Assembly (NCBI RefSeq): GCF_021389955.1
Contig: NZ_CP089980.1
Coordinates: forward strand, 6,319,001 to 6,383,000
Origin: Fulvivirga maritima
GTDB taxonomy: Bacteria; Bacteroidota; Bacteroidia; Cytophagales; Cyclobacteriaceae
DNA length: 64,000 bases
Direction of reading: 5' to 3'
The position numbers and the translations under genes are program-made. How positions within the stretch are numbered: the first letter of the stretch is position 1; every line of letters starts with the position of its first letter. The notes below the pieces were generated by a model. That model was not told the DNA's origin, did not search any database, and saw nothing but the letters and a program-made list of their open reading frames with translations. Below are positions 1 to 64,000 of this stretch, in pieces.

Positions 1-2196
1 AATGCAGAGCTATCATTTTTAAAATACCTGACAAGACAATACACTAAAACGTCTCCATTTAGCCGCTTCACATGCCTAGCCATTGGAGATTCTACACTAA
101 CTACTAACAACCAAATTAAGGCATCTGCAAGACTCAATAATTATATATATGCTTATGTGTTAGGTTTATGCATGCAAGTTACTGACGTGGCTGCACACAT
201 TCCCATTAAACTGAACCCCTCTTTAACCCCTGAAGCTACCCATTATACCTTTCTTGTCAATTTTAACAATGTCGAAATTTTTCAAACAATAGAGAGAAAT
301 AGCGCTATCGATCTTATCATTACTTGTGTAGATGACTTGGTTGACATCAGTTCAATAAGCCAAAAGTTAATATCCTTTTTTCCTGATTCTACAGCAAATC
401 AACTGCAGAACTACCTGACAGGATTATTGGAGGTTGGTATATTAGAAACCAATTTAAATATATCCGGTATTGATCCTGACTGGCCTTCAAAATTCATATC
501 ATTCCTTACCAAGCTAAGTCATAAAACCTCTAAGATTGAGGGATTATTAAATGGCATGCTCTTTCTACAACAAGCAGCCAATCAACTGAGTGATATTAGT
601 ACTTCTGATAGGCAAATTCTTCTGAGCAAAGCCCTGGAAATATTTAAAGGTGCAGCCAAGTCATTCTGTCAAATGAATCACCTTCCATTCTCAGAGGGTG
701 AAGATAACCGAATAGCCAAAAAGCAGTTTTTAGAAACATTAGAAAATGACATCTCTTTCAAAAAGAGATACTTTAATGGATTTTACTTTACAGAAGAAAA
801 TTTATTTTACGAAGATGCCTCCATCACTATAAATTCTGCCTTAGGCATAGATGAGATTAGGCCCCTAGTCAAGAACCTTGATCTACTCTTACAAGAATTA
901 TCGCCACTTGCATTTGAGAATATTAATCAAGAAAAAATGACAGCCTTTTTTAATCACTATTATGAAAATTATGAGAGTGTACCATTAATAAAATTCTATG
1001 AGAGTTATTACAAAAATTATGTAAAGCCGAACAAGAAAGGTGAGATTTCGGCCATTTCTAGCTCTATTGATCTTTTGCAAAAAGAACAATTTGCTATAGA
1101 AAAGGACTATAAAGATAAACTAAAAGAATTACTGCTAAATAAGAAGGAAGTGGAAGGTGTTATTAATTTCACTTTAGATGAAATTAAAGGGTTAAACCTC
1201 CAAAAATCAGAACCAATAGCATATTCTAAAGCGGCACATATCCAATTTTATAAAAATAATAAGGGAGATATACAAGGAGTAGTAAACAGTGTATTTACAG
1301 GATATGGAAGAGGTTATGGTCGCTTTTTACACCTTTTCCCTAAACAAATAACGGAAGAACTTAATCGCATCAACAAAGAGATTCTCTCTGATTATACACC
1401 TGCAGAAGTAAGAGACGCCTCATCTTTTAATGCCAACCTACATCCTTCTCTTTTACCTCATGAAATTATTATTCCAGGTGGTAATCCTAGCCTCTCTTCT
1501 GAGCAACAAATTTCCATTGAAAATATCATTGTGAAGCATAACCATGGTAAAGTCTCTCTAGCTCATGCACTTACTGGTAAAACTATACTCCCATTTGATC
1601 TTTGCTTGCAGACCTCCAGAACGAGATCAGAACTTTATCAGCTACTCACCTCATTTTCACAAAAAACTGCTAATTCCATTTATTCATTTGTTAACCACAT
1701 ACATAATATCATAGGAGAACAGGATATTAACCATGTTATTATGATACCTAGAATAGCTTTTGAAAATGACTTGGTACTATCGAGAAAATGCTGGAAAATA
1801 CCCAACCAATCACTTCCTGAAAATAGCCATTTAGTAAGCGAATTTGATTATTATCATGCATTGAATAAATGGAGAGGTCAATATGGCATTCCGAAAGCAT
1901 GCTTCTTATTCATTACTCCTACTCATAATCTTGCCTCCAAAAATTCCACTTTCGATGATTATAAGCCCCAATATATTGACTTTGAATCTCCTTTATTAGT
2001 AAAACTATTTCGAAAAGCTACACGCAAAGCAGGAAAATACATTAGGATTGAAGAAATGCTCCCCGCCAAAAATAATCTACTTAATGAGCATGTAAATGAA
2101 ACTTTGGTTCAGTGGTATAAGCTTAACCCAGCCGAACCAAATATCAATTTAAATACAATAAAAAGTCTTCAAATGATAGATCATTATGCTAACTAA
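1..2196 (+). CDS. LanB-type lantibiotic dehydratase, glutamylation domain protein (5' end outside window)
   Basis: This is the N-terminal (tRNA-dependent glutamylation) half of a class I lanthipeptide dehydratase, the enzyme that glutamylates Ser/Thr of a precursor peptide. The frame is open from base 1: the first codons read ...KYLTRQYTKTSPFSRFT, the conserved start-of-domain signature (tPFgrFt) of Lant_dehydr_N, so the gene begins to the left and the GTG at 157 is internal. Later family landmarks are PSLLPHEIIIPGG, HALTGKTILPFDLCLQTSRT and the closing RKAGKYIRIEEMLP. The protein ends after this domain. The elimination domain is a separate gene that overlaps the 3' end by 11 bp, as in thiopeptide and pinensin systems. 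It acts in the cytoplasm with the two downstream proteins. A PEARL-type aminoacyl ligase is an alternative, but the adjacent elimination and LanC-like genes favour a dehydratase. Confidence 0.88.
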   Translation, partial: NAELSFLKYLTRQYTKTSPFSRFTCLAIGDSTLTTNNQIKASARLNNYIYAYVLGLCMQVTDVAAHIPIKLNPSLTPEATHYTFLVNFNNVEIFQTIERNSAIDLIITCVDDLVDISSISQKLISFFPDSTANQLQNYLTGLLEVGILETNLNISGIDPDWPSKFISFLTKLSHKTSKIEGLLNGMLFLQQAANQLSDISTSDRQILLSKALEIFKGAAKSFCQMNHLPFSEGEDNRIAKKQFLETLENDISFKKRYFNGFYFTEENLFYEDASITINSALGIDEIRPLVKNLDLLLQELSPLAFENINQEKMTAFFNHYYENYESVPLIKFYESYYKNYVKPNKKGEISAISSSIDLLQKEQFAIEKDYKDKLKELLLNKKEVEGVINFTLDEIKGLNLQKSEPIAYSKAAHIQFYKNNKGDIQGVVNSVFTGYGRGYGRFLHLFPKQITEELNRINKEILSDYTPAEVRDASSFNANLHPSLLPHEIIIPGGNPSLSSEQQISIENIIVKHNHGKVSLAHALTGKTILPFDLCLQTSRTRSELYQLLTSFSQKTANSIYSFVNHIHNIIGEQDINHVIMIPRIAFENDLVLSRKCWKIPNQSLPENSHLVSEFDYYHALNKWRGQYGIPKACFLFITPTHNLASKNSTFDDYKPQYIDFESPLLVKLFRKATRKAGKYIRIEEMLPAKNNLLNEHVNETLVQWYKLNPAEPNINLNTIKSLQMIDHYAN

Positions 2197-3010
2197 ATGG
2201 TTATCCTATCATATTTATACTGACCTGGATAGAAACACAGTACTGACTGAACATGTAGCTTATCTTATCAATCACTTAGAAGCTAACAACCTTCTTCGTC
2301 AATATTTTTATATCCGTTATAATGAAGGAGGGCCACATATCAGACTACGTTTAAAGGTTGAGAAATCTAATCAACCCAAAGTCTCTTTCGAATTAAAAAA
2401 TTGTTTTAATAGCGATGATTTTAATGTACAAGAGCAAATATACCAACAAGAAACCTCCAGATACGGAGGCCAAATAAGTGCGCTAGTGTGTGAAGAACAT
2501 TTCCAGCTTTCATCCGAAACCTGTCTTTATGCCTTGACTCTACCGTCCAATGTATTGAGTAAAGCTCTGATTTTGCATTACACCATGATGAGATCTTATA
2601 TCTGTGAGCATAAGGCACTCATAAAACTATTCCATTCTTATATGACTCACTGGTTTGCTCACTCCCATTTGGCTGAAGCAAACAAAACCACCAATGAATT
2701 AATCAACACATACTTTGAGCCCAGATATCAGAGCATGAAAAACATATCATTCTTCCAGAATCTAGAAAAAATGGTTTTAGGCACTAAACCACACGCCACA
2801 GACTGGTTAAGTAAGTGGGTTAGAGGCAATAAACACACCTTAAACCATTTAAATGGCTGCCTGGATGATAAAAGCTTTTTCAGTGTGTTAGAAAGTCTCA
2901 TACATATGACTAACAATCGCCTAGGAGTTTATAATTACGATGAAGCTTTCCTAGCCTTTTTACTTAAAAGAACTATAGAAGATTTATCCCATCATGAACA
3001 ATCTTCATAA
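2186..3010 (+). CDS. Stand-alone LanB elimination domain (thiopeptide-type bacteriocin biosynthesis / Lant_dehydr_C)
   Basis: This 274-residue protein is the glutamate-elimination half of a split class I dehydratase; it would remove glutamate from glutamylated Ser/Thr to give Dha/Dhb. Residues expected from NisB-type elimination domains are visible: Arg44 in FYIRYNEGG, the HIRLRL strand at 51-56, Glu89 and Arg92 in QQETSRYGG, and His240 followed by N-R in IHMTNNRLG. The active site therefore looks intact. The start codon lies inside the last codons of the glutamylation gene and the stop overlaps the lanC-like start, so the three genes are probably translationally coupled in one operon. Split dehydratases are established for thiopeptides and for the pinensin lanthipeptides of Bacteroidota. 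Confidence 0.88.
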   Translation: MLTKWLSYHIYTDLDRNTVLTEHVAYLINHLEANNLLRQYFYIRYNEGGPHIRLRLKVEKSNQPKVSFELKNCFNSDDFNVQEQIYQQETSRYGGQISALVCEEHFQLSSETCLYALTLPSNVLSKALILHYTMMRSYICEHKALIKLFHSYMTHWFAHSHLAEANKTTNELINTYFEPRYQSMKNISFFQNLEKMVLGTKPHATDWLSKWVRGNKHTLNHLNGCLDDKSFFSVLESLIHMTNNRLGVYNYDEAFLAFLLKRTIEDLSHHEQSS

Positions 3011-4850
3011 TTATATAAATCCGCATATGTCTGAGCTGCAACAGCAAAAGCTCAAAAATTGGCATAATGAATTTAACAGTCAGCTGATAGGCCAAAGTAT
3101 ACAAGACAAAGACATGGCTTATTGGGAAACACTTGACTTTGATAAGGATAAGCATGCTCATAGTTTTTATAGACCTGACTTCACCATATATAAAGGCAAT
3201 GCAGGTATTCTCCTTTACCTAATCTCTTGCTACAAGTATTCAAAAAAACATATATACCTTAATCTTGTCCAAAGAAATTTAAATTGGCTCAGACGCGCTG
3301 TAGAAGATCATGACAAGAATCATTTTGCACTTTATACCGGAAAAACCGGTCTTGCCTACGTACTGAGCACATTATACGATCTTACCTTGCATCCCCCCTT
3401 ACTTAAAGAAGCTACAGAATTGGTATTGAAAAATAAATCGTCTTTTACCAATCATTATAGTGATGATTTACTGAGTGGCCTTGCCGGTAATATTATAGCC
3501 TTGGCTCAAATACATACTCAATCTGAAAATAAGGAGATATTCAAACTTTTGTGTAGTAGCATCGATGATATAATAAACAATGTTTACTTATCTATTAAAG
3601 GTTTAAAATGGCGCTATAGGCCCAACTATATTGATAGCCTCTGTGGGCTTTCTCATGGTGCCGCCGGTATAGGGTATGCACTGATAGAAGTTGGCAAATG
3701 CTACAATGCCCATGGTTTGGTATGGCTGGGAGAGCAAGCATTTAAGTATGAAAATCAACACTTTAATGAAATTGATTCCTCCTGGCCTGATCTACGTATA
3801 CACCCCAAAAAGCTAGAAAATCCACAATCCGTAGGCTCTCCGCATGAGTTAATGAAAGGCGAAAAGGTAAATGGTTGGGCTCATGGTAGCGCTGGTATAG
3901 CTATGACGAGACTAAGGGCTCATTATCACTTAGAGTCTATATCATATTTAGAACAAACTGAAGCAATACTCCAGGCAATGCAATCGGTACCTCGCTCTGC
4001 ATTGAACTATTCCTTAGCCAACGGTTTTGGCGCAAACGCTTACCTATTGGCTGAAGCTGGATACAAATTAAACAAGAAAGAGTACACACAATCAGCATAC
4101 CAAATCATAGAAAAAGCCATGATGCTAAAAAGGGAAAAAGGTTATTTTCCTGCAGGCTGGGACAGTTGTAAAGCTGATCTGTCAGTATTTATGGGTGAAA
4201 CCGGGATCGCATATTCCATACTTAAGTTAATAAGCCCATATTGTTCAGATCATTTAGTTTTACCTGAACTTAAAAAAAATAAAAACAGCCAATATTCAGG
4301 TTGTTTCCCTGATATCAAAAATATATTAAGAAAGATCAGCAAAAGATACTTTCCTAAATCCTATGAAAACATAAAATTCACCTCCGATATAACTAATGAA
4401 CAAGAGCCCTACCAGCTTATTAATAATATAAGGTTTGAGGGAGATAATAATAAAACCGATGATAATTTTATAATAGAAAAGAAAAAATTAGATATGGAAG
4501 TAAGCCCAGTAACTTTTGAGTTCCTATCTGATAACTATCAAAGAATAGTAAATAAACTGACATTTAAGGCTGGTAAATTTCAGCTCAGTGAGTATGCGAC
4601 TATAATAGAGTTAGCTGATGAGGTAAAAGTATTGGTAAAGCACAGGTACGGAGTGGAAGAATTGAGACTCGAAGCGCTATCTCAGGCAATAATCGCTTCA
4701 ATAAACCAAGGGAAATATTCATTCAATTCAATAGCTGAAAACATTTTATCTAAGTTAGATGAAACGCAAAAAATAGGTCAGCTAAAACACATAATAAAAA
4801 AGCAACTCAAACAACTCTATTTAAATGGAATTATAAAGCAGGTAGAATAA
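2994..4850 (+). CDS. LanC-like cyclase-fold protein without zinc ligands, with C-terminal extension
   Basis: Residues 1 to about 430 have the repeated Gly-rich helices of the LanC alpha/alpha barrel: LYTGKTGLAY, LLSGLAGNII, LCGLSHGAAGIGYAL (His221), GWAHGSAGIAMTR, SLANGFGANAYLL and FMGETGIAYS. In zinc-dependent LanC/LanM cyclases the fourth and fifth motifs read W-C-(Y/H)-G and L-C-H-G. Here the positions are Ala296, Ala342 and Asn343, so all three zinc ligands are absent. Class III LanKC cyclase domains show the same loss, so a fold without zinc is not unprecedented. About 185 residues follow the barrel (430-618), with the end resembling a helical or winged-helix tail that I do not recognise. 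The start overlaps the dehydratase gene and the stop lies inside a terminator hairpin shared with the convergent precursor. Cyclase, chaperone or scaffold roles are all possible. Confidence 0.85.
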   Translation: MNNLHNYINPHMSELQQQKLKNWHNEFNSQLIGQSIQDKDMAYWETLDFDKDKHAHSFYRPDFTIYKGNAGILLYLISCYKYSKKHIYLNLVQRNLNWLRRAVEDHDKNHFALYTGKTGLAYVLSTLYDLTLHPPLLKEATELVLKNKSSFTNHYSDDLLSGLAGNIIALAQIHTQSENKEIFKLLCSSIDDIINNVYLSIKGLKWRYRPNYIDSLCGLSHGAAGIGYALIEVGKCYNAHGLVWLGEQAFKYENQHFNEIDSSWPDLRIHPKKLENPQSVGSPHELMKGEKVNGWAHGSAGIAMTRLRAHYHLESISYLEQTEAILQAMQSVPRSALNYSLANGFGANAYLLAEAGYKLNKKEYTQSAYQIIEKAMMLKREKGYFPAGWDSCKADLSVFMGETGIAYSILKLISPYCSDHLVLPELKKNKNSQYSGCFPDIKNILRKISKRYFPKSYENIKFTSDITNEQEPYQLINNIRFEGDNNKTDDNFIIEKKKLDMEVSPVTFEFLSDNYQRIVNKLTFKAGKFQLSEYATIIELADEVKVLVKHRYGVEELRLEALSQAIIASINQGKYSFNSIAENILSKLDETQKIGQLKHIIKKQLKQLYLNGIIKQVE

Positions 4851-4861
4851 ATTCTACCTGC
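4838..4861. terminator. Bidirectional hairpin between lanC-like gene and precursor gene
   Basis: GCAGGTAGAAT (4838-4848) and ATTCTACCTGC (4851-4861) form an 11-bp perfect stem that contains the lanC-like stop codon. It sits 9 bp from the end of the convergent precursor gene and could end transcription from both sides. Neither side has a long T-run, so strength is uncertain. Confidence 0.55.
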
Positions 4862-4869
4862 CTCTATAA

Positions 4870-5061
4870 TTAAGGATTAATTTCTAATGAAGTTTTGCTA
4901 GCATCACAAGTACAAGTCTCGTGAGTATCTGTGTCTTCGGTATGTGTAGGGTGACTAGCTGCGCCTCCAAGTATTTTTTGAGCTTTTTCTTCATCAATAC
5001 TGGTAGCGAAACTTTGAACTTTTAAGTCATCTAAACTTAACTTTCCATTTTGATTATTCAT
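4870..5061 (-). CDS. Lanthipeptide (pinensin-like) precursor peptide with His/Cys/acid-rich core
   Basis: This gene encodes a 63-residue precursor from the ATG at 5061 (a second ATG at 5070 adds three residues; a frame running upstream to 5124 crosses the likely promoter region and is not needed). The leader has the Bacteroidota RiPP pattern KLSLDDLKVQSFATSID followed by a double-glycine site, KILGG. The 30-residue core after GG starts AASHPTHTEDTDTHETCTCD and ends ASKTSLEINP. It has ten Ser/Thr, two Cys in a TCTC motif, three His and many Asp/Glu. Ser/Thr next to Cys is what a LanB/LanC system would dehydrate and cyclise, and the leader fits the pinensin family. The gene is convergent with, not upstream of, the enzyme genes. 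The putative promoter overlaps a perfect palindrome. The core composition suggests metal binding, which is inference. Confidence 0.85.
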   Translation of the reverse strand: MNNQNGKLSLDDLKVQSFATSIDEEKAQKILGGAASHPTHTEDTDTHETCTCDASKTSLEINP

Positions 5062-5133
5062 TTTAATCATTTTTAATATTAAGCCTACTCTCTTAGAGGT
5101 TTTCAGCATCGCCTCACGTTGCAACGATACCTG

Positions 5134-5171
5134 AAAATATAAAAGAATTAACTTAAACGCAACATTGTTGC
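5134..5171 (-). promoter_or_regulatory. Promoter of precursor gene overlapped by Fur-family-like palindrome
   Basis: On the minus strand TTG (5162-5160), an 18-nt spacer and TATATTTT (5141-5134) match the Bacteroidota -33/-7 pattern TTG-N17-23-TAnnTTTG. The TTG lies inside GCAACATTGTTGC (5159-5171), a perfect 6-1-6 palindrome. The same palindrome in the same register covers the -33 element of folE (6498-6520), and a related one covers that of the TonB receptor gene (49342-49356). A repressor bound here would block the promoter. The palindrome is certain; the promoter call rests on consensus only. Confidence 0.6.
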
Positions 5172-5596
5172 AATTAAATAACTATGAATAAATGAGGTTT
5201 TTTTATAATATTAACATCATCAACAATACATTACATGCTTTTTACAGCAACAGAATATGCATCGAAAAATATTTGTTAAAGTTACCAACATCTAATCCTC
5301 TAAAAATTAGTTAGTAGCCTATTATAGCATCTCTATACTACCGAATAATCCATTTAACATCCGGTTACAAAATCATTATATTATAAAATACTTACTTCCT
5401 CGAATTTACTCCCTCATACGATATGCCATTACCCGAATTGGGCGCCCAGGTGAGCTACATCCTTAAGAGGAATAATTCTTTCTAGCAATTGAGTAAATAT
5501 CTTTTGGAATGATTTGGTTTGAATTTCTAGATATCTCAGACACGAGGAAATAAAAGAATTGGGATTGACTCTGAAACTTGTAAAACATATAACATC
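5172..5596. other. Intergenic region, no gene seen
   Basis: This stretch of about 425 AT-rich bases has no convincing ORF. A short piece on the minus strand at about 5433-5475 resembles the start of a tRNA (GGATGTAGCTCA) but cannot fold into a complete one. Nothing else is recognisable. Confidence 0.5.
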
Positions 5597-5597
5597 G

Positions 5598-5635
5598 AAA
5601 AGGTTGGCTTTTAATTATTTAAAAGTCAACCTTTT
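5598..5635 (-). terminator. Intrinsic terminator downstream of folE
   Basis: AAAAGGTTGGCTTTTAA and TTAAAAGTCAACCTTTTT pair in a long stem with one G-U wobble, 35 bp after the folE stop. The flanking A-run gives a U-run on the minus-strand transcript. Confidence 0.75.
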
Positions 5636-5669
5636 TAACCATCTAATAGCGCGTTCCAAATTTCACTTT

Positions 5670-6347
5670 TTATATATGTTGATAGAATTCATTACGAAAA
5701 TCAATATCGTTGAATTTTCCACCATATTCTAAAGTCGTGGTCTTACTGGTTTTGTCTTTCACTCCACGTGTAGAAACACACAAATGTTCTGCCTCTACCA
5801 CCACAATCACATCATCTGTCTGAAGAGCATTTTTTAGCTCTTCGAAGATCTGAAGGGTCATACGTTCCTGTACCTGAGGTCTACGACCATAATATTCTAC
5901 TACTCTGTTAATTTTAGAAAGGCCTATTACTTTACCCGAAGAAATATAGCCTACATGTGCCTTCCCGATAATTGGCAAAAAATGATGCTCACAAGCTGAT
6001 GAGAAACTTATATCCTTCTCTATCAGCATTTTATTGTACTGATATTTATTATCAAAAACGGATAGTGAAGGTTTGTTTTCAGGATTAAGACCATTAAACA
6101 ACTCCTTTACATACATTTTTGCCACGCGGTATGGAGTACCTTTAAGGCTATCATCAGTAAGATCCAAGCCAAGCTCTTCCATAATGCCAGCAAACAATTT
6201 CTCAATATTCGTTACCTTTTCTTCATCTGACTTTGCAAATGCATCTTTTCTTAATGGTGTTTCCACAGAACTCATCACATGATTATCTCCATTTATGTCA
6301 TACTGTTTTCTTTTCAATAGATCATTGTCTGTTTTCATATTCGTCAA
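5670..6347 (-). CDS. folE: GTP cyclohydrolase I (zinc-dependent type)
   Basis: The enzyme converts GTP to 7,8-dihydroneopterin triphosphate, the entry step to folate and to other pterins. The 225-residue protein has the full catalytic domain from about residue 45. The zinc-site Cys and paired His lie in SSACEHHFLPIIG and the second Cys in EAEHLCVSTRGV; KINRVVEYYGRRPQVQERMT is the usual allosteric/active-site segment. About 40 N-terminal residues are not conserved, and a start at one of the internal Met codons is possible. The gene is monocistronic, with its own terminator, and its promoter is overlapped by the palindrome shared with the lanthipeptide precursor and the TonB operon. Control of folE or folE2 genes by Zur is known in several bacteria, which is one reason to suspect zinc here. 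Confidence 0.95.
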   Translation of the reverse strand: MTNMKTDNDLLKRKQYDINGDNHVMSSVETPLRKDAFAKSDEEKVTNIEKLFAGIMEELGLDLTDDSLKGTPYRVAKMYVKELFNGLNPENKPSLSVFDNKYQYNKMLIEKDISFSSACEHHFLPIIGKAHVGYISSGKVIGLSKINRVVEYYGRRPQVQERMTLQIFEELKNALQTDDVIVVVEAEHLCVSTRGVKDKTSKTTTLEYGGKFNDIDFRNEFYQHI

Positions 6348-6476
6348 TTTCTTCTTCCTCTATAATTCATAAAATCAATGGTATAGAATAGTATTGTTTT
6401 AACATTCCTTCATCACAGATCTTGACGTAAATACCCCTTCATATACCACTAGATATCCTTTTTACTGATATGAATG

Positions 6477-6520
6477 TAAAGGTAAGTGAAATATCATTAA
6501 ATGCAACATTGATGCATTTA
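6477..6520 (-). promoter_or_regulatory. folE promoter with 23-bp operator palindrome over the -33 element
   Basis: The palindrome at 6498-6520 reads TAAATGCAACA-T-TGATGCATTTA, with a single mismatched pair; its core fits 7-1-7 Fur-family geometry. On the minus strand the TTG inside it (6506-6504) is followed after exactly 19 nt by TACCTTTA (6484-6477), close to TAnnTTTG. The alignment with the precursor promoter is in the same register (ATGTTGC, one base, TTTAA). The folE start is about 130 bp downstream. Confidence 0.65.
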
Positions 6521-6705
6521 AGTGGTCGATAAAATGGAAATATATCACTAACTTCCGTCCGAAATCATGGCCTATAGAATCGATCAGATTGTCCATAGAC
6601 TTCGATGATGGGCTAGAGGATGACACGATCCTTTTTAAGCAACAAATAAATTACTCAAAATAGATGTCGGAATTTGAATGGATTGAGGGGTTTAATTGAG
6701 TAGGA

Positions 6706-8127
6706 TCATTTAAAATGCTCCTTAAACACCTGTTTGGCAGCATGAAATCCACACATACCATGAACTCCTCCTCCGGGAGGTGTAGAAGATGAGCATAAGT
6801 AAATCTGTGTATTGGAAGTATTATAAGGAGAGATTTTTACCACAGGACGCGTGAAAAGTTGGGTCAGGTCTTGCTTGCCTCCATTAATATCTCCTCCAAT
6901 AATATTAGGGTTAAAGGCATGCATTTCTTTTGTATTTTTGATGGAGCGAGCTAAAATAATTCTTTTAAACCCTGGTGCAACTCGCTCTATCTGGTTTTCG
7001 ATCACTTCTGTTCGATCCTCAGTACTTCCATTAGGCACATGACAATAGGCCCATGCGGTATGTTTCCCCTCCGGCGCACGAGTTTTATCAAACACTGTAT
7101 GCTGGGCTAAAAGAACATATGGAGCATTGGTAAGTAGACCTTCATTACACGATTTTTCAGATTCTTTGAGCTCTTCTGTAGAATACCCCAAGTGGATTGT
7201 ACCTGCTTTGCGGCACTTTTCATTAGTAAATGGAATTGGACTATCTAATGCCCAATCAATTTTAAAAATTCCTGCACCATATTTGAAATTACTGAGCCTT
7301 TTACGATAGAAATTGCTCAGATTAGTATTTCTGACCTTAAGTAGTTGTTTGGGTGTCAAATCAAAAAGATAAGTTTTCGATTTTGGCAATTGCTTAATAT
7401 CTGTGATAGGAGCATTTAACACCACCTTTCCTCCCAAGGATTCATAATAAGAAACTAAAGCACTAATAATAGTTTTTGCACCACCTTCTGGAAAAGGCCA
7501 GTTATATTTATGAGCCATGCAACTTAGTACTAGCCCGAATGCACTGGAAGCCCAACCGTCTAACGGTAAAGTAGCATGAGCAGCAGCTCCAAAAAAAAAG
7601 GCTTTCGTTTTTTCATCTTGAAAATAATGATTACACAACTGCTCCGCTGATAGCATAGCTTTGAGGCCAAATTGCACAAAATCTAATGGATGTTTTGGAA
7701 TGGTAAGTGGCCCTAGCATATCAGGAGCTATCCCCTCCCATTTTTTTGTGAGATTATCAAAAATACGGCCATAAGCTTTCTGGTCTACACCCAACTGAGC
7801 AGCGGTTTGAGAGACGTCTGCATAGGCTGCTAATGCACTACCATCTAAAAATGGATGAGCATATGGAATTTCTGGAAAAATCCATTTTAAACCGTACTCC
7901 TCTAATGGAAGAGTTTTTAAAAAAGGAGATGCAAAAGCCATAGGGTGAACAGCTGACCCTGTATCATGTAAAAATCCCGGTAAGGTAAGTGATTCTGTTT
8001 TAGTGGATCCACCTGGAACACTACCACTCTCATATATAATTGTTTTAAGCCCTCGCTTTTGCAAATAAATAGCTGCAGAGAGTCCATTAACACCACTTCC
8101 TATAATAATGCTATCGTACTCTTCCAT
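6706..8127 (-). CDS. Phytoene-desaturase-like FAD-dependent oxidoreductase
   Basis: The 473-residue protein opens with the FAD-binding Rossmann motif IIGSGVNGLSAAIYLQKRG and the extended YESGSVPGGSTKTES seen in the CrtI/PYROXD2 superfamily. It closes with LCSSSTPPGGGVHGMCGFHAA, the usual C-terminal FAD contact. It most likely oxidises or isomerises a hydrophobic substrate, but the substrate cannot be read from the sequence, and the absence of other crt genes argues against assigning it to carotenoid synthesis. The start codon overlaps the stop of the preceding NAD(P)-binding protein gene by one base (TAATG), so the two are one operon and probably translationally coupled. No membrane segment or signal peptide is visible. 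Confidence 0.85.
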   Translation of the reverse strand: MEEYDSIIIGSGVNGLSAAIYLQKRGLKTIIYESGSVPGGSTKTESLTLPGFLHDTGSAVHPMAFASPFLKTLPLEEYGLKWIFPEIPYAHPFLDGSALAAYADVSQTAAQLGVDQKAYGRIFDNLTKKWEGIAPDMLGPLTIPKHPLDFVQFGLKAMLSAEQLCNHYFQDEKTKAFFFGAAAHATLPLDGWASSAFGLVLSCMAHKYNWPFPEGGAKTIISALVSYYESLGGKVVLNAPITDIKQLPKSKTYLFDLTPKQLLKVRNTNLSNFYRKRLSNFKYGAGIFKIDWALDSPIPFTNEKCRKAGTIHLGYSTEELKESEKSCNEGLLTNAPYVLLAQHTVFDKTRAPEGKHTAWAYCHVPNGSTEDRTEVIENQIERVAPGFKRIILARSIKNTKEMHAFNPNIIGGDINGGKQDLTQLFTRPVVKISPYNTSNTQIYLCSSSTPPGGGVHGMCGFHAAKQVFKEHFK

Positions 8128-8996
8128 TAGGATAGATCATTTATATCTACTGTGTTAAGATATTCTTCAAATGTGACGGTACCATTCTTTTCACCAATCA
8201 TATCATGAGTAGTGATATATTTAAAAAAGCCCATTTTCTCATGAAGATTCTTATCAAAAATTTGTGGCAGTACAGCCCCCACATCTGCAACAGTAGAAGG
8301 AATTTTAATAATTTTACCCCCAAGCCTATCTTTTATCATTTTGGCCATTTCATAGCGGGTATGAATTTTTGGTCCTCCTATTAAATGTACTCCAGTGTTT
8401 TTTCTTTTTAAAGTACTGATAACCACTTCTGCCATATCTCCCTGAGCCATGCTATTTGTTTTAGCCTCACCATTTCCAATGACCGGTATTACATGGTGTT
8501 TTGCCATTATTGCCAAATCATGTAGCCCCGAATAAAAGCCAACGGGTCTGAGAATACAATGACTAATTTTTGAATTATGAAGGCTTTCTTCAAATTGTTT
8601 GTGGCTTTTAGGGATGGCATACTGGTCATTGTGCCCAGCTTCTTTTATAGATACATATATATAATAAGATACCTTATTTTTTATGGCGTCTGAAAGTATA
8701 TGGGCATTAGCAAGATAATCAACTTCATAAAACGTGTCTTGCGAATTCTTGAAAAGGCTAACGCTCTTTCCCATGCCTGAAATTACAGTAGTTACACCCT
8801 CAGTAACCCCCTTTACGCTTTCTGGATTGGCCACTGGATCTACGATCCAAATATCATCGGTATATGGTTTAAGCTTTTCTTCACCGCTGGATGAAGTTGT
8901 TTGACCTCTGAAAGGAATAGAATCTCGCTTTAGTCTTTTAGCAATTTCCAAACCTAAGGATCCAGATGCTCCTAGAAGTAACAAATGTTCGCGCAT
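8127..8996 (-). CDS. NmrA/SDR-type NAD(P)-binding protein
   Basis: The 289-residue protein starts with the dinucleotide-binding motif LLLGASGSLGLEIAKRL of atypical short-chain dehydrogenases. A YVSIKEAG segment near residue 115-122 corresponds to the strand after which NmrA-like proteins place their active-site region. No classical YxxxK catalytic pair stands out, so it may be a redox sensor or an epimerase/reductase of unknown substrate. It is the first gene of a two-gene operon with the FAD oxidoreductase, and the stop/start overlap suggests the two act on the same small molecule. The start ATG at 8996 is the only good one. Confidence 0.8.
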   Translation of the reverse strand: MREHLLLLGASGSLGLEIAKRLKRDSIPFRGQTTSSSGEEKLKPYTDDIWIVDPVANPESVKGVTEGVTTVISGMGKSVSLFKNSQDTFYEVDYLANAHILSDAIKNKVSYYIYVSIKEAGHNDQYAIPKSHKQFEESLHNSKISHCILRPVGFYSGLHDLAIMAKHHVIPVIGNGEAKTNSMAQGDMAEVVISTLKRKNTGVHLIGGPKIHTRYEMAKMIKDRLGGKIIKIPSTVADVGAVLPQIFDKNLHEKMGFFKYITTHDMIGEKNGTVTFEEYLNTVDINDLS

Positions 8997-9324
8997 ACTT
9001 TTATTTATGATTAGTCTCTGTAGAGATTTTTGTTATCTGACTCTCCTTAAAAGATGACAGCATTTTTTAGATGCTCTCCTACCAGTCAGGTAATAATTAG
9101 GTTTAGCCACAACATGTTAATTGTCAAAACTAAACCCCTCCTAATAGGACAACTATTCTCAATAAAAGTTATGATTAGTATCTATAATATATACTCAAGT
9201 CATCCCCTCCTTTATTTAAAACATATCACCACTCACGGTACATTTAACGCAGTCCGTAAAACAATCTTCTAGCTTGTAAGTTATAGTTTTAAGCAATAAT
9301 GTTCAAAAAAACGAGAAGAGAGAG
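8997..9324. other. Intergenic region between divergent genes
   Basis: The stretch separates the divergent SDR and coiled-coil genes. A 72-codon plus-strand frame here (9054-9272) has no conserved look and is left out. No hairpin or repeat stands out. Confidence 0.4.
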
Positions 9325-9606
9325 ATGAGTAAAGTAGATGATCTAAACCTAATTACCGAGTATACCAAAAAGTTACAGCAAGCGTCTTTAGAATTAAGAT
9401 CCAAACTGACGTCGATTATACTCTATAATGAACAATGTACCGCGTTAGCACCTGAGGAGAAAGAATGTATTAGCAACATTACCAAAATAATTAAGGCGAA
9501 GGGTGATGAATTAGTAAATTGTGAAAATCAACTACTGGAAGTAATTGAGCATTTCCCGCAAGTGAAAGAGAAAACCCTCAACTCTAAGAATTCGGGTAAA
9601 AGATAA
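9325..9606 (+). CDS. Small coiled-coil protein of unknown function
   Basis: This gene encodes 93 charged residues, almost wholly helical in appearance, with heptad-like stretches at 10-35 (TKKLQQASLELRSKLTSIIL) and 50-80. There is no signal peptide or membrane segment. Three Cys (about residues 36, 47, 63) are spaced without a clear metal-binding pattern. It is isolated, between a divergent operon and a convergent one, with a purine-rich run (agagagag) just before the ATG. I do not recognise the family. It is called a gene because its amino acid make-up is ordinary for the genome and no opposite-strand gene explains it. Confidence 0.55.
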   Translation: MSKVDDLNLITEYTKKLQQASLELRSKLTSIILYNEQCTALAPEEKECISNITKIIKAKGDELVNCENQLLEVIEHFPQVKEKTLNSKNSGKR

Positions 9607-9700
9607 AGATAGATTATCAGGATAATCCACCTTTATTTTATGAGGTCATTACCTCTTATATGCATTTGTCATTCTGATCTCTAAAAGCTATATAGTAGAT

Positions 9701-9758
9701 ATTGCCCTTGATGGTGCGCTCATATTATATCAGTAATTTCATCGCACTATCGGGCAAT
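9701..9758 (-). terminator. Long imperfect hairpin after the DUF1989 gene
   Basis: ATTGCCC...GTGCG (9701-9718) pairs with CGCAC...GGGCAAT (9743-9758), with one 2-nt bulge and one wobble. It lies 24 bp past the DUF1989 stop and could act as its terminator; there is no strong U-run. Confidence 0.4.
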
Positions 9759-9781
9759 TCTACACAAATTATTCTCCCTTT

Positions 9782-10372
9782 TTAACTGAGATCGTCTAAT
9801 ATTTCATAGTGTATAGGTTTAAATGATCCATTATTACTGTCTTCAGCCGAGCACGCGGTTAAACCTACGATCATGTCCATTTCCGCCTTAAATATAATGT
9901 AGTCTCCTGATTTACTGGTAGGAGGACAAACCTCAATTTTTCCATCCTGCGCAAACTGCACATTCATAAAAATATTAAATGCCGTGGGGATGTCATCCGG
10001 CCTAATATCATATTCAGCTAAATGAGTATAAAGATTTTCAAAACAGCTGGGATGATATTCATCGTGCTTATACATTATTTTAAATGTTTCTGCACTACAA
10101 GGAGCGAGAAGAAAGTCATTTCTTCCATTAGTATCTTTCATTATACTGGCCATTATATTTGATCTGTTGCTCCAAAGTTTATTTCCTTCAGTTAACAATA
10201 TAGCTTCCTCAAAATCCAATGATTTTCCTGATGATATCTTCTCTCTTGTATCTTCAGCATTGAAGAGAACCATGTCACTGACTTGCTCTCCATTGGGGTC
10301 AATCACTTTTAAATATTGATTCTTTTTAATCTTGAAAGCACTTCCGCTTTGTTTTTCGATAATATGTAACAT
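9782..10372 (-). CDS. DUF1989 (urea carboxylase-associated family) protein
   Basis: The 196-residue protein matches the DUF1989 pattern: an N-terminal strand region with YLKVIDPNGEQVSDMVLFNAED, then NIMASIMKDTNGRNDFLLAPCSAETF and the closing GDYIIFKAEMDMIVGLTACSAEDSNNG. In other bacteria members stand beside urea carboxylase/allophanate hydrolase genes, but no urea gene is present here. The start codon overlaps the stop of the YqcI-like gene by one base (TAATG), a pairing seen for these two families elsewhere, so they are probably a functional unit. Cys residues in APCSAE and LTACSAE are conserved in the family and might bind a metal; that is inference. The protein appears to be soluble and cytoplasmic. 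Confidence 0.8.
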   Translation of the reverse strand: MLHIIEKQSGSAFKIKKNQYLKVIDPNGEQVSDMVLFNAEDTREKISSGKSLDFEEAILLTEGNKLWSNRSNIMASIMKDTNGRNDFLLAPCSAETFKIMYKHDEYHPSCFENLYTHLAEYDIRPDDIPTAFNIFMNVQFAQDGKIEVCPPTSKSGDYIIFKAEMDMIVGLTACSAEDSNNGSFKPIHYEILDDLS

Positions 10373-11019
10373 TAAACTCTAGTTTGATTAAGAAAAGGAC
10401 ATTTCCATCTTTCATCCACAGCTCTTCCACTATATTGCCGAGCCTCACTGTTTGATCCAAAATCCTCCAACATAGGGTTAGGTACTCCTTGAATTCCCAA
10501 ATCATTTTCACGTATTTTGTGCTTCATAACCTGATATTTTCCTGAAGTTTTAAGATTTTCAAATTGGTAATGCAGGTTAAAAACTAAAGCGGGTATTGCG
10601 CATTGTCTTGAGATCCTTGAACTTTTAGGATGCATACCAACAATATAAAAGGCTTTGCCTCCTACACTAAAGCTAAAATTATCATCCTCCGGATTGTCAC
10701 TAACAGAACCATCCCACGAGTAATTATCCACACTATTTAAAAGCTGAAGCTGCTGCCACATAATTGTTTCGAACTGCTTTTCAGATTTTACTTGTTCTAA
10801 AGAAAAGGAGGCAATAAAACTATAAAACTTCTTAGAATTGCTGTTTATAGATCTTGTAAATTGAAGAAGGTCTTGATACAGTTTCCTAGTAAATTCAATG
10901 TTGTTAAAATATTGATAATCTTCAATTTTAAGGGTATCAGATTTTAAAGTAGACTTCCCCATCAGGCAAGGGAAGTTATCATCTGCAATGTGCTGTTTTA
11001 TTATTGATTGAGCGTTCAT
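10372..11019 (-). CDS. YqcI/YcgG family protein
   Basis: The 215-residue protein has the hallmarks of the YqcI/YcgG family: FPCLMGKSTLKSD near the N-terminus, FSFSVGGKAFYIVGMHPKSSR in the middle, and a C-terminal region ending ARQYSGRAVDERWKCPF. The Cys of FPC and the CPF end are typical. The biochemical role is not established; members are often fused or adjacent to DUF1989 proteins, as here. It is the first gene of the pair and its ATG at 11019 is well placed. There is no signal peptide. A TTGCAA half-site lies upstream (about 11049-11054), but not a full copy of the palindrome described for folE. Confidence 0.75.
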   Translation of the reverse strand: MNAQSIIKQHIADDNFPCLMGKSTLKSDTLKIEDYQYFNNIEFTRKLYQDLLQFTRSINSNSKKFYSFIASFSLEQVKSEKQFETIMWQQLQLLNSVDNYSWDGSVSDNPEDDNFSFSVGGKAFYIVGMHPKSSRISRQCAIPALVFNLHYQFENLKTSGKYQVMKHKIRENDLGIQGVPNPMLEDFGSNSEARQYSGRAVDERWKCPFLNQTRV

Positions 11020-11322
11020 GGTTTTAGGTATTTAATTGACAGACCCTGTTGCAAATTCCTCTCCTTACCTAAAACGTGTTTTTAACGCTATATTAATAGA
11101 ACTCGTTAGCAACTATAACCCCATTCACGCAGATGAACCTCTACATAATGATAATTTTAATTATACCTATTGATGCGATTTGATAGAGGTTTTAGCAACA
11201 ATTCTAGATAATCATAATCCAGTCAGAAAAGATATTTTCCCAAATGCATTTACCTTTTTAGTATTGCCATAATTACACCCTTTTCTTAAAGGCATATAAA
11301 ACCAAGGGTAACCTGACTCCCT
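11020..11322. other. Intergenic region next to the integrase pseudogene
   Basis: About 300 AT-rich bases with no ORF of note. A separated inverted pair, AACCTCTA (about 11135) and TAGAGGTT (about 11187), could form a hairpin. I see no copy of the tRNA-Pro 3' end that would mark an attachment site. Confidence 0.4.
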
Positions 11323-12557
11323 TCAATCATTTTTATTTATAATCGATTTTAATTTACTCATATCAGCACTCAACTTTTGTTCTACGACCTTAGCATAGAT
11401 CTGAGTGGTTGAAATTTTAGAGTGCCCAACATCTTACTTACTGATTCTATAGGCACACCATTACTCAAAGTTACTGTGGTAGCAAAAGTATGTCTGGCCA
11501 AATGAAAAGTAAGATTCTTTTTAATGTCACATAAATCGGCTATTTCCTTAAGATAAGAGTTTAATTTTTGATTAGACATCCCGGGCAATAAAGTTCGCTC
11601 ATACATCACCTTAGGGTGATCTTGATACTTTTCAATAATATCGAGCGCTTGCTTTAACAGCGGCACTCGAATAGTATTACTGGTCTTTTGTCTTTTTGTG
11701 AAAATCCATAATTCCCCATCTACTCCTTTTGCAATATTATCAGGAGTAAGGTTCACTACATCAATATAAGCCAAACCTGTATAACAACTAAATATAAATA
11801 GATCCTTCACCTGCTCTAACCGGGAAATACTAAACTTTTTTTGCTCTATTGTATGCAACTGCTCCTCGGTTAAATACCCCCTTTCAACTTTAATAAATTT
11901 TGGTTGATACTTTGCAAAAGGATCATGCTTCATCCACTCCATACGTATCGCGAGATTAACCATTTTACGAAAACGCTCCATATGTTTCATAATACCGTTA
12001 TTACCTAATGGCTTATGATGATCTTTAGGCTTCCATTTATGAAGAAAAAATTCAAAGTCCGTAATAAACTTATAATTAATCTGAGCTAGATATACATCAG
12101 CTGTAGAGCATTTGCTTTTCAGAAACCTTTCCAAATACTTCTGAGTCGTGAAATAATTTTTCATTGTTCCCCAGGCCAAAACCTCTTTCATTTCGGTATT
12201 ATGGTATTCAATAAGCTTACAAAGTGTATGCTCTTTTTTATCAATTCCTAAAAATTGATTTTTAATAGCCTCTGCAGTAACCAGTCTATTTTGCAATACC
12301 ATATTCTGATAATGCTGCACTATTTTACTTCTTACTTGCTCTAAATATTTGTTCAAATTTTTCACATCCTCTCGATTCCCCCTAGCCAGTCCTTTGCTGG
12401 TATTCCAATTGCTTTCCTCAATGGAGCGCTTAATAGAAATATCCACTCTCTTACCGTTTACTGTAATTCTTGCATAGATTGGAGTTTTGCCATTATTGGC
12501 CTTATATTTTCTTAAATAAAAAACTACTCCAAATGTGTTTGTGTGGGCTTTCATCAT
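11323..12557 (-). pseudogene. Tyrosine recombinase/integrase, frameshifted before the catalytic Tyr
   Basis: This is a Bacteroidota-type integrase with an arm DNA-binding domain (1-85), a SAM-like core-binding domain (about 110-210) and a catalytic domain. The H-x-x-R motif is present as HLARHTFAT. The frame then reads KMLGTLKFQPLRSMLRS and stops at 11382. Moving one base at about 11424-11427 restores MLG-HSKISTTQIYAKVVEQ and continues to a stop at 11323, recovering both the G-H box and the nucleophilic Tyr (codon 11397-11395). A one-base deletion in the GGGC run therefore removes the last two catalytic residues. The gene lies just beyond the 3' end of tRNA-Pro, the usual place for an integrase of a tRNA-inserted element. 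A sequencing error would make it intact. Confidence 0.85.
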
Positions 12558-12782
12558 ACTTAAACTTTTAATTTGTTTTTATTTGATGACCCGGGGGCAC
12601 CTAATCAAAAGTATTTTTGCTGTCAAATAGAAATATTTAATAACAAACAAAATGAATTAAACATCTAATAATCTGATATTTAACCCCTTATTTGTGCCCC
12701 AAATATAAGATAAAAAAAGGGGCACCGAATGGGGCACATTTTTAATGAAATTTAATGTTGATTATTGGTAGGATAAAATAAA

Positions 12783-12816
12783 AAAAGCCTCTAAATCATA
12801 AGATTTAGAGGCTTTT
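12783..12816 (-). terminator. Terminator of the tRNA-Ser/tRNA-Pro unit
   Basis: AAAAGCCTCTAAATC and GATTTAGAGGCTTTT form a 15-bp perfect stem with a 4-nt loop, 23 bp past the tRNA-Pro 3' end. The flanking A-run gives a U-run on the minus strand. Confidence 0.85.
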
Positions 12817-12838
12817 GCGAGCCGTTGACTCTTTTTAG

Positions 12839-12913
12839 TCGGGGCGGCAGGATTCGAACCTGCGACCCCCTGGTCCCAAACCAGGTGCGCTAACCGGGCT
12901 GCGCTACGCCCCG
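12839..12913 (-). tRNA. tRNA-Pro (anticodon TGG)
   Basis: The 5' acceptor CGGGGCG (12913-12907) pairs with CGCCCCG (12846-12840). The anticodon stem CCTGG/CCAGG encloses TTTGGGA, giving TGG. The T-arm reads GCAGGTTCGAATCCTGC. CCA is not encoded. It is cotranscribed with tRNA-Ser upstream. Confidence 0.97.
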
Positions 12914-12929
12914 AACTTATTTTTATCTG

Positions 12930-13017
12930 CGGAGAGAGGGGGATTCGAACCCCCCGGTACCTTTACAGGTACGGCAGTTTAGCAAACTGCTGGTTTCAGC
13001 CACTCACCCACCTCTCC
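12930..13017 (-). tRNA. tRNA-Ser (anticodon GCT)
   Basis: GGAGAGG at the 5' end pairs with the 3' acceptor strand (one G-U pair). The anticodon stem GCAGT/ACTGC encloses TTGCTAA, giving GCT. The long variable arm GTACCTGTAAAGGTAC is typical of tRNA-Ser. Confidence 0.97.
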
Positions 13018-13108
13018 AAGGTTCGTTAACCGTAATTTCTTGCTTTTTTCAACAGTGTTGCCGTCCCTCGTTTGCTCTTGCCCTCACTGCTTTCCCTAAA
13101 AGCGAGTG

Positions 13109-13140
13109 CAAATATAACAGAACTCTTTCCTCTTTACCAA
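13109..13140 (-). promoter_or_regulatory. Promoter of the tRNA-Ser/tRNA-Pro unit
   Basis: Minus strand TTG (13140-13138), a 21-nt spacer and TATATTTG (13116-13109), an exact TAnnTTTG box, lie about 90 bp upstream of tRNA-Ser. Confidence 0.7.
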
Positions 13141-13238
13141 ACACTTCCTAAAAGTTTTTTAAAATATTTTTTCTCACACAAACTAAACCCGCTTTTAACC
13201 CGTTAATTGACCAGTCTTGTATTTAATAGACTTGGTAT

Positions 13239-13268
13239 TTGAGTGCATTGAGAGCTTTTATATATTTG
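13239..13268 (+). promoter_or_regulatory. Promoter of the batB-batC unit
   Basis: TTG (13239-13241), exactly 19 nt, and TATATTTG (13261-13268) match the Bacteroidota promoter consensus. Its position means translation must start at the ATG at 13304 and not at the in-frame ATG at 13217. Confidence 0.75.
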
Positions 13269-13303
13269 CCTCTTTGCCACCATTAATTGGAAGTTTTTAT
13301 ATC

Positions 13304-14272
13304 ATGAACTGGCTTTACTCTTTAACCGGCCTGGAAATGGCTTTTGTATTACTTTTTGTCATATTCTACATCGCCTATATCATTAGGGTAGTGAGCATTG
13401 GCAGAAAATTAAGAACACCATTCGGACAAGTGTTTATAAAAACCGTAGTCCGTACTGTGTACTTTGCCTTGCTTGTAATCGCGCTCATGGGGCCTTCTTT
13501 CGGAGAAACCAAAAGAGAAGTGAAATCAGTAGGTAAAGATATTTTTGTATTGGTAGACCTTTCTCAGTCTATGAATGCTACAGACATACAACCTTCTCGG
13601 TTAGAGAAAGTGAAATTTGAGCTTAAAAATATTGTTGAAGCTTTTAACTCAGACAGAATTGGAGTTATCATTTTTTCTTCTGAAGCATTCATGCAAGCCC
13701 CGCTCACTTTTGATCAAAATGCGCTTAATCTCTTCATAGAAACCCTCAACACCTCACTGGTGCCCAACGCAGGTACGGACTTTGGCCCTCCCCTACGCAT
13801 GGCACTGGATAAGCTTAATAATGAAGACTCCCCCATTACCCAGCAAAAATCTAAGGTAATAGTGCTTATTAGTGATGGTGAAGACTTTGGAGAAGACACC
13901 GAAGAGGTAATTAATGAAATAGAAGATCAGAATATTAAACTATTCACCCTGGGTGTAGGTACCTCCAGAGGTAGTAAGTTAATGGAAGCCGGACAGTACA
14001 AAAAGGATAATGAAGGCAAAGATGTGCTTACCCGCTTAGATAACCGCACCTTAAGGCAACTGGCTAAAGAAACTGATGGTGAGTATTTTGAAATCAATGA
14101 AACTAATAATGATGTTTCTCGATTAATAAATACGATTAACAATATTGAAGGCGAACTTAGAGATACTCGTCAGGTAGATGTTTCGGCTAACCGATATTAT
14201 TATTTTTTAGCTGCAGCACTTTTACTAATTTTACTAGATGTTCTTGTTTCTATAAAAACAATTAAGATTTAA
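13304..14272 (+). CDS. batB: BatB-like VWA domain membrane protein (aerotolerance)
   Basis: From the ATG at 13304 the 322-residue protein begins MNWLYSLTGLEMAF, with two N-terminal membrane helices. A von Willebrand factor A domain follows, carrying the metal-ion-dependent adhesion motif DLSQSMNATD and the later Thr/Asp positions (NAGTDFGPP, LISDGEDFG). A last membrane helix sits at the C-terminus (YYYFLAAALLLILLDVL). This is the layout of BatA/BatB proteins of the Bacteroides aerotolerance operon, thought to act at the inner membrane under stress. The upstream in-frame ATG at 13217 would place 29 residues over the promoter and is rejected. The batC-like gene follows after 9 bp. No moxR, DUF58 or batA gene is beside it. 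Confidence 0.85.
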   Translation: MNWLYSLTGLEMAFVLLFVIFYIAYIIRVVSIGRKLRTPFGQVFIKTVVRTVYFALLVIALMGPSFGETKREVKSVGKDIFVLVDLSQSMNATDIQPSRLEKVKFELKNIVEAFNSDRIGVIIFSSEAFMQAPLTFDQNALNLFIETLNTSLVPNAGTDFGPPLRMALDKLNNEDSPITQQKSKVIVLISDGEDFGEDTEEVINEIEDQNIKLFTLGVGTSRGSKLMEAGQYKKDNEGKDVLTRLDNRTLRQLAKETDGEYFEINETNNDVSRLINTINNIEGELRDTRQVDVSANRYYYFLAAALLLILLDVLVSIKTIKI

Positions 14273-14281
14273 AAAAGGCCT

Positions 14282-15202
14282 ATGAAGTACCTTGTTTTAA
14301 CGGTTTTAGTAATGGTAAGCTCCTCTTTTGGAGAGCTCGATCGTATTGCGAAGATCAATAAGCTTAAAAAAGAAGCTAAAGAAGCTTATAACAGCGGAAA
14401 TTTTGACAAGGCTATTGATAACTACCACTATCTGCTAGATACGCTGCAGATGGAAGACGACAATATTACGCTTAACCTGGCCAATGCCTACTTCCAAAAG
14501 AAAGACACTACCAATGCTTTTAATAACTATGAGAGCATAATCAACAGCGAAAATAAAAGTGTACGCTCGGTAGCTCATCAGCAGCTGGGCATTATGGCTA
14601 ACAGAACCAAGAAATACGAAGAGGCGCTGGAACACTTCAAACAAGCCCTAAAAGCTGACCCTACTAATGAAGAGGCCCGCTATAATTATGAGATGGTGAA
14701 AAAGGCTCTTGAGAATCAAAAAGACCAAAACAACCAGGATCAGGATAAAAACGACGAGAATAAAGATCAGCAAGATCAAAAGGATCAACAAGACAAGGAT
14801 CAGAAAAACCAAGATAAGAAAGACGGCGATCAGGAAAACGAAGATCAGCAGAATCAGGATCAGCAAAGTGAAGATGAGAAAGGTCAGGAAAAAGACCAGC
14901 AAGAGAAAGACGGAAAACCTGACGAAAAAGATAAAGAAGGAGAAGAGCAGAAAAAGGGCGAAAAAGACGATACTAAGAAAGAAGACGCAGACGAAAAGCA
15001 GCAAGCAGGAGAAGAAAATGACAAAAAAGAAGGTGACGAAGAGAATATGAGCTCCGTATCTGAGAAGCTTAAAGAAATGAAAATGTCTCCTGAAAAGGCT
15101 AAAATGATACTGGAAGCCTTAAAAAACAAAGAGATTCAATATTACCAGCAAAATAAACACAAGGCTACCAAGCCAAAATCATCTGGCAAGCCTGACTGGT
15201 AA
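14282..15202 (+). CDS. batC: BatC-like TPR protein with acidic/Lys/Gln low-complexity tail
   Basis: The 306-residue protein has a signal peptide (MKYLVLTVLVMVSSSFG), then about three TPR units at 25-140 (AYNSGNFDKAIDNYHYLL; ALEHFKQALKADPTNEEARYN). A long tail of about 110 residues made mostly of Asp, Gln, Lys, Glu and Asn follows, ending in a short helical stretch. TPR plus charged tail is the usual BatC design. It sits 9 bp after batB under the same promoter and probably bridges Bat proteins in the periplasm. The low-complexity tail produces long spurious frames on both strands, which are not genes. Confidence 0.85.
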   Translation: MKYLVLTVLVMVSSSFGELDRIAKINKLKKEAKEAYNSGNFDKAIDNYHYLLDTLQMEDDNITLNLANAYFQKKDTTNAFNNYESIINSENKSVRSVAHQQLGIMANRTKKYEEALEHFKQALKADPTNEEARYNYEMVKKALENQKDQNNQDQDKNDENKDQQDQKDQQDKDQKNQDKKDGDQENEDQQNQDQQSEDEKGQEKDQQEKDGKPDEKDKEGEEQKKGEKDDTKKEDADEKQQAGEENDKKEGDEENMSSVSEKLKEMKMSPEKAKMILEALKNKEIQYYQQNKHKATKPKSSGKPDW

Positions 15203-15212
15203 AAGCATATTC

Positions 15213-16507
<1,295 letters not shown>

Positions 16508-16540
16508 TAAGGCATTTTCTTTCTTTAAATAATATCATCT

Positions 16541-16573
16541 AAAGCCTTTCGTTTACATCGAAAGGCTTTTTTT
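16541..16573 (+). terminator. Terminator of the thiolase gene
   Basis: AAAGCCTTTCG (16541-16551) and CGAAAGGCTTT (16559-16569) form an 11-bp stem, followed by a run of T. Confidence 0.9.
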
Positions 16574-16601
16574 CGTTTCATCATGTCACTATATTTGACT
16601 T

Positions 16602-17936
16602 ATGGCTAAATTCTCACTTTTACTAATACTCATTATCCCCTTTGCTGCCCAGGCTCAGAAGGAAGTTCGCACCTTCTATGATGAAGAGGGCACCATACTC
16701 AAAGAAGTCTACCATGTTAGTAACGCTGATGGTGGAATAGATGGTATTTATAAAAAATTCTACCCTCAAAATGAAGCTTTGGCCATGGAAGGCCATTTCT
16801 CTCAAGGAATTAAAGATGGCGTTTTTAAAGAATACTATGAGAATGGTCAGCTCAAAAGAGAGATGAAGTTTAACAAAGGCCAGAAAGAAGGCCCCGTGGT
16901 AGTTTACAGCGCTTCTGGCAAAGTGATTCAAACAGCGAGCTTTCAGGATAATGAAATTGCTGATAGCCTGTACATCTATTACAACTCTGGCAGCCTTAAA
17001 AGTCGCGGCTATTTCGTAAACGGTAAGCCTGATGGCACATTACTGGAATATTACCCTTCCGGAAGCATTAAGAAAGAAATTACTTATGAAGGAGGTTTTC
17101 AGTCAGGCATTACTAAAGAGTATTATGAAAACGGGCAACTACTCAATGAAGGTAACTATCATAAAGGGGTATTGCATGGCTACTATAAAACCTATTATGA
17201 AAATGGGCAAATAGAAACAGAGTCTGAAATGGAAGACGGTGAAAAAACCGGAGTTTTTAAAACTTACACTAAAGAAGGCAAGCCCTTACTCATAGGCCAC
17301 TACAAAAATGGACTTATGGATGGTGAGAATATTGGTTATTATGCTGATGGCTCTATTGAACATCAGTTTAACTATACTGAAGGCAAAAAAGCCGGTAAAT
17401 CATTTTTTCACAATAGTGCTATTAAAACCATTTACAAACTATCAAAAGGCAACGCAGCCCTTACTGTAGAGCGCTATGACTCACTGGGCCACATGCTAGC
17501 CGTAGAAAAATATGAAAATGATAAAGCTCATGGTGAGTGGGTAGATTATTATGAAAACGGCCATAAAAAGAAAACTCAAACTTTTGATAAAGGTAAATTA
17601 AACGGCTTGGTCACCACCTATTATGAAAATGGGCAAAAAGAATCTGAAATGACCTACCAATTTGATTTAAGAAAAGGTTCATATACTGAATATTTTGATA
17701 ATGGGCAGGTAAAAACCCTAATGAACTTCCATAATGACAAGCCTCATGGCTCTTATAAAACTTACCATAAAAACGGCCAGGAAGAGATAGATGGAGAATA
17801 TGTAACCAGCAGAAAGGTAGGCCATTGGAAGTATTATGATGAAAACGGAGCACTGGAAAAGATAGAAACTTATAGCCGCGGCAAGCTCTCAAATGTTGAC
17901 TCCGGACCATTCGAAGAGCAAGAAACAAAAGAATAA
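16602..17936 (+). CDS. Exported MORN-like repeat protein (YwqK family)
   Basis: The 444-residue protein has a signal peptide ([19 protein letters not shown]) and at least a dozen copies of a 22-24 residue repeat of the type [21 protein letters not shown], the YwqK/MORN-variant motif. Such proteins are often labelled antitoxins because of distant B. subtilis YwqK, but here the signal peptide and absence of a toxin partner make that unlikely; an envelope role is more plausible. An exact TATATTTG promoter box ends only 4 bp before the ATG, which suggests a leaderless transcript. The 3' end overlaps a frame running into purC, whose own start is downstream. Confidence 0.8.
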
Positions 17937-17976
17937 ATTTTTAATCTGTTCCCAGCTACTTAAATTTGCGCCACCT

Positions 17977-18918
17977 ATGAAATCCCTTAAAGAAACAAAT
18001 TATAATTTCCCCGGGCAGACCAACTTTTACAGAGGCAAGGTTCGGGACATTTACTATTTTGATAAGAAAATGGTAATGGTGGCGTCAGATAGAATTTCAG
18101 CCTTTGATGTGGTACTTCCAAGAGCTATCCCTTTTAAAGGGCAGGTGCTTAACCAAGTGGCACAAAAAAACCTGGAAGCTACAAGAGATATTTGCCCTAA
18201 CTGGCTGGAAGCAAGCCCTGATCCTAACGTAGCAGTAGGACTTATGTGCGATCCTTTCCCTGTAGAAATGGTGATAAGAGGCTACCTGGCAGGCCACGCT
18301 TGGAGAGAGTACAGAGACGGCAAAAGAACGCTTTGTGGTGTAGCATTACCAGAAGGACTAAAAGAAAATGATAAACTTCCTCAGCCTATCATTACGCCTA
18401 CTACCAAAGCGCATGAAGGCCATGACGAAGATATTTCTAAAGAAGAAATTTTAAGCAGCGGCTTAGTGTCTAAAGAAGACTACGAGCAGCTGGAAAAATA
18501 TACTTTTGCTCTATTTCAAAGAGGAACGGAATTAGCGAAAGAAAGAGATTTGATCCTGGTAGATACTAAATATGAATTTGGTAAACTCAATGATGAAATC
18601 TACCTGATAGATGAAGTCCACACTCCTGATTCATCAAGGTATTTTTATCTGGATGGATACGCAGAGAGACAAGACAGCGGCGAATCTCAGAAGCAATTGT
18701 CTAAAGAATTTGTGAGGCAGTGGTTAATCGCCAATGGCTTTCAAGGCAAAGATGGACAATCAGTACCTGAAATGACTGACGAGGTTGTAAAATCAATTTC
18801 TGATAGGTATCTTGAGCTTTTTGAAAAGGTTACTGGAGAAGTTTTAAATAAGCAAGATTATTCAAACGTAGACACACGTATTGAAAATAAAATTCTCGAA
18901 TATATTAAAACTCAGTAA
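17977..18918 (+). CDS. purC: Phosphoribosylaminoimidazole-succinocarboxamide synthase
   Basis: SAICAR synthase joins CAIR and aspartate with ATP in purine synthesis. From the ATG at 17977 it is 313 residues ([13 protein letters not shown]), the length of the longer PurC type. Landmarks are [11 protein letters not shown] (nucleotide-binding loop), [30 protein letters not shown] and LVDTKYEFG. The frame stays open upstream to 17893, but those 28 residues overlap the preceding gene and a TAAATTTG promoter box (17961-17968), so the later start is chosen. The mRNA leader would then be very short or absent. Confidence 0.96.
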
Positions 18919-18968
18919 GCTGAATATCAGTTTAAGGAAGAAGTATCTCAACTAAACCAAAGAAAAAA

Positions 18969-19352
18969 ATGAAATATACTATAGATAAACAAGATAAATA
19001 TAGCTTATTGAAGCTACATGAAGAAAAGCTGGACTCCAGCATTGCTCCTAGCCTAAAGTCAGAGTTAATTACCACTCATGCGGAAGGAGTAAAAAATATC
19101 ATCCTTGATTTATCGGAAGTTAAATACACTGATTCTTCTGGCTTAAGTGCCTTATTAGTAGGCAACAGGGTTATTCAGGAAGATAGCGGCATTTTTGTAT
19201 TGGCAGGACTTTCAGAACATACTCATAAACTCATAAAAATATCTCAGCTAGACAGTGTTTTAAACATACTGCCTACTGTAGAGGAAGCAGTAGATGCTGT
19301 GTTTATGAACGAATTAGAAAACGACCTGAAAGAAGGAGAAGAAGATCATTGA
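18969..19352 (+). CDS. STAS domain protein (anti-sigma factor antagonist-like)
   Basis: A single 127-residue STAS domain resembling SpoIIAA/RsbV, with the phosphorylatable Ser in the expected place (VKYTDSSGLSALLVGN, around residues 54-60). It ends in an acidic tail (NDLKEGEEDH). In the usual systems the dephosphorylated form binds an anti-sigma factor kinase and frees a sigma factor; no kinase or sigma factor gene is adjacent. It lies 50 bp after purC and 15 bp before the RNase Z gene, so it may be cotranscribed with both. Cytoplasmic. Confidence 0.85.
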   Translation: MKYTIDKQDKYSLLKLHEEKLDSSIAPSLKSELITTHAEGVKNIILDLSEVKYTDSSGLSALLVGNRVIQEDSGIFVLAGLSEHTHKLIKISQLDSVLNILPTVEEAVDAVFMNELENDLKEGEEDH

Positions 19353-19367
19353 GTTGAACCTATAAAT

Positions 19368-20285
19368 TTGTCTTTCGAACTAAAAATACTCGGATCCAAT
19401 TCAGCCACACCTGCGTATGGCAGACACCATACCGCCCAGCTATTAAGGGTTAAAAGTCATAATTTTCTTATTGACTGTGGTGAAGGCACACAAATACAGC
19501 TTTCAAGGTATAAGTGTAAAGCGTTACGCATTAATCATATTTTCATAAGTCATTTGCATGGTGATCATTATTTAGGTCTGATGGGCCTAATTTTCACCAT
19601 GCATTTGCTACAGCGCAAAGATGACCTCTTCATCTATGGGCAAAAGGGGCTTCAAGAGATTATTACTACACAACTGAAGTACTCAGACACTTCTCTTAAT
19701 TACAAAATCCATTTTCATGAGCTACAAAATGACTGCTCAGAATTGCTTTTTGAAGACAAGTTACTCACCGTTCATAGTTTCCCTTTAAACCATAGAATAG
19801 CCTGTTGTGGGTTTTTATTTAAGGAAAAACCCAAACCTATTCGCCTGAATAAAGAGAAACTTCCGGAGAACATCAGTTTGACACAAATTGGCGACCTCAA
19901 AAAGGGTCTTGACATACTAGACGATGAAGGCAATGTTTTATATAAAAACAGCGATATTACCCTTCCTCCAAGAAAAAGTAGAACCTATGCCTACTGTTCA
20001 GACACTAAGTATGATGAAAGTATTCTCCCTTATATCTCTAACGCAGACTTACTTTACCATGAAGCTACTTTCTTAGAAGAAAAAGCTATATGGGCAGAAA
20101 AGACCTTTCACAGCACTACGACTCAGGCGGCTACAATAGCCAAAATGGCGGGTGTAAAACACCTGCTTATCGGACATTATTCTGCCAGATACAAAGATCT
20201 ATCTCCATTTTTAAATGAAGCTAAATCTGTCTTTGAAAACACTTCCCTAGCTACAGAAGGAGAATCTACACATGTGCCTGAATAA
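19368..20285 (+). CDS. rnz: Ribonuclease Z
   Basis: tRNase Z trims the 3' ends of tRNA precursors. The 305-residue protein has the metallo-beta-lactamase zinc motif HLHGDHYLG and the early LGSNSATPAYGRH and IDCGEGTQIQLSR typical of short-form RNase Z, with later YCSDTKYDE (Asp ligand), YHEATF and LIGHYSARY (His ligand). The start is TTG at 19368, needed to include the conserved SFELKILGSNSATP; no ATG precedes it in frame. It follows the STAS gene by 15 bp and touches the yhhQ start with no gap. Confidence 0.93.
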   Translation: MSFELKILGSNSATPAYGRHHTAQLLRVKSHNFLIDCGEGTQIQLSRYKCKALRINHIFISHLHGDHYLGLMGLIFTMHLLQRKDDLFIYGQKGLQEIITTQLKYSDTSLNYKIHFHELQNDCSELLFEDKLLTVHSFPLNHRIACCGFLFKEKPKPIRLNKEKLPENISLTQIGDLKKGLDILDDEGNVLYKNSDITLPPRKSRTYAYCSDTKYDESILPYISNADLLYHEATFLEEKAIWAEKTFHSTTTQAATIAKMAGVKHLLIGHYSARYKDLSPFLNEAKSVFENTSLATEGESTHVPE

Positions 20286-21089
20286 ATGAAAAACATAATA
20301 GACAAGAAAACTAACCTCTTTATCATATTAAGTGGTATTTTCCTCACTAATGCCTTATTAGCAGAGCTAGTAGGAACTAAAATATTTTCACTGGAAGCTA
20401 CTATGGGCTTCCCTCCTGCCAAAATTCCTATGCTGGGAGATTGGGTGCTGGATTTTAACCTCACAGCCGGGGTAGTGTTATGGCCCGTAGTATTTGTTAC
20501 CTCTGATATTATCAATGAATACTTTGGAAAACAAGGGGTGAAAAAGATCAGCTATCTTACCATTGTCTTCATCATATACATGTTCTTGATTATTTCTGTA
20601 GTAAGCTGGCTAAAACCCGCACAGTTTTGGCTAGATGTAAACGCTACTGATGATTCGGGTAATGCCTTTAATATTAACTACGCTTTTAATAAAGTCTTTC
20701 TACAAGGAGCCAGAATCATTGTAGGTTCGCTGGTAGCTTTTTTACTAGGTCAGCTGCTAGATGTGTATGTTTTTCATAAGCTGCGCGCCATCACTGGCAG
20801 CAAAAAGCTGTGGCTCAGAGCCACAGGGTCTACCTTAATTTCTCAACTGGTAGACAGCTTTGTAGTGCTATTTGTAGCCTTTTATCTGCTGGCGGCCAAA
20901 GATTCTAAATGGACTCTCATTCAGGTATTATCTGTAGGCACTATTAATTATACCTACAAATTCATAATAGCAATCATTATGACACCGGCCTTATACATTA
21001 TCCATTCATTAATAGATAAGTATTTAGGAAAAGATAAAGCCCATGAACTGATGGAAGATGCAGCATCAAAAAGTGGCTCCTTTTTTTAG
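20286..21089 (+). CDS. Queuosine precursor transporter (YhhQ/VUT family)
   Basis: The 267-residue membrane protein has about six hydrophobic helices and the family signature TSDIINEYFGKQGVKKI plus GTINYTYKFIIAIIMTPALYI near the C-terminus. E. coli YhhQ takes up the queuosine precursors preQ0/preQ1, and this family is the vitamin uptake-like VUT group. The ATG starts the base after the RNase Z stop, so the two tRNA-related genes are cotranscribed. A PxxP-containing loop (FPPAKIPMLGDW) lies between helices 1 and 2. The 3' end overlaps the convergent gene by 4 bp. Confidence 0.88.
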   Translation: MKNIIDKKTNLFIILSGIFLTNALLAELVGTKIFSLEATMGFPPAKIPMLGDWVLDFNLTAGVVLWPVVFVTSDIINEYFGKQGVKKISYLTIVFIIYMFLIISVVSWLKPAQFWLDVNATDDSGNAFNINYAFNKVFLQGARIIVGSLVAFLLGQLLDVYVFHKLRAITGSKKLWLRATGSTLISQLVDSFVVLFVAFYLLAAKDSKWTLIQVLSVGTINYTYKFIIAIIMTPALYIIHSLIDKYLGKDKAHELMEDAASKSGSFF

Positions 21090-22543
21090 GAGCCCTGCTT
21101 TTCTTTATCTGCTAATTCTTTAGTTGCCACATCCGTATCACAAGGATAGTCAAATAGGCATTTTTCTTTCACGGCACTTACCACTTTTCTTGGCACCATA
21201 GCCTCCCAGCCTTCTTCACCAGACTTAATCATAGACAAGACATTATCAGAAATAATGTGCAGGTTGTCTACATTGGCTCCTTTAATATTTTCCAGCTTGT
21301 CGTTATCAATCAAATAACCGAACAGCCCTTTTAATTTAGCCGGTAGTTCAAAGTTATCAAGCGTGTACAGCTCCTCTCCTTCTTCATCTGGCTTGGTAGC
21401 CGGGTACACATAAATCTTCACATTATTACCAAACAAAGTACCGAAGGCCTCTAGCACTCCTCCTCTCAGGTCAGTATAATATTTCTCATCAAATACCCTT
21501 TGCAGGTTATAAATACCTAGTATAATACCTATTTTTCTACCTTTGGTAATCTCAGAGAGGTAATCTACCAGTTTATAATATTCAGGGTAGTTAGAGATCA
21601 TCACGTTTTGACCTAAAGAGCAAATGATGTCCACCCTGTTTAAGAAATCCTTTTCATCAATCTCACCTTCCATCCTCAAGTCACTGAGCGTAAGCTCGGT
21701 AAGCACTACTATTTTATCTCTATCAACATCCGGCTCCTTTTTAAAGTGGCGCCTGGAAGCCAACAGCATATCCACATTAACATGAGTAACAGGTCTGAAT
21801 CTACCTCTCAGTATTAATACATTTTTCTTATAAAGCGCTTCTGAAGGCTGCATGGCATTACCATCAGGGCCAAACATAGCGGCATGAGTAAAGCCACTTT
21901 TAACTAGTTTTAAGCTCATCAGCCTGTTATCTACATGCGAATAATCAGGGCCGCTAAGCCTAAACATATCTATTTCTATTCTCCCGGGAGTGATGCCATC
22001 CATCAGAGACTCCAGCAACTGCTCAGCATCTTTAAAAAAGAAACATCCGAATATAAGGTTAACCCCAATGGTTCCTAATGCTTGCTGCTGCAGTAGCACA
22101 TCATTATCACTCATCTTCACATGGAGTACACATTCGTTATACTCTCCTCCTGGCGTGCACTGGAAACGAAGGCCTATCCACCCATGAGGCTGGTTACTTC
22201 TTTTATAGTTAAGTGCCTCTACGGTATTAGCAAAAGCAAAAAACTTGGTATTGGGAGCTCTGTGAGGTAATCGCTCTATGAGCAAATCATATTCATGCTC
22301 CAACATTTTCATGAGCCGGGGCTCGCATACATATCGTTCACAGTATCCATATATGGCATCACTAAAACTCATATCATAGGCTGACATAGTTTTAGCTACT
22401 GTACCAGATGCTCCTCCTGCTTTAAAGAAATTGGCAGCTACCTCCTGGCCGGCTCCAATTTCTGCAAAAGATCCGTAAATATCTTTACTTAAATTTATCT
22501 GAAGAGCTTTTTCCTTTGTGGTTAATTTTCTTAGTGAGTCCAT
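21086..22543 (-). CDS. Conserved protein of unknown function (often mislabelled TonB-dependent receptor)
   Basis: The 485-residue protein belongs to a broadly conserved family found in many Gram-negative phyla, recognised by the N-terminal KALQINLSKDIYGSFAEIGAGQEVAANFFKAGG (read as two segments, 13-30 and 31-45), MSAYDMSFSDAIYG and YLSEITKGRKIGIILGIYNL. It has no signal peptide, no barrel-like strands and no TonB box, so the receptor label found in databases is wrong. Nicotinate-nucleotide adenylyltransferase has also been used as a name without clear support. It is probably a cytoplasmic enzyme. It is monocistronic and convergent with the yhhQ gene. Confidence 0.75.
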   Translation of the reverse strand: MDSLRKLTTKEKALQINLSKDIYGSFAEIGAGQEVAANFFKAGGASGTVAKTMSAYDMSFSDAIYGYCERYVCEPRLMKMLEHEYDLLIERLPHRAPNTKFFAFANTVEALNYKRSNQPHGWIGLRFQCTPGGEYNECVLHVKMSDNDVLLQQQALGTIGVNLIFGCFFFKDAEQLLESLMDGITPGRIEIDMFRLSGPDYSHVDNRLMSLKLVKSGFTHAAMFGPDGNAMQPSEALYKKNVLILRGRFRPVTHVNVDMLLASRRHFKKEPDVDRDKIVVLTELTLSDLRMEGEIDEKDFLNRVDIICSLGQNVMISNYPEYYKLVDYLSEITKGRKIGIILGIYNLQRVFDEKYYTDLRGGVLEAFGTLFGNNVKIYVYPATKPDEEGEELYTLDNFELPAKLKGLFGYLIDNDKLENIKGANVDNLHIISDNVLSMIKSGEEGWEAMVPRKVVSAVKEKCLFDYPCDTDVATKELADKEKQGS

Positions 22544-22827
22544 TCCGTTTGCCTGTTCTTCCTCAAAACAATGAGGATTTATATCTATTTACAAATATTT
22601 AGTAAACCATGTTTTATACATTACAAAATTACGTATAAAGGGGTTTACTATTAGACCATTTTAGTGATTAAAAGTCACCAGTAGTAGTGAGAGATTTAGC
22701 CCTTAAATATTTTCCTAAAGGTAGTGCAGAAGAATGGAATTGGCCTATATTTTCATGTAATATTGCTGATTTATTAACGTTTTATAACCTTTTACATAGA
22801 AATAGAACTACGTCTGTGCTTTTTCTT

Positions 22828-22857
22828 TTGAATAATCATAAAATGTACATATTTTCA
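22828..22857 (+). promoter_or_regulatory. Promoter of the sodium symporter gene
   Basis: TTG (22828-22830), 19 nt, TATTTTCA (22850-22857), 23 bp before the ATG. It lies inside a 71-codon frame (22687-22902), which is another reason to reject that frame. The rest of 22544-22827 shows nothing I recognise. Confidence 0.6.
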
Positions 22858-22879
22858 ACGCCCGAAACGAAAATACATT

Positions 22880-24259
22880 ATGGCAAACAGAGGAGGATTT
22901 AGTAGTAAATTAGGATTTATCTTTGCAGCTGCAGGCTCAGCGGTAGGACTAGGAAATATATGGAAATTTCCCTACGAAGCTGGCTTAAATGGTGGAGCTG
23001 TTTTTTTAGTTATATACTTAATATTAACAGTAGTAGTATGCTATCCGATTATGGTTGGAGAGATCGCTATTGGTAGAAGAGCACAGGCTGATGCCTATGG
23101 TTCCTATAAAAAATTAGGAGGTAGAAAATGGGGTCTTATTGGCCTTTTTGGAATTATCTGCGGAGTAATGATACTCTCTTTCTACAATGTGGTAGCCGGC
23201 TGGGCCTTTGGTTACTTCCTTGAGATATCATTCGGCTCTCTATTGAAGCAAGGAAATTATTCTGAGTTTTTCTCATCTTACGTAGCTGACATTACAGATA
23301 ACTTCATTTTCTCATTCTGCTTCATGATTATCACCGCTTTTATTGTGGTAAAAGGAGTACAGGGAGGAATTGAAAAGGCTTCTAAAATATTAATGCCTGT
23401 TCTGTTCATCATTCTTATTGGCCTTATCATCTATGCCGTTACATTGCCTAACGCTCTTGATGGCGTGAAATATTACTTACTGCCAGACTTCAGCACATTT
23501 AGAGCAGAAGCGCTTTATTCTGCACTAGGTCAGGCTTTCTTTTCACTCTCATTAGGTATGGGAGCCTTAATCACTTACGGATCATATATCAGCAAAAATG
23601 ATAACATTATATCATCAGCTGCTATGATTACTATAATGGATGCAGGTGTAGCATTCCTTGCAGGATTGCTCATTTTCCCTTTGATATTCTCTCAAAACCT
23701 GGAACCTACTGCTGGCCCCGGTCTGGTTTTCGTAGTGCTTCCTGGCGTATTTGAAGCTATGGGACCATTTATAGGTAGAATAATAGGTGGAGGATTCTTC
23801 CTACTGCTATGCTTCGCGGCGTTAACTTCTACTATTAGCTTGCTAGAGGTACCTGTAGCCTACTTGGTAGATGAAAAGAAATGGCCAAGAAAAAGAGTAG
23901 TATGGTTACTTGGTTTAGTAGTATTTCTTGTAGGAATACCAAGTATGCTATCTCAGGGTGCTGTTGAAATGTTCACTAAATTAGGCTTCTACAGCGATAA
24001 AGATTTCCTGACTTTCGTAGCAGAGGTATTTAGTGATGTTAGTTTGCCATTAGGCGGATGCTTGATGTCTATATTCATAGCTGTAAAATGGAAAAAAGAG
24101 AATTTCAGTGATGAAATAGCGCAAGGAAACCCTAAATATAAAGGCTCATTCCTGGAAAAATTCATCAACGTGATGATTACTGTGATAAGCCCGTTTATAC
24201 TAGCCTTCTTATTCATTAATACAGTATTGGCTAAGTTCTTCGAAATAAGCTTGATCTAA
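22880..24259 (+). CDS. Sodium-dependent transporter, NSS/SNF (LeuT) family
   Basis: The 459-residue protein has about 11 membrane helices and the NSS signature in helix 1, FAAAGSAVGLGNIWKFPYEA, where unwound residues bind sodium and substrate. The segment SLSLGMGALITYGSYIS is helix 6 of LeuT-like proteins. It would import an amino acid or similar compound with Na+; the substrate cannot be told. The length is that of the shorter bacterial MhsT/TnaT-like subgroup. It stands alone with two terminators downstream. Confidence 0.93.
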   Translation: MANRGGFSSKLGFIFAAAGSAVGLGNIWKFPYEAGLNGGAVFLVIYLILTVVVCYPIMVGEIAIGRRAQADAYGSYKKLGGRKWGLIGLFGIICGVMILSFYNVVAGWAFGYFLEISFGSLLKQGNYSEFFSSYVADITDNFIFSFCFMIITAFIVVKGVQGGIEKASKILMPVLFIILIGLIIYAVTLPNALDGVKYYLLPDFSTFRAEALYSALGQAFFSLSLGMGALITYGSYISKNDNIISSAAMITIMDAGVAFLAGLLIFPLIFSQNLEPTAGPGLVFVVLPGVFEAMGPFIGRIIGGGFFLLLCFAALTSTISLLEVPVAYLVDEKKWPRKRVVWLLGLVVFLVGIPSMLSQGAVEMFTKLGFYSDKDFLTFVAEVFSDVSLPLGGCLMSIFIAVKWKKENFSDEIAQGNPKYKGSFLEKFINVMITVISPFILAFLFINTVLAKFFEISLI

Positions 24260-24279
24260 ACAAAAGATATATAAAAAGT

Positions 24280-24315
24280 AAAAGCCTCCTGATTCAATTT
24301 CAGGAGGCTTTTTTT
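24280..24315 (+). terminator. Terminator of the sodium symporter gene
   Basis: AAAAGCCTCCTGA (24280-24292) and TCAGGAGGCTTTT (24300-24312) form a 13-bp stem followed by T residues, 20 bp after the stop. Confidence 0.92.
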
Positions 24316-24354
24316 AGGCCTCCCTTGATAATTACATAAATCAAAACAAGATAT

Positions 24355-24387
24355 AAAAGCTGGACTGATTAAGTCCAGCTTTTTTTG
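24355..24387 (+). terminator. Second tandem terminator
   Basis: AAAAGCTGGACT (24355-24366) and AGTCCAGCTTTT (24372-24383) form a 12-bp stem with a T-run. It may back up the first terminator or belong to a gene removed when the nearby insertion sequence arrived. Confidence 0.8.
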
Positions 24388-24523
24388 TTATAAATCTGAA
24401 CACCTTCCGCTTTAGCGTCTTCGAAAAGTGCAAAATCGTGAGTGGTTTTATTAATAAATCTGAAGGAATATCGATTTAGAATAGTATAGACACACCGATC
24501 CCTAAGGCTTTTCTGATTTAGGT

Positions 24524-25861
24524 TTAGGCGGCCTGAAGTAGTGGTATGTTTTCTGATTTCTTTTTGCTCATCTTAACAGCATTGGCCATCATAACGGCAA
24601 AGAATACATGTATCATTTCTCGTTTTTCTCCCTTAACCTTGATTTTATTCAGGCCGTAAGCCGTTTTATGGGTACCAAAACTTCCCTCCATCACGGTTGC
24701 TCTCTGGTTAGAGATGAGGCTTCTGAGTTTGCTTTCCTCAGGTTTGTTTATCTTGGGGCCTTTCTTTGGAAAGCAAGTGAACACTTTCCTTACTGTTAAA
24801 TACTTTCTGTTGGCATTAGTGGCATAAATGCGATCTGCCCCCAGCTGATGAAGGGAGCCAAATATCGATCTATGTTTTAAACTACTTATTTTTAGTCTGG
24901 TACTTTCATTGAATGCCCTGAACTCCATGGCATCAATAAAGCAGATGCCGTCAACCTGAAGCATGTGGGCTTTCATTCCAAACTCAACCCTTTTAGTTTC
25001 TTTGCCTCGTACGATAGGCCTGACATAAGGTCTGGGAAGCGATACTATCCTGTTTTTCAATTCTTTAGCTGGATGATGCTGCAAGAATTGCTGTTGCCCA
25101 AGTACCTTCTGTATTGTTTTTAGGTATGCTCGCTCTTGAAAGTGAAGCTGTATTTGTGGGTTTTCATTGAGTAAGTACTGCAGCTGTCCAAGCCCTTTGG
25201 ACAGTAGATATATCAATGCCTTTTTACGCTTGCGTCCAGCTTTGTATGTCTTTTTTCGACTACGATCGTAAGACATCTGCTTGCGTTTTTGATCTATATA
25301 TTTGGAGCGAGGCCGTTTTACACCTAATATTTTACTCCATCTGTAAAGCTGTTTTTCAAACACCCATTGACAGCTTTCCCAAAGTAGTTTTACATCGGTA
25401 GGAAAACGAATATAACTTTCATAGCAAGTGGCATCCATTAAGAGAACATGCGTATTATTCATATCTCTTTTCCAATGATGAATGAGTACTTCCTGAAGTT
25501 GTTGCCAATCAGTATTATCAGCCATATACGTCCTGATTCTACTTAAAATGGCCTTATCCTTAATTCTTTGGTTATCATCCAACAATTTATTGCAAAAAAG
25601 CTGAAGGCTCCAGTCAGTATTAAATCGTTCTATTAACTTCTCGTCACTCAGGTTTAAATAAGATTTTAGAAACATTAGACCAAACATGCCTTGGGCCGAA
25701 AACCAGCGGGGTGCGCCTGGGCCTCTATTTTCCTTTGGCAAACATTCTGAAAGTTGACTCCAAGGAATAGTATTATAAACTTTCCCCAAGGTGCTATTCT
25801 TGAATAAGTACCATTTTGGAGTTAAGTAATCTTGCGGTTGGAAAAGCTCTTGATCTCTCAT
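24524..25861 (-). CDS. IS5-type DDE transposase
   Basis: The 445-residue transposase has a DUF772-like N-terminal domain (FGLMFLKSYLNLSDEKLIERF) and a DDE catalytic domain. The three acidic residues fit MDATCYESY, GADRIYATN and the YREK-like VMEGSFGTHKTAYGLNKI. A basic insertion (about 175-230) separates the first two. The frame is intact, so the element may be active. I could not find convincing terminal inverted repeats or a target duplication by eye, so the ends of the insertion sequence are not defined. It separates the symporter gene from a frameshifted glycosyltransferase gene. Confidence 0.88.
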   Translation of the reverse strand: MRDQELFQPQDYLTPKWYLFKNSTLGKVYNTIPWSQLSECLPKENRGPGAPRWFSAQGMFGLMFLKSYLNLSDEKLIERFNTDWSLQLFCNKLLDDNQRIKDKAILSRIRTYMADNTDWQQLQEVLIHHWKRDMNNTHVLLMDATCYESYIRFPTDVKLLWESCQWVFEKQLYRWSKILGVKRPRSKYIDQKRKQMSYDRSRKKTYKAGRKRKKALIYLLSKGLGQLQYLLNENPQIQLHFQERAYLKTIQKVLGQQQFLQHHPAKELKNRIVSLPRPYVRPIVRGKETKRVEFGMKAHMLQVDGICFIDAMEFRAFNESTRLKISSLKHRSIFGSLHQLGADRIYATNANRKYLTVRKVFTCFPKKGPKINKPEESKLRSLISNQRATVMEGSFGTHKTAYGLNKIKVKGEKREMIHVFFAVMMANAVKMSKKKSENIPLLQAA

Positions 25862-25906
25862 ATATTGCAGTGTTAATTGTGATTAGGCACTACAATTTAA
25901 CAAATC

Positions 25907-25949
25907 AAAAACCCCGAAAAAAGCTTTATATAGCTAATTTCGGGGTTTT
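25907..25949. terminator. Hairpin terminator upstream of the transposase gene
   Basis: AAAACCCCGAAA (25907-25918) and TTTCGGGGTTTT (25938-25949) form a 12-bp stem with A/T runs on both sides, so it can work in either direction. It may shield the transposase from outside transcription, as seen at the edges of some insertion sequences. Confidence 0.75.
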
Positions 25950-26096
25950 ATTTTATGCTTTAATACTGATAAGTAACTGTATTTCAGTGTTTTTTATTTA
26001 AAAGGGAGGCCCTTTTTATGTCTTTAAATCTCTTGCCTTTCTTGATCAACACAATCAATAAGGAGTCAATTGAACTACTGCAAGCAATTAGGTAGC

Positions 26097-27690
26097 TTAA
26101 TCCTCTACCTTATAAACTCTGGCAACATCATTTCTGTGAATTCTGGGGTTGAAGAAATGTAGTAGTTGATCAAAATGAGAAGGCTCTATTTCTGTTTCTA
26201 ATTTCAGCTTCTTACCAGGAAACAAAGCATCGACACGTTTTTTACGTTCATTAAAATTTTGGTCTCCTTTAAAAATAACATAATTAGGCCTTTTCTGAAC
26301 ACTGTCCATCTCTAACTGCAGCTCCTCCACTGTCTTGTTTGATCCCAGACTAAATACCATTTTATAATCAGGGTCCAGGTATTTTTTTAGTGGCCTTATC
26401 TTGTAAAACTCCACCTAAGTCATCACTAAACTCATTATAATCTACACAGCCTGTACCCATATAATAAACCGGCACCTGTTTCACTGACCCACGTTCACTT
26501 TCTACTATAACACTGCTCACATCATTTTTATGATATAAATAATACATAGGTTCTACCCTATCTCTTTTAGTAAAAGTAAGTGCCATGGCCACAGCTGCTA
26601 TAATATTGATGCTCCAGAAGAATGTCCACAGCCCTTTATGCAACCTCTGATTCTTCAGCCAAAATTTTGATTTAGCCACAAAATCATTCCACCCTATAAT
26701 CCCAATAATAATCAGCATAGGGTACATTGGTAGTATAAAACGCTCCTGTTTATTAGGAAACAAACTGTGAACGAGAAAGAAAATGATAATCCCTACGTAC
26801 ATCATAGGTTCCACTTTTCTACCTCTTAAAAAACCCCAGAGAATAAACACACTCACCGGTGGCACCAAAAAGCCAAGAGTAGTAAGCAAGAACTTGTGCG
26901 GGCCGCCAGTAATGTAGTTATAAGCATTTTCACTATTGTAAGCGAAATAATCTACCACGTACTGAAAGGGATAATCAAAGAAGATGATATCTGGTATACC
27001 TATTATTATAAATGCTGTAATAAGGAAACCTATTGTAAACAGTATGCTGCTCACCCATTCTTTTCTAAACAGGAATATGATACCAATACCACCAGCAAAT
27101 AGCACTGTATGCATTCTCACCACAAAAGCTAATCCGAAAAGTACGCCAGCTCCCAAAAAAGTAAGGGCTTTGCGCTTATCCCAGTATTTCAAAATCAGGT
27201 AAAAGCCTGCTAACATAGGAGGAACACAAACTAATTCTGCCAGAAACTTAACGCTTAAGTAAGGCATAAACCAAAGTAAGGCCAAGATCCATCCTACTAA
27301 ATTTGCTGCCTTTCGGTTAGAAAGCATTAAAGTTATTTTATAAGCAAAATAAATGGTGAGCAATGAGTAAAAAGCATGAAATAGCCTTAATACAGTAGTT
27401 TTTACAATAGGATCCATAATACCCACGCCTTCCATGAGCCATATGAAAACCGCATTAATACCTGCGTAAAACATGCTGTGCTTTGGGGGGTGCTCCGCTT
27501 CTAACCAGTGCGGGATACCACTAGCCCAGTGCTGCGCTACCCTGGTTACACAAAAGTGATCGTCATGAAAAGCGTAGCCTTCTGAGAAAAAAGAAGCCAA
27601 CAACCTTAAGAACAAACCCACTGCTAATATTACTGTCAGAGGATTACTGTCTATGTATTGCCTCCAGGATGATTTACCTAAATTAGTCAA
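26097..27690 (-). pseudogene. Membrane mannosyltransferase (GT-C type), frameshifted at an A7 run
   Basis: The first 425 or so residues form a polytopic GT-C glycosyltransferase of the PMT/ALG9-like type, with an acidic first loop (EGYAFHDDHFCVTRVAQHW) and about 10 membrane helices (LTVILAVGLFLRLLASFF onward); it would move sugar from a lipid-linked donor outside the inner membrane. The frame breaks at seven A residues (T7 on the plus strand at 26382-26388): it reads KATKKIPGP-stop, while the next frame continues KKYLDPDYKMVFSLG for about 95 residues to 26097. With six A the protein would be a single chain of about 530 residues. This may be a true mutation, a phase-variable switch, ribosomal slippage or a sequencing error. 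The gene neighbours a GT4 glycosyltransferase. Confidence 0.8.
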
Positions 27691-27739
27691 ACCTAATGAA
27701 TTTAATGATCGGCAAAACTAATTTTTTAATTGATTGAAA

Positions 27740-28858
27740 TCAAGAAGCAGAGAGGTGAGCTGCAGTAATTGGTTCAGGCTGAGCGTATAATAAAGACTCA
27801 AAAAGGTATTCAAAATTATTTACTGTTCTCTTCACTGAAAACTCCTGAGCCGTTTTATAGCCTTCTATTTTCAGTTGTGCTGCCAGTTCCTTATCATGAT
27901 AAATAGCTATTAATGCAGAGGATAGTTCACCTATATTATTATCCTGAAAAAGCAGGCCGTTCTCTCTGTTTCTTATCAGATCTAAGTTGCCGGCTAGTGC
28001 TGTAGCTATTACCGGAGTTTTGAGATACATCGCCTCCAACAGTGCCTGCGATAACCCTTCCATTCTTGACGGCAGCACTTTAACATCAAATATTTTATAG
28101 TAAGCCAAAATCATTTCCTGATCTACCGTACCCTCAAAGAAAATATCATGCTTTAAATCCAGCTTCTGTATTTGTCGCCTAAACTCAGGCGTTTCTTCTA
28201 TACCTGCAAAAATCACCTTAGCCTTAAAATCAAGATCAGCCAGAGCTTGCAGCAACTGATTTTGCTCTTTAATCCGGGCTACACAGCCAATCACAAAGTC
28301 GCCTGGCTTAATTCCAAACTTATCTTTTAAATGATCCATCTGCTTAAGATCTATGCCTTCATACTTTTCAGGAGGAGTGCCATTATAGATCACTTCTATT
28401 TTATTCCTGGAAATGCCTTTGTCTAATAAGGATTTTTCAATACCGTGACTCACCGCCACTATCTTATCTGCCCCACGCATATAAAAAAGGCTTTGTATAC
28501 CGCCCAAACTTTTAGACACCTGCCGGCGTGTGTGCACTATTTTTACTGGCAACTGATATTTCCATTTAGCCAAAATGGAGGTATAACGATCTTTTCCTGA
28601 TTGTGCATTTATAATATCAATTTTAAACTTAGTTACTGCCTCTTTGATCTGTTTTATATTTTCCGAATCCCATTTAGAGGCAAAAGTCATGGCAATAACA
28701 CGCACCTGACTATCCTTAAGGTTTCTATATAATAAAGATTCTTTGCGGCACCCCACATATATTTTATGCCCCTTTTCCGCTAGTCCTTTAGCTAGATAAA
28801 TGATAGAGTTAGTAGACCCTGCAATATCTCCCTGATATGTTAAGAATAGTATATTCAT
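27740..28858 (-). CDS. GT4-family glycosyltransferase
   Basis: The 372-residue protein has the two Rossmann-like halves of GT-B enzymes: an N-terminal MNILFLTYQGDIAGSTNSIIYLAKGLAEKG half and a C-terminal half with the donor-binding IGCVARIKEQNQLLQAL and LPSRMEGLSQALLEAMYLKTPVIAT (the GT4 E-x7-E element). It would transfer a sugar from a nucleotide donor in a cell-surface polysaccharide or glycolipid pathway. The ATG is preceded by a strong hairpin (28860-28905) that hides a GGAGGAG element, suggesting translational control. The next gene downstream is the frameshifted mannosyltransferase. Confidence 0.9.
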   Translation of the reverse strand: MNILFLTYQGDIAGSTNSIIYLAKGLAEKGHKIYVGCRKESLLYRNLKDSQVRVIAMTFASKWDSENIKQIKEAVTKFKIDIINAQSGKDRYTSILAKWKYQLPVKIVHTRRQVSKSLGGIQSLFYMRGADKIVAVSHGIEKSLLDKGISRNKIEVIYNGTPPEKYEGIDLKQMDHLKDKFGIKPGDFVIGCVARIKEQNQLLQALADLDFKAKVIFAGIEETPEFRRQIQKLDLKHDIFFEGTVDQEMILAYYKIFDVKVLPSRMEGLSQALLEAMYLKTPVIATALAGNLDLIRNRENGLLFQDNNIGELSSALIAIYHDKELAAQLKIEGYKTAQEFSVKRTVNNFEYLFESLLYAQPEPITAAHLSAS

Positions 28859-28859
28859 A

Positions 28860-28905
28860 ATAAAGCTCCTCCTTATGCGAAAATTGGCATTTGGAGGAGC
28901 TTTAT
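28860..28905 (-). promoter_or_regulatory. 5' leader hairpin masking a Shine-Dalgarno-like element
   Basis: On the minus strand ATAAAGCTCCTCC (28905-28893) pairs perfectly over 13 bp with GGAGGAGCTTTAT (28872-28860) across a 20-nt loop. The downstream arm contains GGAGGAG, 7 nt before the ATG of the GT4 gene. When folded, ribosome access would be blocked, as in RNA thermometers or ligand-sensing leaders. A terminator is less likely because no U-run follows. Confidence 0.55.
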
Positions 28906-29095
28906 GAAAATATCTTGGTTATGAATGTTTTAAGTCTTTAAGCCGATTTCACAGCTCATTTTCTCATAATTTTTAATATTAAGGTTAGATGAACCCAAAA
29001 AGAGAATGCCCGGCTCTGAGGGCATATTTAAAAACATATATTACTACATTGTAACATCTTGTTTAAAAGACAATTATCCTAACGTTACTGAAGCA

Positions 29096-30793
29096 TTAAG
29101 CCTGTTTAGTCTCTGCCTCTCTCAGTTCCCGCCTAAGAATTTTACCTACATTGGATTTAGGCAATTCATCTTTAAACTCAATTTTCTTAGGCCTCTTATA
29201 TCCGGTAAGATTTTCCTTACAGAAATCTTTCAGCTCTTGTTCAGTAAGTGAATTATCCTTTTTCACCACAAATATTTTCACCACCTCTGTTGATCTCTCA
29301 TCAGAGACACCAACAGCGGCTACTTCTGCCACCTTAGGGTGGTTGGCCACTATATTTTCTATTTCGTTAGGGTATACGTTAAAGCCTGAAACGTTAATCA
29401 TATCCTTCTTACGATCTACAATTTTAAAGAAGCCCTCTTCATCCATCATGCCCATATCTCCTGTCCTGAACCATCCTCCCTCAAAAAAGACTCCTTCATT
29501 GCTTTTATTCCAATAACCAGTCATCACCTGTGGTCCTCTGGCACATATCTCTCCCACTTCTCCATCGGCCAATTTATTACCGTCATCATCAAAAACAGCC
29601 ATTTCAGTACCTGGTGTAGGTAAACCTATCGTTCCCAGGTGGTGCGTACCATCTAAAGGATTTACAGAGAGTACTGGCGAAGTCTCGCTAAGCCCATAGC
29701 CCTCTACTAATGGAGAGTTAGTAATAGACTCCCATTTTTTAGCAACAGCATCTTGCACTGCCATACCTCCTCCGATACTCGTTTTTAAATGACTAAAGTC
29801 GATAGTTTTAAAATCAGCCTGATTCAAAAGACCATTAAACAAGGTATTTACACCTGTCATGAGCGTAAATTTATGCTTCTTTAACTCTTTAATGAACCCC
29901 TTCATATCTCTTGGGTTTGTAATAAGCACACTTTTAGCCCCTACTTTAAACATCAGCAATCCGTTTACCGCCAAGGCAAAAATGTGATATAAAGGAATGG
30001 CCGTGATCATTGTCTCTGGATTACCATCATTAAGAAGAGTAGAAAAACAATGGGTGACCTGTTGCGTATGAGCAACCATATTTTTATGCGATAGCTGAGC
30101 CCCTTTAGAAACTCCTGTAGTGCCTCCTGTATATTGTAAGAAGGCAAGGTCTTCACTCTTCATTTCCGGGCGAGTGTAGCTCATGTTTATCCCTTCTTTC
30201 AAAACTTGTTTAAAGCTTATTCCTTGCGGAATATGATACGAAGGCACCATCTTTTTAATGTGCTTAACCACAAAATTTACTAACCACCCTTTAAGGCCTC
30301 CAAATAGATCGCCTATCTCAGTAATAATAATGTTTTTAATAGGTGTATTTTGAAGCACCTTCTCTAAGTTACTGGCAAAATTGGCCACTATAATCACTGC
30401 TTTTACGTCAGCATCTTTAAACTGATGCTCCATTTCTCTAGGTGTATAAAGAGGGTTAGTATTTACTACCGTAAGCCCCGCACGAAGTGCTCCTATTAAA
30501 GCAATAGGGTATTGAAGCAGGTTGGGCATTTGTATAGCCACCCTATCTCCTTTTTGTAATTGAAATTTATTTTGTAGGTAAGCAGCAAAATCTCTTGACA
30601 GTCGATCTACATCTCCATAGGTAAGAGTGACATCCATATTTACATAAGCGTCACGATCTGCATATCTTTTAAAGCCATCTTCAAACATCTCCAAAAGAGA
30701 TTCATATTCCAGTTTTCCTAATTCAACAGGCACACTTTTAGGGTAGCTTTTTATCCAAGGGAAGTCACTCATAAACAGTTTTATTTTATTCAA
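29096..30793 (-). CDS. Long-chain acyl-CoA ligase (AMP-dependent synthetase)
   Basis: The 565-residue protein matches FadD-type ligases, which activate fatty acids to acyl-CoA with ATP. The P-loop-like motif is LQYTGGTTGVSKGA. The A5 region is VEGYGLSETSP, the hinge Asp lies in GWFRTGDMG and the C-terminal catalytic Lys in LPKSNVGKILRREL. It starts at 30793 with a hydrophobic first stretch but no signal peptide. It is monocistronic. It would feed fatty acids to beta-oxidation or lipid remodelling. Confidence 0.94.
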   Translation of the reverse strand: MNKIKLFMSDFPWIKSYPKSVPVELGKLEYESLLEMFEDGFKRYADRDAYVNMDVTLTYGDVDRLSRDFAAYLQNKFQLQKGDRVAIQMPNLLQYPIALIGALRAGLTVVNTNPLYTPREMEHQFKDADVKAVIIVANFASNLEKVLQNTPIKNIIITEIGDLFGGLKGWLVNFVVKHIKKMVPSYHIPQGISFKQVLKEGINMSYTRPEMKSEDLAFLQYTGGTTGVSKGAQLSHKNMVAHTQQVTHCFSTLLNDGNPETMITAIPLYHIFALAVNGLLMFKVGAKSVLITNPRDMKGFIKELKKHKFTLMTGVNTLFNGLLNQADFKTIDFSHLKTSIGGGMAVQDAVAKKWESITNSPLVEGYGLSETSPVLSVNPLDGTHHLGTIGLPTPGTEMAVFDDDGNKLADGEVGEICARGPQVMTGYWNKSNEGVFFEGGWFRTGDMGMMDEEGFFKIVDRKKDMINVSGFNVYPNEIENIVANHPKVAEVAAVGVSDERSTEVVKIFVVKKDNSLTEQELKDFCKENLTGYKRPKKIEFKDELPKSNVGKILRRELREAETKQA

Positions 30794-31075
30794 TCGATTC
30801 CGAAAGTAGATAAAGATGCTAAAAAAAGGAAGAAATACCTTATTTTATAAAGATGTTTATTCAAAAAACAGCTTATAATTATATTTCTGGCTCTTTTTAA
30901 GAAAAAAAACCATGCAGACTTACCAACAATCTTTAAATAGATAGCGTGCTAAAACTGTTTTAAAAGAAGATATTTATAGTATGTTAGCTGTGGTGCTAAG
31001 GGAATGAGTCTGGAGACATAAGGTGTGTTTTTTAATTAAAGCCAAGTAAGTAAGTTTCGGGAATATATGTTCCTC

Positions 31076-31234
31076 CTAATTGTTGTTTACCAACCTTTCA
31101 TTGCTAGGTTGTATTTCTGTTTTCACTATACCGTAATCTGCTGCTACTTCTTTTATCTCATCGGTATAGACTATGGCAAGAATTCCCAGAACGGGTAGAA
31201 TTATGCCCACTATTTTAATGATCTTGTTTCTCAT
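31076..31234 (-). CDS. Small single-pass membrane protein
   Basis: From the ATG at 31234 the product is 52 residues with one membrane helix (IIKIVGIILPVLGILAIVYT) and a polar tail ending RLVNNN. An earlier in-frame start at 31288 would add 18 unremarkable residues. A 16-bp perfect palindrome lies 60 bp upstream. Small proteins of this shape are common in the phylum, often stress-induced, with no assigned function. Confidence 0.6.
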   Translation of the reverse strand: MRNKIIKIVGIILPVLGILAIVYTDEIKEVAADYGIVKTEIQPSNERLVNNN

Positions 31235-31292
31235 GTGATTAGGGTTTTGCTGAATTTGTTTTAAAGTTATAGACAAGAGGCCATTCAATTCA

Positions 31293-31308
31293 AGGGGAAT
31301 TTTCCCCT
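31293..31308. promoter_or_regulatory. Perfect palindrome upstream of the small membrane protein gene
   Basis: AGGGGAA-TT-TTCCCCT is a perfect 7-2-7 inverted repeat centred about 65 bp before the start codon at 31234, a likely regulator-binding site. No other copy was noticed in the window. Confidence 0.4.
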
Positions 31309-31617
31309 ATAACACATATGAATATTTATTTTTCAACACCATATTGTATTAATATATAAACGTTAGTTTATAAGCATTTGGTTCTCATTTCATCATAAAC
31401 ACCCGCTTATATGTCTATTAAGGCAATATTTCGCATTTTTAGACACATGAAGAGGCGTGTAATAAACACAAGAACTAAATTGACATTGAGCTGAAATCTA
31501 AGCCTCACAATTAGTTTACTCTCATTTTCATAAGAGCTTCCAACTCATTTCACGATATAAAGTTGCAAGGTTCATTCCAGCATGTAAGAAAGGGGAATAC
31601 AAATGACAAAAAACGGA
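31309..31617. other. Intergenic region downstream of cheB
   Basis: About 310 AT-rich bases between the small membrane protein promoter region and the cheB stop. No ORF and no strong hairpin is seen. Confidence 0.4.
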
Positions 31618-32664
31618 TTAATATCCAGAGGTAAGACTAGAAACAAAAGGGGCAATTTTATCTAACGACATCACCTTTTCTGCGGCATTAAGTTTTATTG
31701 CTTCTTTGGGCATTCCAAACACAGTACAGCTCTTTTCATCCTGAGCAATAGTATATGCACCTGCTTCGCGCATGGCCAAAAGGCCTTTGGCACCATCTCC
31801 ACCCATACCTGTCATAATTACGCCTACAGCATTTTTACCTACATATTGCGCAGTAGAGTTAAAAAGAACATCAACAGAAGGCCTATGCCTATTTACGGGT
31901 TCTCCATCAGTAATACTCACATAATAACGAGCTCCACTTCTTTTCACCTCCATATGTTTATTACCAGGAGCTATCAAAGCGTGGCCTTTTAGAATACTAT
32001 CATTATCAGAAGCCTCCTTCACAGTGATTTTACAGATACTATTTAACCGATTGGCAAATGACTTTGTAAAAAGCTCAGGCATGTGTTGTACTATGACTAT
32101 CCCGGCACAATCTAAAGGCATATTTTGGAGAAAGTCTAATAAGGCAATGGTACCTCCGGTAGAGGCTCCGATGGCAATTATTTTCTCGGTGGTACGCACC
32201 ATACTCTTTCCTGCTGCCGGCACTGGAGCCGAAAGCTGATTAGCACTTAGCTTTTTGCGCAATACCACCGCTTTAGAAGCTCCTTTCACCACATCTATTA
32301 TATGCCTCTCAGACTGTTCTATGGCATCTCTGCTAAATGATGATTTTTTTATAACATCTACCGCCCCCAGCTCTAAAGCCTGGATAGCCGTTTCTGTACC
32401 TCTTTCTGTAAGACTGGAGATGACTACCACAGGAATAGGCCGCTGAGACATTATTTTACGCAAAAAGGTAATTCCATCCATTCGTGGCATTTCTACATCC
32501 AGCGTTATTACATCAGGAATCTCTCTCGCGATTTTCTGAGCCGCGATAAAGGGATCAGCAGCAGTACCCATAACTTCTATTGAAGGATCTTTACTTAGGG
32601 TATGGCTCAGTGCCTGCCTCATCACTGCGGAGTCATCTACTATCAAAACCTTTATCTTACTCAT
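31618..32664 (-). CDS. cheB: Chemotaxis response regulator / protein-glutamate methylesterase
   Basis: CheB removes methyl groups from (or deamidates) chemoreceptors when phosphorylated by CheA. The receiver domain (1-120) has the phospho-acceptor Asp56 ([12 protein letters not shown]). The methylesterase domain (about 165-345) has the Ser-His-Asp triad in [17 protein letters not shown] and GMGGDGAKG. The gene is the last of a seven-gene minus-strand cluster. No cheR methyltransferase is present nearby, so CheB may work as a deamidase or with a distant CheR. Confidence 0.95.
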
Positions 32665-32684
32665 CTTAAAAAATGTTCAAAGCG

Positions 32685-33149
32685 TTATTTTATAACGTAT
32701 TTTAAAAAAACTTCACCAGTAATGGTATTAAAGAGAATTTTTCTGCCTTTCTCTCCTCCTACATTAGAGGCTATAATTGGGATTTTATGTTCCTGTAAAA
32801 TGTCTTTGGCTACTTGTATATTATGCCGGGCAGTAGAGAAGTTAGTCTTTTCTCCATACTGAGAAGCTCCTCCAAATATTTTAGCGACTAGATTTCCTTT
32901 TTGAGCTCCTAAATTTAACATCCTGTTGATAAGCTTTTCAATAGCGATGTTGCCATATTTTGGAGATGCCAGCCCCTCTCCTTTCCATATGGGCAGCATA
33001 TAATGGTTCATCCCTCCAAAAGCCCCGGCAGCATCAAACAAACATACTGATACACATGACCCCAGCACTGTTTGAACAATAGTGAATTTTCTTTCCGCAT
33101 AGATAGCCGAAGACATTAAGAAATATTTTTCAGGCTCTTGAGCAATCAT
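32685..33149 (-). CDS. cheD: Chemoreceptor glutamine deamidase
   Basis: The 154-residue protein has the CheD catalytic Cys32 in VLGSCVSVCLFD and His49 in GGMNHYMLP, plus the family KIFGGAS motif. CheD deamidates receptor glutamines and in some bacteria also controls CheC phosphatase. The start overlaps the stop of the kinase-like gene (TGATG), so the two are translationally coupled. The gap to cheB is 20 bp. Confidence 0.94.
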   Translation of the reverse strand: MIAQEPEKYFLMSSAIYAERKFTIVQTVLGSCVSVCLFDAAGAFGGMNHYMLPIWKGEGLASPKYGNIAIEKLINRMLNLGAQKGNLVAKIFGGASQYGEKTNFSTARHNIQVAKDILQEHKIPIIASNVGGEKGRKILFNTITGEVFLKYVIK

Positions 33150-34030
33150 CAGAAAACCTCGTCATTACCAAATAAAAACTCATTCCAACCTTCCACTTTT
33201 GTGTCTGTCTCCTCATCATTTTTAACAGATGGTAATGTAATGCTAAAGGTACTTCCTTTTCCTTTGGTACTATTTATTTCTACTGTGCCACTGAGCAGTT
33301 CTACCATAGCCTGCGTTACTGATAAGCCTAGCCCCTGACCACGATGCTGCTTGGTAGTACCATAATCCAGTTGATAAAACCGATCAAAAATCTTCTTCTG
33401 ATCACTTTTACTTAAGCCAATACCTATGTCTTTTACGCAAACCAGCAAGCTATCTTCCTTAAGCTCAGTGTATATTTCAACCTTCTGATCTGGCAAGCTG
33501 TATTCAATGGCATTAGAATAAATATTAGAAATGATCAGGTTAAACATAGCAGCATCAGTAGTAAATACTATTGGATTATCTCCACTGCTTTCTACCACAC
33601 TCAATTTTTTTTCTTTGGCTTTAAACTCAAAAGAAGCCATAACATCCTTTATAGCGGAAATGATATCTATTTTGGCATATTCAGGCTCTATCATGCCAGC
33701 TTCCAGCTCTGCAGCCATGAATATATTTCGCATCTGAAAATCGAGATTAAAAGCCTCATTATGGATTAAATAAGCATGTCTTTTCAGCTTTTTCAAATCT
33801 ATTTCTTTAGCCTGTAACAGAAAATCTGATATGCCCAGCACAGCAGAAAGCGGATTAGTGATCTCATTACGAATGTTGGACAAAAAATTAGATTTAAGCT
33901 GTTCTGATTGCTTTAATTGCTCTCCTAACTGCTCCACCTCCTGAAACATCTTCTCTTCCTGGTCTGGTAAAGAAGCTTTGACCAGCCTCTCTCTTAACTC
34001 ATTAATCAGTTCTTCATTCGATAATTTCAT
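33149..34030 (-). CDS. Histidine kinase-like protein lacking the phospho-acceptor His
   Basis: The 293-residue protein starts with a coiled coil (1-45), followed by a HisKA-type dimerisation helix and a HATPase_c domain. The H-box reads FLSNIRNEITNPLSAVLG. The residue that should be His (SHE-I-R-x-P-L in the family) is Asn55, coded AAT. The ATP domain looks complete: NIYSNAIEYS (N box), VKDIGIGLS (G1), FDRFYQ (F), GQGLGLSVTQAM (G2). Canonical autophosphorylation is therefore not possible. The protein may instead bind ATP as a scaffold or regulator, or act on another His. It has no membrane segment and sits between cheA and cheD, 6 bp after the cheA stop. Confidence 0.88.
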   Translation of the reverse strand: MKLSNEELINELRERLVKASLPDQEEKMFQEVEQLGEQLKQSEQLKSNFLSNIRNEITNPLSAVLGISDFLLQAKEIDLKKLKRHAYLIHNEAFNLDFQMRNIFMAAELEAGMIEPEYAKIDIISAIKDVMASFEFKAKEKKLSVVESSGDNPIVFTTDAAMFNLIISNIYSNAIEYSLPDQKVEIYTELKEDSLLVCVKDIGIGLSKSDQKKIFDRFYQLDYGTTKQHRGQGLGLSVTQAMVELLSGTVEINSTKGKGSTFSITLPSVKNDEETDTKVEGWNEFLFGNDEVF

Positions 34031-34036
34031 AAGCCC

Positions 34037-36058
34037 CTACTGTTCTAATTTTAATTCTTTTCTATTGAGCTGATGCCGTATAAACCTCATCACATCTAGC
34101 ACTAATGCTACGCTACCATCTCCCAGAATAGTGGCGCCACTAAACTCATCTTGAGTTTCATAATGATCTCCCAGCGGCTTCATAGCTGCCTGATATTGAC
34201 CAATGATATGATCAACCGTAATACACACCGGAAACTCATCATAATTGAGCTTAATTACCTGAGTAATGCTACCTTGATAGGCCGCAAGACCAAAGCAAGC
34301 TCTGGTATTTAACACTGGCAGCATACTGCCTTCAAAAACATGCTTTTGACTTTCATCTTCGTCTATTTTTAAAGTATTTATCTCATAGCATCTATCTACA
34401 AAATCTAGAGGTATAATGTATTTGGTATCTGCTACTTGCACCAACATGCCATCTATGATAGAGAGTGTAAGTGGTAGCTTAATGGTAATAGTAGTACCCT
34501 TGTCTATTTGTGAAGCTAGAGTTACATCACCTTTCAAAGCCTCAATTTTTCGCTTCACTACATCCATACCTACTCCACGTCCTGAAACGTCCGTAACCTC
34601 TTCTGCCGTAGAAAATCCAGGCATAAAAATAAGTTCCAGTGTTTCTTTTTCTGTAAGCTGGTCTCCTGTAACAATAAGTCCATTTTGAATAGCCTTTTTC
34701 TTAATACTTTCAGGGTTGATTCCCTGACCATCATCTTTTATCTGAATATAAACATAGGTACCAGAATAGAAAGCATTGAGCTCCAACCTACCTTCAGGGG
34801 ACTTCCCTTTTCGCACCCTTTCATCAGCAGGCTCTATTCCATGATCTATACTATTTCTGATAATATGCAGAATAGGATCACTTATATTTTCAATTATTGA
34901 TTTATCTAGCTCCGTATCCGTTCCAGAAGCTATGAATTGGATTTCCTTGCCCAAATCATTACTCAGGTCTCTCACCAGCCTTTGAAAGCGGGTAACCAAT
35001 ACCTGAATAGGCACCAGACATATAGAAAAAGCATTATCACGTAGCCTGCGGGTAATCTTCTCCATGTTTTCCCCTAATTCAGTAAGCTCAACAATGCCCT
35101 TTTGCTCAGCAATAAGTGAAATCTGCGCCTGAGTAGTCACCAGTTCACTAACCAAATTCATCAGCTCATCAAGCTTATCAGATGATACCCTGATACTGCT
35201 TTCTGTTTTAGTAATTTCCTTTTTCCTGGTTTTTAAAGATTTTGAACCTTCATCGAGATGTAATTGAACAAGATCTTTAATGGCATCATAACCCAATATA
35301 TTCTCATCTAATGTCTTGGCTTGCAAAGCATTGATAAATGGTTCAAAATCCAGTAAATTACCTCCGCAGATCATCTCCACTTGTATTTCGCATTGATCTT
35401 CTGCAAAAATAAAGACGTCATTTATTTCATCCTTGGGTCTTTCTGTAGACAATAGTACCTCAAATTGCGTATAGCATTTTTCGGGCTCTACATCTTTTAG
35501 AGCCGGCACCTCAGCCATAGAAGGCAAAATCATGCATTCGCCTAAAGCTGACAGGTCATCTATCAGATATAAAGGATTGGTGCCGTTCGCAAAAATGCTT
35601 TCATTTGGGGCAACATGAATATAATAGGTAGCCATTGATTGACCAGCGTCCTGGCTCTCCAATTCATCAGGAACAGCTTCAGTTTCAGTCATTAAAGACT
35701 CAATTTTAGCCAGTACTTCCTGGTGCTTTTCTCTGTTATAATCATCAGCTAACTGCTGATCCAGAAGTGAGTTTTTTAAATGATCTAAAGCTTCAAAGGT
35801 AACATCAAGAATGACTCTGTTCGCTTTGAGTTGATGATTTCTTATCTGATCGTAAATGGTTTCCAAATGATGGGTAACAGAACTAATGGTGTCAAAACCA
35901 AACATGCTACCTCCACCTTTCAACGAATGCATAGCCCGGAAGATCTCACTAATGCATTGCTCATCTTCAAAGTCATCTTCCAGGCGCAATAATGCCTGCT
36001 CCAGATCAGCCATGAGCTCTTCAGCTTCTTGCAGAAATGTTTTTTGAAACTTATCCAT
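34037..36058 (-). CDS. cheA: Chemotaxis histidine kinase
   Basis: CheA of 673 residues. The Hpt domain has the phospho-acceptor His44 (AMHSLKGGGSMFGF). A middle region (about 140-275) probably binds CheY/CheB. Dimerisation helices (IRVSSDKLDELMNLVSEL), an HATPase domain (HIIRNSIDHGIE, DDGQGI, SGRGVGMDVV) and a C-terminal CheW-like domain (about 530-665) complete the CheA order. It would phosphorylate the CheY of this cluster. No cheW or receptor gene is found in the window, so its input must come from elsewhere. Confidence 0.95.
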   Translation of the reverse strand: MDKFQKTFLQEAEELMADLEQALLRLEDDFEDEQCISEIFRAMHSLKGGGSMFGFDTISSVTHHLETIYDQIRNHQLKANRVILDVTFEALDHLKNSLLDQQLADDYNREKHQEVLAKIESLMTETEAVPDELESQDAGQSMATYYIHVAPNESIFANGTNPLYLIDDLSALGECMILPSMAEVPALKDVEPEKCYTQFEVLLSTERPKDEINDVFIFAEDQCEIQVEMICGGNLLDFEPFINALQAKTLDENILGYDAIKDLVQLHLDEGSKSLKTRKKEITKTESSIRVSSDKLDELMNLVSELVTTQAQISLIAEQKGIVELTELGENMEKITRRLRDNAFSICLVPIQVLVTRFQRLVRDLSNDLGKEIQFIASGTDTELDKSIIENISDPILHIIRNSIDHGIEPADERVRKGKSPEGRLELNAFYSGTYVYIQIKDDGQGINPESIKKKAIQNGLIVTGDQLTEKETLELIFMPGFSTAEEVTDVSGRGVGMDVVKRKIEALKGDVTLASQIDKGTTITIKLPLTLSIIDGMLVQVADTKYIIPLDFVDRCYEINTLKIDEDESQKHVFEGSMLPVLNTRACFGLAAYQGSITQVIKLNYDEFPVCITVDHIIGQYQAAMKPLGDHYETQDEFSGATILGDGSVALVLDVMRFIRHQLNRKELKLEQ

Positions 36059-36061
36059 AGC

Positions 36062-36427
36062 CTAGCGGATCACTTTTTTCACTATAGCTATCAGTTTTTC
36101 CTGCACAAAAGGCTTTACTATCCAGCCGGTGGCTCCTACTTCCTTCGCCTTTTCCTTTTTTATAGTTTGAGATTCTGTAGTCAGCAATAAAATAGGCACG
36201 GTGCTATATGCTTCATGTGCCCTTACTTTTTTAATAAAGTCAATGCCATCTAAATTTGGCATATTCAAATCAGTAATAATTAAATCAACCGGTCTGCCAT
36301 TGAGCTTATAGGTTGCATCTTCACCATCAAAACTTTTAATCACTTTGTACCCTGCATTTTCAAGCGTCATCTCTACAAGATCTCTGATACTTTCAGAATC
36401 ATCTACAATCAAAACTGTTTTACTCAT
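36062..36427 (-). CDS. cheY: CheY-like response regulator
   Basis: A single receiver domain of 121 residues: acidic pair VDDSES (Asp9/10), phospho-acceptor Asp53 (IITDLNMPNLDG), switch Thr in ILLLTTES and Lys in GWIVKPF. It lies 3 bp upstream of cheA, so it is the direct output candidate. Non-flagellated gliding bacteria use such proteins for gliding or other outputs; the target here is unknown. Confidence 0.93.
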   Translation of the reverse strand: MSKTVLIVDDSESIRDLVEMTLENAGYKVIKSFDGEDATYKLNGRPVDLIITDLNMPNLDGIDFIKKVRAHEAYSTVPILLLTTESQTIKKEKAKEVGATGWIVKPFVQEKLIAIVKKVIR

Positions 36428-36448
36428 GAAATATCTATAGTTTATACC

Positions 36449-36751
36449 TTAAAGGAAAAGTGAAGAGAACCCAGTATTATCAATCAGCTGCTGCTCGGCA
36501 TCTTCCATATTTGCCTGCATATGAAAGTGTATATCAGAAGACTGACAATATTTTCTAAACGCCCATATCATTTGTATCGCACACAAGTCTACCCCTTCTA
36601 TTTCCTCTAATATAAGCTCTACTTTTTTTTGGTAAATAGGTAATTCGGCAAGCATTTGTTTGATATCTTCAGCATATCTCAATGTAAGTTCTCCACGTAT
36701 TTTCACGATAAGACTATCATTCTCGTCAAAAATCTGTACTTGTGGCTTCAT
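36449..36751 (-). CDS. STAS domain protein with Cys at the usual phospho-Ser position
   Basis: A 100-residue STAS-like domain (strand KIRGELTL, helix RYAEDIKQML, strand VELILEEIEGVDL). In anti-sigma antagonists the residue after D-x is Ser or Thr; here the segment is VDLCAIQMIWAFR, with Cys57 in that place, so the usual phospho-switch seems absent. It lies between cheY and the 215-residue gene with gaps of 21 and 5 bp and is clearly part of the cluster. STAS proteins are recurrent but poorly understood companions of Che operons. Confidence 0.8.
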   Translation of the reverse strand: MKPQVQIFDENDSLIVKIRGELTLRYAEDIKQMLAELPIYQKKVELILEEIEGVDLCAIQMIWAFRKYCQSSDIHFHMQANMEDAEQQLIDNTGFSSLFL

Positions 36752-36756
36752 CTCTT

Positions 36757-37404
36757 CTAAAAAAAATCTACTGAAGATGTACTTCCTATCCCTTGTCTTA
36801 ATGAAGCCACTATTTCTTCGGTGGTGATTTCACTATTACCTAAATACATGTCTAAAACCATGCGTTCAGACATAGTAGAATATAATTTATACAACATTTC
36901 CTTCTCTTGCTGTATATTTAAAAATTGATACTTATGACATTGGTCACAAATTATATCTAAGTTCTCCTTCAAATTTTTGCTGTACATAGCCACTACATCC
37001 ATGAACTCCTTTCGGATAGTGAAAGTCGGATCTATCTGCTCAAGCATGCCATTAATCTTCTCTAACTTCTCCTGCAGCCTCACTACTGCCACTTCCACTT
37101 GTAGCCTGCTTAATTCAAAAACGGACCAACTTTTATCTGGGCTGTCTTCATTAATAAGCTTTGGATCATTAATATTAATCTTAGCATGAATCTGCTTTAT
37201 ATGATCCACCTTTTGCGTGAGCAGATCCAAATATTGTAACTCTTCAACTATACGAAAAACCAATCTCTCATGCCTCTTGGCTCCTGCAAGCATTGAAATG
37301 TAAATCTTTACATAATTGCATATGTAAAGAAACTCAGACCTGGTAACTCTAAGTAAATCATTTAGGATAAGGTCAATTTTGCTTAGATGACATTGTACAT
37401 TCAT
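36757..37404 (-). CDS. Helical protein of the che cluster, possible CheZ-like phosphatase
   Basis: This is the first gene of the cluster, encoding 215 mostly helical residues. I do not recognise the family with certainty. The segment VEELQYLDLLTQKVDHI has Asp60 and Gln64 in the D-x3-Q spacing of the CheZ active site (D143/Q147 in E. coli). The protein ends in a flexible tail closing with VDFF, reminiscent of the CheY-binding C-terminal peptide of CheZ, and the total length is almost that of CheZ. The order of elements differs, with the motif in the first third and not the last. The cluster has no cheC, cheX or other phosphatase gene, so a phosphatase role is attractive but unproven. Confidence 0.6.
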   Translation of the reverse strand: MNVQCHLSKIDLILNDLLRVTRSEFLYICNYVKIYISMLAGAKRHERLVFRIVEELQYLDLLTQKVDHIKQIHAKININDPKLINEDSPDKSWSVFELSRLQVEVAVVRLQEKLEKINGMLEQIDPTFTIRKEFMDVVAMYSKNLKENLDIICDQCHKYQFLNIQQEKEMLYKLYSTMSERMVLDMYLGNSEITTEEIVASLRQGIGSTSSVDFF

Positions 37405-37900
37405 ATCTTTCTATCTCTTACCAGTTAAACATGTCACAAATACAAAACAACGGTGCAGATGAAAGATAATACAAAAGCTACCTAACAGGATTTTTCATTC
37501 CTATAAATAGGTTTGTACTACAAGAGGCGTAGGGAATTCAGCAAATAGGCATGCCTATTACTAATTTTTTGGTTGGTGGTTGATTGCAGGTTGTTGGCTC
37601 CTGTTAGAATAAAACTTCAGCGCACTTAACTTATAAGAGAAAGTACACTTGCAGGTAGTTGTTTACCCTTTTTATTACCTCAAATTACATAGCTCGTGTT
37701 ATTTTCACTAACACCTTATTTTATACATTAATATACTAAATCTTTCTGAGGTAAGCATCATGAGTAATGTTTTTTATCTTTTTACTAGTTTTTTAATTAA
37801 TAATCTATGTTTAAACAAATATTAATTTACCTTTAGCCGACTAACATTAGCCCTCTCTAAGATGATATAAACAACATTTCAACGAAATAACTAAAATAAA
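37405..37900. other. Intergenic region upstream of the che cluster
   Basis: About 500 bases, strongly AT-rich, without a plausible gene. It must hold the che promoter, but no exact TAnnTTTG box with a spaced TTG stands out. Confidence 0.4.
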
Positions 37901-37928
37901 AAAGGCCATCTTAGTAAGATAGCCTTTT
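37901..37928 (-). terminator. Terminator of the pentose phosphate operon
   Basis: AAAAGGC-C-ATCTT and AAGAT-A-GCCTTTT pair with a single mismatch, 8 bp after the pgl stop, with a U-run on the minus strand. Confidence 0.85.
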
Positions 37929-37935
37929 CTATTTA

Positions 37936-38658
37936 TCAGTGTTTTATCTGCTTGGCCGCAGCCTCATCTAGATACCAGACCAGGTTACCCTTTTCTGGCT
38001 TAATGAGTTGCGAAGGATATTCTGTAGGTTTATAATCACCTTCAATTACTGATTTTAATGTCTCAGCTTTTCCCTCTCCAAAAGCACCAAAGAATATATT
38101 TCTGGCTTTATTTATAAAAGGAGCAGTTAAAGTTATCCGGTCTGACTTCAGCTCGGCATTATAACCCTTATCTACCCACTTATCCTTTTCATTAATCACT
38201 TCTGTACCTGGAAAAATAGAGGCTGTATGACCATCTCCTCCCATTCCTAACAGAATGAGATCAAAAGCAGGCTCTTCACCAGCAAAATGTTCCTTTAAAA
38301 TGCTTTCATATTGCTGAGCCCCTTCTTCAGGATCGTTTCTACCATCCATTCTAAAGATATTCTCTTCAGGAACAGGCACATCATTCAGCAATAATTCAAA
38401 TGCCATTTTCGCATTATTATCCTCATGATCAAAAGGAACACATCTTTCGTCTCCCCAGAAAACGAAGGTTTTATCCCATGGAATTTCATTTACCAATGGC
38501 TCCTTAGCCAGGAGCTGATAAAGCACCTTAGGGGAGCTACCTCCTGTGAGAGAAACATTAAACCTGCCCCTCTCCTTTACGGATTCATTAGCTATATTTT
38601 TAAATTCCTGTGCCATCGCTTCACTGGCCTCTTGTTGAGAACTATATACTTTAATCAT
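37936..38658 (-). CDS. pgl: 6-phosphogluconolactonase
   Basis: The enzyme hydrolyses 6-phosphoglucono-lactone to 6-phosphogluconate, step two of the oxidative pentose phosphate path. The 240-residue protein shows the DevB/SOL family motifs SLTGGSSPKVLYQLLA, FWGDERCVPFDHEDNN and LLGMGGDGHTASIFPG. It is the last gene of a four-gene operon, 14 bp after zwf. Confidence 0.95.
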   Translation of the reverse strand: MIKVYSSQQEASEAMAQEFKNIANESVKERGRFNVSLTGGSSPKVLYQLLAKEPLVNEIPWDKTFVFWGDERCVPFDHEDNNAKMAFELLLNDVPVPEENIFRMDGRNDPEEGAQQYESILKEHFAGEEPAFDLILLGMGGDGHTASIFPGTEVINEKDKWVDKGYNAELKSDRITLTAPFINKARNIFFGAFGEGKAETLKSVIEGDYKPTEYPSQLIKPEKGNLVWYLDEAAAKQIKH

Positions 38659-38672
38659 AAAATAACTTCTTT

Positions 38673-40175
38673 TTAGACATTAAGCCATGAACGGCCATCT
38701 CTTTCTAACAGATCATCAGCTTTTTGAGGGCCCCAAGATCCGGCAGCATAGTTAGGGAAGTCTTTTTCTTTATTATTCTCCCAGTAATTCAAAATCGGCA
38801 TTACTATTTTCCATGCAGCCTCAACCTGATCCGCTCTCATAAATAGAGTAGAGTCTCCCTGCATTACATCAAGCAATAAGGTTTCGTAAGCTTCAGGTGT
38901 AGCTTCAGTGAAAGCATCATCATAATCAAAGGTCATTCCTACCTTATTCAAAGACATTTTTAAACCTGGCTTCTTAGCCTGCATACATAATTTAATACCC
39001 ATAGTAGGCTGAATATGTATGGTAAGCAAGTTAGGCAAATTGGTTGCCTCACTAGGGAAAAGCTTATGAGATACCGGCTTAAACTGGATAGTAATAGAAG
39101 TATTCTTTTCTGGCATACTCTTACCTGTTCTTAGATAGAAAGGTACGTCTTTCCATCTCCAGTTATCAAGATACACTTTCATGGCAGCGTAAGTCTCTGT
39201 ATTAGACTCCTCGCCTGTGCCTTTGGCATCTCGATAGCCTTCTATTGTTTCTCCCTCTACCACGCCTTCAAAGTATTGACCCCTTACGGTATCTTCCTGT
39301 ACTTTTTCATCAGTAGAAAATGGCCTTACAGAATGCAGCACATCTACCTTTCTGTTTTGGATTTCATCTGCCTCATAGGTAATAGGTGGCTCCATAGCTA
39401 CCATACATAGCAGCTGCAGTAAGTGGTTCTGAATCATATCTCTAAGTGCTCCAGACTTGTCATAGTAGTTACCTCTATGCTCTACCCCTACGGTTTCCGC
39501 CACAGTTATCTGCACACTATCAATATAATTTCTATTCCAAAGCGGTTCAAATATGGTATTCGCAAAGCGGAAGGCCATAATATTTTGAACTGTTTCTTTA
39601 CCTAAATAGTGGTCAATTCTGTAAATCTGACTTTCTTTAAAGTGCTCACGCAACTTCTTATTTAAATGCTCGGCAGACTCATAGTCTCTTCCGAAAGGCT
39701 TTTCTACTACTATTCGGCTATTTTCTATACTATTAGCCACTCCTGATGTACTGATGTTTTGAGCAATAGGCTCTATAAACTGAGGAGATACTGATAGATA
39801 GAAGATTCTACTCGCCTTAGTTCCCCATTTTTCATCATAGGCATCTAACTCTTCAGCAAGTCCTTTGTAAGATTCAGGGTTAGTAAAATCAGCTTTATAA
39901 TAGGTAATACTGGAAGAAAGTCTGTCCCAGTCTCCGTTACCTCTAAAATCTCTTCTTGAATGCTTACTCACTCCATCCTTCAGAAGCTCTCTAAGATCTT
40001 CTGTGGTCCTTTCATGGTGACTAACACCAATCATGGCAAAATTATCAGGCAACCAAGAGTCAAGCATCAAGTTATATAATGCAGGCACTAGTTTCCTTTG
40101 GCTCAAATCTCCAGACGCACCGAAAATCACTAACACTGTAGAGCCAGGTTTTTTTGTGGATTCAATCATGTTCAC
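38673..40175 (-). CDS. zwf: Glucose-6-phosphate 1-dehydrogenase
   Basis: The 500-residue protein oxidises glucose 6-phosphate with NADP+ or NAD+, the first step of the oxidative pentose phosphate path. The dinucleotide motif is VIFGASGDLSQRKLVPALY. The substrate and catalytic site is RIDHYLGKETVQN. The length is standard. Two Met codons stand at the N-terminus (MNM), so the start is uncertain by two residues. It lies between gnd (35 bp) and pgl. Confidence 0.97.
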   Translation of the reverse strand: MNMIESTKKPGSTVLVIFGASGDLSQRKLVPALYNLMLDSWLPDNFAMIGVSHHERTTEDLRELLKDGVSKHSRRDFRGNGDWDRLSSSITYYKADFTNPESYKGLAEELDAYDEKWGTKASRIFYLSVSPQFIEPIAQNISTSGVANSIENSRIVVEKPFGRDYESAEHLNKKLREHFKESQIYRIDHYLGKETVQNIMAFRFANTIFEPLWNRNYIDSVQITVAETVGVEHRGNYYDKSGALRDMIQNHLLQLLCMVAMEPPITYEADEIQNRKVDVLHSVRPFSTDEKVQEDTVRGQYFEGVVEGETIEGYRDAKGTGEESNTETYAAMKVYLDNWRWKDVPFYLRTGKSMPEKNTSITIQFKPVSHKLFPSEATNLPNLLTIHIQPTMGIKLCMQAKKPGLKMSLNKVGMTFDYDDAFTEATPEAYETLLLDVMQGDSTLFMRADQVEAAWKIVMPILNYWENNKEKDFPNYAAGSWGPQKADDLLERDGRSWLNV

Positions 40176-40210
40176 AATGAAGAATATTTATATAATGTTA
40201 ATATCAAAAT

Positions 40211-41620
40211 TTATTTCCAGATGGTATGAAATACACCCTCTTCTCCTATTCTCTCATAAGTATGAGCACCAAAGAAATCTCTCTGAGCTTGAATAAGGTT
40301 AAGAGGCAGCCATCCGCTTCTATACAAATCAAAATATGAAAGCGATGCCATAGTAGCAGACATAGGTATGCTTGCGTCTACTCCCATTTTCACACAATCT
40401 CTAATATCACTTTGGTAAGCATTTAACTTTTTAGCAAGGTCATCATTAACCATTATATTTTTAAGAGAAGGATCAGCTTCAAAAGCCTTACGAAAATCTT
40501 CTAACATGGCTGCACGAATAATACATCCTCCCCTCCATATTTTAGCCACTTCAGCTATCTTCACCTCGTAGTTGTATTCATCACTAGCCTTTTTAATCAT
40601 AGCAAAACCCTGAGCATAGGCTGTTATAAATGCAAACTTCAGTGCATTTTCCACCTTACCTATCACTTCTTCTTTACTTGCATCAAGCTTATATTCTTTA
40701 GCAGGGAATATTTCTCCGGCAGCTTCTCTTTCTTCTTTTATTGCTGAAATATCTCTGGCCACCACTGCTAGATCTATGGTAGGCGCGGGTACCTGTAAGT
40801 CCATAGCATTTTGAGAAGTCCACTTTCCTGTTCCTTTTGATCTTGCTCTATCAAGTATCTTGTTAAGAATCAATGTTTCTCCATCCTCATCTTTCTTGGC
40901 AAAAATCTCAGAAGTAATCTCTATTAGGAAAGAGTTAAGCTCACCTTTATTCCATTCTGTGAAAACATTTTTCAGCTCCTCATCAGAAAGTCCTGCACCA
41001 GATTTCAGCAAATGGTAAGCCTCAGAAATCAACTGCATTAAGGCATACTCTATACCATTGTGAACCATTTTTACGTAGTTTCCAGCGCTTCGATGACCTA
41101 TAAAAGTCACGCATGGTTCTCCGTTAACTTTAGCTGCTGCTGCTTCTAAAATGGGCTTAATAAAATCATAAGAAGCGGCACTGCCACCAGGCATAATACT
41201 TGGTCCTCTACGAGCTCCTTCTTCACCTCCAGAAATACCTACGCCCATGTAATGAATGCCCTTCTCTGTAAGTGCATCATATCTCCTATTCGTATCAGGA
41301 AAGTATGAGTTACCTCCATCCATAAGCAAGTCTCCTTTTGACAAAAAAGGAGTTAGCTCAGCGATAACAGAATCTACTGGCGCACCAGCAGGCACCAACA
41401 TCATAATTTTTCTAGGTGATTTTAATGAAGAAATAAATTCTTCTGCTGAGGTAGTAGCCTTTACATGATCCTTATCGGCTTCTTCTGTCAATGAAGCTAC
41501 CTTTTCTATATCTTTATCAAGACCTATTACACTGTAACCACTATCAGCTATATTTAATAATAAGTTTCTTCCCATTACTCCAAGACCTACCATCCCGAAG
41601 TCGTAACCTGTATTACTCAT
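40211..41620 (-). CDS. gnd: 6-phosphogluconate dehydrogenase, decarboxylating
   Basis: The 469-residue protein converts 6-phosphogluconate to ribulose 5-phosphate, CO2 and NADPH. Landmarks are GLGVMGRNLLLNIADSG (coenzyme fold), MGVGISGGEEGARRGPSIMPGG, HNGIEYALMQLISEAY (catalytic Lys lies in FVKMVHNG-type context, here YVKMVHNGIEY) and IWRGGCIIRA. The start overlaps the rpiB stop by 4 bp (ATGA), so translation is coupled. Confidence 0.97.
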   Translation of the reverse strand: MSNTGYDFGMVGLGVMGRNLLLNIADSGYSVIGLDKDIEKVASLTEEADKDHVKATTSAEEFISSLKSPRKIMMLVPAGAPVDSVIAELTPFLSKGDLLMDGGNSYFPDTNRRYDALTEKGIHYMGVGISGGEEGARRGPSIMPGGSAASYDFIKPILEAAAAKVNGEPCVTFIGHRSAGNYVKMVHNGIEYALMQLISEAYHLLKSGAGLSDEELKNVFTEWNKGELNSFLIEITSEIFAKKDEDGETLILNKILDRARSKGTGKWTSQNAMDLQVPAPTIDLAVVARDISAIKEEREAAGEIFPAKEYKLDASKEEVIGKVENALKFAFITAYAQGFAMIKKASDEYNYEVKIAEVAKIWRGGCIIRAAMLEDFRKAFEADPSLKNIMVNDDLAKKLNAYQSDIRDCVKMGVDASIPMSATMASLSYFDLYRSGWLPLNLIQAQRDFFGAHTYERIGEEGVFHTIWK

Positions 41621-42081
41621 TTCTTTAAGTATTTTTCTTCTGTTTGAATTAATTTTTGTAATCTTCTCTCGAACCTTCCTTCGCCAATGTAACTGGCACC
41701 TAAAAAGGCGTTGATAATCTCCATTACTAAAGCAGAGCCAATAACTCTACCACCTAGACAAAGTACATTCATATCATCATGCTCCACGCCCTGATGGGCA
41801 GAATATGTTTCCGTGATTAGGGCCGCCCTTACACCGGGTAGCTTGTTAGCAATGATAGAGGCTCCAACACCACTACCACAAATGGCTATTCCTTTATCTA
41901 CTGTTCCTGCTGAAACAGCCTCAGCTAAAGGCAATATTCTGTCAGGATAATCATCATTATTATCCAAAGCATCTGCCCCAAAATCTTGAATTGTATATTT
42001 GTTGGTGATATCTAGGTTAGAGGTAATCAGTTTCTTCAGTTCAAAGCCGCCGTGGTCGGCTGCTATTCCAATTTTAAGCAT
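41617..42081 (-). CDS. rpiB: Ribose-5-phosphate isomerase B
   Basis: The enzyme interconverts ribulose and ribose 5-phosphate. From the ATG at 42081 it is 154 residues (MLKIGIAADHGGFELKK), the family length; the upstream in-frame ATG at 42120 adds 13 residues not found in the family. The active-site Cys lies in AICGSGVGASIIANK and the substrate loop in AADHGG. It is the first gene of the rpiB-gnd-zwf-pgl operon, which places all oxidative-branch enzymes plus the isomerase in one transcript. Confidence 0.95.
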   Translation of the reverse strand: MLKIGIAADHGGFELKKLITSNLDITNKYTIQDFGADALDNNDDYPDRILPLAEAVSAGTVDKGIAICGSGVGASIIANKLPGVRAALITETYSAHQGVEHDDMNVLCLGGRVIGSALVMEIINAFLGASYIGEGRFERRLQKLIQTEEKYLKK

Positions 42082-42348
42082 AGCAAAAGTTAGTTCGTTG
42101 CTAATTATTATACTCCTCAAAGTAAAAAAAGGTTTTAAAATAAGTAATACACTTCTATTAATTATTTCAATAAGAAAAAGATTCTATAAATCAGATTTAA
42201 TAATTTGAAATACTACAAAAGCATTTTACTTAGTGCGCATTCACTTGCAGCAAGCGTGATTTAAAATCCAAATTAATTTTATTAACCGCTCTTTTTCAAT
42301 AGGTTACGATGTATTACATAAAGAATGAATAAATATTTTGACCTAAGG

Positions 42349-42379
42349 TTGTATGGATATGTGTTTATTTATAGATTTG
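42349..42379 (+). promoter_or_regulatory. Promoter of tRNA-Cys
   Basis: TTG (42349-42351), 20 nt and TAGATTTG (42372-42379), an exact TAnnTTTG box, 17 bp before the tRNA. Confidence 0.75.
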
Positions 42380-42396
42380 CACTCCTAAAACAATAA

Positions 42397-42467
42397 GGCG
42401 CTGTGGCCGAGTGGCTAGGCAGAGGTCTGCAAAACCTTGTACAGCGGTTCGAATCCGCTCAGCGCCT
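42397..42467 (+). tRNA. tRNA-Cys (anticodon GCA)
   Basis: The acceptor GGCGCTG pairs with CAGCGCC. The anticodon loop CTGCAAA gives GCA. The T-arm reads AGCGGTTCGAATCCGCT. The gene is 71 bases and CCA is not encoded. Confidence 0.97.
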
Positions 42468-42480
42468 CAAGTAATTTTAA

Positions 42481-42515
42481 AAAGCCTCTGATTATCAGGG
42501 GCTTTATTTTTTTTA
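42481..42515 (+). terminator. Terminator of tRNA-Cys
   Basis: AAAGCCTCTGAT and ATCAGGGGCTTT (one wobble) form a 12-bp stem at 42481-42505, followed by a T-run. Confidence 0.9.
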
Positions 42516-42540
42516 TAATCTTTTATACTGAGTAACTTAC

Positions 42541-43065
42541 TTACACTAATTTTCCATAAACATTTCTGCGGTTTTCCATTAAATCAACAATAGCCAAATC
42601 GCTCTGTTCATGACAGACCAACTTTGCTAAATCATAAATAGTAGTACCTCCATTATGCGAATGATCTATATTGGCGCCATGCATTAATAGTAAGCCAACA
42701 GCTTCTAAACTAAAAGGGTGATTTTGAAAAGTCAACCTTAAAGGTGTTTCTCCATCTTCAGAAACAGGATCCACATCAGCACCTGCCTGCAAAAGGCATT
42801 GGATCACTGGCACACTCTTCACCCTAGCGGCATAGTGTAACGGGGTATAGCCATACACATCCACACTATTTACTTCTACTCCTTTATCAATAAGGTATTT
42901 GATCATATCTACTTTTGGAGTAATTGAAACAGAGACCAATGCTCTGTGCAGCAGATTCCAACTCTCCTTTTCTGTAACATTATGTACATCATAGCCTTGC
43001 TGAATTAATCCTTCTAATTTATCAATATCTCCTTTTAATATCGCCCTTGAAACTTCTCTACTCAT
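42541..43065 (-). CDS. Ankyrin repeat protein
   Basis: The 174-residue protein has four to five ankyrin repeats covering almost its whole length. Clear ones are DVYGYTPLHYAARVKSVPVI (about 68-90), SEDGETPLRLTFQNHPFSLE and HNGGTTIYDLAKLV. There is no signal peptide, so it is likely a cytoplasmic protein-binding module. It is monocistronic. The partner cannot be deduced. Confidence 0.88.
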   Translation of the reverse strand: MSREVSRAILKGDIDKLEGLIQQGYDVHNVTEKESWNLLHRALVSVSITPKVDMIKYLIDKGVEVNSVDVYGYTPLHYAARVKSVPVIQCLLQAGADVDPVSEDGETPLRLTFQNHPFSLEAVGLLLMHGANIDHSHNGGTTIYDLAKLVCHEQSDLAIVDLMENRRNVYGKLV

Positions 43066-43344
43066 TATTGCATCAATCTTTACTCAGCGTACGGTCATAT
43101 ACTGAGCTTAATTAAACATCAATCAAATATAATATTTTGAGTTTCTTCAATTTCAAACTAATACTAAAAGAATTAGAAAGGCAGTTGAAAATCAAATAGA
43201 CACCTGTCATCTATTTTGTCTTAATAGAATCCCTATTCTATAAGCTGGATTTTATGTAAGTTTTTCTACTATTTTAAAGTATCCTTAGTGACCTTAAATG
43301 CAAGTTATTAATCATCCTTGTAGACTCTACTCATCTAATAGATC

Positions 43345-43386
43345 AAAAAAAATGGCTCTTGATTATTTTTCAAGAGCCATTTTTTA
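43345..43386 (-). terminator. Terminator of the TPR protein gene (within a 340-bp gap)
   Basis: A-run plus ATGGCTCTTGA pairs with TCAAGAGCCAT plus a T-run, 20 bp after the TPR gene stop; it can work in both directions. The remainder of the gap 43066-43344 shows no gene. Confidence 0.9.
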
Positions 43387-43405
43387 TATGCTATTCGACC
43401 ATTAA

Positions 43406-44782
43406 TTAATCTTCATTAAATAGGTCTCTTACTTTTTGTATTCTCCCTTCATATATAAGCTTTTTTCTTCTCATATAGATAGTGGTACCTAAAAGAACCA
43501 TAATAAATACCGCGATACAAGCACTTGCGGTTTTTATAATAGTAGATCGCTCACTATCAATTTTTGCTTGCTTCACCTCTCTGTAATGAATTTCTATTTC
43601 TTTATCTAGAAGCACTTGCAATTTTTTAAAATCAAGTTGCCCAGCCAATTCTTCCTTAAGTGCTGATTGTTGCTTTCTCAAATCTTCTACCCTAAATACA
43701 TCATCAAACGCCACTTTCCCGTTTTTATCAGCAAGTGCACGTTGTGACTTAGATATTAAATCAAGGGTATTGGCAAAGTATTCATTAATGACACCTTTAT
43801 CTGCCACTTCAATCGCCTGATTAAACACCTTAACCGCTTCTTGATGTTTTCCTTGTAATTGGTAAAACTCTCCTTCTATATTCAGCCTTTGAATTAAACG
43901 AGTATCATCAATAGACAAATTTCTTTCCAAAACATGTGCTTTTGACAACCAATCCTCTGACTTAGTGAAGTCTCCTTTTAAATTCAAAGCATTAGCTATA
44001 TTGATATAAATAGAATGCTTTTGAAGATCAGAAACATCTTTAACTGATAATGCTTCAGTATAACTGTTTAATGCTTTATCATACTCCTTTTGCGCAAAAT
44101 AAACATTTCCAACTTTACTGTAGAAGAAAGTTAACTCTTCATTATCGCCTTGAGACTTCTTTACAGTATTAATTCCATTATTAAAAAACTTTAAGGCCTC
44201 ACTCCGCTGCCCATCCCTCAAATAGCAGGTACCCATATTGGCTAGTGTACGAGACAAGTATTTCCAATCTTTTGCCTCACTATATATGCCTACAGCTTTT
44301 TCGTAATAAGGTAATGCTTGAGAATAACCTTCAATATTTTTAAATAAAATCCCGATCTCATTAAGAGCATCTGCTGTTCTTAATAAATCTCCTGATTTTT
44401 GAAACAATTCCGACGCTCTTAAAAAGTGGACAATAGCTATTTCATACTTTCTTTCATTTCTCAATATCGCACCTTTTGAAAGCTCATAACGACCTTGATA
44501 AGAAGGATTATCCTCAGAGACTGCTAATACAGATAATTTATCTAAGTAATCATTCGCTATTTCAGGATTTTTATATTTTGAATCCTTAAATAATCTATAG
44601 TAGATTTCCATTCGAGCTGCTGGGTTTAAATCGTCGTTTAACAGAAGTAAACTTAATGCTTGAGCATCGTTAGGAAGCTCTTCAGGAGCAGTATCCTCAC
44701 TTTCATTTATACAGGAAAAAAAGAACATACAAATCACTACACTGAGTATATTCATCCTTAAGAATGTTATTAGAATCTTCAT
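43406..44782 (-). CDS. TPR-repeat lipoprotein with C-terminal membrane helix
   Basis: The 458-residue protein has an N-terminal signal with a Cys (VVICMFFFSCINE) that fits a lipoprotein or a membrane anchor. About eight TPR units follow at 60-345 (ALPYYEKAVGIYSEA, ALKFFNNGINTVK, ALNSYTEALSVKD, AVKFN-like AVKVFNQAIEVAD). A helical linker leads to one strong membrane helix (IIKTASACIAVFIMVLLGTTIYM) and a 20-residue basic end. In the phylum this layout is that of TPR sensor proteins which usually carry a kinase or DNA-binding domain after the helix; here the chain stops, so it may be a shortened member. The small lipoprotein gene just upstream is on the same strand. Confidence 0.8.
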   Translation of the reverse strand: MKILITFLRMNILSVVICMFFFSCINESEDTAPEELPNDAQALSLLLLNDDLNPAARMEIYYRLFKDSKYKNPEIANDYLDKLSVLAVSEDNPSYQGRYELSKGAILRNERKYEIAIVHFLRASELFQKSGDLLRTADALNEIGILFKNIEGYSQALPYYEKAVGIYSEAKDWKYLSRTLANMGTCYLRDGQRSEALKFFNNGINTVKKSQGDNEELTFFYSKVGNVYFAQKEYDKALNSYTEALSVKDVSDLQKHSIYINIANALNLKGDFTKSEDWLSKAHVLERNLSIDDTRLIQRLNIEGEFYQLQGKHQEAVKVFNQAIEVADKGVINEYFANTLDLISKSQRALADKNGKVAFDDVFRVEDLRKQQSALKEELAGQLDFKKLQVLLDKEIEIHYREVKQAKIDSERSTIIKTASACIAVFIMVLLGTTIYMRRKKLIYEGRIQKVRDLFNED

Positions 44783-44848
44783 TAGGTAAAGGTTAGGTTG
44801 CTTTCAATAAATCAGTATTATTTGCCCACTTGTTAATGAATCCCGAAC

Positions 44849-45001
44849 TCAACCACCTCTTTCCGAGTTTGAAAGATCATGATCAGCCGGATCAGTTGGC
44901 AGTTCTTTTTTATTAATATCCTCATAAGGATCACTGCATGATGTTAGAGTAAAAAAGCCTGCTATTATAATTATGAATGATACTATCCTTATAATTTTCA
45001 T
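44849..45001 (-). CDS. Small lipoprotein (50 residues)
   Basis: A short gene with ATG at 45001 and TGA at 44849-44851. It encodes MKIIRIVSFIIIIAGFFTLT, then SC at a textbook lipobox (LTSC, Cys22), then a 28-residue polar acidic tail (SDPYEDINKKELPTDPADHD...). After lipidation and cleavage only about 29 residues remain. It lies 66 bp upstream of the TPR lipoprotein gene on the same strand and is probably cotranscribed. The function is unknown; similar orphan lipoproteins often accompany TPR proteins in this phylum. Confidence 0.65.
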   Translation of the reverse strand: MKIIRIVSFIIIIAGFFTLTSCSDPYEDINKKELPTDPADHDLSNSERGG

Positions 45002-45190
45002 ACGAGTAGAATTATTTATTGAATATTCCGATGCTAAATATATTAATTAATAATTAAAGTTGGAACTCTTAAATTAAGAGCGGCTTATTATTGATGTAAC
45101 TAAACACCGTATTTTAAACATTTCTAGCGCAACATCCATCTTGCTACATCTATAGCAAGCAGAAATTATCACTGCTTACATTTTAATGCT

Positions 45191-45697
45191 TTAAAATTTT
45201 GGGTTACACGCCAAACAAAGCCTATAAATAAAATCACTTTCTAATTTCAATGTCCTATGCCTATTTTTCTCCTTTTCAAATAGAACCATATACTCTAGAT
45301 CCTTTTCAATATTATTTTCCTCATCATAATTAGCATAGCTATTAATAATACCCTTAACCTCTTCTTCTGATGAAGATTTTAAACTCATTGAGATTTCAGA
45401 TTTAATGCCTATTTTAAATTCCTCAAAAGCTATAAAAACATTATCTCCTTTATACCCAATAGAAATAATGACCGCAGTTTTACCTTTAGGCATAAGCATC
45501 TCTCTTTGTTCATCATTGCCCACATAAAATAGACCTCCACTTTTAGTATTGAGACGATATAAGCTTTTAATGGAAGTATAAACCACATAAGAATGAAGCA
45601 TGTCATATTTTTCTACATTTTGCACTTGAACCTCTAAGCCTTGATATCCCCATTGCTTTGCTGTAACCCCTTCGCAGCATACCTCACTAACATCCAT
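45191..45697 (-). CDS. Hypothetical protein
   Basis: 168 residues of mixed strand and helix, no signal peptide, no recognised domain. It starts right at 45697, next to the divergent porin gene. There are two Cys near the N-terminus (VCCEG) and two near the C-terminus (LCLAC). It is followed by about 190 bp with no gene before the small lipoprotein gene. I cannot suggest a function. Confidence 0.55.
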   Translation of the reverse strand: MDVSEVCCEGVTAKQWGYQGLEVQVQNVEKYDMLHSYVVYTSIKSLYRLNTKSGGLFYVGNDEQREMLMPKGKTAVIISIGYKGDNVFIAFEEFKIGIKSEISMSLKSSSEEEVKGIINSYANYDEENNIEKDLEYMVLFEKEKNRHRTLKLESDFIYRLCLACNPKF

Positions 45698-45789
45698 TAA
45701 TGTTAAGCTATTATTTCTTATATGTTTATTTAATGTTAAATAACGCTAATATTTATATTTTTGCAGATTTAATGGTTAGTGAAGATTCT

Positions 45790-46995
45790 ATGAGGGGTAT
45801 TATTCCACGAATATTTTTTTATTTATTATTCTTGTCATCCGGCATTTTAAAGGCTCAAAACATTCAAAATGACTCCACTGAAAATAAGCAGTGGCAAATC
45901 AATTATGGATCTAAGGGCGTTCAGTTAAGATCTCCTGATAACTCCTATCTGCTTCAGATACAAGGTCGATTACAATTTCGCTTTGCTACGCCTAGCGATA
46001 ATGATCCTGTTACTTTTAATGATTTTGCGAGCAATAACACCTCTGCATTTAAAATAAACCGTGCTCGCCTTAAAGTGGGTGGCCATGCCTATAAACCCTG
46101 GCTAAAATACTATTGGGAATATGAACTAGGCCGCTCTAATCTGCTCGATTTCAGAATAATGGTAGAACGTTGGAAATGGTTTAACGTTAAAATTGGTCAA
46201 TGGAAAGTGGAATTCAACAGAGAACGGAGAATAAGTAGTGGCGTACAGCAGATGGTAGATCGCTCTATTCTGAACAGAGCCTTTACCGTTGATCGACAGC
46301 AAGGAGTAGAAATATACGGTCGCTTAGATGGCCCCAGTGTAGCAGACTTCAATTACTGGGCTGGTATATTTACGGGCACAGGCAGAGGCACACAAGAAAA
46401 TGACGACAAAAACCTGATGTACTTTGGCAGACTGCAATGGAATGTAACTGGAGAGAACCTGGGATTTAAAAGCAGTGACCTTTCAATTCATAAAACCCCC
46501 GAAGCTATAATAGCACTATCTGCCGTAACTAACAGAAGTGGCTACACCCGCTTCTCCTCTTCAGGAGGAGGCTATTTACAAGGATTTGAAAACGGACAAG
46601 CAGGTCAATACAGAATTAACCAGATAAATCTGGAAACTGCGTTTGTCTACAATGGATTTAGTTGGCAATCCGAGCTTCACAACAAAGAGATCATTGACAA
46701 AATAAACAAAAATACCACTACTCTAAGAGGCTTCTATCTGCAAGCAGGTTACCTTGCTCATCAGTCGATACACTGGTGGCCCGAACCTTTAGAAATCGCC
46801 TTTAGATACTCTAATTACAGTCCTGACACTGACCTAGACAATAACCTGGAAGAGGCATCAGTGGCTATGAACTGGTTTTTCACCGGACATAGAAATAAGC
46901 TATCTATGGAAGTATCACAGTTTGATATACAAACCAGTGACTATCAAACAGCTGATGAACTAAGATTTAGAGTGCAATGGGACTTTTCATTTTAA
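45790..46995 (+). CDS. Phosphate-selective porin O/P family outer membrane protein
   Basis: From the ATG at 45790 the product is 401 residues with a signal peptide (MRGIIPRIFFYLLFLSSGILKAQ). A beta-barrel follows with the OprO/OprP-type start LLQIQGRLQFRFAT, INRARLKVGGHAYKPWLKYYWEYEL and a C-terminal aromatic end (FRVQWDFSF). An upstream in-frame start at 45700 would bury the signal peptide, and a TATTTTTG box (45756-45763) lies between the two, so the later start is preferred. It forms a channel in the outer membrane; the phosphate label is only by family, and no Pho gene is nearby. Confidence 0.87.
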   Translation: MRGIIPRIFFYLLFLSSGILKAQNIQNDSTENKQWQINYGSKGVQLRSPDNSYLLQIQGRLQFRFATPSDNDPVTFNDFASNNTSAFKINRARLKVGGHAYKPWLKYYWEYELGRSNLLDFRIMVERWKWFNVKIGQWKVEFNRERRISSGVQQMVDRSILNRAFTVDRQQGVEIYGRLDGPSVADFNYWAGIFTGTGRGTQENDDKNLMYFGRLQWNVTGENLGFKSSDLSIHKTPEAIIALSAVTNRSGYTRFSSSGGGYLQGFENGQAGQYRINQINLETAFVYNGFSWQSELHNKEIIDKINKNTTTLRGFYLQAGYLAHQSIHWWPEPLEIAFRYSNYSPDTDLDNNLEEASVAMNWFFTGHRNKLSMEVSQFDIQTSDYQTADELRFRVQWDFSF

Positions 46996-47163
46996 ACTAG
47001 ATACCATTTAATTTATAGTTGGAAATTCATCAGACCATCATAATTCATATAACACTGACAATCAATAGATTTACATCGAACATTTAGTGACTAATTAGCG
47101 TTCATTGGTTACTTATAGGCCAAAGGCAGTCTATAAATAACTAAACCTAATTATACCTAAATC

Positions 47164-47529
47164 ATGCCTCAAGAGATTATTCAGAGTTTCTACCTCAGTC
47201 TGGAAGAGCCTAATAAGAGCTGCTTAATGACTTTAAGAGACCTCATTTTAGAACAAGACCCGAATATTTTTGAAACTATAAAATACGGAATGCCTTGCTT
47301 CTGCTACGGCAAAAAGGCGTTTTGTTACTTATGGAAAGATAAAAAAACAGAAGAGCCATATATACTTATGGTTGAAGGCAAACTACTGAAACATGCTGTT
47401 TTAGAACAGGGAAACCGATCTAGAATGAAAATTCTAAGGGTAAACCCTACAGATGATATTCCTATAAAAACAATAACCAAAGTCTTAAATGACGCTTTAG
47501 ATCTTTATCGAAATGGAATTATAAAGTAA
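47164..47529 (+). CDS. DUF1801 (YdhG-like) protein
   Basis: The 121-residue protein matches DUF1801: EIIQSFYLSLEEPNKSCLMTLRDLIL, then FETIKYGMPCFCYGKKAFCYLW. The fold is that of YdhG/YjbR-like small proteins of unknown role, some implicated in iron-sulphur or frataxin-like functions without firm proof. It stands alone with no signal peptide. Three Cys in PCFCYGKKAFC are more than usual for the family and could bind a metal, which is inference. Confidence 0.82.
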   Translation: MPQEIIQSFYLSLEEPNKSCLMTLRDLILEQDPNIFETIKYGMPCFCYGKKAFCYLWKDKKTEEPYILMVEGKLLKHAVLEQGNRSRMKILRVNPTDDIPIKTITKVLNDALDLYRNGIIK

Positions 47530-47697
47530 AAGGGTAAGCTTTCTTCACTATTCTCATTCAAACCATCATCGTAAGGGACTACGTGTATTTAATAAACAAA
47601 AGGTGCCCCTATTATCAACAAAGAATACCACGCATCAAATATCAAGTTTATCATTTTTTTAATACACTTGTTACATAACTGAATTTATAATAAACGC

Positions 47698-49209
47698 ATG
47701 AAAACAAATATTCTACTGTTACTGATTTGGCTGACCTCTATATCCTGCATGGCGCAGTATCAGGTTAATGCCGACCAACTGGAAAAAGGCTATTACATGA
47801 ACCCCATTTTTCCTGGAGACTATCCTGACCCCAGCATTTTGGTGGATGGAAAGGATTATTACATTGTACACTCATCATTCGAATACTACCCAGGCCTGCT
47901 CATATGGCATTCTACTGACTTGATTAATTGGACTCCGCTGACCCATGCCTTAAAAACATATGTGGGCTCCGTTTGGGCTCCTGACATGGTTAAATATGAA
48001 GGTAAGTATTACATCTACTTCCCGGCAAGTAATACCAATTATGTAGTCTATGCCGATAATATAGAAGGGCCTTGGAGCGAACCTATTGAACTGGATATTG
48101 AAAGCATTGACCCAGGCCATATTACTGATGACGAAGGCAATCGATATCTATATTTTAGCAATGGCTCCTACGTGCCGCTCTCAAAAGATGGACTCAAAGT
48201 TACCGGGGAACTTACTCACAGCTATGATGGATGGAAAATACCGAGAGAATGGTCTATCGAGTGTTTTTGTATGGAAGGTCCAAAATTATTTAAAAGAGGC
48301 GATTATTACTATCTAACCGTAGCTGAAGGTGGTACTGCAGGACCTGCTACCGGCCACATGGTTATTTCTGCCAGATCTAAATCTCCACTTGGCCCTTGGG
48401 AAAATTCTCCTTATAACCCCATTACCCGAGCACAGTCAAACGATGAACATTGGGCTTCTGTAGCTCATGCCACTCCTTTTGAAGATGCTTATGGAAAATG
48501 GTGGATGATATACCACGGCTATGAAAATGGATTTTATAATATGGGGAGACAGACCTTCCTCATGCCTTTAGAATGGACTAATGACGGATGGTACAAACTG
48601 CCGGATGATGCTTCTCTAAGCAAACCTGTAAAAATGCCCGAAGGCAAGCATCCTAAAAAAACCTATTCTTTAAATGACTCTTTCGATGGTAAAACATTGA
48701 ATCCGGCATGGAGATTTTTTGAAGAGTACAACACTGACCGCTTTGAATTAACTGATGAAAATTTAATAGTAGAGGGAAAAGGAGAAGGTGTAGCCAACAG
48801 CTCCCCAATTCTACTTATGCCTTCTCATCATGCTTATACTGCAGATATTGAACTAGAAGTAGAAGGTGATGCAGTTGGTGGACTAATACTGTTCTACAAC
48901 AAACAAGCGTTCTCAGGTATTTTAGCTGATAGTAAGAATATACTTACCAACTTACGCGGCTGGCAGTTTGTAACCGAAAAAGATGTTATTAAAAGAAAAG
49001 TATGGCTTCGACTAAAAGCCGTTAACAATACAGTAGACATGTATTACAGTCTAGATGGCAAGAACTGGACTAAAACAGAAAACTCAGCTGAAGTTTCCGG
49101 GCTTCATCATAATGTACTTAGTGGTTTTATGGCTTTAAGAATAGGTCTTGTTTCTATGGGTAAAGGCAAAGTCATATTCAAAGACTTTAAGTATACTCCC
49201 ATAAAATAA
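47698..49209 (+). CDS. Secreted glycoside hydrolase family 43 enzyme (beta-xylosidase/arabinofuranosidase type)
   Basis: The 503-residue protein has a signal peptide (ending near SCMAQ). A five-bladed propeller (about 35-325) follows, with the GH43 catalytic base in DYPDPSILVDG (Asp44 region), the pKa-modulating Asp in the VWAPDMVKYEGKYY blade and the general acid Glu near 192 (CMEGPKLFKRGDYYY). The C-terminal 150 residues form a beta-sandwich of the kind that shapes the active site in beta-xylosidases. It likely acts on plant or algal arabinoxylan oligosaccharides outside the cell. There is no susC/susD pair beside it, so this is not a typical polysaccharide utilisation locus. Confidence 0.9.
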   Translation: MKTNILLLLIWLTSISCMAQYQVNADQLEKGYYMNPIFPGDYPDPSILVDGKDYYIVHSSFEYYPGLLIWHSTDLINWTPLTHALKTYVGSVWAPDMVKYEGKYYIYFPASNTNYVVYADNIEGPWSEPIELDIESIDPGHITDDEGNRYLYFSNGSYVPLSKDGLKVTGELTHSYDGWKIPREWSIECFCMEGPKLFKRGDYYYLTVAEGGTAGPATGHMVISARSKSPLGPWENSPYNPITRAQSNDEHWASVAHATPFEDAYGKWWMIYHGYENGFYNMGRQTFLMPLEWTNDGWYKLPDDASLSKPVKMPEGKHPKKTYSLNDSFDGKTLNPAWRFFEEYNTDRFELTDENLIVEGKGEGVANSSPILLMPSHHAYTADIELEVEGDAVGGLILFYNKQAFSGILADSKNILTNLRGWQFVTEKDVIKRKVWLRLKAVNNTVDMYYSLDGKNWTKTENSAEVSGLHHNVLSGFMALRIGLVSMGKGKVIFKDFKYTPIK

Positions 49210-49224
49210 CATTACATATTAAAT

Positions 49225-49250
49225 CCTGGCCACAGTCAAAGGTGGCCAGG
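49225..49250 (+). terminator. Hairpin after the GH43 gene
   Basis: CCTGGCCAC (49225-49233) and GTGGCCAGG (49242-49250) form a perfect GC-rich 9-bp stem, 16 bp after the stop. No T-run follows. Confidence 0.6.
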
Positions 49251-49321
49251 TAATCCTCTCTCCTCCCCAATCACACCAATCTCCAGTAACTGATTACCGA
49301 CTAGAATAGTACCCACTTCTT

Positions 49322-49405
49322 AAATGCAACAATAATTCATTTGCAATTTTATTGCATTTAAAAACTCCCTTATGTATCCTTGCACCCTATTGCAACTATA
49401 TTGCA
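49322..49405 (+). promoter_or_regulatory. TonB receptor promoter with clustered operator palindromes
   Basis: TGCAATTTTATTGCA (49342-49356) is a 7-1-7 inverted repeat with one mismatched pair. TGCAACTATATTGCA (49391-49405) is a second, weaker copy, and AAATGCAACA (49322-49331) looks like a half-site. The TTG within the first (49352-49354) is followed after 20 nt by TATCCTTG (49375-49382), one base from TAnnTTTG. Sites at the -33 element and around the expected start of transcription would give strong repression. The same motif covers the folE and lanthipeptide precursor promoters. Confidence 0.62.
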
Positions 49406-49431
49406 TATAAATAAAAGATGCGTTTCCCTAC

Positions 49432-51846
49432 ATGAGAGGTATAATATTTAAATCTGTTTACATCACATTATTCAATACACTTTGCCTTTATGGATTTTCA
49501 TCTGCACAGGAAAAAGTAATAAGAGGCCAAGTGCTCAACCTTGATAACGAGGTGTTAGAAGGTGCTAGTATTATGCTGACTCCTGGCAACGTCATTACTA
49601 TTGCGGATGAAAAAGGCAACTTTATTATCCCACTAAAAGCCAACAAGTCATATACCATTACTATATCATACATAGGCTACATTTCGAAAGAAATAGCTGT
49701 TTCTCATCAAGATACCTCTAATCCGCTAAAGATACAGCTACACCCATCTCTACAAGAGCTTGAGGAAGTAACTATACACACTAACCCGGATAAACTAGCC
49801 AAAAAAGAAGAAGCATTAAATGTAGAAATTGTCAATAAAGAATTTATTAGAAAAAATCTGGGTGGCAGCCTTATGCAATCTCTAGAACGAATACCAGGGG
49901 TGAGCAGCATAGGCATCGGCTCTGGCCAATCCAAACCACTGATCAGAGGGCTTGGTTTCAACCGAGTATCTGTAATAGACAAAGGCATAAAACATGAAGC
50001 CCAGCAGTGGGGTGCAGATCACGGCTTAGAAATAGACCAATTTGGAGCTTCTAAAATCAAAATACTAAAAGGCCCTGCTTCATTTATATATGGCTCAGAT
50101 GCCATTGGCGGGGTAATAGACATACTGCCTCCACCCGCTCCCAATAAAAACTCCCTTGGTGGAGCTGTAGACATTATCGGCAAAAGCAACAACAATTTAT
50201 TAGGGGGCTCTTTCAACTTATACGGAAGAGGCAATTCCTTATTTTTTAATACGCGTGTTACTCATCAAAATTACGGAGACTATAAAGTGCCCACAGAAAG
50301 TGTTAGTGTATACAATGCCCCCGTACGCCTCCACAATAATGAAGTCAGAAATACTGCTGGCAGAGAAACCAGCCTCCATTTGGATGTTGGCTTGATAAAA
50401 GATGATTTAAAATCTACCTTTTACATCACCAATACCCATAGCAAGAGCGGATTTTTTGCCAACGCTCATGGGCTGGAACCTCGCCAGGTAGACACAGAAC
50501 TACACGACCACTCCAGCCGGGACATTCACCATCCTTTTCAGGAAGTGAATCATTTCAAAATCATTAATGCTAGTGAATTTACATGGTCTACTAATCATAA
50601 ACTAATAACAGAACTAGGGTATCAAAATAATTTACGAGAAGAACTAAGCAACTATGTTACCCATGGCTACATGCCAGCTGCCTATCCTGAAAATTTAGAT
50701 ATCCCTGAAGATCAGGAAAGGAAATTTAAAAAAGACATTTTCTCTGCCAATGTTCGTAACCTATTTTGGCTAGGCAAGCATAATTTAACAATAGGCATTA
50801 ATTCATCCTTTCAAGATAATAAAATTGGTGGATGGGGCTTTCTTATTCCATCATTTCAACAGCTTACGGCCGGAAGTTATATTTATGACAAATATGAAAT
50901 CAACAAAAAATGGCTCCTTCATGCTGCTATCAGGTGGGACTATGGCAAAGTGAAAATAGAGGAGTACTATGATTGGTTTGAATCTAATAACACTGAAAGT
51001 AACTCAGAATCCATATTCATTCAACGCTCCAGTAATCAATCCAGGGACTTCAATAATATGTCATGGTCTGCAGGAGTCAATTATAACCATGATCAACTTA
51101 ATTTAAAGCTAAATATCGGAAAAAGCTTTCGTATGCCAATAGCCAAAGAATTAGGTGCTAATGGCGTAAACTATCATTATTACAGTTATGAAAGAGGCGA
51201 TATAGATTTAGACCCTGAGCAGTCATATCAGGCAGACCTGGGCGTTACCTGGTCAGCACCTAGCTGGACGATCGAAGCTACACCGTTCTTCAACTATTTT
51301 CAAAATTATATCTATCTCAACCCTACCTCAGAGCATGACTATCTCTATGGAGCAGGGAATCAAGTATTTGAATACACCCAAAGTAAAGTAATGCGCTACG
51401 GCGGGGAGCTATCTGCACAATGGAATTTTCATAAATCATTAAGCACTGAAGTAACCGGTGAATATGTTTATGCCCAGCAGCTTAACGGAGAGAAAAAAGG
51501 GTTCTCGCTCCCCTTCTCACCTGCACCGTCAGCAATTTTTTCTATATCCTGGTCGCCAGCCCTAAAAAAGCTCAACGAAACTTCATTTTCCATTGACTAC
51601 CGAGTTACCGCCAGACAAAACCGGATAGTACCTCCAGAAAAAGAAACTCCTGGCTCACAGGTTATCCATATCAGAGCCAGCACCAGTATCCAAATAAGAG
51701 AGCAGCCTTTACATATCAGTTTGCAGGCGCATAACCTTTTGAACACTAAATATTTCAATCATACCAGCTTTTATAGGCTTATAGATATGCCTGAAGCCGG
51801 ACGAAACATAATTCTATCAGTGAACATACCTTTTACAATTAAATAA
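49432..51846 (+). CDS. TonB-dependent outer membrane receptor, likely metal (zinc) uptake
   Basis: The 804-residue protein has a signal peptide and a carboxypeptidase-regulatory-like domain (about 28-105, IRGQVLNLDNEVLEGA). A plug follows (about 120-235: LGGSLMQSLERIPGVSS, GGVIDILPP), then a 22-strand barrel ending in a C-terminal aromatic residue region (NIILSVNIPFTIK). A loop at about 345-375 is rich in His (HGLEP, LHDHSSRDIHHPF, VNHF), like the zinc-binding loops of ZnuD receptors. Two His/acid-rich lipoproteins follow in the same direction. The promoter carries the palindromes shared with folE and the lanthipeptide precursor. Import of a metal or metal complex is the best guess; zinc is favoured by the His-rich loop and the context. 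Confidence 0.85.
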   Translation: MRGIIFKSVYITLFNTLCLYGFSSAQEKVIRGQVLNLDNEVLEGASIMLTPGNVITIADEKGNFIIPLKANKSYTITISYIGYISKEIAVSHQDTSNPLKIQLHPSLQELEEVTIHTNPDKLAKKEEALNVEIVNKEFIRKNLGGSLMQSLERIPGVSSIGIGSGQSKPLIRGLGFNRVSVIDKGIKHEAQQWGADHGLEIDQFGASKIKILKGPASFIYGSDAIGGVIDILPPPAPNKNSLGGAVDIIGKSNNNLLGGSFNLYGRGNSLFFNTRVTHQNYGDYKVPTESVSVYNAPVRLHNNEVRNTAGRETSLHLDVGLIKDDLKSTFYITNTHSKSGFFANAHGLEPRQVDTELHDHSSRDIHHPFQEVNHFKIINASEFTWSTNHKLITELGYQNNLREELSNYVTHGYMPAAYPENLDIPEDQERKFKKDIFSANVRNLFWLGKHNLTIGINSSFQDNKIGGWGFLIPSFQQLTAGSYIYDKYEINKKWLLHAAIRWDYGKVKIEEYYDWFESNNTESNSESIFIQRSSNQSRDFNNMSWSAGVNYNHDQLNLKLNIGKSFRMPIAKELGANGVNYHYYSYERGDIDLDPEQSYQADLGVTWSAPSWTIEATPFFNYFQNYIYLNPTSEHDYLYGAGNQVFEYTQSKVMRYGGELSAQWNFHKSLSTEVTGEYVYAQQLNGEKKGFSLPFSPAPSAIFSISWSPALKKLNETSFSIDYRVTARQNRIVPPEKETPGSQVIHIRASTSIQIREQPLHISLQAHNLLNTKYFNHTSFYRLIDMPEAGRNIILSVNIPFTIK

Positions 51847-51852
51847 ATTAAA

Positions 51853-52668
51853 ATGATGAACAAACAACTATTATTACGAGCAAGATTAGTTCTCGTAGCT
51901 TTAGTATGCTTTAGTACTTTTATGGCTTGTAGCGATGATGACGATGAAACACCATCTCTACCAGCACCTACTATTACGGATTTTGAATATGGAGCAGGCA
52001 GTGATCACTCCACTGACCCAGTAGCTTATAAGGGCTCAGATCTACATATGGAAGCTAGTATTGAGGCAGAGGCTACTGTACAAAGCATTACTTTAACTAT
52101 TCATGGTCATGACTTAGAGCTAGCCGATGGTGAAGAAGAATGGGACTTAGAACAAGTTTTTACAGATGAAAAATACTTAGTAAAAAACCCTTCTTTTCAT
52201 GAGCATATCGATATCCCTGCCAACATTCCTGCAGGAGAATATCATATTACATTGCTTGTTACCGATGAAGCCGGACAAACTGCTGAATCTGAAGGACACC
52301 TTGAAATAATGGATGGTGATGCCTCTACTGGAGAAATCAGCTATAGCGATCTTTCTATTGATGAAACAGTAGTAAGAGGCACTGATCTACATGCAGAATT
52401 TATGATAGATGCTCATCATGGTATCCATCATATCATTGTAGATATCCACGGACATGACCTTACTGTAGGTGCAGGAGAAGAAGAATGGCATTTTGAGCAG
52501 GAGTTTGAAGACGGTTATCATGGAGAATCAGAAGTTGAATTTCATGAGCATATAGACGTGCCAGCCAATGCGCCTGTAGGAGAATACCATGCGACCTTCA
52601 TTATTGAAGACGAAGAAGGCAATGAACTGGAATTTGAATCACATATTGAAGTTGTTGCTGCTTCGTGA
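51853..52668 (+). CDS. Lipoprotein with two DUF4625 domains, His/acid-rich
   Basis: The 271-residue protein has a lipoprotein signal ending at Cys (STFMACSDDDDE). Two tandem DUF4625-type beta-sandwich units follow (about 35-155 and 156-271). Both carry the same core: IHGHDLELADGEEEW / IHGHDLTVGAGEEEW and FHEHIDIPANIPAGEYH / FHEHIDVPANAPVGEYH. Each repeat has clustered His and Glu that could bind divalent metal. It starts 6 bp after the receptor gene, so the two are cotranscribed; it may be a surface or periplasmic metal-binding partner. Metal binding is inferred from composition. Confidence 0.85.
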   Translation: MMNKQLLLRARLVLVALVCFSTFMACSDDDDETPSLPAPTITDFEYGAGSDHSTDPVAYKGSDLHMEASIEAEATVQSITLTIHGHDLELADGEEEWDLEQVFTDEKYLVKNPSFHEHIDIPANIPAGEYHITLLVTDEAGQTAESEGHLEIMDGDASTGEISYSDLSIDETVVRGTDLHAEFMIDAHHGIHHIIVDIHGHDLTVGAGEEEWHFEQEFEDGYHGESEVEFHEHIDVPANAPVGEYHATFIIEDEEGNELEFESHIEVVAAS

Positions 52669-52687
52669 TTTGAACTACCGGTTTATC

Positions 52688-52712
52688 AGAGAGCTCCATT
52701 AAGCGAGCTCTC
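52688..52712 (+). terminator. Intercistronic hairpin between the two DUF4625 genes
   Basis: AGAGAGCTC (52688-52696) and GAGCTCTCT (52704-52712) form a 9-bp stem 20 bp after the stop. It may attenuate transcription into the next gene, and no T-run follows. Confidence 0.45.
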
Positions 52713-52741
52713 TTGATCATTATTTAATAAACAGTAAAGAC

Positions 52742-53236
52742 ATGAAATTTAAAACAACATATTACTTCCTTCATTTCTTATTCATTCTTTTCGCCACAAT
52801 TATACTATTGACCGGTTGTTCTGATGATGAAGAATCTCTAGACACGGAGTATCCTGTAATAGATGAGACTTTTGCAGCTAATTACCCGCAGCAGTGCAGC
52901 GAAATAAAAAAAGGAGAAAGCTTTACTTTTATAGCTCACTTCACTGACAACCAAGAGCTTGGCTCATACAGCATAGATATACATCATAATTTTGATCATC
53001 ACAACCATAGCACAGAAGTGAATGATTGCAACATGGATCCAATAAAAACCCCTGAAAACCCATTCTTATTTATCAATAATTTCTCCATTCCTGAAGGCCA
53101 AAGAGAATACACGGCTGAAATGAGTATTGATGTGCCAGCAGATGTAGATAATGGAGATTATCATTTCCTAATTATGCTCACTGACCATGAAGGATGGCAA
53201 ACCATTAAAGGAATAAGCTTTAAAATAATAGATTAA
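52742..53236 (+). CDS. DUF4625 lipoprotein, single domain
   Basis: The 164-residue protein has a lipoprotein signal (ILLTGCSDDEES) and one DUF4625-like domain with YSIDIHHNFDHHNHSTEVND in place of the IHGHDL motif. That is six His in a short acidic stretch, again suggesting metal binding. Two Cys (QQCSE, NDCNM) could form a disulphide. It is third in the putative receptor operon and ends at a convergent terminator. Confidence 0.82.
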   Translation: MKFKTTYYFLHFLFILFATIILLTGCSDDEESLDTEYPVIDETFAANYPQQCSEIKKGESFTFIAHFTDNQELGSYSIDIHHNFDHHNHSTEVNDCNMDPIKTPENPFLFINNFSIPEGQREYTAEMSIDVPADVDNGDYHFLIMLTDHEGWQTIKGISFKIID

Positions 53237-53249
53237 TCCACTTATTAAC

Positions 53250-53279
53250 AAGGAGATGGCACTTATCCGCCATTTCCTT
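53250..53279. terminator. Shared terminator of the DUF4625 operon and the convergent kinase gene
   Basis: AAGGAGATGGC (53250-53260) and GCCATTTCCTT (53269-53279) pair over 11 bp with one wobble. It sits between the convergent genes and overlaps the last base or two of the kinase stop. Confidence 0.6.
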
Positions 53280-56200
53280 ATTCATTTCTATTTGGAATTA
53301 TAAATTCCACCTCTGTATAGCTACCCTCCACAGAATCTATTTTCACCTCTCCCTGCAAGGTGTGAATTATTTCTTTCACAATATACAAACCCAAACCAGA
53401 TCCTTTAGAACTGGTAGTGCCTCTACTAAACATATCAAATACCTGATCTTTGAACTGCTGACCTATACCCTTACCATTATCTCTAAAACTCATACTTATC
53501 TGTTGGTTACTAACATGAGCTCTGATCATCAGCTGAGACACCATCTTTTCCTGATCCTGATAAAGAATAGCATTATCTATAATATTAGTAATTACTGTCT
53601 TCAATCTATTCAAGTCACTCACCACGGCACAGTCTTCTATTAAATCAATGTCAATCTCCAGATTTTCGGCATTAGGTAAACTTTGCAATTCATTAATAAC
53701 ATTCTCTATCACTTGCCTTAAGTCTATTACACCCTTTCTAATGGCAGAACTACTATTATAAGAGAAGTCTATAATATCTTTAATATAATCATCCAGTTTA
53801 AGGATCGACTGCCTAATTTTATCAAGATAAATAGAAAAAGAGTTCGTAGTTACATCCCTCTCTGCCAGGTTAACCAAGCCGAGCACAGAAGTTAGTGGCC
53901 CCCGCAGATCATGTGATGATTTATAAACAAACTGATCTAGTTCATTCTTAGCCTTAATGATTTGCTCATTACTCAAAAGCAACCGCTGATTCACCTGTTT
54001 AATAGGCTCAATATTGATTAACTTTACAGCCACCCCAAACACATTCTGTTCATTATCTTTTGCCAATGCAGCATTTAGTAACCACCACTCTGAGCCTCCA
54101 TGCTCTGCAGGAAGGTAGACCTCTTCTTTTATATCCTCCCCTTCTAACACTACTTCTAACCAACGCTTACCCTGCTCCTCATACTCTTTTCCTATTCTAC
54201 GCCATATAGGCACTCCCTCTTCTAACGGTCCATGCCACACATTTTGAGCAAGGGTATTTGCTACCGGATTAAAACTTAAAACATTTCCTGCAAGATCTAA
54301 GAGTAAGTGCGCATCAGAGGTATTATTAAAGAAAGCCTTGAGTTTCATCTCCGAGGCTATCAACTCCTTCTCTGCTTTTCTACGCTCTGAAATATCTATA
54401 CCTACCCCAATAAGACATGGCTCATTTTGATAGATAATGCGCCACCCATTGAAATAATAGGGTATCTTTTTCCCATTCTTCAATAAAAAATTAGACTCTG
54501 CTTCCGCATAGCCTTTAGTAAATACCTCGCCAACCTTTTGCATTACCATGTCCCTATCTGCTCCTTCTTCGAACAAATCTACAGCTGTGATTTCTTTCAT
54601 TTCTTCAGAACTATAGCCTGTTACATGAGTAAAATTATCATTCCACCTTAAAAATTGACCTTTCTTATTGTATAGGTAAAAAATCCCTGGAAGATTATTA
54701 ATGATGCTATCTGACAACTCCTTTTCCAGAGTAATCTTCTGACGGGCAAGCTTCTGCTCTGTAACATCCTTCACGCTTCCTTCCAGCATTACGAGTTTCC
54801 CTTCCTGATAAATACCATGAACATTAACCTGGACCCACACTTTATCTCCACTTTTTTTATTAGCCCTTAACTCCAGTCCCTTTACAGAAATGTTCTTGTG
54901 CAAGCTTTGCAAGAGCTTATCACGATTTTCCTGGTCACTATATAAATCACGGCCAATATCATTTACCTGATCCAGCATATCATCAGGCGAATCATAACCC
55001 AGCATTTCAGCCAGGGCAGGGTTAGCGGCCATAAGCCTGCCATCAGGCGTAGATTGGAAAATTCCATCTTGAGAATTTTCGAATATTTGACGGTAATTCT
55101 CTTCTGCCCTCTTTAAAGACTCTATTTGCTCTACTCTTTTTGTAATATCTAATATAGTACCTTGATAACGGCTAATAGTACCATCTTCATTATACATGAC
55201 ACTCATCTGAGGCAAAAGATAGCGCAGAGACAGCATATCAGGGTTGGTACGCATCAACCTCTCTTCCAGCGGCTTACCTGACTTCATCCGCTCTTCATTC
55301 TCAAATAATATGTACCTATCTTCGGGGTGAAATCGTTGAATCCAATCATCAAAGGGTGGCGGCTCTGTCATTTCAGGGTCATAGCCCAATAAACGAAACA
55401 TTTGCTTAGACCAGTGCCTGCGACCATCTGCAGTAAGGTACCAACTGCCCAGCTTAACCTGCATTTCGGCTCGCTCCAAATTTTCTCTCGCCTCTACAAT
55501 CTGAGCCTGAGCTCTATTATGAGCACTAATATCCCTTATAAATCCACAGAAATAGAATGAACTCTCATCTTCTACAGGTACTACTATCAATTCTATATCA
55601 ATCTCTCCCGCCTCTTTTGTCAGAGCTTCTACCTCTACCCTCCTTCGTAATATAGGTCCGTTTCCTGTTTTCTTGTAATGCTTAAACCCCTCCAAGTGAC
55701 TATTTCTATACCTTTGAGGTATTATGGTCTCAACCATTGATTTTCCTAAAACCTCATCGGATTGCCATCCAAACACCTTTTCAGCCTGCTCATTCCAAAA
55801 AGTAATATTACCTTCCACATCCATACATACTATGGAATCTAACGATGAGTTTAATATTTGCAGAAAAGGAGAAGTATATCTGGATGAGGTCTGTTTATCT
55901 TCTACCCCTGAATTAAATGTATAAGGAGAGAGTCGTTTTAATTCCAAAATATTTAATACCTGCTGAGTAAGAACCCGCAGCCCATCTGCCTGATCTTCCG
56001 TTACGCGATCTCCCTCGCCCCCCATCACACATAAGCCGCCTAAGGCTACCCCGTCTTTAGATTTTACAGGACACCCGGCTACATATGAAACATCCACAAA
56101 CTGCTCTAGCCATTGGCTATATTTAAAGCGTTGATCTTCATGAATAGAGAAAAGCTCCGTAAAGCCATCTTCAAGCATAATATGGGTCAGTGGCGAATCA

Positions 56201-56421
56201 TTAAGTAAGCTATACTTTCCTAAAAGGCCATAACTAGCCTTATGCCAATGCCGGTTCTCACCAGCAAAATAAAGTAGTATCTTAAATTTCTTTAGAAACT
56301 GCCGAGTTAAATGAATAATATCAGACAGCATAGGATCAGGATAAGGATTGAGCACCCCATATTCCCTCAATTTATGTAATCGTTTTTCTTCTAAAGCTCT
56401 GTACTCGTTTCCCGCTTTCAT
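53278..56421 (-). CDS. Cytoplasmic hybrid-sensor histidine kinase with GAF and five PAS domains
   Basis: The 1047-residue protein has an N-terminal GAF-type domain (about 10-155). Five PAS units follow: about 170-295 (SIVCMDVEGNITFWNEQ), 310-430 (LGSWYLTADGRRHWSKQ), 440-560 (GIFQSTPDGRLMAANPALA), 565-685 (GIFYLYNKKGQFLRWNDNF) and 695-800 (AHLLLDLAGNVLSFNPVA). The kinase core has H-box YKSSHDLRGPLTSVLG, N box ITNIIDNAILY, G1 FRDNGKGIG and G2 GSGLGLYIVKE. There is no membrane helix and no receiver domain, so it is a soluble sensor that probably responds to an internal signal. No response regulator gene is adjacent. A TTACTCCTAAGGAGTAA palindrome lies 150 bp upstream. Confidence 0.92.
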   Translation of the reverse strand: MKAGNEYRALEEKRLHKLREYGVLNPYPDPMLSDIIHLTRQFLKKFKILLYFAGENRHWHKASYGLLGKYSLLNDSPLTHIMLEDGFTELFSIHEDQRFKYSQWLEQFVDVSYVAGCPVKSKDGVALGGLCVMGGEGDRVTEDQADGLRVLTQQVLNILELKRLSPYTFNSGVEDKQTSSRYTSPFLQILNSSLDSIVCMDVEGNITFWNEQAEKVFGWQSDEVLGKSMVETIIPQRYRNSHLEGFKHYKKTGNGPILRRRVEVEALTKEAGEIDIELIVVPVEDESSFYFCGFIRDISAHNRAQAQIVEARENLERAEMQVKLGSWYLTADGRRHWSKQMFRLLGYDPEMTEPPPFDDWIQRFHPEDRYILFENEERMKSGKPLEERLMRTNPDMLSLRYLLPQMSVMYNEDGTISRYQGTILDITKRVEQIESLKRAEENYRQIFENSQDGIFQSTPDGRLMAANPALAEMLGYDSPDDMLDQVNDIGRDLYSDQENRDKLLQSLHKNISVKGLELRANKKSGDKVWVQVNVHGIYQEGKLVMLEGSVKDVTEQKLARQKITLEKELSDSIINNLPGIFYLYNKKGQFLRWNDNFTHVTGYSSEEMKEITAVDLFEEGADRDMVMQKVGEVFTKGYAEAESNFLLKNGKKIPYYFNGWRIIYQNEPCLIGVGIDISERRKAEKELIASEMKLKAFFNNTSDAHLLLDLAGNVLSFNPVANTLAQNVWHGPLEEGVPIWRRIGKEYEEQGKRWLEVVLEGEDIKEEVYLPAEHGGSEWWLLNAALAKDNEQNVFGVAVKLINIEPIKQVNQRLLLSNEQIIKAKNELDQFVYKSSHDLRGPLTSVLGLVNLAERDVTTNSFSIYLDKIRQSILKLDDYIKDIIDFSYNSSSAIRKGVIDLRQVIENVINELQSLPNAENLEIDIDLIEDCAVVSDLNRLKTVITNIIDNAILYQDQEKMVSQLMIRAHVSNQQISMSFRDNGKGIGQQFKDQVFDMFSRGTTSSKGSGLGLYIVKEIIHTLQGEVKIDSVEGSYTEVEFIIPNRNE

Positions 56422-56568
56422 AAAGTGCTAACCTATTCACTCACAAACCGTTCAAGAATCATTAGATATAATTTAATATTTTAAAATCAATTATTCCATT
56501 AAAAGACCACACTTAATCCCTGAATTAAAATATTAACCATCATTAATAAATAAAATACCCTCTCCACT

Positions 56569-56585
56569 TACTCCTAAGGAGTAAA
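56569..56585. promoter_or_regulatory. Palindrome between kinase gene and beta-helix gene
   Basis: TTACTCCT-A-AGGAGTAA is a perfect 17-bp palindrome, about 150 bp upstream of the kinase start and 3 bp beyond the beta-helix gene stop. A related one (TTCTCCTTAAGGAGAA) lies upstream of the beta-helix gene at 59895-59910. It could be an operator of the kinase gene or part of a terminator. Confidence 0.4.
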
Positions 56586-56588
56586 ATA

Positions 56589-59500
56589 TTAATCCATTTT
56601 ACTAAATGATTGCTGATAACTGAAAGAAGACATCTGCACTTTTAATACATAAATGCCCTGAGCCAGAGAGGAGACATCTAATGCTGTTTTCTGATAAGGA
56701 GGTATTATTTTTTCAGTTACAATATTTCCCTTGGTAGACAGAATTTGAATATAAGCCTCCTCTGCGTGCTGATTTACAATGTTAAGCTCAGCATGAGCAG
56801 GGTTAGGGTATACATGAATAGGATCTGAGTGAATAAAATCTACCGTAGTTATAGCAGCTTCATTAATAGCACCATCGTAATCTTCCTGCAGTAAACGATA
56901 AATATGGCTTCCGGACATTGGCCTTTCATCTATAAATTCATAATCACTACGATCAGGCACAGTGCCATTTCCTGCAACCTTACCAATATCTATCCAGCTT
57001 TTTGTCTCTGCAACATATCTCTGGATAATAAAACCAGCATTATTAATCTCCGATGCTGTGGCCCATTCAAACACTAAATGATCCTTTTCTTGTTTTCCTC
57101 CAAAACGAATGAGCTCAACAGGTAGAGGATTAATATTAGAGCTCATTGTAAAAAACCCAAAATTTGAAAGTCCTGCCAAGGTCACTGTATTAGCAGCATC
57201 GTTATGAACAGCAACACCAGAAGACCATTCTGAGCCATCAGGAGAAGAAGAAATCATAGTTGTAACCAACCCAGGGTCACCAACGGTACCCAAATAGGCA
57301 TCATCATAATGCATGATCATGGTGAAATTATAATTAGGTGTACCAGCAAAGGTATCAACCAACTCGAAGTAAAAATTACTGATAGAGTAGTCAATAGGAT
57401 TCGCAGGCCAATCTCCACTGAACATACGTAAGGCTAAATTAGATGGAATATCAGAGCCAGGAAGAAAGGTAATAGTTATCCAACTCCTCTGATTAACCAA
57501 AAAAGTATAAGGAGTAGCAGTAGTTAAAGGCCCCGCTATATTAACCACCGGAGGAGTAGAAGCACCTCCTCTAGTCAATTCAAACTCATAAGCCCCCATA
57601 TCAGGAGTACCATCACTTACTGAGGCAGGTCTTGCCACCCCATTAAAGTCATCGGCAACCTTAGCATTGTGCTTGGCCATTCCATGAATATTCCAACTGT
57701 TAGAATTTGTAACGTCAGGCACAAGGTTACTAGTACTAGTATACCCCGGGTCAGCAGCAATTGAAGAGGCTTCCCGTCCGGCGGTAGCAGTTCGCCAGTT
57801 GGCCATGGTTGTAGTCGCATTCGTATTAAGATTACTATAAGCCCCAAAAGCGCCTATGTAATTAAAAGTACGTGTAGTTCCGGCATTAATGAAATGGTTA
57901 TTGTAATCAATGGTTGAAAATTGCCCGCTAGCCGATTGCCCATAAACTCCTATTGCCCGAGCCCTCCCCGAAAGAGACGAATTGCCGCCCAGCGTATTCC
58001 TTATCACATTACTCTCTAAACTTACCCCTACAGTATTATTGGCTACAGCCACACCAAAAGAAGTGGCCTGCACATGACGTAAAGCATCACCATATAATGA
58101 AATAGAGTTATTATATATTTCATAGCCACTTTGAGTATAGGTCAGATTAGTTCCTGTTTGCCCCCCTATACCCAATAAAATAGCTGCTGGATTTGAAAGA
58201 ATTGATCCAGGAGTGGTTGCACTACTTCCATAACCACTGATTCCATGAATAACGTTATTTTTTAATATTACATTAGCATTAGTAAGTCCACTATTTACCC
58301 CAATACCATGACCAGAAAAAGCATTCGTAGTTGACCCTGTATAAGTAATATTAAAGACTTCGTTAGCTGCGACTGTAATGTTTTTACTATTCTTATCCAC
58401 CATAATCCCGAAATCATTAAAATCATCCGTAGATAATAAATTACCCACTACATTATTAGAAATAGTACCGTTATCCACTCCCAAATAATGAATCCCGCGC
58501 TCCCGAATAGCATTAGCTCCAGCACCATTTATAATATTGTTTTCTGTGAAGATATTAGTAGCTCTACTGTTGGTAGTGTAGCCTCCCCCTCCATCTCTAT
58601 CCAAACCATCTATGTGAATCGCCTCTCTTCCGGTATAAAATTCATTATTGGTGATATAAATATTATTAAATCTCCCCTCAGTTAAATTAGTATAATGTGC
58701 TGCTATCACTCCATATCCCTGGGTGGCACTATTGGATCTAAGTATAGAATTCTTTACCGTAATATTAGAAATAGCATTGATTTCATCTCTTGCACCAATT
58801 AAAACCGCTACACGATTATTAGCACTTGCATCATTAGCGAAAATAGTAAGATCTCTAGAAGTGCCTCCCACCACATTAGAACCATCAATAGTGATATTAC
58901 TTACAGCATTAATATTAAATAGGCCTCTATCGGTAATGTATCCTGAACCTGTAACTTCTGGAGTTATACCTATAGCCGGTTTAAAGGTAATATTATGTGT
59001 ACCTGCACCAGTAAATGGAGTCGCCGTACCATTGCCTATCACATAGGGTAAGGTTTCAAAATAAGCGTCATAAGTTTCATCAGTTAGGAGAAACTCGACA
59101 TTACCAGACAAACCATAAGTATTAAGATAGCTAACTGCACTGCTTATTGTTAAAAAATCATTGTTAGTTATCTTACCTACTTCGTAAGTGCCATTTAAGG
59201 GCTGAGGTGTATTTGGGGTAGAGATAATAGTGACATTATCTATAGCTGCCGGAGGGTTTACTCTGGTGACATTATTATTCACCCAATTAAAAACTACAGC
59301 TACATTACCCGGAGAAGATGCTATAAAGTTCTTTTGAGCGGTAGTTAAGGGATAACTCTCTCTGAACCAATTAGCACCTTCGGCTGCATAATCTCGTAAT
59401 TCTATAGAGTTTGATACATTCAAATTAGAAACTGTAGGTGGATCCGGACTAGTTATTTGAGCCATATCCACTAAAAACACACGTAGATAATCAACTTCTA

Positions 59501-59849
59501 TTCCTAAAACAACGGTACCCTGGCATCTAACATCATACCGCAGATTTATATCGTGGGAAGCTGGATCTGCCGGCCAATTAGGCGTTATATAAGCCGAATG
59601 ATCAGATGTTACGTTATTATACATATTAGTTGCTCCATTATTACCTGAAACAGCTATACACCTTACCCCAGAGCTTAAAGAACTACTCAGACCACTAATA
59701 ATAAACCATTCATTATCGGAAAGATTCTCTTCAGTAATAGATTTAGACCATCCATTTATCGTCCCTTCAAAATTCTCAAATAATACTACATTCTGCGCCG
59801 CCACAGACAAACTCAACGCTACAAAAACGACAGATAATAGTGACTTCAT
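56589..59849 (-). CDS. Secreted right-handed beta-helix protein with type IX secretion sorting domain
   Basis: The 1086-residue protein has a signal peptide (MKSLLSVVFVALSLSVAAQ). An N-terminal choice-of-anchor-like beta domain (VVLFENFEGTINGWSKS) is followed by a large parallel beta-helix (about 230-760) full of N-rich turns (NVVGNLL, NNVIHGISGYG, NNSISLYG). Ig-like and BACON-type segments come next, and then the C-terminal type IX sorting domain (VYPNPAHAELNIVN to GIYVLKVQMSSFSYQQSF). It is exported by the T9SS to the surface or medium and may bind or cleave polysaccharide. No catalytic residues could be assigned. Confidence 0.9.
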   Translation of the reverse strand: MKSLLSVVFVALSLSVAAQNVVLFENFEGTINGWSKSITEENLSDNEWFIISGLSSSLSSGVRCIAVSGNNGATNMYNNVTSDHSAYITPNWPADPASHDINLRYDVRCQGTVVLGIEVDYLRVFLVDMAQITSPDPPTVSNLNVSNSIELRDYAAEGANWFRESYPLTTAQKNFIASSPGNVAVVFNWVNNNVTRVNPPAAIDNVTIISTPNTPQPLNGTYEVGKITNNDFLTISSAVSYLNTYGLSGNVEFLLTDETYDAYFETLPYVIGNGTATPFTGAGTHNITFKPAIGITPEVTGSGYITDRGLFNINAVSNITIDGSNVVGGTSRDLTIFANDASANNRVAVLIGARDEINAISNITVKNSILRSNSATQGYGVIAAHYTNLTEGRFNNIYITNNEFYTGREAIHIDGLDRDGGGGYTTNSRATNIFTENNIINGAGANAIRERGIHYLGVDNGTISNNVVGNLLSTDDFNDFGIMVDKNSKNITVAANEVFNITYTGSTTNAFSGHGIGVNSGLTNANVILKNNVIHGISGYGSSATTPGSILSNPAAILLGIGGQTGTNLTYTQSGYEIYNNSISLYGDALRHVQATSFGVAVANNTVGVSLESNVIRNTLGGNSSLSGRARAIGVYGQSASGQFSTIDYNNHFINAGTTRTFNYIGAFGAYSNLNTNATTTMANWRTATAGREASSIAADPGYTSTSNLVPDVTNSNSWNIHGMAKHNAKVADDFNGVARPASVSDGTPDMGAYEFELTRGGASTPPVVNIAGPLTTATPYTFLVNQRSWITITFLPGSDIPSNLALRMFSGDWPANPIDYSISNFYFELVDTFAGTPNYNFTMIMHYDDAYLGTVGDPGLVTTMISSSPDGSEWSSGVAVHNDAANTVTLAGLSNFGFFTMSSNINPLPVELIRFGGKQEKDHLVFEWATASEINNAGFIIQRYVAETKSWIDIGKVAGNGTVPDRSDYEFIDERPMSGSHIYRLLQEDYDGAINEAAITTVDFIHSDPIHVYPNPAHAELNIVNQHAEEAYIQILSTKGNIVTEKIIPPYQKTALDVSSLAQGIYVLKVQMSSFSYQQSFSKMD

Positions 59850-59894
59850 GATATATAAATTAGGTTAATCAAACTATAAAGAAAATAACCTCTA

Positions 59895-59910
59895 TTCTCC
59901 TTAAGGAGAA
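59895..59910. promoter_or_regulatory. Palindrome upstream of the beta-helix protein gene
   Basis: TTCTCCTTAAGGAGAA is a perfect 16-bp palindrome centred 54 bp before the start codon, in the position of an operator. It is related to the palindrome at 56569-56585. Confidence 0.45.
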
Positions 59911-60016
59911 ATCAAGAAACCTTAAAACAGTACTTATGAGCGGGTAACCATCAAAAAGCAGTCGCTCGGAATAGTCACCATAAGTACCATATAATTATAT
60001 TGACATAAAATAAAAA

Positions 60017-60043
60017 AGCCGCTTAGTAAAATACTAAGCGGCT
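60017..60043 (-). terminator. Terminator of the helicase-csp unit
   Basis: AGCCGCTTAGTA (60017-60028) and TACTAAGCGGCT (60032-60043) form a 12-bp perfect stem with a U-run on the minus strand, 24 bp after the csp stop. Confidence 0.92.
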
Positions 60044-60066
60044 CTGTTGTTTTTAATGAGGACTAA

Positions 60067-60261
60067 TTAGTCAATTAGCTCTACATTAACAGCGTTCATT
60101 CCTTTTCTTCCTTTCTCAACATCAAATTTTACTTTGTCGTTTTCACGTATATCGTCAATAAGTCCACTTTCGTGTACAAAAATATCTTCACTTGAATCTG
60201 ATGGCTTAATAAAACCAAAACCCTTGGTACTATTAAAGAATTTTACTGTTCCTTCTTGCAT
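60067..60261 (-). CDS. Cold shock domain protein
   Basis: A 64-residue single cold-shock domain with RNP1 (STKGFGFIKP) and RNP2 (EDIFVHESG). It binds single-stranded RNA/DNA and unwinds weak RNA structure. It lies 35 bp after the RNA helicase gene on the same strand and shares its terminator, a pairing that makes sense for RNA remodelling in the cold. Confidence 0.95.
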   Translation of the reverse strand: MQEGTVKFFNSTKGFGFIKPSDSSEDIFVHESGLIDDIRENDKVKFDVEKGRKGMNAVNVELID

Positions 60262-60296
60262 AATTGTTTATTGTATTAATTGTAATATATTCGTTA

Positions 60297-61514
60297 TTAA
60301 TTATCAGACGGGTCTATAAAAGTAAAAGCCTTACCGGATTTACCTCCACGTCCTGTTCGTCCTATTCTATGTACGTAGCTATCAAAATTCATAGGCAGCT
60401 GGTAATTTATTACATGAGTTACATCACTCACGTCAATTCCTCTAGCTGCTACATCAGTAGCTACTAACACTTGTACGTCGCCCTTTTTAAATCTATTGAG
60501 GGCTTTCATTCTATAATTTTGTGACTTGTTTCCATGTATTTGATCAGCCTTTAAACCGGACTGATTCAATTTCTTAGCCACCTTATCTGCCATTCTTTTA
60601 GTTTCGGCAAATACTAAAACTTTTTCAAACTCTTTATCATCTATAAGATTCAAAAGCATTTTGAATTTATCTTCTCCCTCTGGCACATGGATCACATCCT
60701 GATCAATATGATCACTGGTAGTTTTACCACTACTCACCTTTACTTCTACAGGGTTATTCAAAAGCATTTTTATTAACGACTTTTGAGTATTATCAATCGT
60801 AGCAGAGAAAAGCATAGTCTGCTTTCTATTATGCATCAGATTAACCATTTTCTTTATATCATTAACAAACCCCATGTCCAACATTCTATCGAACTCATCT
60901 AATACCAAAGTGGTAAGCTCATTCATTTTGAGAGCCTCTCTGTTGATCAAGTCGATCAAACGGCCAGGGGTACCAATTATTACATGGTTCCTTCTCCTTA
61001 ATTGAGACATGTCTTTGCCTACATTAGTACCACCAATAAAACTAGACACGTACAATCCCAACTTCTTAGTTAAAGATCTAAATTCATCTTCTACCTGCAC
61101 AGCCAGCTCTCTTGTAGGCACTACTACTAATGCCTTAGATCCTTTTGGGTTATCTAATAACTGATTAATAATAGGAATAAGAAATGCTCCAGTTTTACCT
61201 GTACCTGTATTGGCAATCCCTACCATATCTCTACCCTCTAGCAAAAGCTCTAAAGTCTGATCCTGAATCTGTGTAGGATGACTAAATCCTTTCTCATATA
61301 TATTAGCCTTTAGATTTACGTTCAAAGGCATTTCATCAAAACTACGAGTAGGCACATACCTGCTTTCTTCTTTCTTCACAGCCTTCTTCACCAACGAATT
61401 AGGATCAATAGAAGAAACCGCTTTTTTCTTACCATTCCTTCTACCGTTAGGTCTTGAAGCGTTGGTTTTAGAGAAACCGCCGTTTCTCTTTCTTTTAGTT
61501 CTAATATTATTCAT
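60297..61514 (-). CDS. DEAD-box-family RNA helicase with DEFD motif II
   Basis: The 405-residue protein is RhlE-like: Q motif (GFSHPTQIQDQTL), motif I (GIANTGTGKTGAFL), Ia (VVPTRELAVQ), motif III (FSATID), and motifs IV-VI ending in VHRIGRTGRGGKSG. Motif II reads VLDEFDRMLDMGF, with Phe where DEAD has Ala. A basic N-terminal extension (1-55) likely contacts RNA. It unwinds short RNA duplexes in ribosome assembly or decay. It is cotranscribed with the cold-shock gene. Confidence 0.94.
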   Translation of the reverse strand: MNNIRTKRKRNGGFSKTNASRPNGRRNGKKKAVSSIDPNSLVKKAVKKEESRYVPTRSFDEMPLNVNLKANIYEKGFSHPTQIQDQTLELLLEGRDMVGIANTGTGKTGAFLIPIINQLLDNPKGSKALVVVPTRELAVQVEDEFRSLTKKLGLYVSSFIGGTNVGKDMSQLRRRNHVIIGTPGRLIDLINREALKMNELTTLVLDEFDRMLDMGFVNDIKKMVNLMHNRKQTMLFSATIDNTQKSLIKMLLNNPVEVKVSSGKTTSDHIDQDVIHVPEGEDKFKMLLNLIDDKEFEKVLVFAETKRMADKVAKKLNQSGLKADQIHGNKSQNYRMKALNRFKKGDVQVLVATDVAARGIDVSDVTHVINYQLPMNFDSYVHRIGRTGRGGKSGKAFTFIDPSDN

Positions 61515-61572
61515 TTAAATTTTTTCTTGTGTGAAACCACTCTATTAAACTTACATATGTATTATAAAGTGG

Positions 61573-62607
61573 CTATTTTCCAGGCATAGGTGTTTTACTA
61601 TGTTGCACGGGCACCATCTCCATTTTACCTAACTGCCTAAGCATTTTCACATGATCCCAAATAGCGGCTACAAAGGTTCTTTTAGTATGATAAGGTATAC
61701 CATACTCCTTGGCAGTCTCAGCTACTATTTTCGATAATTTCTTATAGTGAACGTGACAAATATTCGGTAATAAATGATGCTCAATTTGAAAATTAAGCCC
61801 TCCTATCAGCCACGAGAAAAACCTACTTTTGGGTGAAAAATTGCTTGTAGTAGCCAACTGATGAATAGACCAGTCACTAGCTATAATTCCGTTTTCATCA
61901 GGTAAAGGAAAAGCTGTACTAGGCATTACATGCGCTGTCTGAAAGACAGTAGTAATTGCTAATCCTGTAATAAAGTGCATGATGAAAAATGCTAAAAGTA
62001 TCGTCCAGGGAGCCAATGGCACCATGATCATAGGTAATACCAGCACATAAGAATAATACACCAATTTCCATGCTATAACTTTAGCTATCTGTCTCCTATA
62101 CTCAGTCTTTGAGCCAAAAAAGCCCATTTTTCTATATCTATGTAATCTTATAAAGTCCTTTACAGTAATCCATGATAATGTAGAAAGACCATAAAAAAAC
62201 CAGATATACAAATGCTGAAAGCGATGCACCTTATAACGTTTAGCATGAGGTGAAAACCTCAGGAAAAACGGCGCATTAATATCATCATCTGCTTCTTCTA
62301 TATTAGTATATGTATGGTGCAGCACATTATGCTGAATCTTCCATATAGAAGCATTAGCCCCTATCAGATTCATAGTGTACCCCATGTATTTATTTATCTT
62401 TCTATTTCGGCTATACGCTCCATGAATAGCATCATGCATTACTCCCATTCCTATACCTGACATACCAAATGAGGCCAAAACATACATAGCAATAAGCATC
62501 CACAGACTTGTAACAAGGCCGGTATTCACAATAATTAGTGGCACAAAGAACAACGAAATCATGCATATAGATTTTAACCTCATGCCGCTGTTCCCGTAAG
62601 GGCTCAC
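61573..62607 (-). CDS. Membrane fatty acid (acyl-lipid/acyl-CoA) desaturase
   Basis: The protein has the three His boxes of di-iron desaturases: HDAIHG, HNVLHHTY and FQIEHHLLPN, with the spacing of front-end/Delta5-6-like enzymes, and four to six membrane helices. It introduces double bases into fatty acyl chains, which fits adaptation to cold beside csp and helicase. The start at 62607 is a GTG, but coding clearly continues upstream in frame: NPKFLINSGSGFSKTLRSRV precedes it, typical of the family N-terminus. No ATG, GTG or TTG is available before the TAG at 62718-62716, so a rare start (for example ATT) or a 5' disruption must be invoked. Confidence 0.9.
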   Translation of the reverse strand: MSPYGNSGMRLKSICMISLFFVPLIIVNTGLVTSLWMLIAMYVLASFGMSGIGMGVMHDAIHGAYSRNRKINKYMGYTMNLIGANASIWKIQHNVLHHTYTNIEEADDDINAPFFLRFSPHAKRYKVHRFQHLYIWFFYGLSTLSWITVKDFIRLHRYRKMGFFGSKTEYRRQIAKVIAWKLVYYSYVLVLPMIMVPLAPWTILLAFFIMHFITGLAITTVFQTAHVMPSTAFPLPDENGIIASDWSIHQLATTSNFSPKSRFFSWLIGGLNFQIEHHLLPNICHVHYKKLSKIVAETAKEYGIPYHTKRTFVAAIWDHVKMLRQLGKMEMVPVQHSKTPMPGK

Positions 62608-62719
62608 ATCATTATTTTTAAAATATTCATTAACCCTGCTACGCAGTGTCTTTGAAAAGCCGGAGCCTGAATTAATTAAGAATTTTGGATTTTTGATAAT
62701 ATTGTTTTTTGATTTCTAG

Positions 62720-63114
62720 CTTGAACAAGCTCTTGGTAATAAGGTAGGAATAATTTTGCTTAACTAGTCTTTATTCTTAGGGGCAAGTGCCTGATGGGCG
62801 TACTTTGAAATATTTATAAAATAATTAATAAAGCTTTAACACTTTTGTCTTTTCATTTTTATCTGAAACGACGGACTTTAAAATTTAGTTCTTCTGCTTT
62901 ACTATTTATTTTTCTCTGGTCTAATTTATAACACACTCTAGGAAGAAGTATGTTACGATGTGCTTTCTTGTAATGGATACTATATTCTTATTTTTTTTAC
63001 AAAGGTAGACTAATTATTGACAATGTATACTAAAAGTTTTCTTTTTTAAAATAATCTTTAATTCATGACTCTGTATCTCCCCTTTGCTTATTGCTCCTAT
63101 TGACCTTAAACATT
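62720..63114. other. Intergenic region upstream of the desaturase gene
   Basis: About 395 AT-rich bases with no gene. It should contain the desaturase promoter; I see no exact consensus. Confidence 0.4.
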
Positions 63115-63146
63115 AAAAAAAGGCTAGCCTTAAGACTAACCTTTTA
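63115..63146 (-). terminator. Terminator of the dsbD-like gene
   Basis: A-run plus AAAAGGCTAGCCTT pairs with AAGACTAACCTTTT (two mismatches), 26 bp after the stop, with a U-run on the minus strand. Confidence 0.7.
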
Positions 63147-63171
63147 TTCTATATTTAATGTATTATTTATT

Positions 63172-64000
63172 TTACTTACTCTCTTTATACTTTTCTAATC
63201 CAGCGTTTAGAAAAGCAGCGTACTCATCAGCATCATACACTGCCCCTACAGGCTTAGCCAATAGTTCCTCCTCAGGTGAAAGCAGCACATAGAAAGGCTG
63301 AGAATTAGCATTATACACAGAAGCCTGGAGATCACTCCACTTACCTCCTATTGTTTCAATATCTTTTTTACTGTATTCAGAATAAAACTGATCTTCCTCA
63401 GCCAGTTTACTCTTATCATCTACATAGAGCTGAATAAGCACATAGTCATTAGCTATTTTATTATATACCTGAGCTTCTGGCCATACGGAAGCTTCCATTT
63501 TCCTACAGTTCACACAAGCATGGCCGGTAAAATCAATCATTACAGGCTTCCCTACCTTTTTCGCATATGCAAGTCCTTGTTCATAATCATAAAACGGCTT
63601 TAAGCCTAATGGAGCATGAAACTTATCGCCATATTTCCTGGGCTCATTATCATCTGAAGAGCTTGAATGTGCTACAGGATTAAGGGATGCTGTGTATAAA
63701 TCAAAGTCCTGAGTATGTTGAGGTGGTAAAAATGCTGCTACAGCACTTAATGGAGCTCCCCATAACCCCGGAACCAGATAAAGTGTAAATGAAAAAGTAA
63801 CAACAGCCAAAGCTAACCTCGGGAACGACAGGTAATTTAATGGACTATCATGAGCAAATTTTATCTTACCAATGAGGTATAAGCCCATCATTCCAAATAT
63901 AACGATCCAAAGCACTAGAAATACTTCACGATCAAACCACTCCCAGTGATAAGCCAGGTCTACATTAGACAAAAATTTCAACGCCAGAGCCATCTCTAAA
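63172..64000 (-). CDS. DsbD-like thiol:disulphide interchange protein, C-terminal part (gene continues past the window)
   Basis: The frame is open to the last base of the window, and the Met at 63993 is internal to the membrane domain (LEMALALKFLSN), so the gene continues rightward. The visible part has two or three membrane helices, a linker of about 60 residues, and a periplasmic thioredoxin-like domain with the reactive pair CVNCRK (DFTGHACVNCRKME). DsbD carries electrons from cytoplasmic thioredoxin to periplasmic disulphide reductases and cytochrome maturation. The H-A-C-V-N-C motif is the usual form of the DsbD gamma domain. Confidence 0.92.
   Translation of the reverse strand, partial: LEMALALKFLSNVDLAYHWEWFDREVFLVLWIVIFGMMGLYLIGKIKFAHDSPLNYLSFPRLALAVVTFSFTLYLVPGLWGAPLSAVAAFLPPQHTQDFDLYTASLNPVAHSSSSDDNEPRKYGDKFHAPLGLKPFYDYEQGLAYAKKVGKPVMIDFTGHACVNCRKMEASVWPEAQVYNKIANDYVLIQLYVDDKSKLAEEDQFYSEYSKKDIETIGGKWSDLQASVYNANSQPFYVLLSPEEELLAKPVGAVYDADEYAAFLNAGLEKYKESK

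Follow-up and report, generated by a model that had tools for sequence, protein, structure and literature searches.

The window, 64,000 nucleotides of the genome of Fulvivirga maritima, contains part of a lanthipeptide gene cluster, a neighbouring folE gene and, further downstream, an operon for a TonB-dependent receptor and two DUF4625 proteins (Table 1). The precursor reached 45.5 bits with the pinensin family model NF038180 (cut-off 24), and its translated core is rich in histidine. The open frame of the N-terminal LanB part comprises 913 codons and begins before the window (L024:19455), where the C39-type exporter gene lanT is also located (L024), with two palindromic sites of the kind described below in front of it. 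As in the pinensins and NF038180, a leader above the cut-off is accompanied by a split LanB, by LanC and by a GG leader with a C39 exporter. With this leader family, LanB, LanC and a GG-cleaving exporter all present, the precursor is classified from its sequence as a pinensin-family class I lanthipeptide. An ABC-2 operon with a site of its own lies near the cluster. Between lanT and lanB, just before the window, an HlyD-like gene is divided into three open frames (L024:18173-19470); in relatives it is a single frame, 427 to 452 codons long, and the division reflects either frameshifts or sequencing errors.

Two further features were noted. The idea that the RNA element in the precursor leader marks the entire regulon was rejected: the genome holds three matches, one of which exceeds the gathering score, and neither of the two found away from the precursor adjoins a known site. 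Below the cut-off, RF02914 also matches in seven of 14 control genomes. A GTTGCAAC-hairpin-AGTAGGC-like stretch is kept before related precursors, including those lacking a Zur-type site. Behind folE, a long inverted repeat (5597-5637), noticed because an unrelated microRNA model happened to match it, looks like a terminator. The TonB receptor of the window scored 130.4 bits with the ZnuD model NF038289, for which the cut-off is 950.

Table 1. Features of the window and palindromic sites in the Fulvivirga maritima genome
Feature	Position	Strand	Remarks
Window positions			
LanB dehydratase, N-terminal part	1..2196	+	PF04738
Separate LanB C-terminal elimination protein	2186..3010	+	PF14028
LanC cyclase	2994..4850	+	PF05147
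Lanthipeptide precursor	4870..5061	-	63 aa; pinensin-type leader ending GG; core AASHPTHTEDTDTHETCTCDASKTSLEINP
DUF805b-like RNA element in precursor leader	5082..5116	-	RF02914, 31.6 bits; gathering score 35.6
Predicted Zur-type site, precursor promoter	5153..5177 (15-mer 5158-5172)		31.1 bits; 28.1 with outside-trained matrix
folE, GTP cyclohydrolase I	5670..6338	-	start codon by eye; one of two genome copies
Predicted Zur-type site, folE promoter	6497..6521 (15-mer 6502-6516)		32.6 bits; 30.8 with outside-trained matrix
First TonB/DUF4625 promoter site	49320..49344 (15-mer 49325-49339)		20.7 bits; 19.7 with outside-trained matrix
Second TonB/DUF4625 promoter site	49337..49361 (15-mer 49342-49356)		25.0 bits; 21.8 with outside-trained matrix; exact match
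Third TonB/DUF4625 promoter site	49386..49410 (15-mer 49391-49405)		24.1 bits; 22.3 with outside-trained matrix; exact match
TonB-dependent receptor	49432..51846	+	PF07715, PF00593; nearest curated model ZnuD
DUF4625 protein	51853..52668	+	PF15418
Second DUF4625 protein	52742..53236	+	PF15418
Genome positions			
Site	451984 (L027:2985-2999)		good palindrome; beside 361-aa lipoprotein-like protein, no Pfam family
Site	1469972		before lipoprotein behind the TonB receptor of 1472483
Site	1472483		before TonB receptor
Site	1511084		before ZIP transporter
Sites	4238785, 4238823		before MerC-ZigA (COG0523) operon
Site	5317935		before ABC/FtsX operon
Site	6308142		before ABC-2 operon
Sites	6314954, 6314993		gap between lipoprotein-to-DUF4625/TonB row and LanT
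Site	6324158		before lanthipeptide precursor
Site	6325502		before folE
Sites	6368342, 6368391		before TonB/DUF4625 operon of the window

Palindromic sites at promoters

A sequence-only reading of this DNA had described a palindrome of Fur-family type over the -33 element of the precursor, folE and TonB promoters. All three palindromes were found in the window where it had placed them, and inspection by eye confirmed that the right half-site, in gene direction, coincides with the promoter TTG in every case. TTGC(A/G)TTTAA is common to the three promoters, as had been proposed. Bacteroidota promoters follow a -33/-7 consensus. The precursor promoter reads TTG-N18-TATATTTT, the folE promoter TTG-N19-TACCTTTA and the TonB promoter TTG-N20-TATCCTTG, with a TAnnTTTG-like element 18, 19 and 20 bases after the TTG (spacings and element by eye). 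The TonB promoter carries three sites, two of which (49325-49339 and 49391-49405) are new beyond the earlier list; the first and the second are spaced 17 bp.

A 25-column matrix was built from 14 sites of the genome and remade from the ten sites outside the window. The five best matches of the remade matrix in the 64 kb window began at 6497, 5153, 49386, 49337 and 49320 (19.7 to 30.8 bits); the next, at 13.5 bits, is located within an ORF, and another followed at 9.9 bits. With up to two mismatches allowed, the 15-bp motif showed no enrichment in the window (seven matches, shuffle mean 11.9) and, being at or below chance there, was rejected as proof. The palindromes are real, and what sets them apart is the complete 25-bp palindrome together with its context, not the short motif.

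Allowing one mismatch, TGCAAYNNNRTTGCA was detected at 26 places in the genome versus ten for the reversed control. Six matches are exact, and all six are upstream of metal-type or lanthipeptide genes. They are among 14 places that precede likely start codons, a number that depends on the choice of these codons, made by rule or by eye, because several sites fall into the upstream extension of longer frames. Of the 26 places, ten are within ORFs and two are intergenic without a metal link. The genes behind the 14 sites include those for ZIP, MerC-ZigA, TonB/DUF4625 and ABC proteins, folE and the lanthipeptide. The genome-wide check for zinc genes suggested earlier, run in part, revealed a ZIP gene, the MerC-ZigA operon and additional genes for TonB and DUF4625 proteins behind the motif. 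As for the small regulon of three promoters that had been predicted, the three promoters hold, whereas "small" does not, since the regulon extends beyond them. Clustering of exact sites near the window was rejected by the genome-wide motif search. Two folE genes are present in the genome, and only the window copy has a site. That folE is controlled simply as a zinc enzyme needing zinc was rejected because of the second folE without a site, which makes the copy with the site better read as an inducible spare; induction of a spare FolE in zinc starvation would be the simplest reading.

A search of 60 same-family genomes found exact copies of TTGCAAYNNNRTTGCAA at 36 places in 26 genomes (hand sums, own genome counted), and of its reversed control at two places in one genome. 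One place was inspected in each of the 26 matching genomes, and three of these places are deep within long ORFs (L155, L159 and L163). From 34 neighbouring proteins within reach, 20 were picked by hand for Pfam assignment, yielding five TonB, four MerC, three DUF4625, one ZIP, one ApbE and six other or no families, counts that illustrate the neighbourhood and are not rates because of this choice. Eight further genomes with precursor clusters contain the extended exact motif at ten places in seven genomes, and the control at none. Among these eight and the six genomes examined for lanT sites (see below), some sites adjoin ZigA-, MerC-, ABC- or TonB-like genes, and in L179 a site is near a MerC-like and a Fur-family gene (labels by eye); other sites in these fourteen genomes have no neighbour of the ZigA, MerC, ABC, TonB or Fur type.

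Sites and core types of related precursors

Members of the leader family were searched in 390 genomes of the order and 395 of the class, with 15 and seven genomes matching, respectively, the own genome being included in both. After removal of L089, an integrase-like frame below the cut-off, 42 of 43 places were scored. The threshold for a site was set at 13.9 bits, the 99.9th percentile of 1020 single-base shuffles. A site within 200 bp was present for three of three precursors with a THT-type core versus one of 39 others, five of the latter having no residues after the leader; p is about 3e-4 for this leader-based set alone (by hand). The best of the remaining 38 non-THT precursors reached 6.8 bits. 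The one site-bearing non-THT precursor, L076 in G130, combines a pinensin leader with a perfect site and a different His- and Cys-rich core, LLCDTEDDAHCRKHSETHYATNADCCGAQIQ, and may represent another type of His-rich core that is controlled in the same way.

A second set consisted of 34 loci from Fulvivirga, Pedobacter, Sinomicrobium, Sphingobacterium, Chitinophaga, a Flexibacter and metagenome-assembled genomes. THT is present in the core of all 34 precursors, which are a biased sample of cores since they were selected by likeness to the own precursor, core included. Without exception, the 26 distinct cores compared share the THT and one invariant Asp and contain two Cys and three or more His. 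A site was found within 200 bp of 29 of the 34 precursors, mostly near -100. With the own precursor added, 30 of 35 compare with one of 39 other cores (Fisher p = 2e-14), a value that is too small because the Pedobacter loci include near-copies and are not independent.

No precursor-proximal site was detected in L129, L135, L139, L142 and L146, four Chitinophaga loci and a Flexibacter, in contrast to the 29 others. When the lanT starts of these five exceptions and of L115 were examined, all six carried a site, at 14.3 bits in L129, 12.8 in L135 and in L139, 19.6 and 19.9 in L142, 16.5 in L146 and 18.9 in L115; the two values of 12.8 bits are below the 13.9-bit threshold. The sites overlap the first lanT codons in five Chitinophaga loci, so coding constraint may explain part of this conservation. 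One of the weak cases, L135, is from Chitinophaga sp. YR627, for which PMC9248904 describes a core identical to pinensin; we assume that L135 is the cluster meant there. The own core is of the THT type, as in that strain, and the peptide family seems to include the pinensins.

Gene neighbourhoods of related clusters provided further links. The L110 precursor gene and a Fur-family gene are divergent; for the product of the latter, Zur is both the best model (45.1 bits, cut-off 167) and the best solved match, and genes for ZigA, HisI, FolE and another COG0523 protein follow this Zur-like gene. Two sites were found at lanT of L110, and a YCF48-type gene (by eye) lies opposite it, an arrangement shared with the own genome; sites beside a Fur-family gene occur in L179 and L110. 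The L111 precursor is adjoined by a DUF4625/TonB pair that carries a site, and the lanT site there is perfect. A siderophore-type TonB receptor gene, above its model cut-off, is directly upstream of the L115 precursor, and ABC-2 permease genes adjoin lanT in L112 and L142. In Pedobacter mendelii, the precursor is adjoined by a Fur-family gene (L119:1448-1909) with model scores of 30.8 bits for PerR, 30.2 for Fur and 26.0 for Zur.

Predicted regulator and possible role of the peptide

The genome contains three Fur-family genes (249015, 1650459 and 3035905), none of them near the window. The best solved matches of the 249015 product are Fur proteins. PerR genes are often found beside peroxiredoxin genes; 3035905 adjoins such a gene and received its PerR label from this context. 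For the 1650459 product, E. coli Zur is the best solved relative and Zur the best NCBIfam model, at 49.6 bits and below the cut-off of 167. Zur had been put forward as the natural candidate, which is supported by this relationship, by the ZIP and MerC-ZigA targets and by the Zur-like gene beside the L110 precursor. A site at the zur gene itself, also suggested as a check, did not appear: the matrix scan revealed none at the zur candidate 1650459, and zur auto-regulation in the Fulvivirga maritima genome was rejected.

Zur regulons of other bacteria comprise ZnuD, ZIP, COG0523/ZigA and spare copies of zinc enzymes. Here, too, one palindromic site precedes several genes for zinc uptake or zinc saving, namely ZIP, MerC-ZigA, ZnuD-like TonB receptors, DUF4625 proteins and a folE copy. 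Likeness to known Zur regulons extends to the 15-bp palindrome over the promoter and to ZigA as a target; unlike them, a lanthipeptide precursor and an exporter operon are included. The site, TGCAAC-N3-GTTGCA, differs from the Zur boxes of gamma-proteobacteria and Bacillus. The motif recurs at defined places before these genes and is conserved in other genera. From the joint evidence it is very probable that the palindromes are Zur-type Fur-family operators, with 1650459 encoding the likeliest regulator, and that they are derepressed in zinc scarcity; zinc control of the lanthipeptide cluster is likely. We infer that the regulator is Zur, the signal zinc and the action of the sites repression. 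Judging from site placement and from Zur biology elsewhere, zinc-loaded Zur would cover the -33 element, block RNA polymerase and shut the promoters, and would release them when zinc is scarce. Derepressed products would then be ZIP, the ZnuD-like TonB receptors with the DUF4625 proteins, the ZigA-type metallochaperone and the second FolE, together with the pinensin-family lanthipeptide and its export and modification operon. Points against Zur are the two-mismatch motif at no more than chance level in the window, the ten of 26 places in ORFs and the two between genes of no metal link, the missing site at 1650459 and its Zur score below the cut-off, the five of 34 relatives without a precursor site and the model scores of the L119 neighbour.

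Use of the sites by another Fur-family sensor, whether Fur, PerR or a manganese, copper or cobalt sensor, appears improbable. The genome does encode three Fur-family proteins away from the window, and the L119 neighbour scores slightly higher with the PerR and Fur models than with that of Zur; however, ZIP, ZigA, MerC-ZigA, the ZnuD-like receptors and the FolE/HisI paralogues point to zinc, and Zur is the closest match of both 1650459 and the L110 neighbour. Since nothing but the palindrome's shape (15 bp, odd centre) favours the Fur superfamily, binding by a regulator from outside it was also considered. Targets that are zinc-starvation genes and the Zur-like gene adjoining the L110 cluster make this very improbable. 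Chance palindromes in A+T-rich promoters would fit the missing enrichment of the two-mismatch motif in the window and the ten near matches within ORFs, yet they are scarcely conceivable given the ranking by the outside-trained matrix, the family-wide excess and the conserved place near -100 in other genera.

With less confidence than for Zur control, we infer that the secreted His-rich peptide would help to gather zinc. Zincophores and other metallophores are known to be under metal control, and EDDS is reportedly controlled by Zur. A secreted product and a receptor under one predicted metal regulator resemble these systems; unlike in metallophores, the product is a ribosomal lanthipeptide here, and zinc binding and uptake are putative. 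Excerpts of PMC13060382 place both Cys of pinensins in thioether rings; if so, His, Asp and Glu would be left as possible zinc ligands, which together with the co-regulated receptors points to zinc gathering. Pinensin-type lanthipeptides could quite possibly be Zur-controlled zincophores with a thioether frame and recovery by TonB/DUF4625 proteins, their antifungal action being at least partly zinc deprivation. Such a peptide would be made under Zur on zinc starvation, cleaved and exported, would bind zinc through the invariant THT His, the conserved Asp and further His within the frame of thioether rings, and would be recovered via the co-regulated TonB receptor and DUF4625 protein. Possibly, instead, Zur controls a weapon, a membrane-active lanthipeptide that would attack competitors in zinc shortage while the ABC-2 transporter confers immunity. 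The excerpts of PMC13060382 report antifungal action of pinensins via lost membrane integrity, and the ABC-2 operon with its own site near the cluster as well as the permeases beside lanT in L112 and L142 suit this role. Zinc gathering is favoured by the THT, the Asp and the three or more His found in each of the 26 distinct cores, and by the TonB receptors (ZnuD-like or siderophore-type) and DUF4625 proteins encoded within or next to clusters, all of which are compatible with a weapon too. Zinc gathering and membrane antifungal action may both hold.

The available parts of PMC9248904, PMC13060382 and PMC7268733 contain no description of zinc control of pinensins, and a literature search confined to titles and the starts of abstracts in lists of at most 10 to 25 papers gave no link between lanthipeptides and Zur control, which is weak evidence of absence. 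According to a 2020 paper (PMC7268733), no lanthipeptides other than pinensins had by then been isolated from the phylum. The present analysis provides a candidate Zur operator for several Bacteroidota groups, the family of the window organism, Pedobacter, Sphingobacterium, Chitinophaga and Sinomicrobium, and places a lanthipeptide family under predicted zinc control. If true, this would tell when such peptides are made, and a ribosomal lanthipeptide as zinc carrier would become clearly testable.

Additional members of the predicted zinc regulon are conceivable. The gene for the 361-aa lipoprotein-like protein at 451984 is a possible new one. Behind sites in L055 (1132-1566) and L170 (1523-2008), small exported proteins without a Pfam family are encoded, one of them at the end of an ABC/FtsX operon; they are alike by eye and may form a zinc-linked family.
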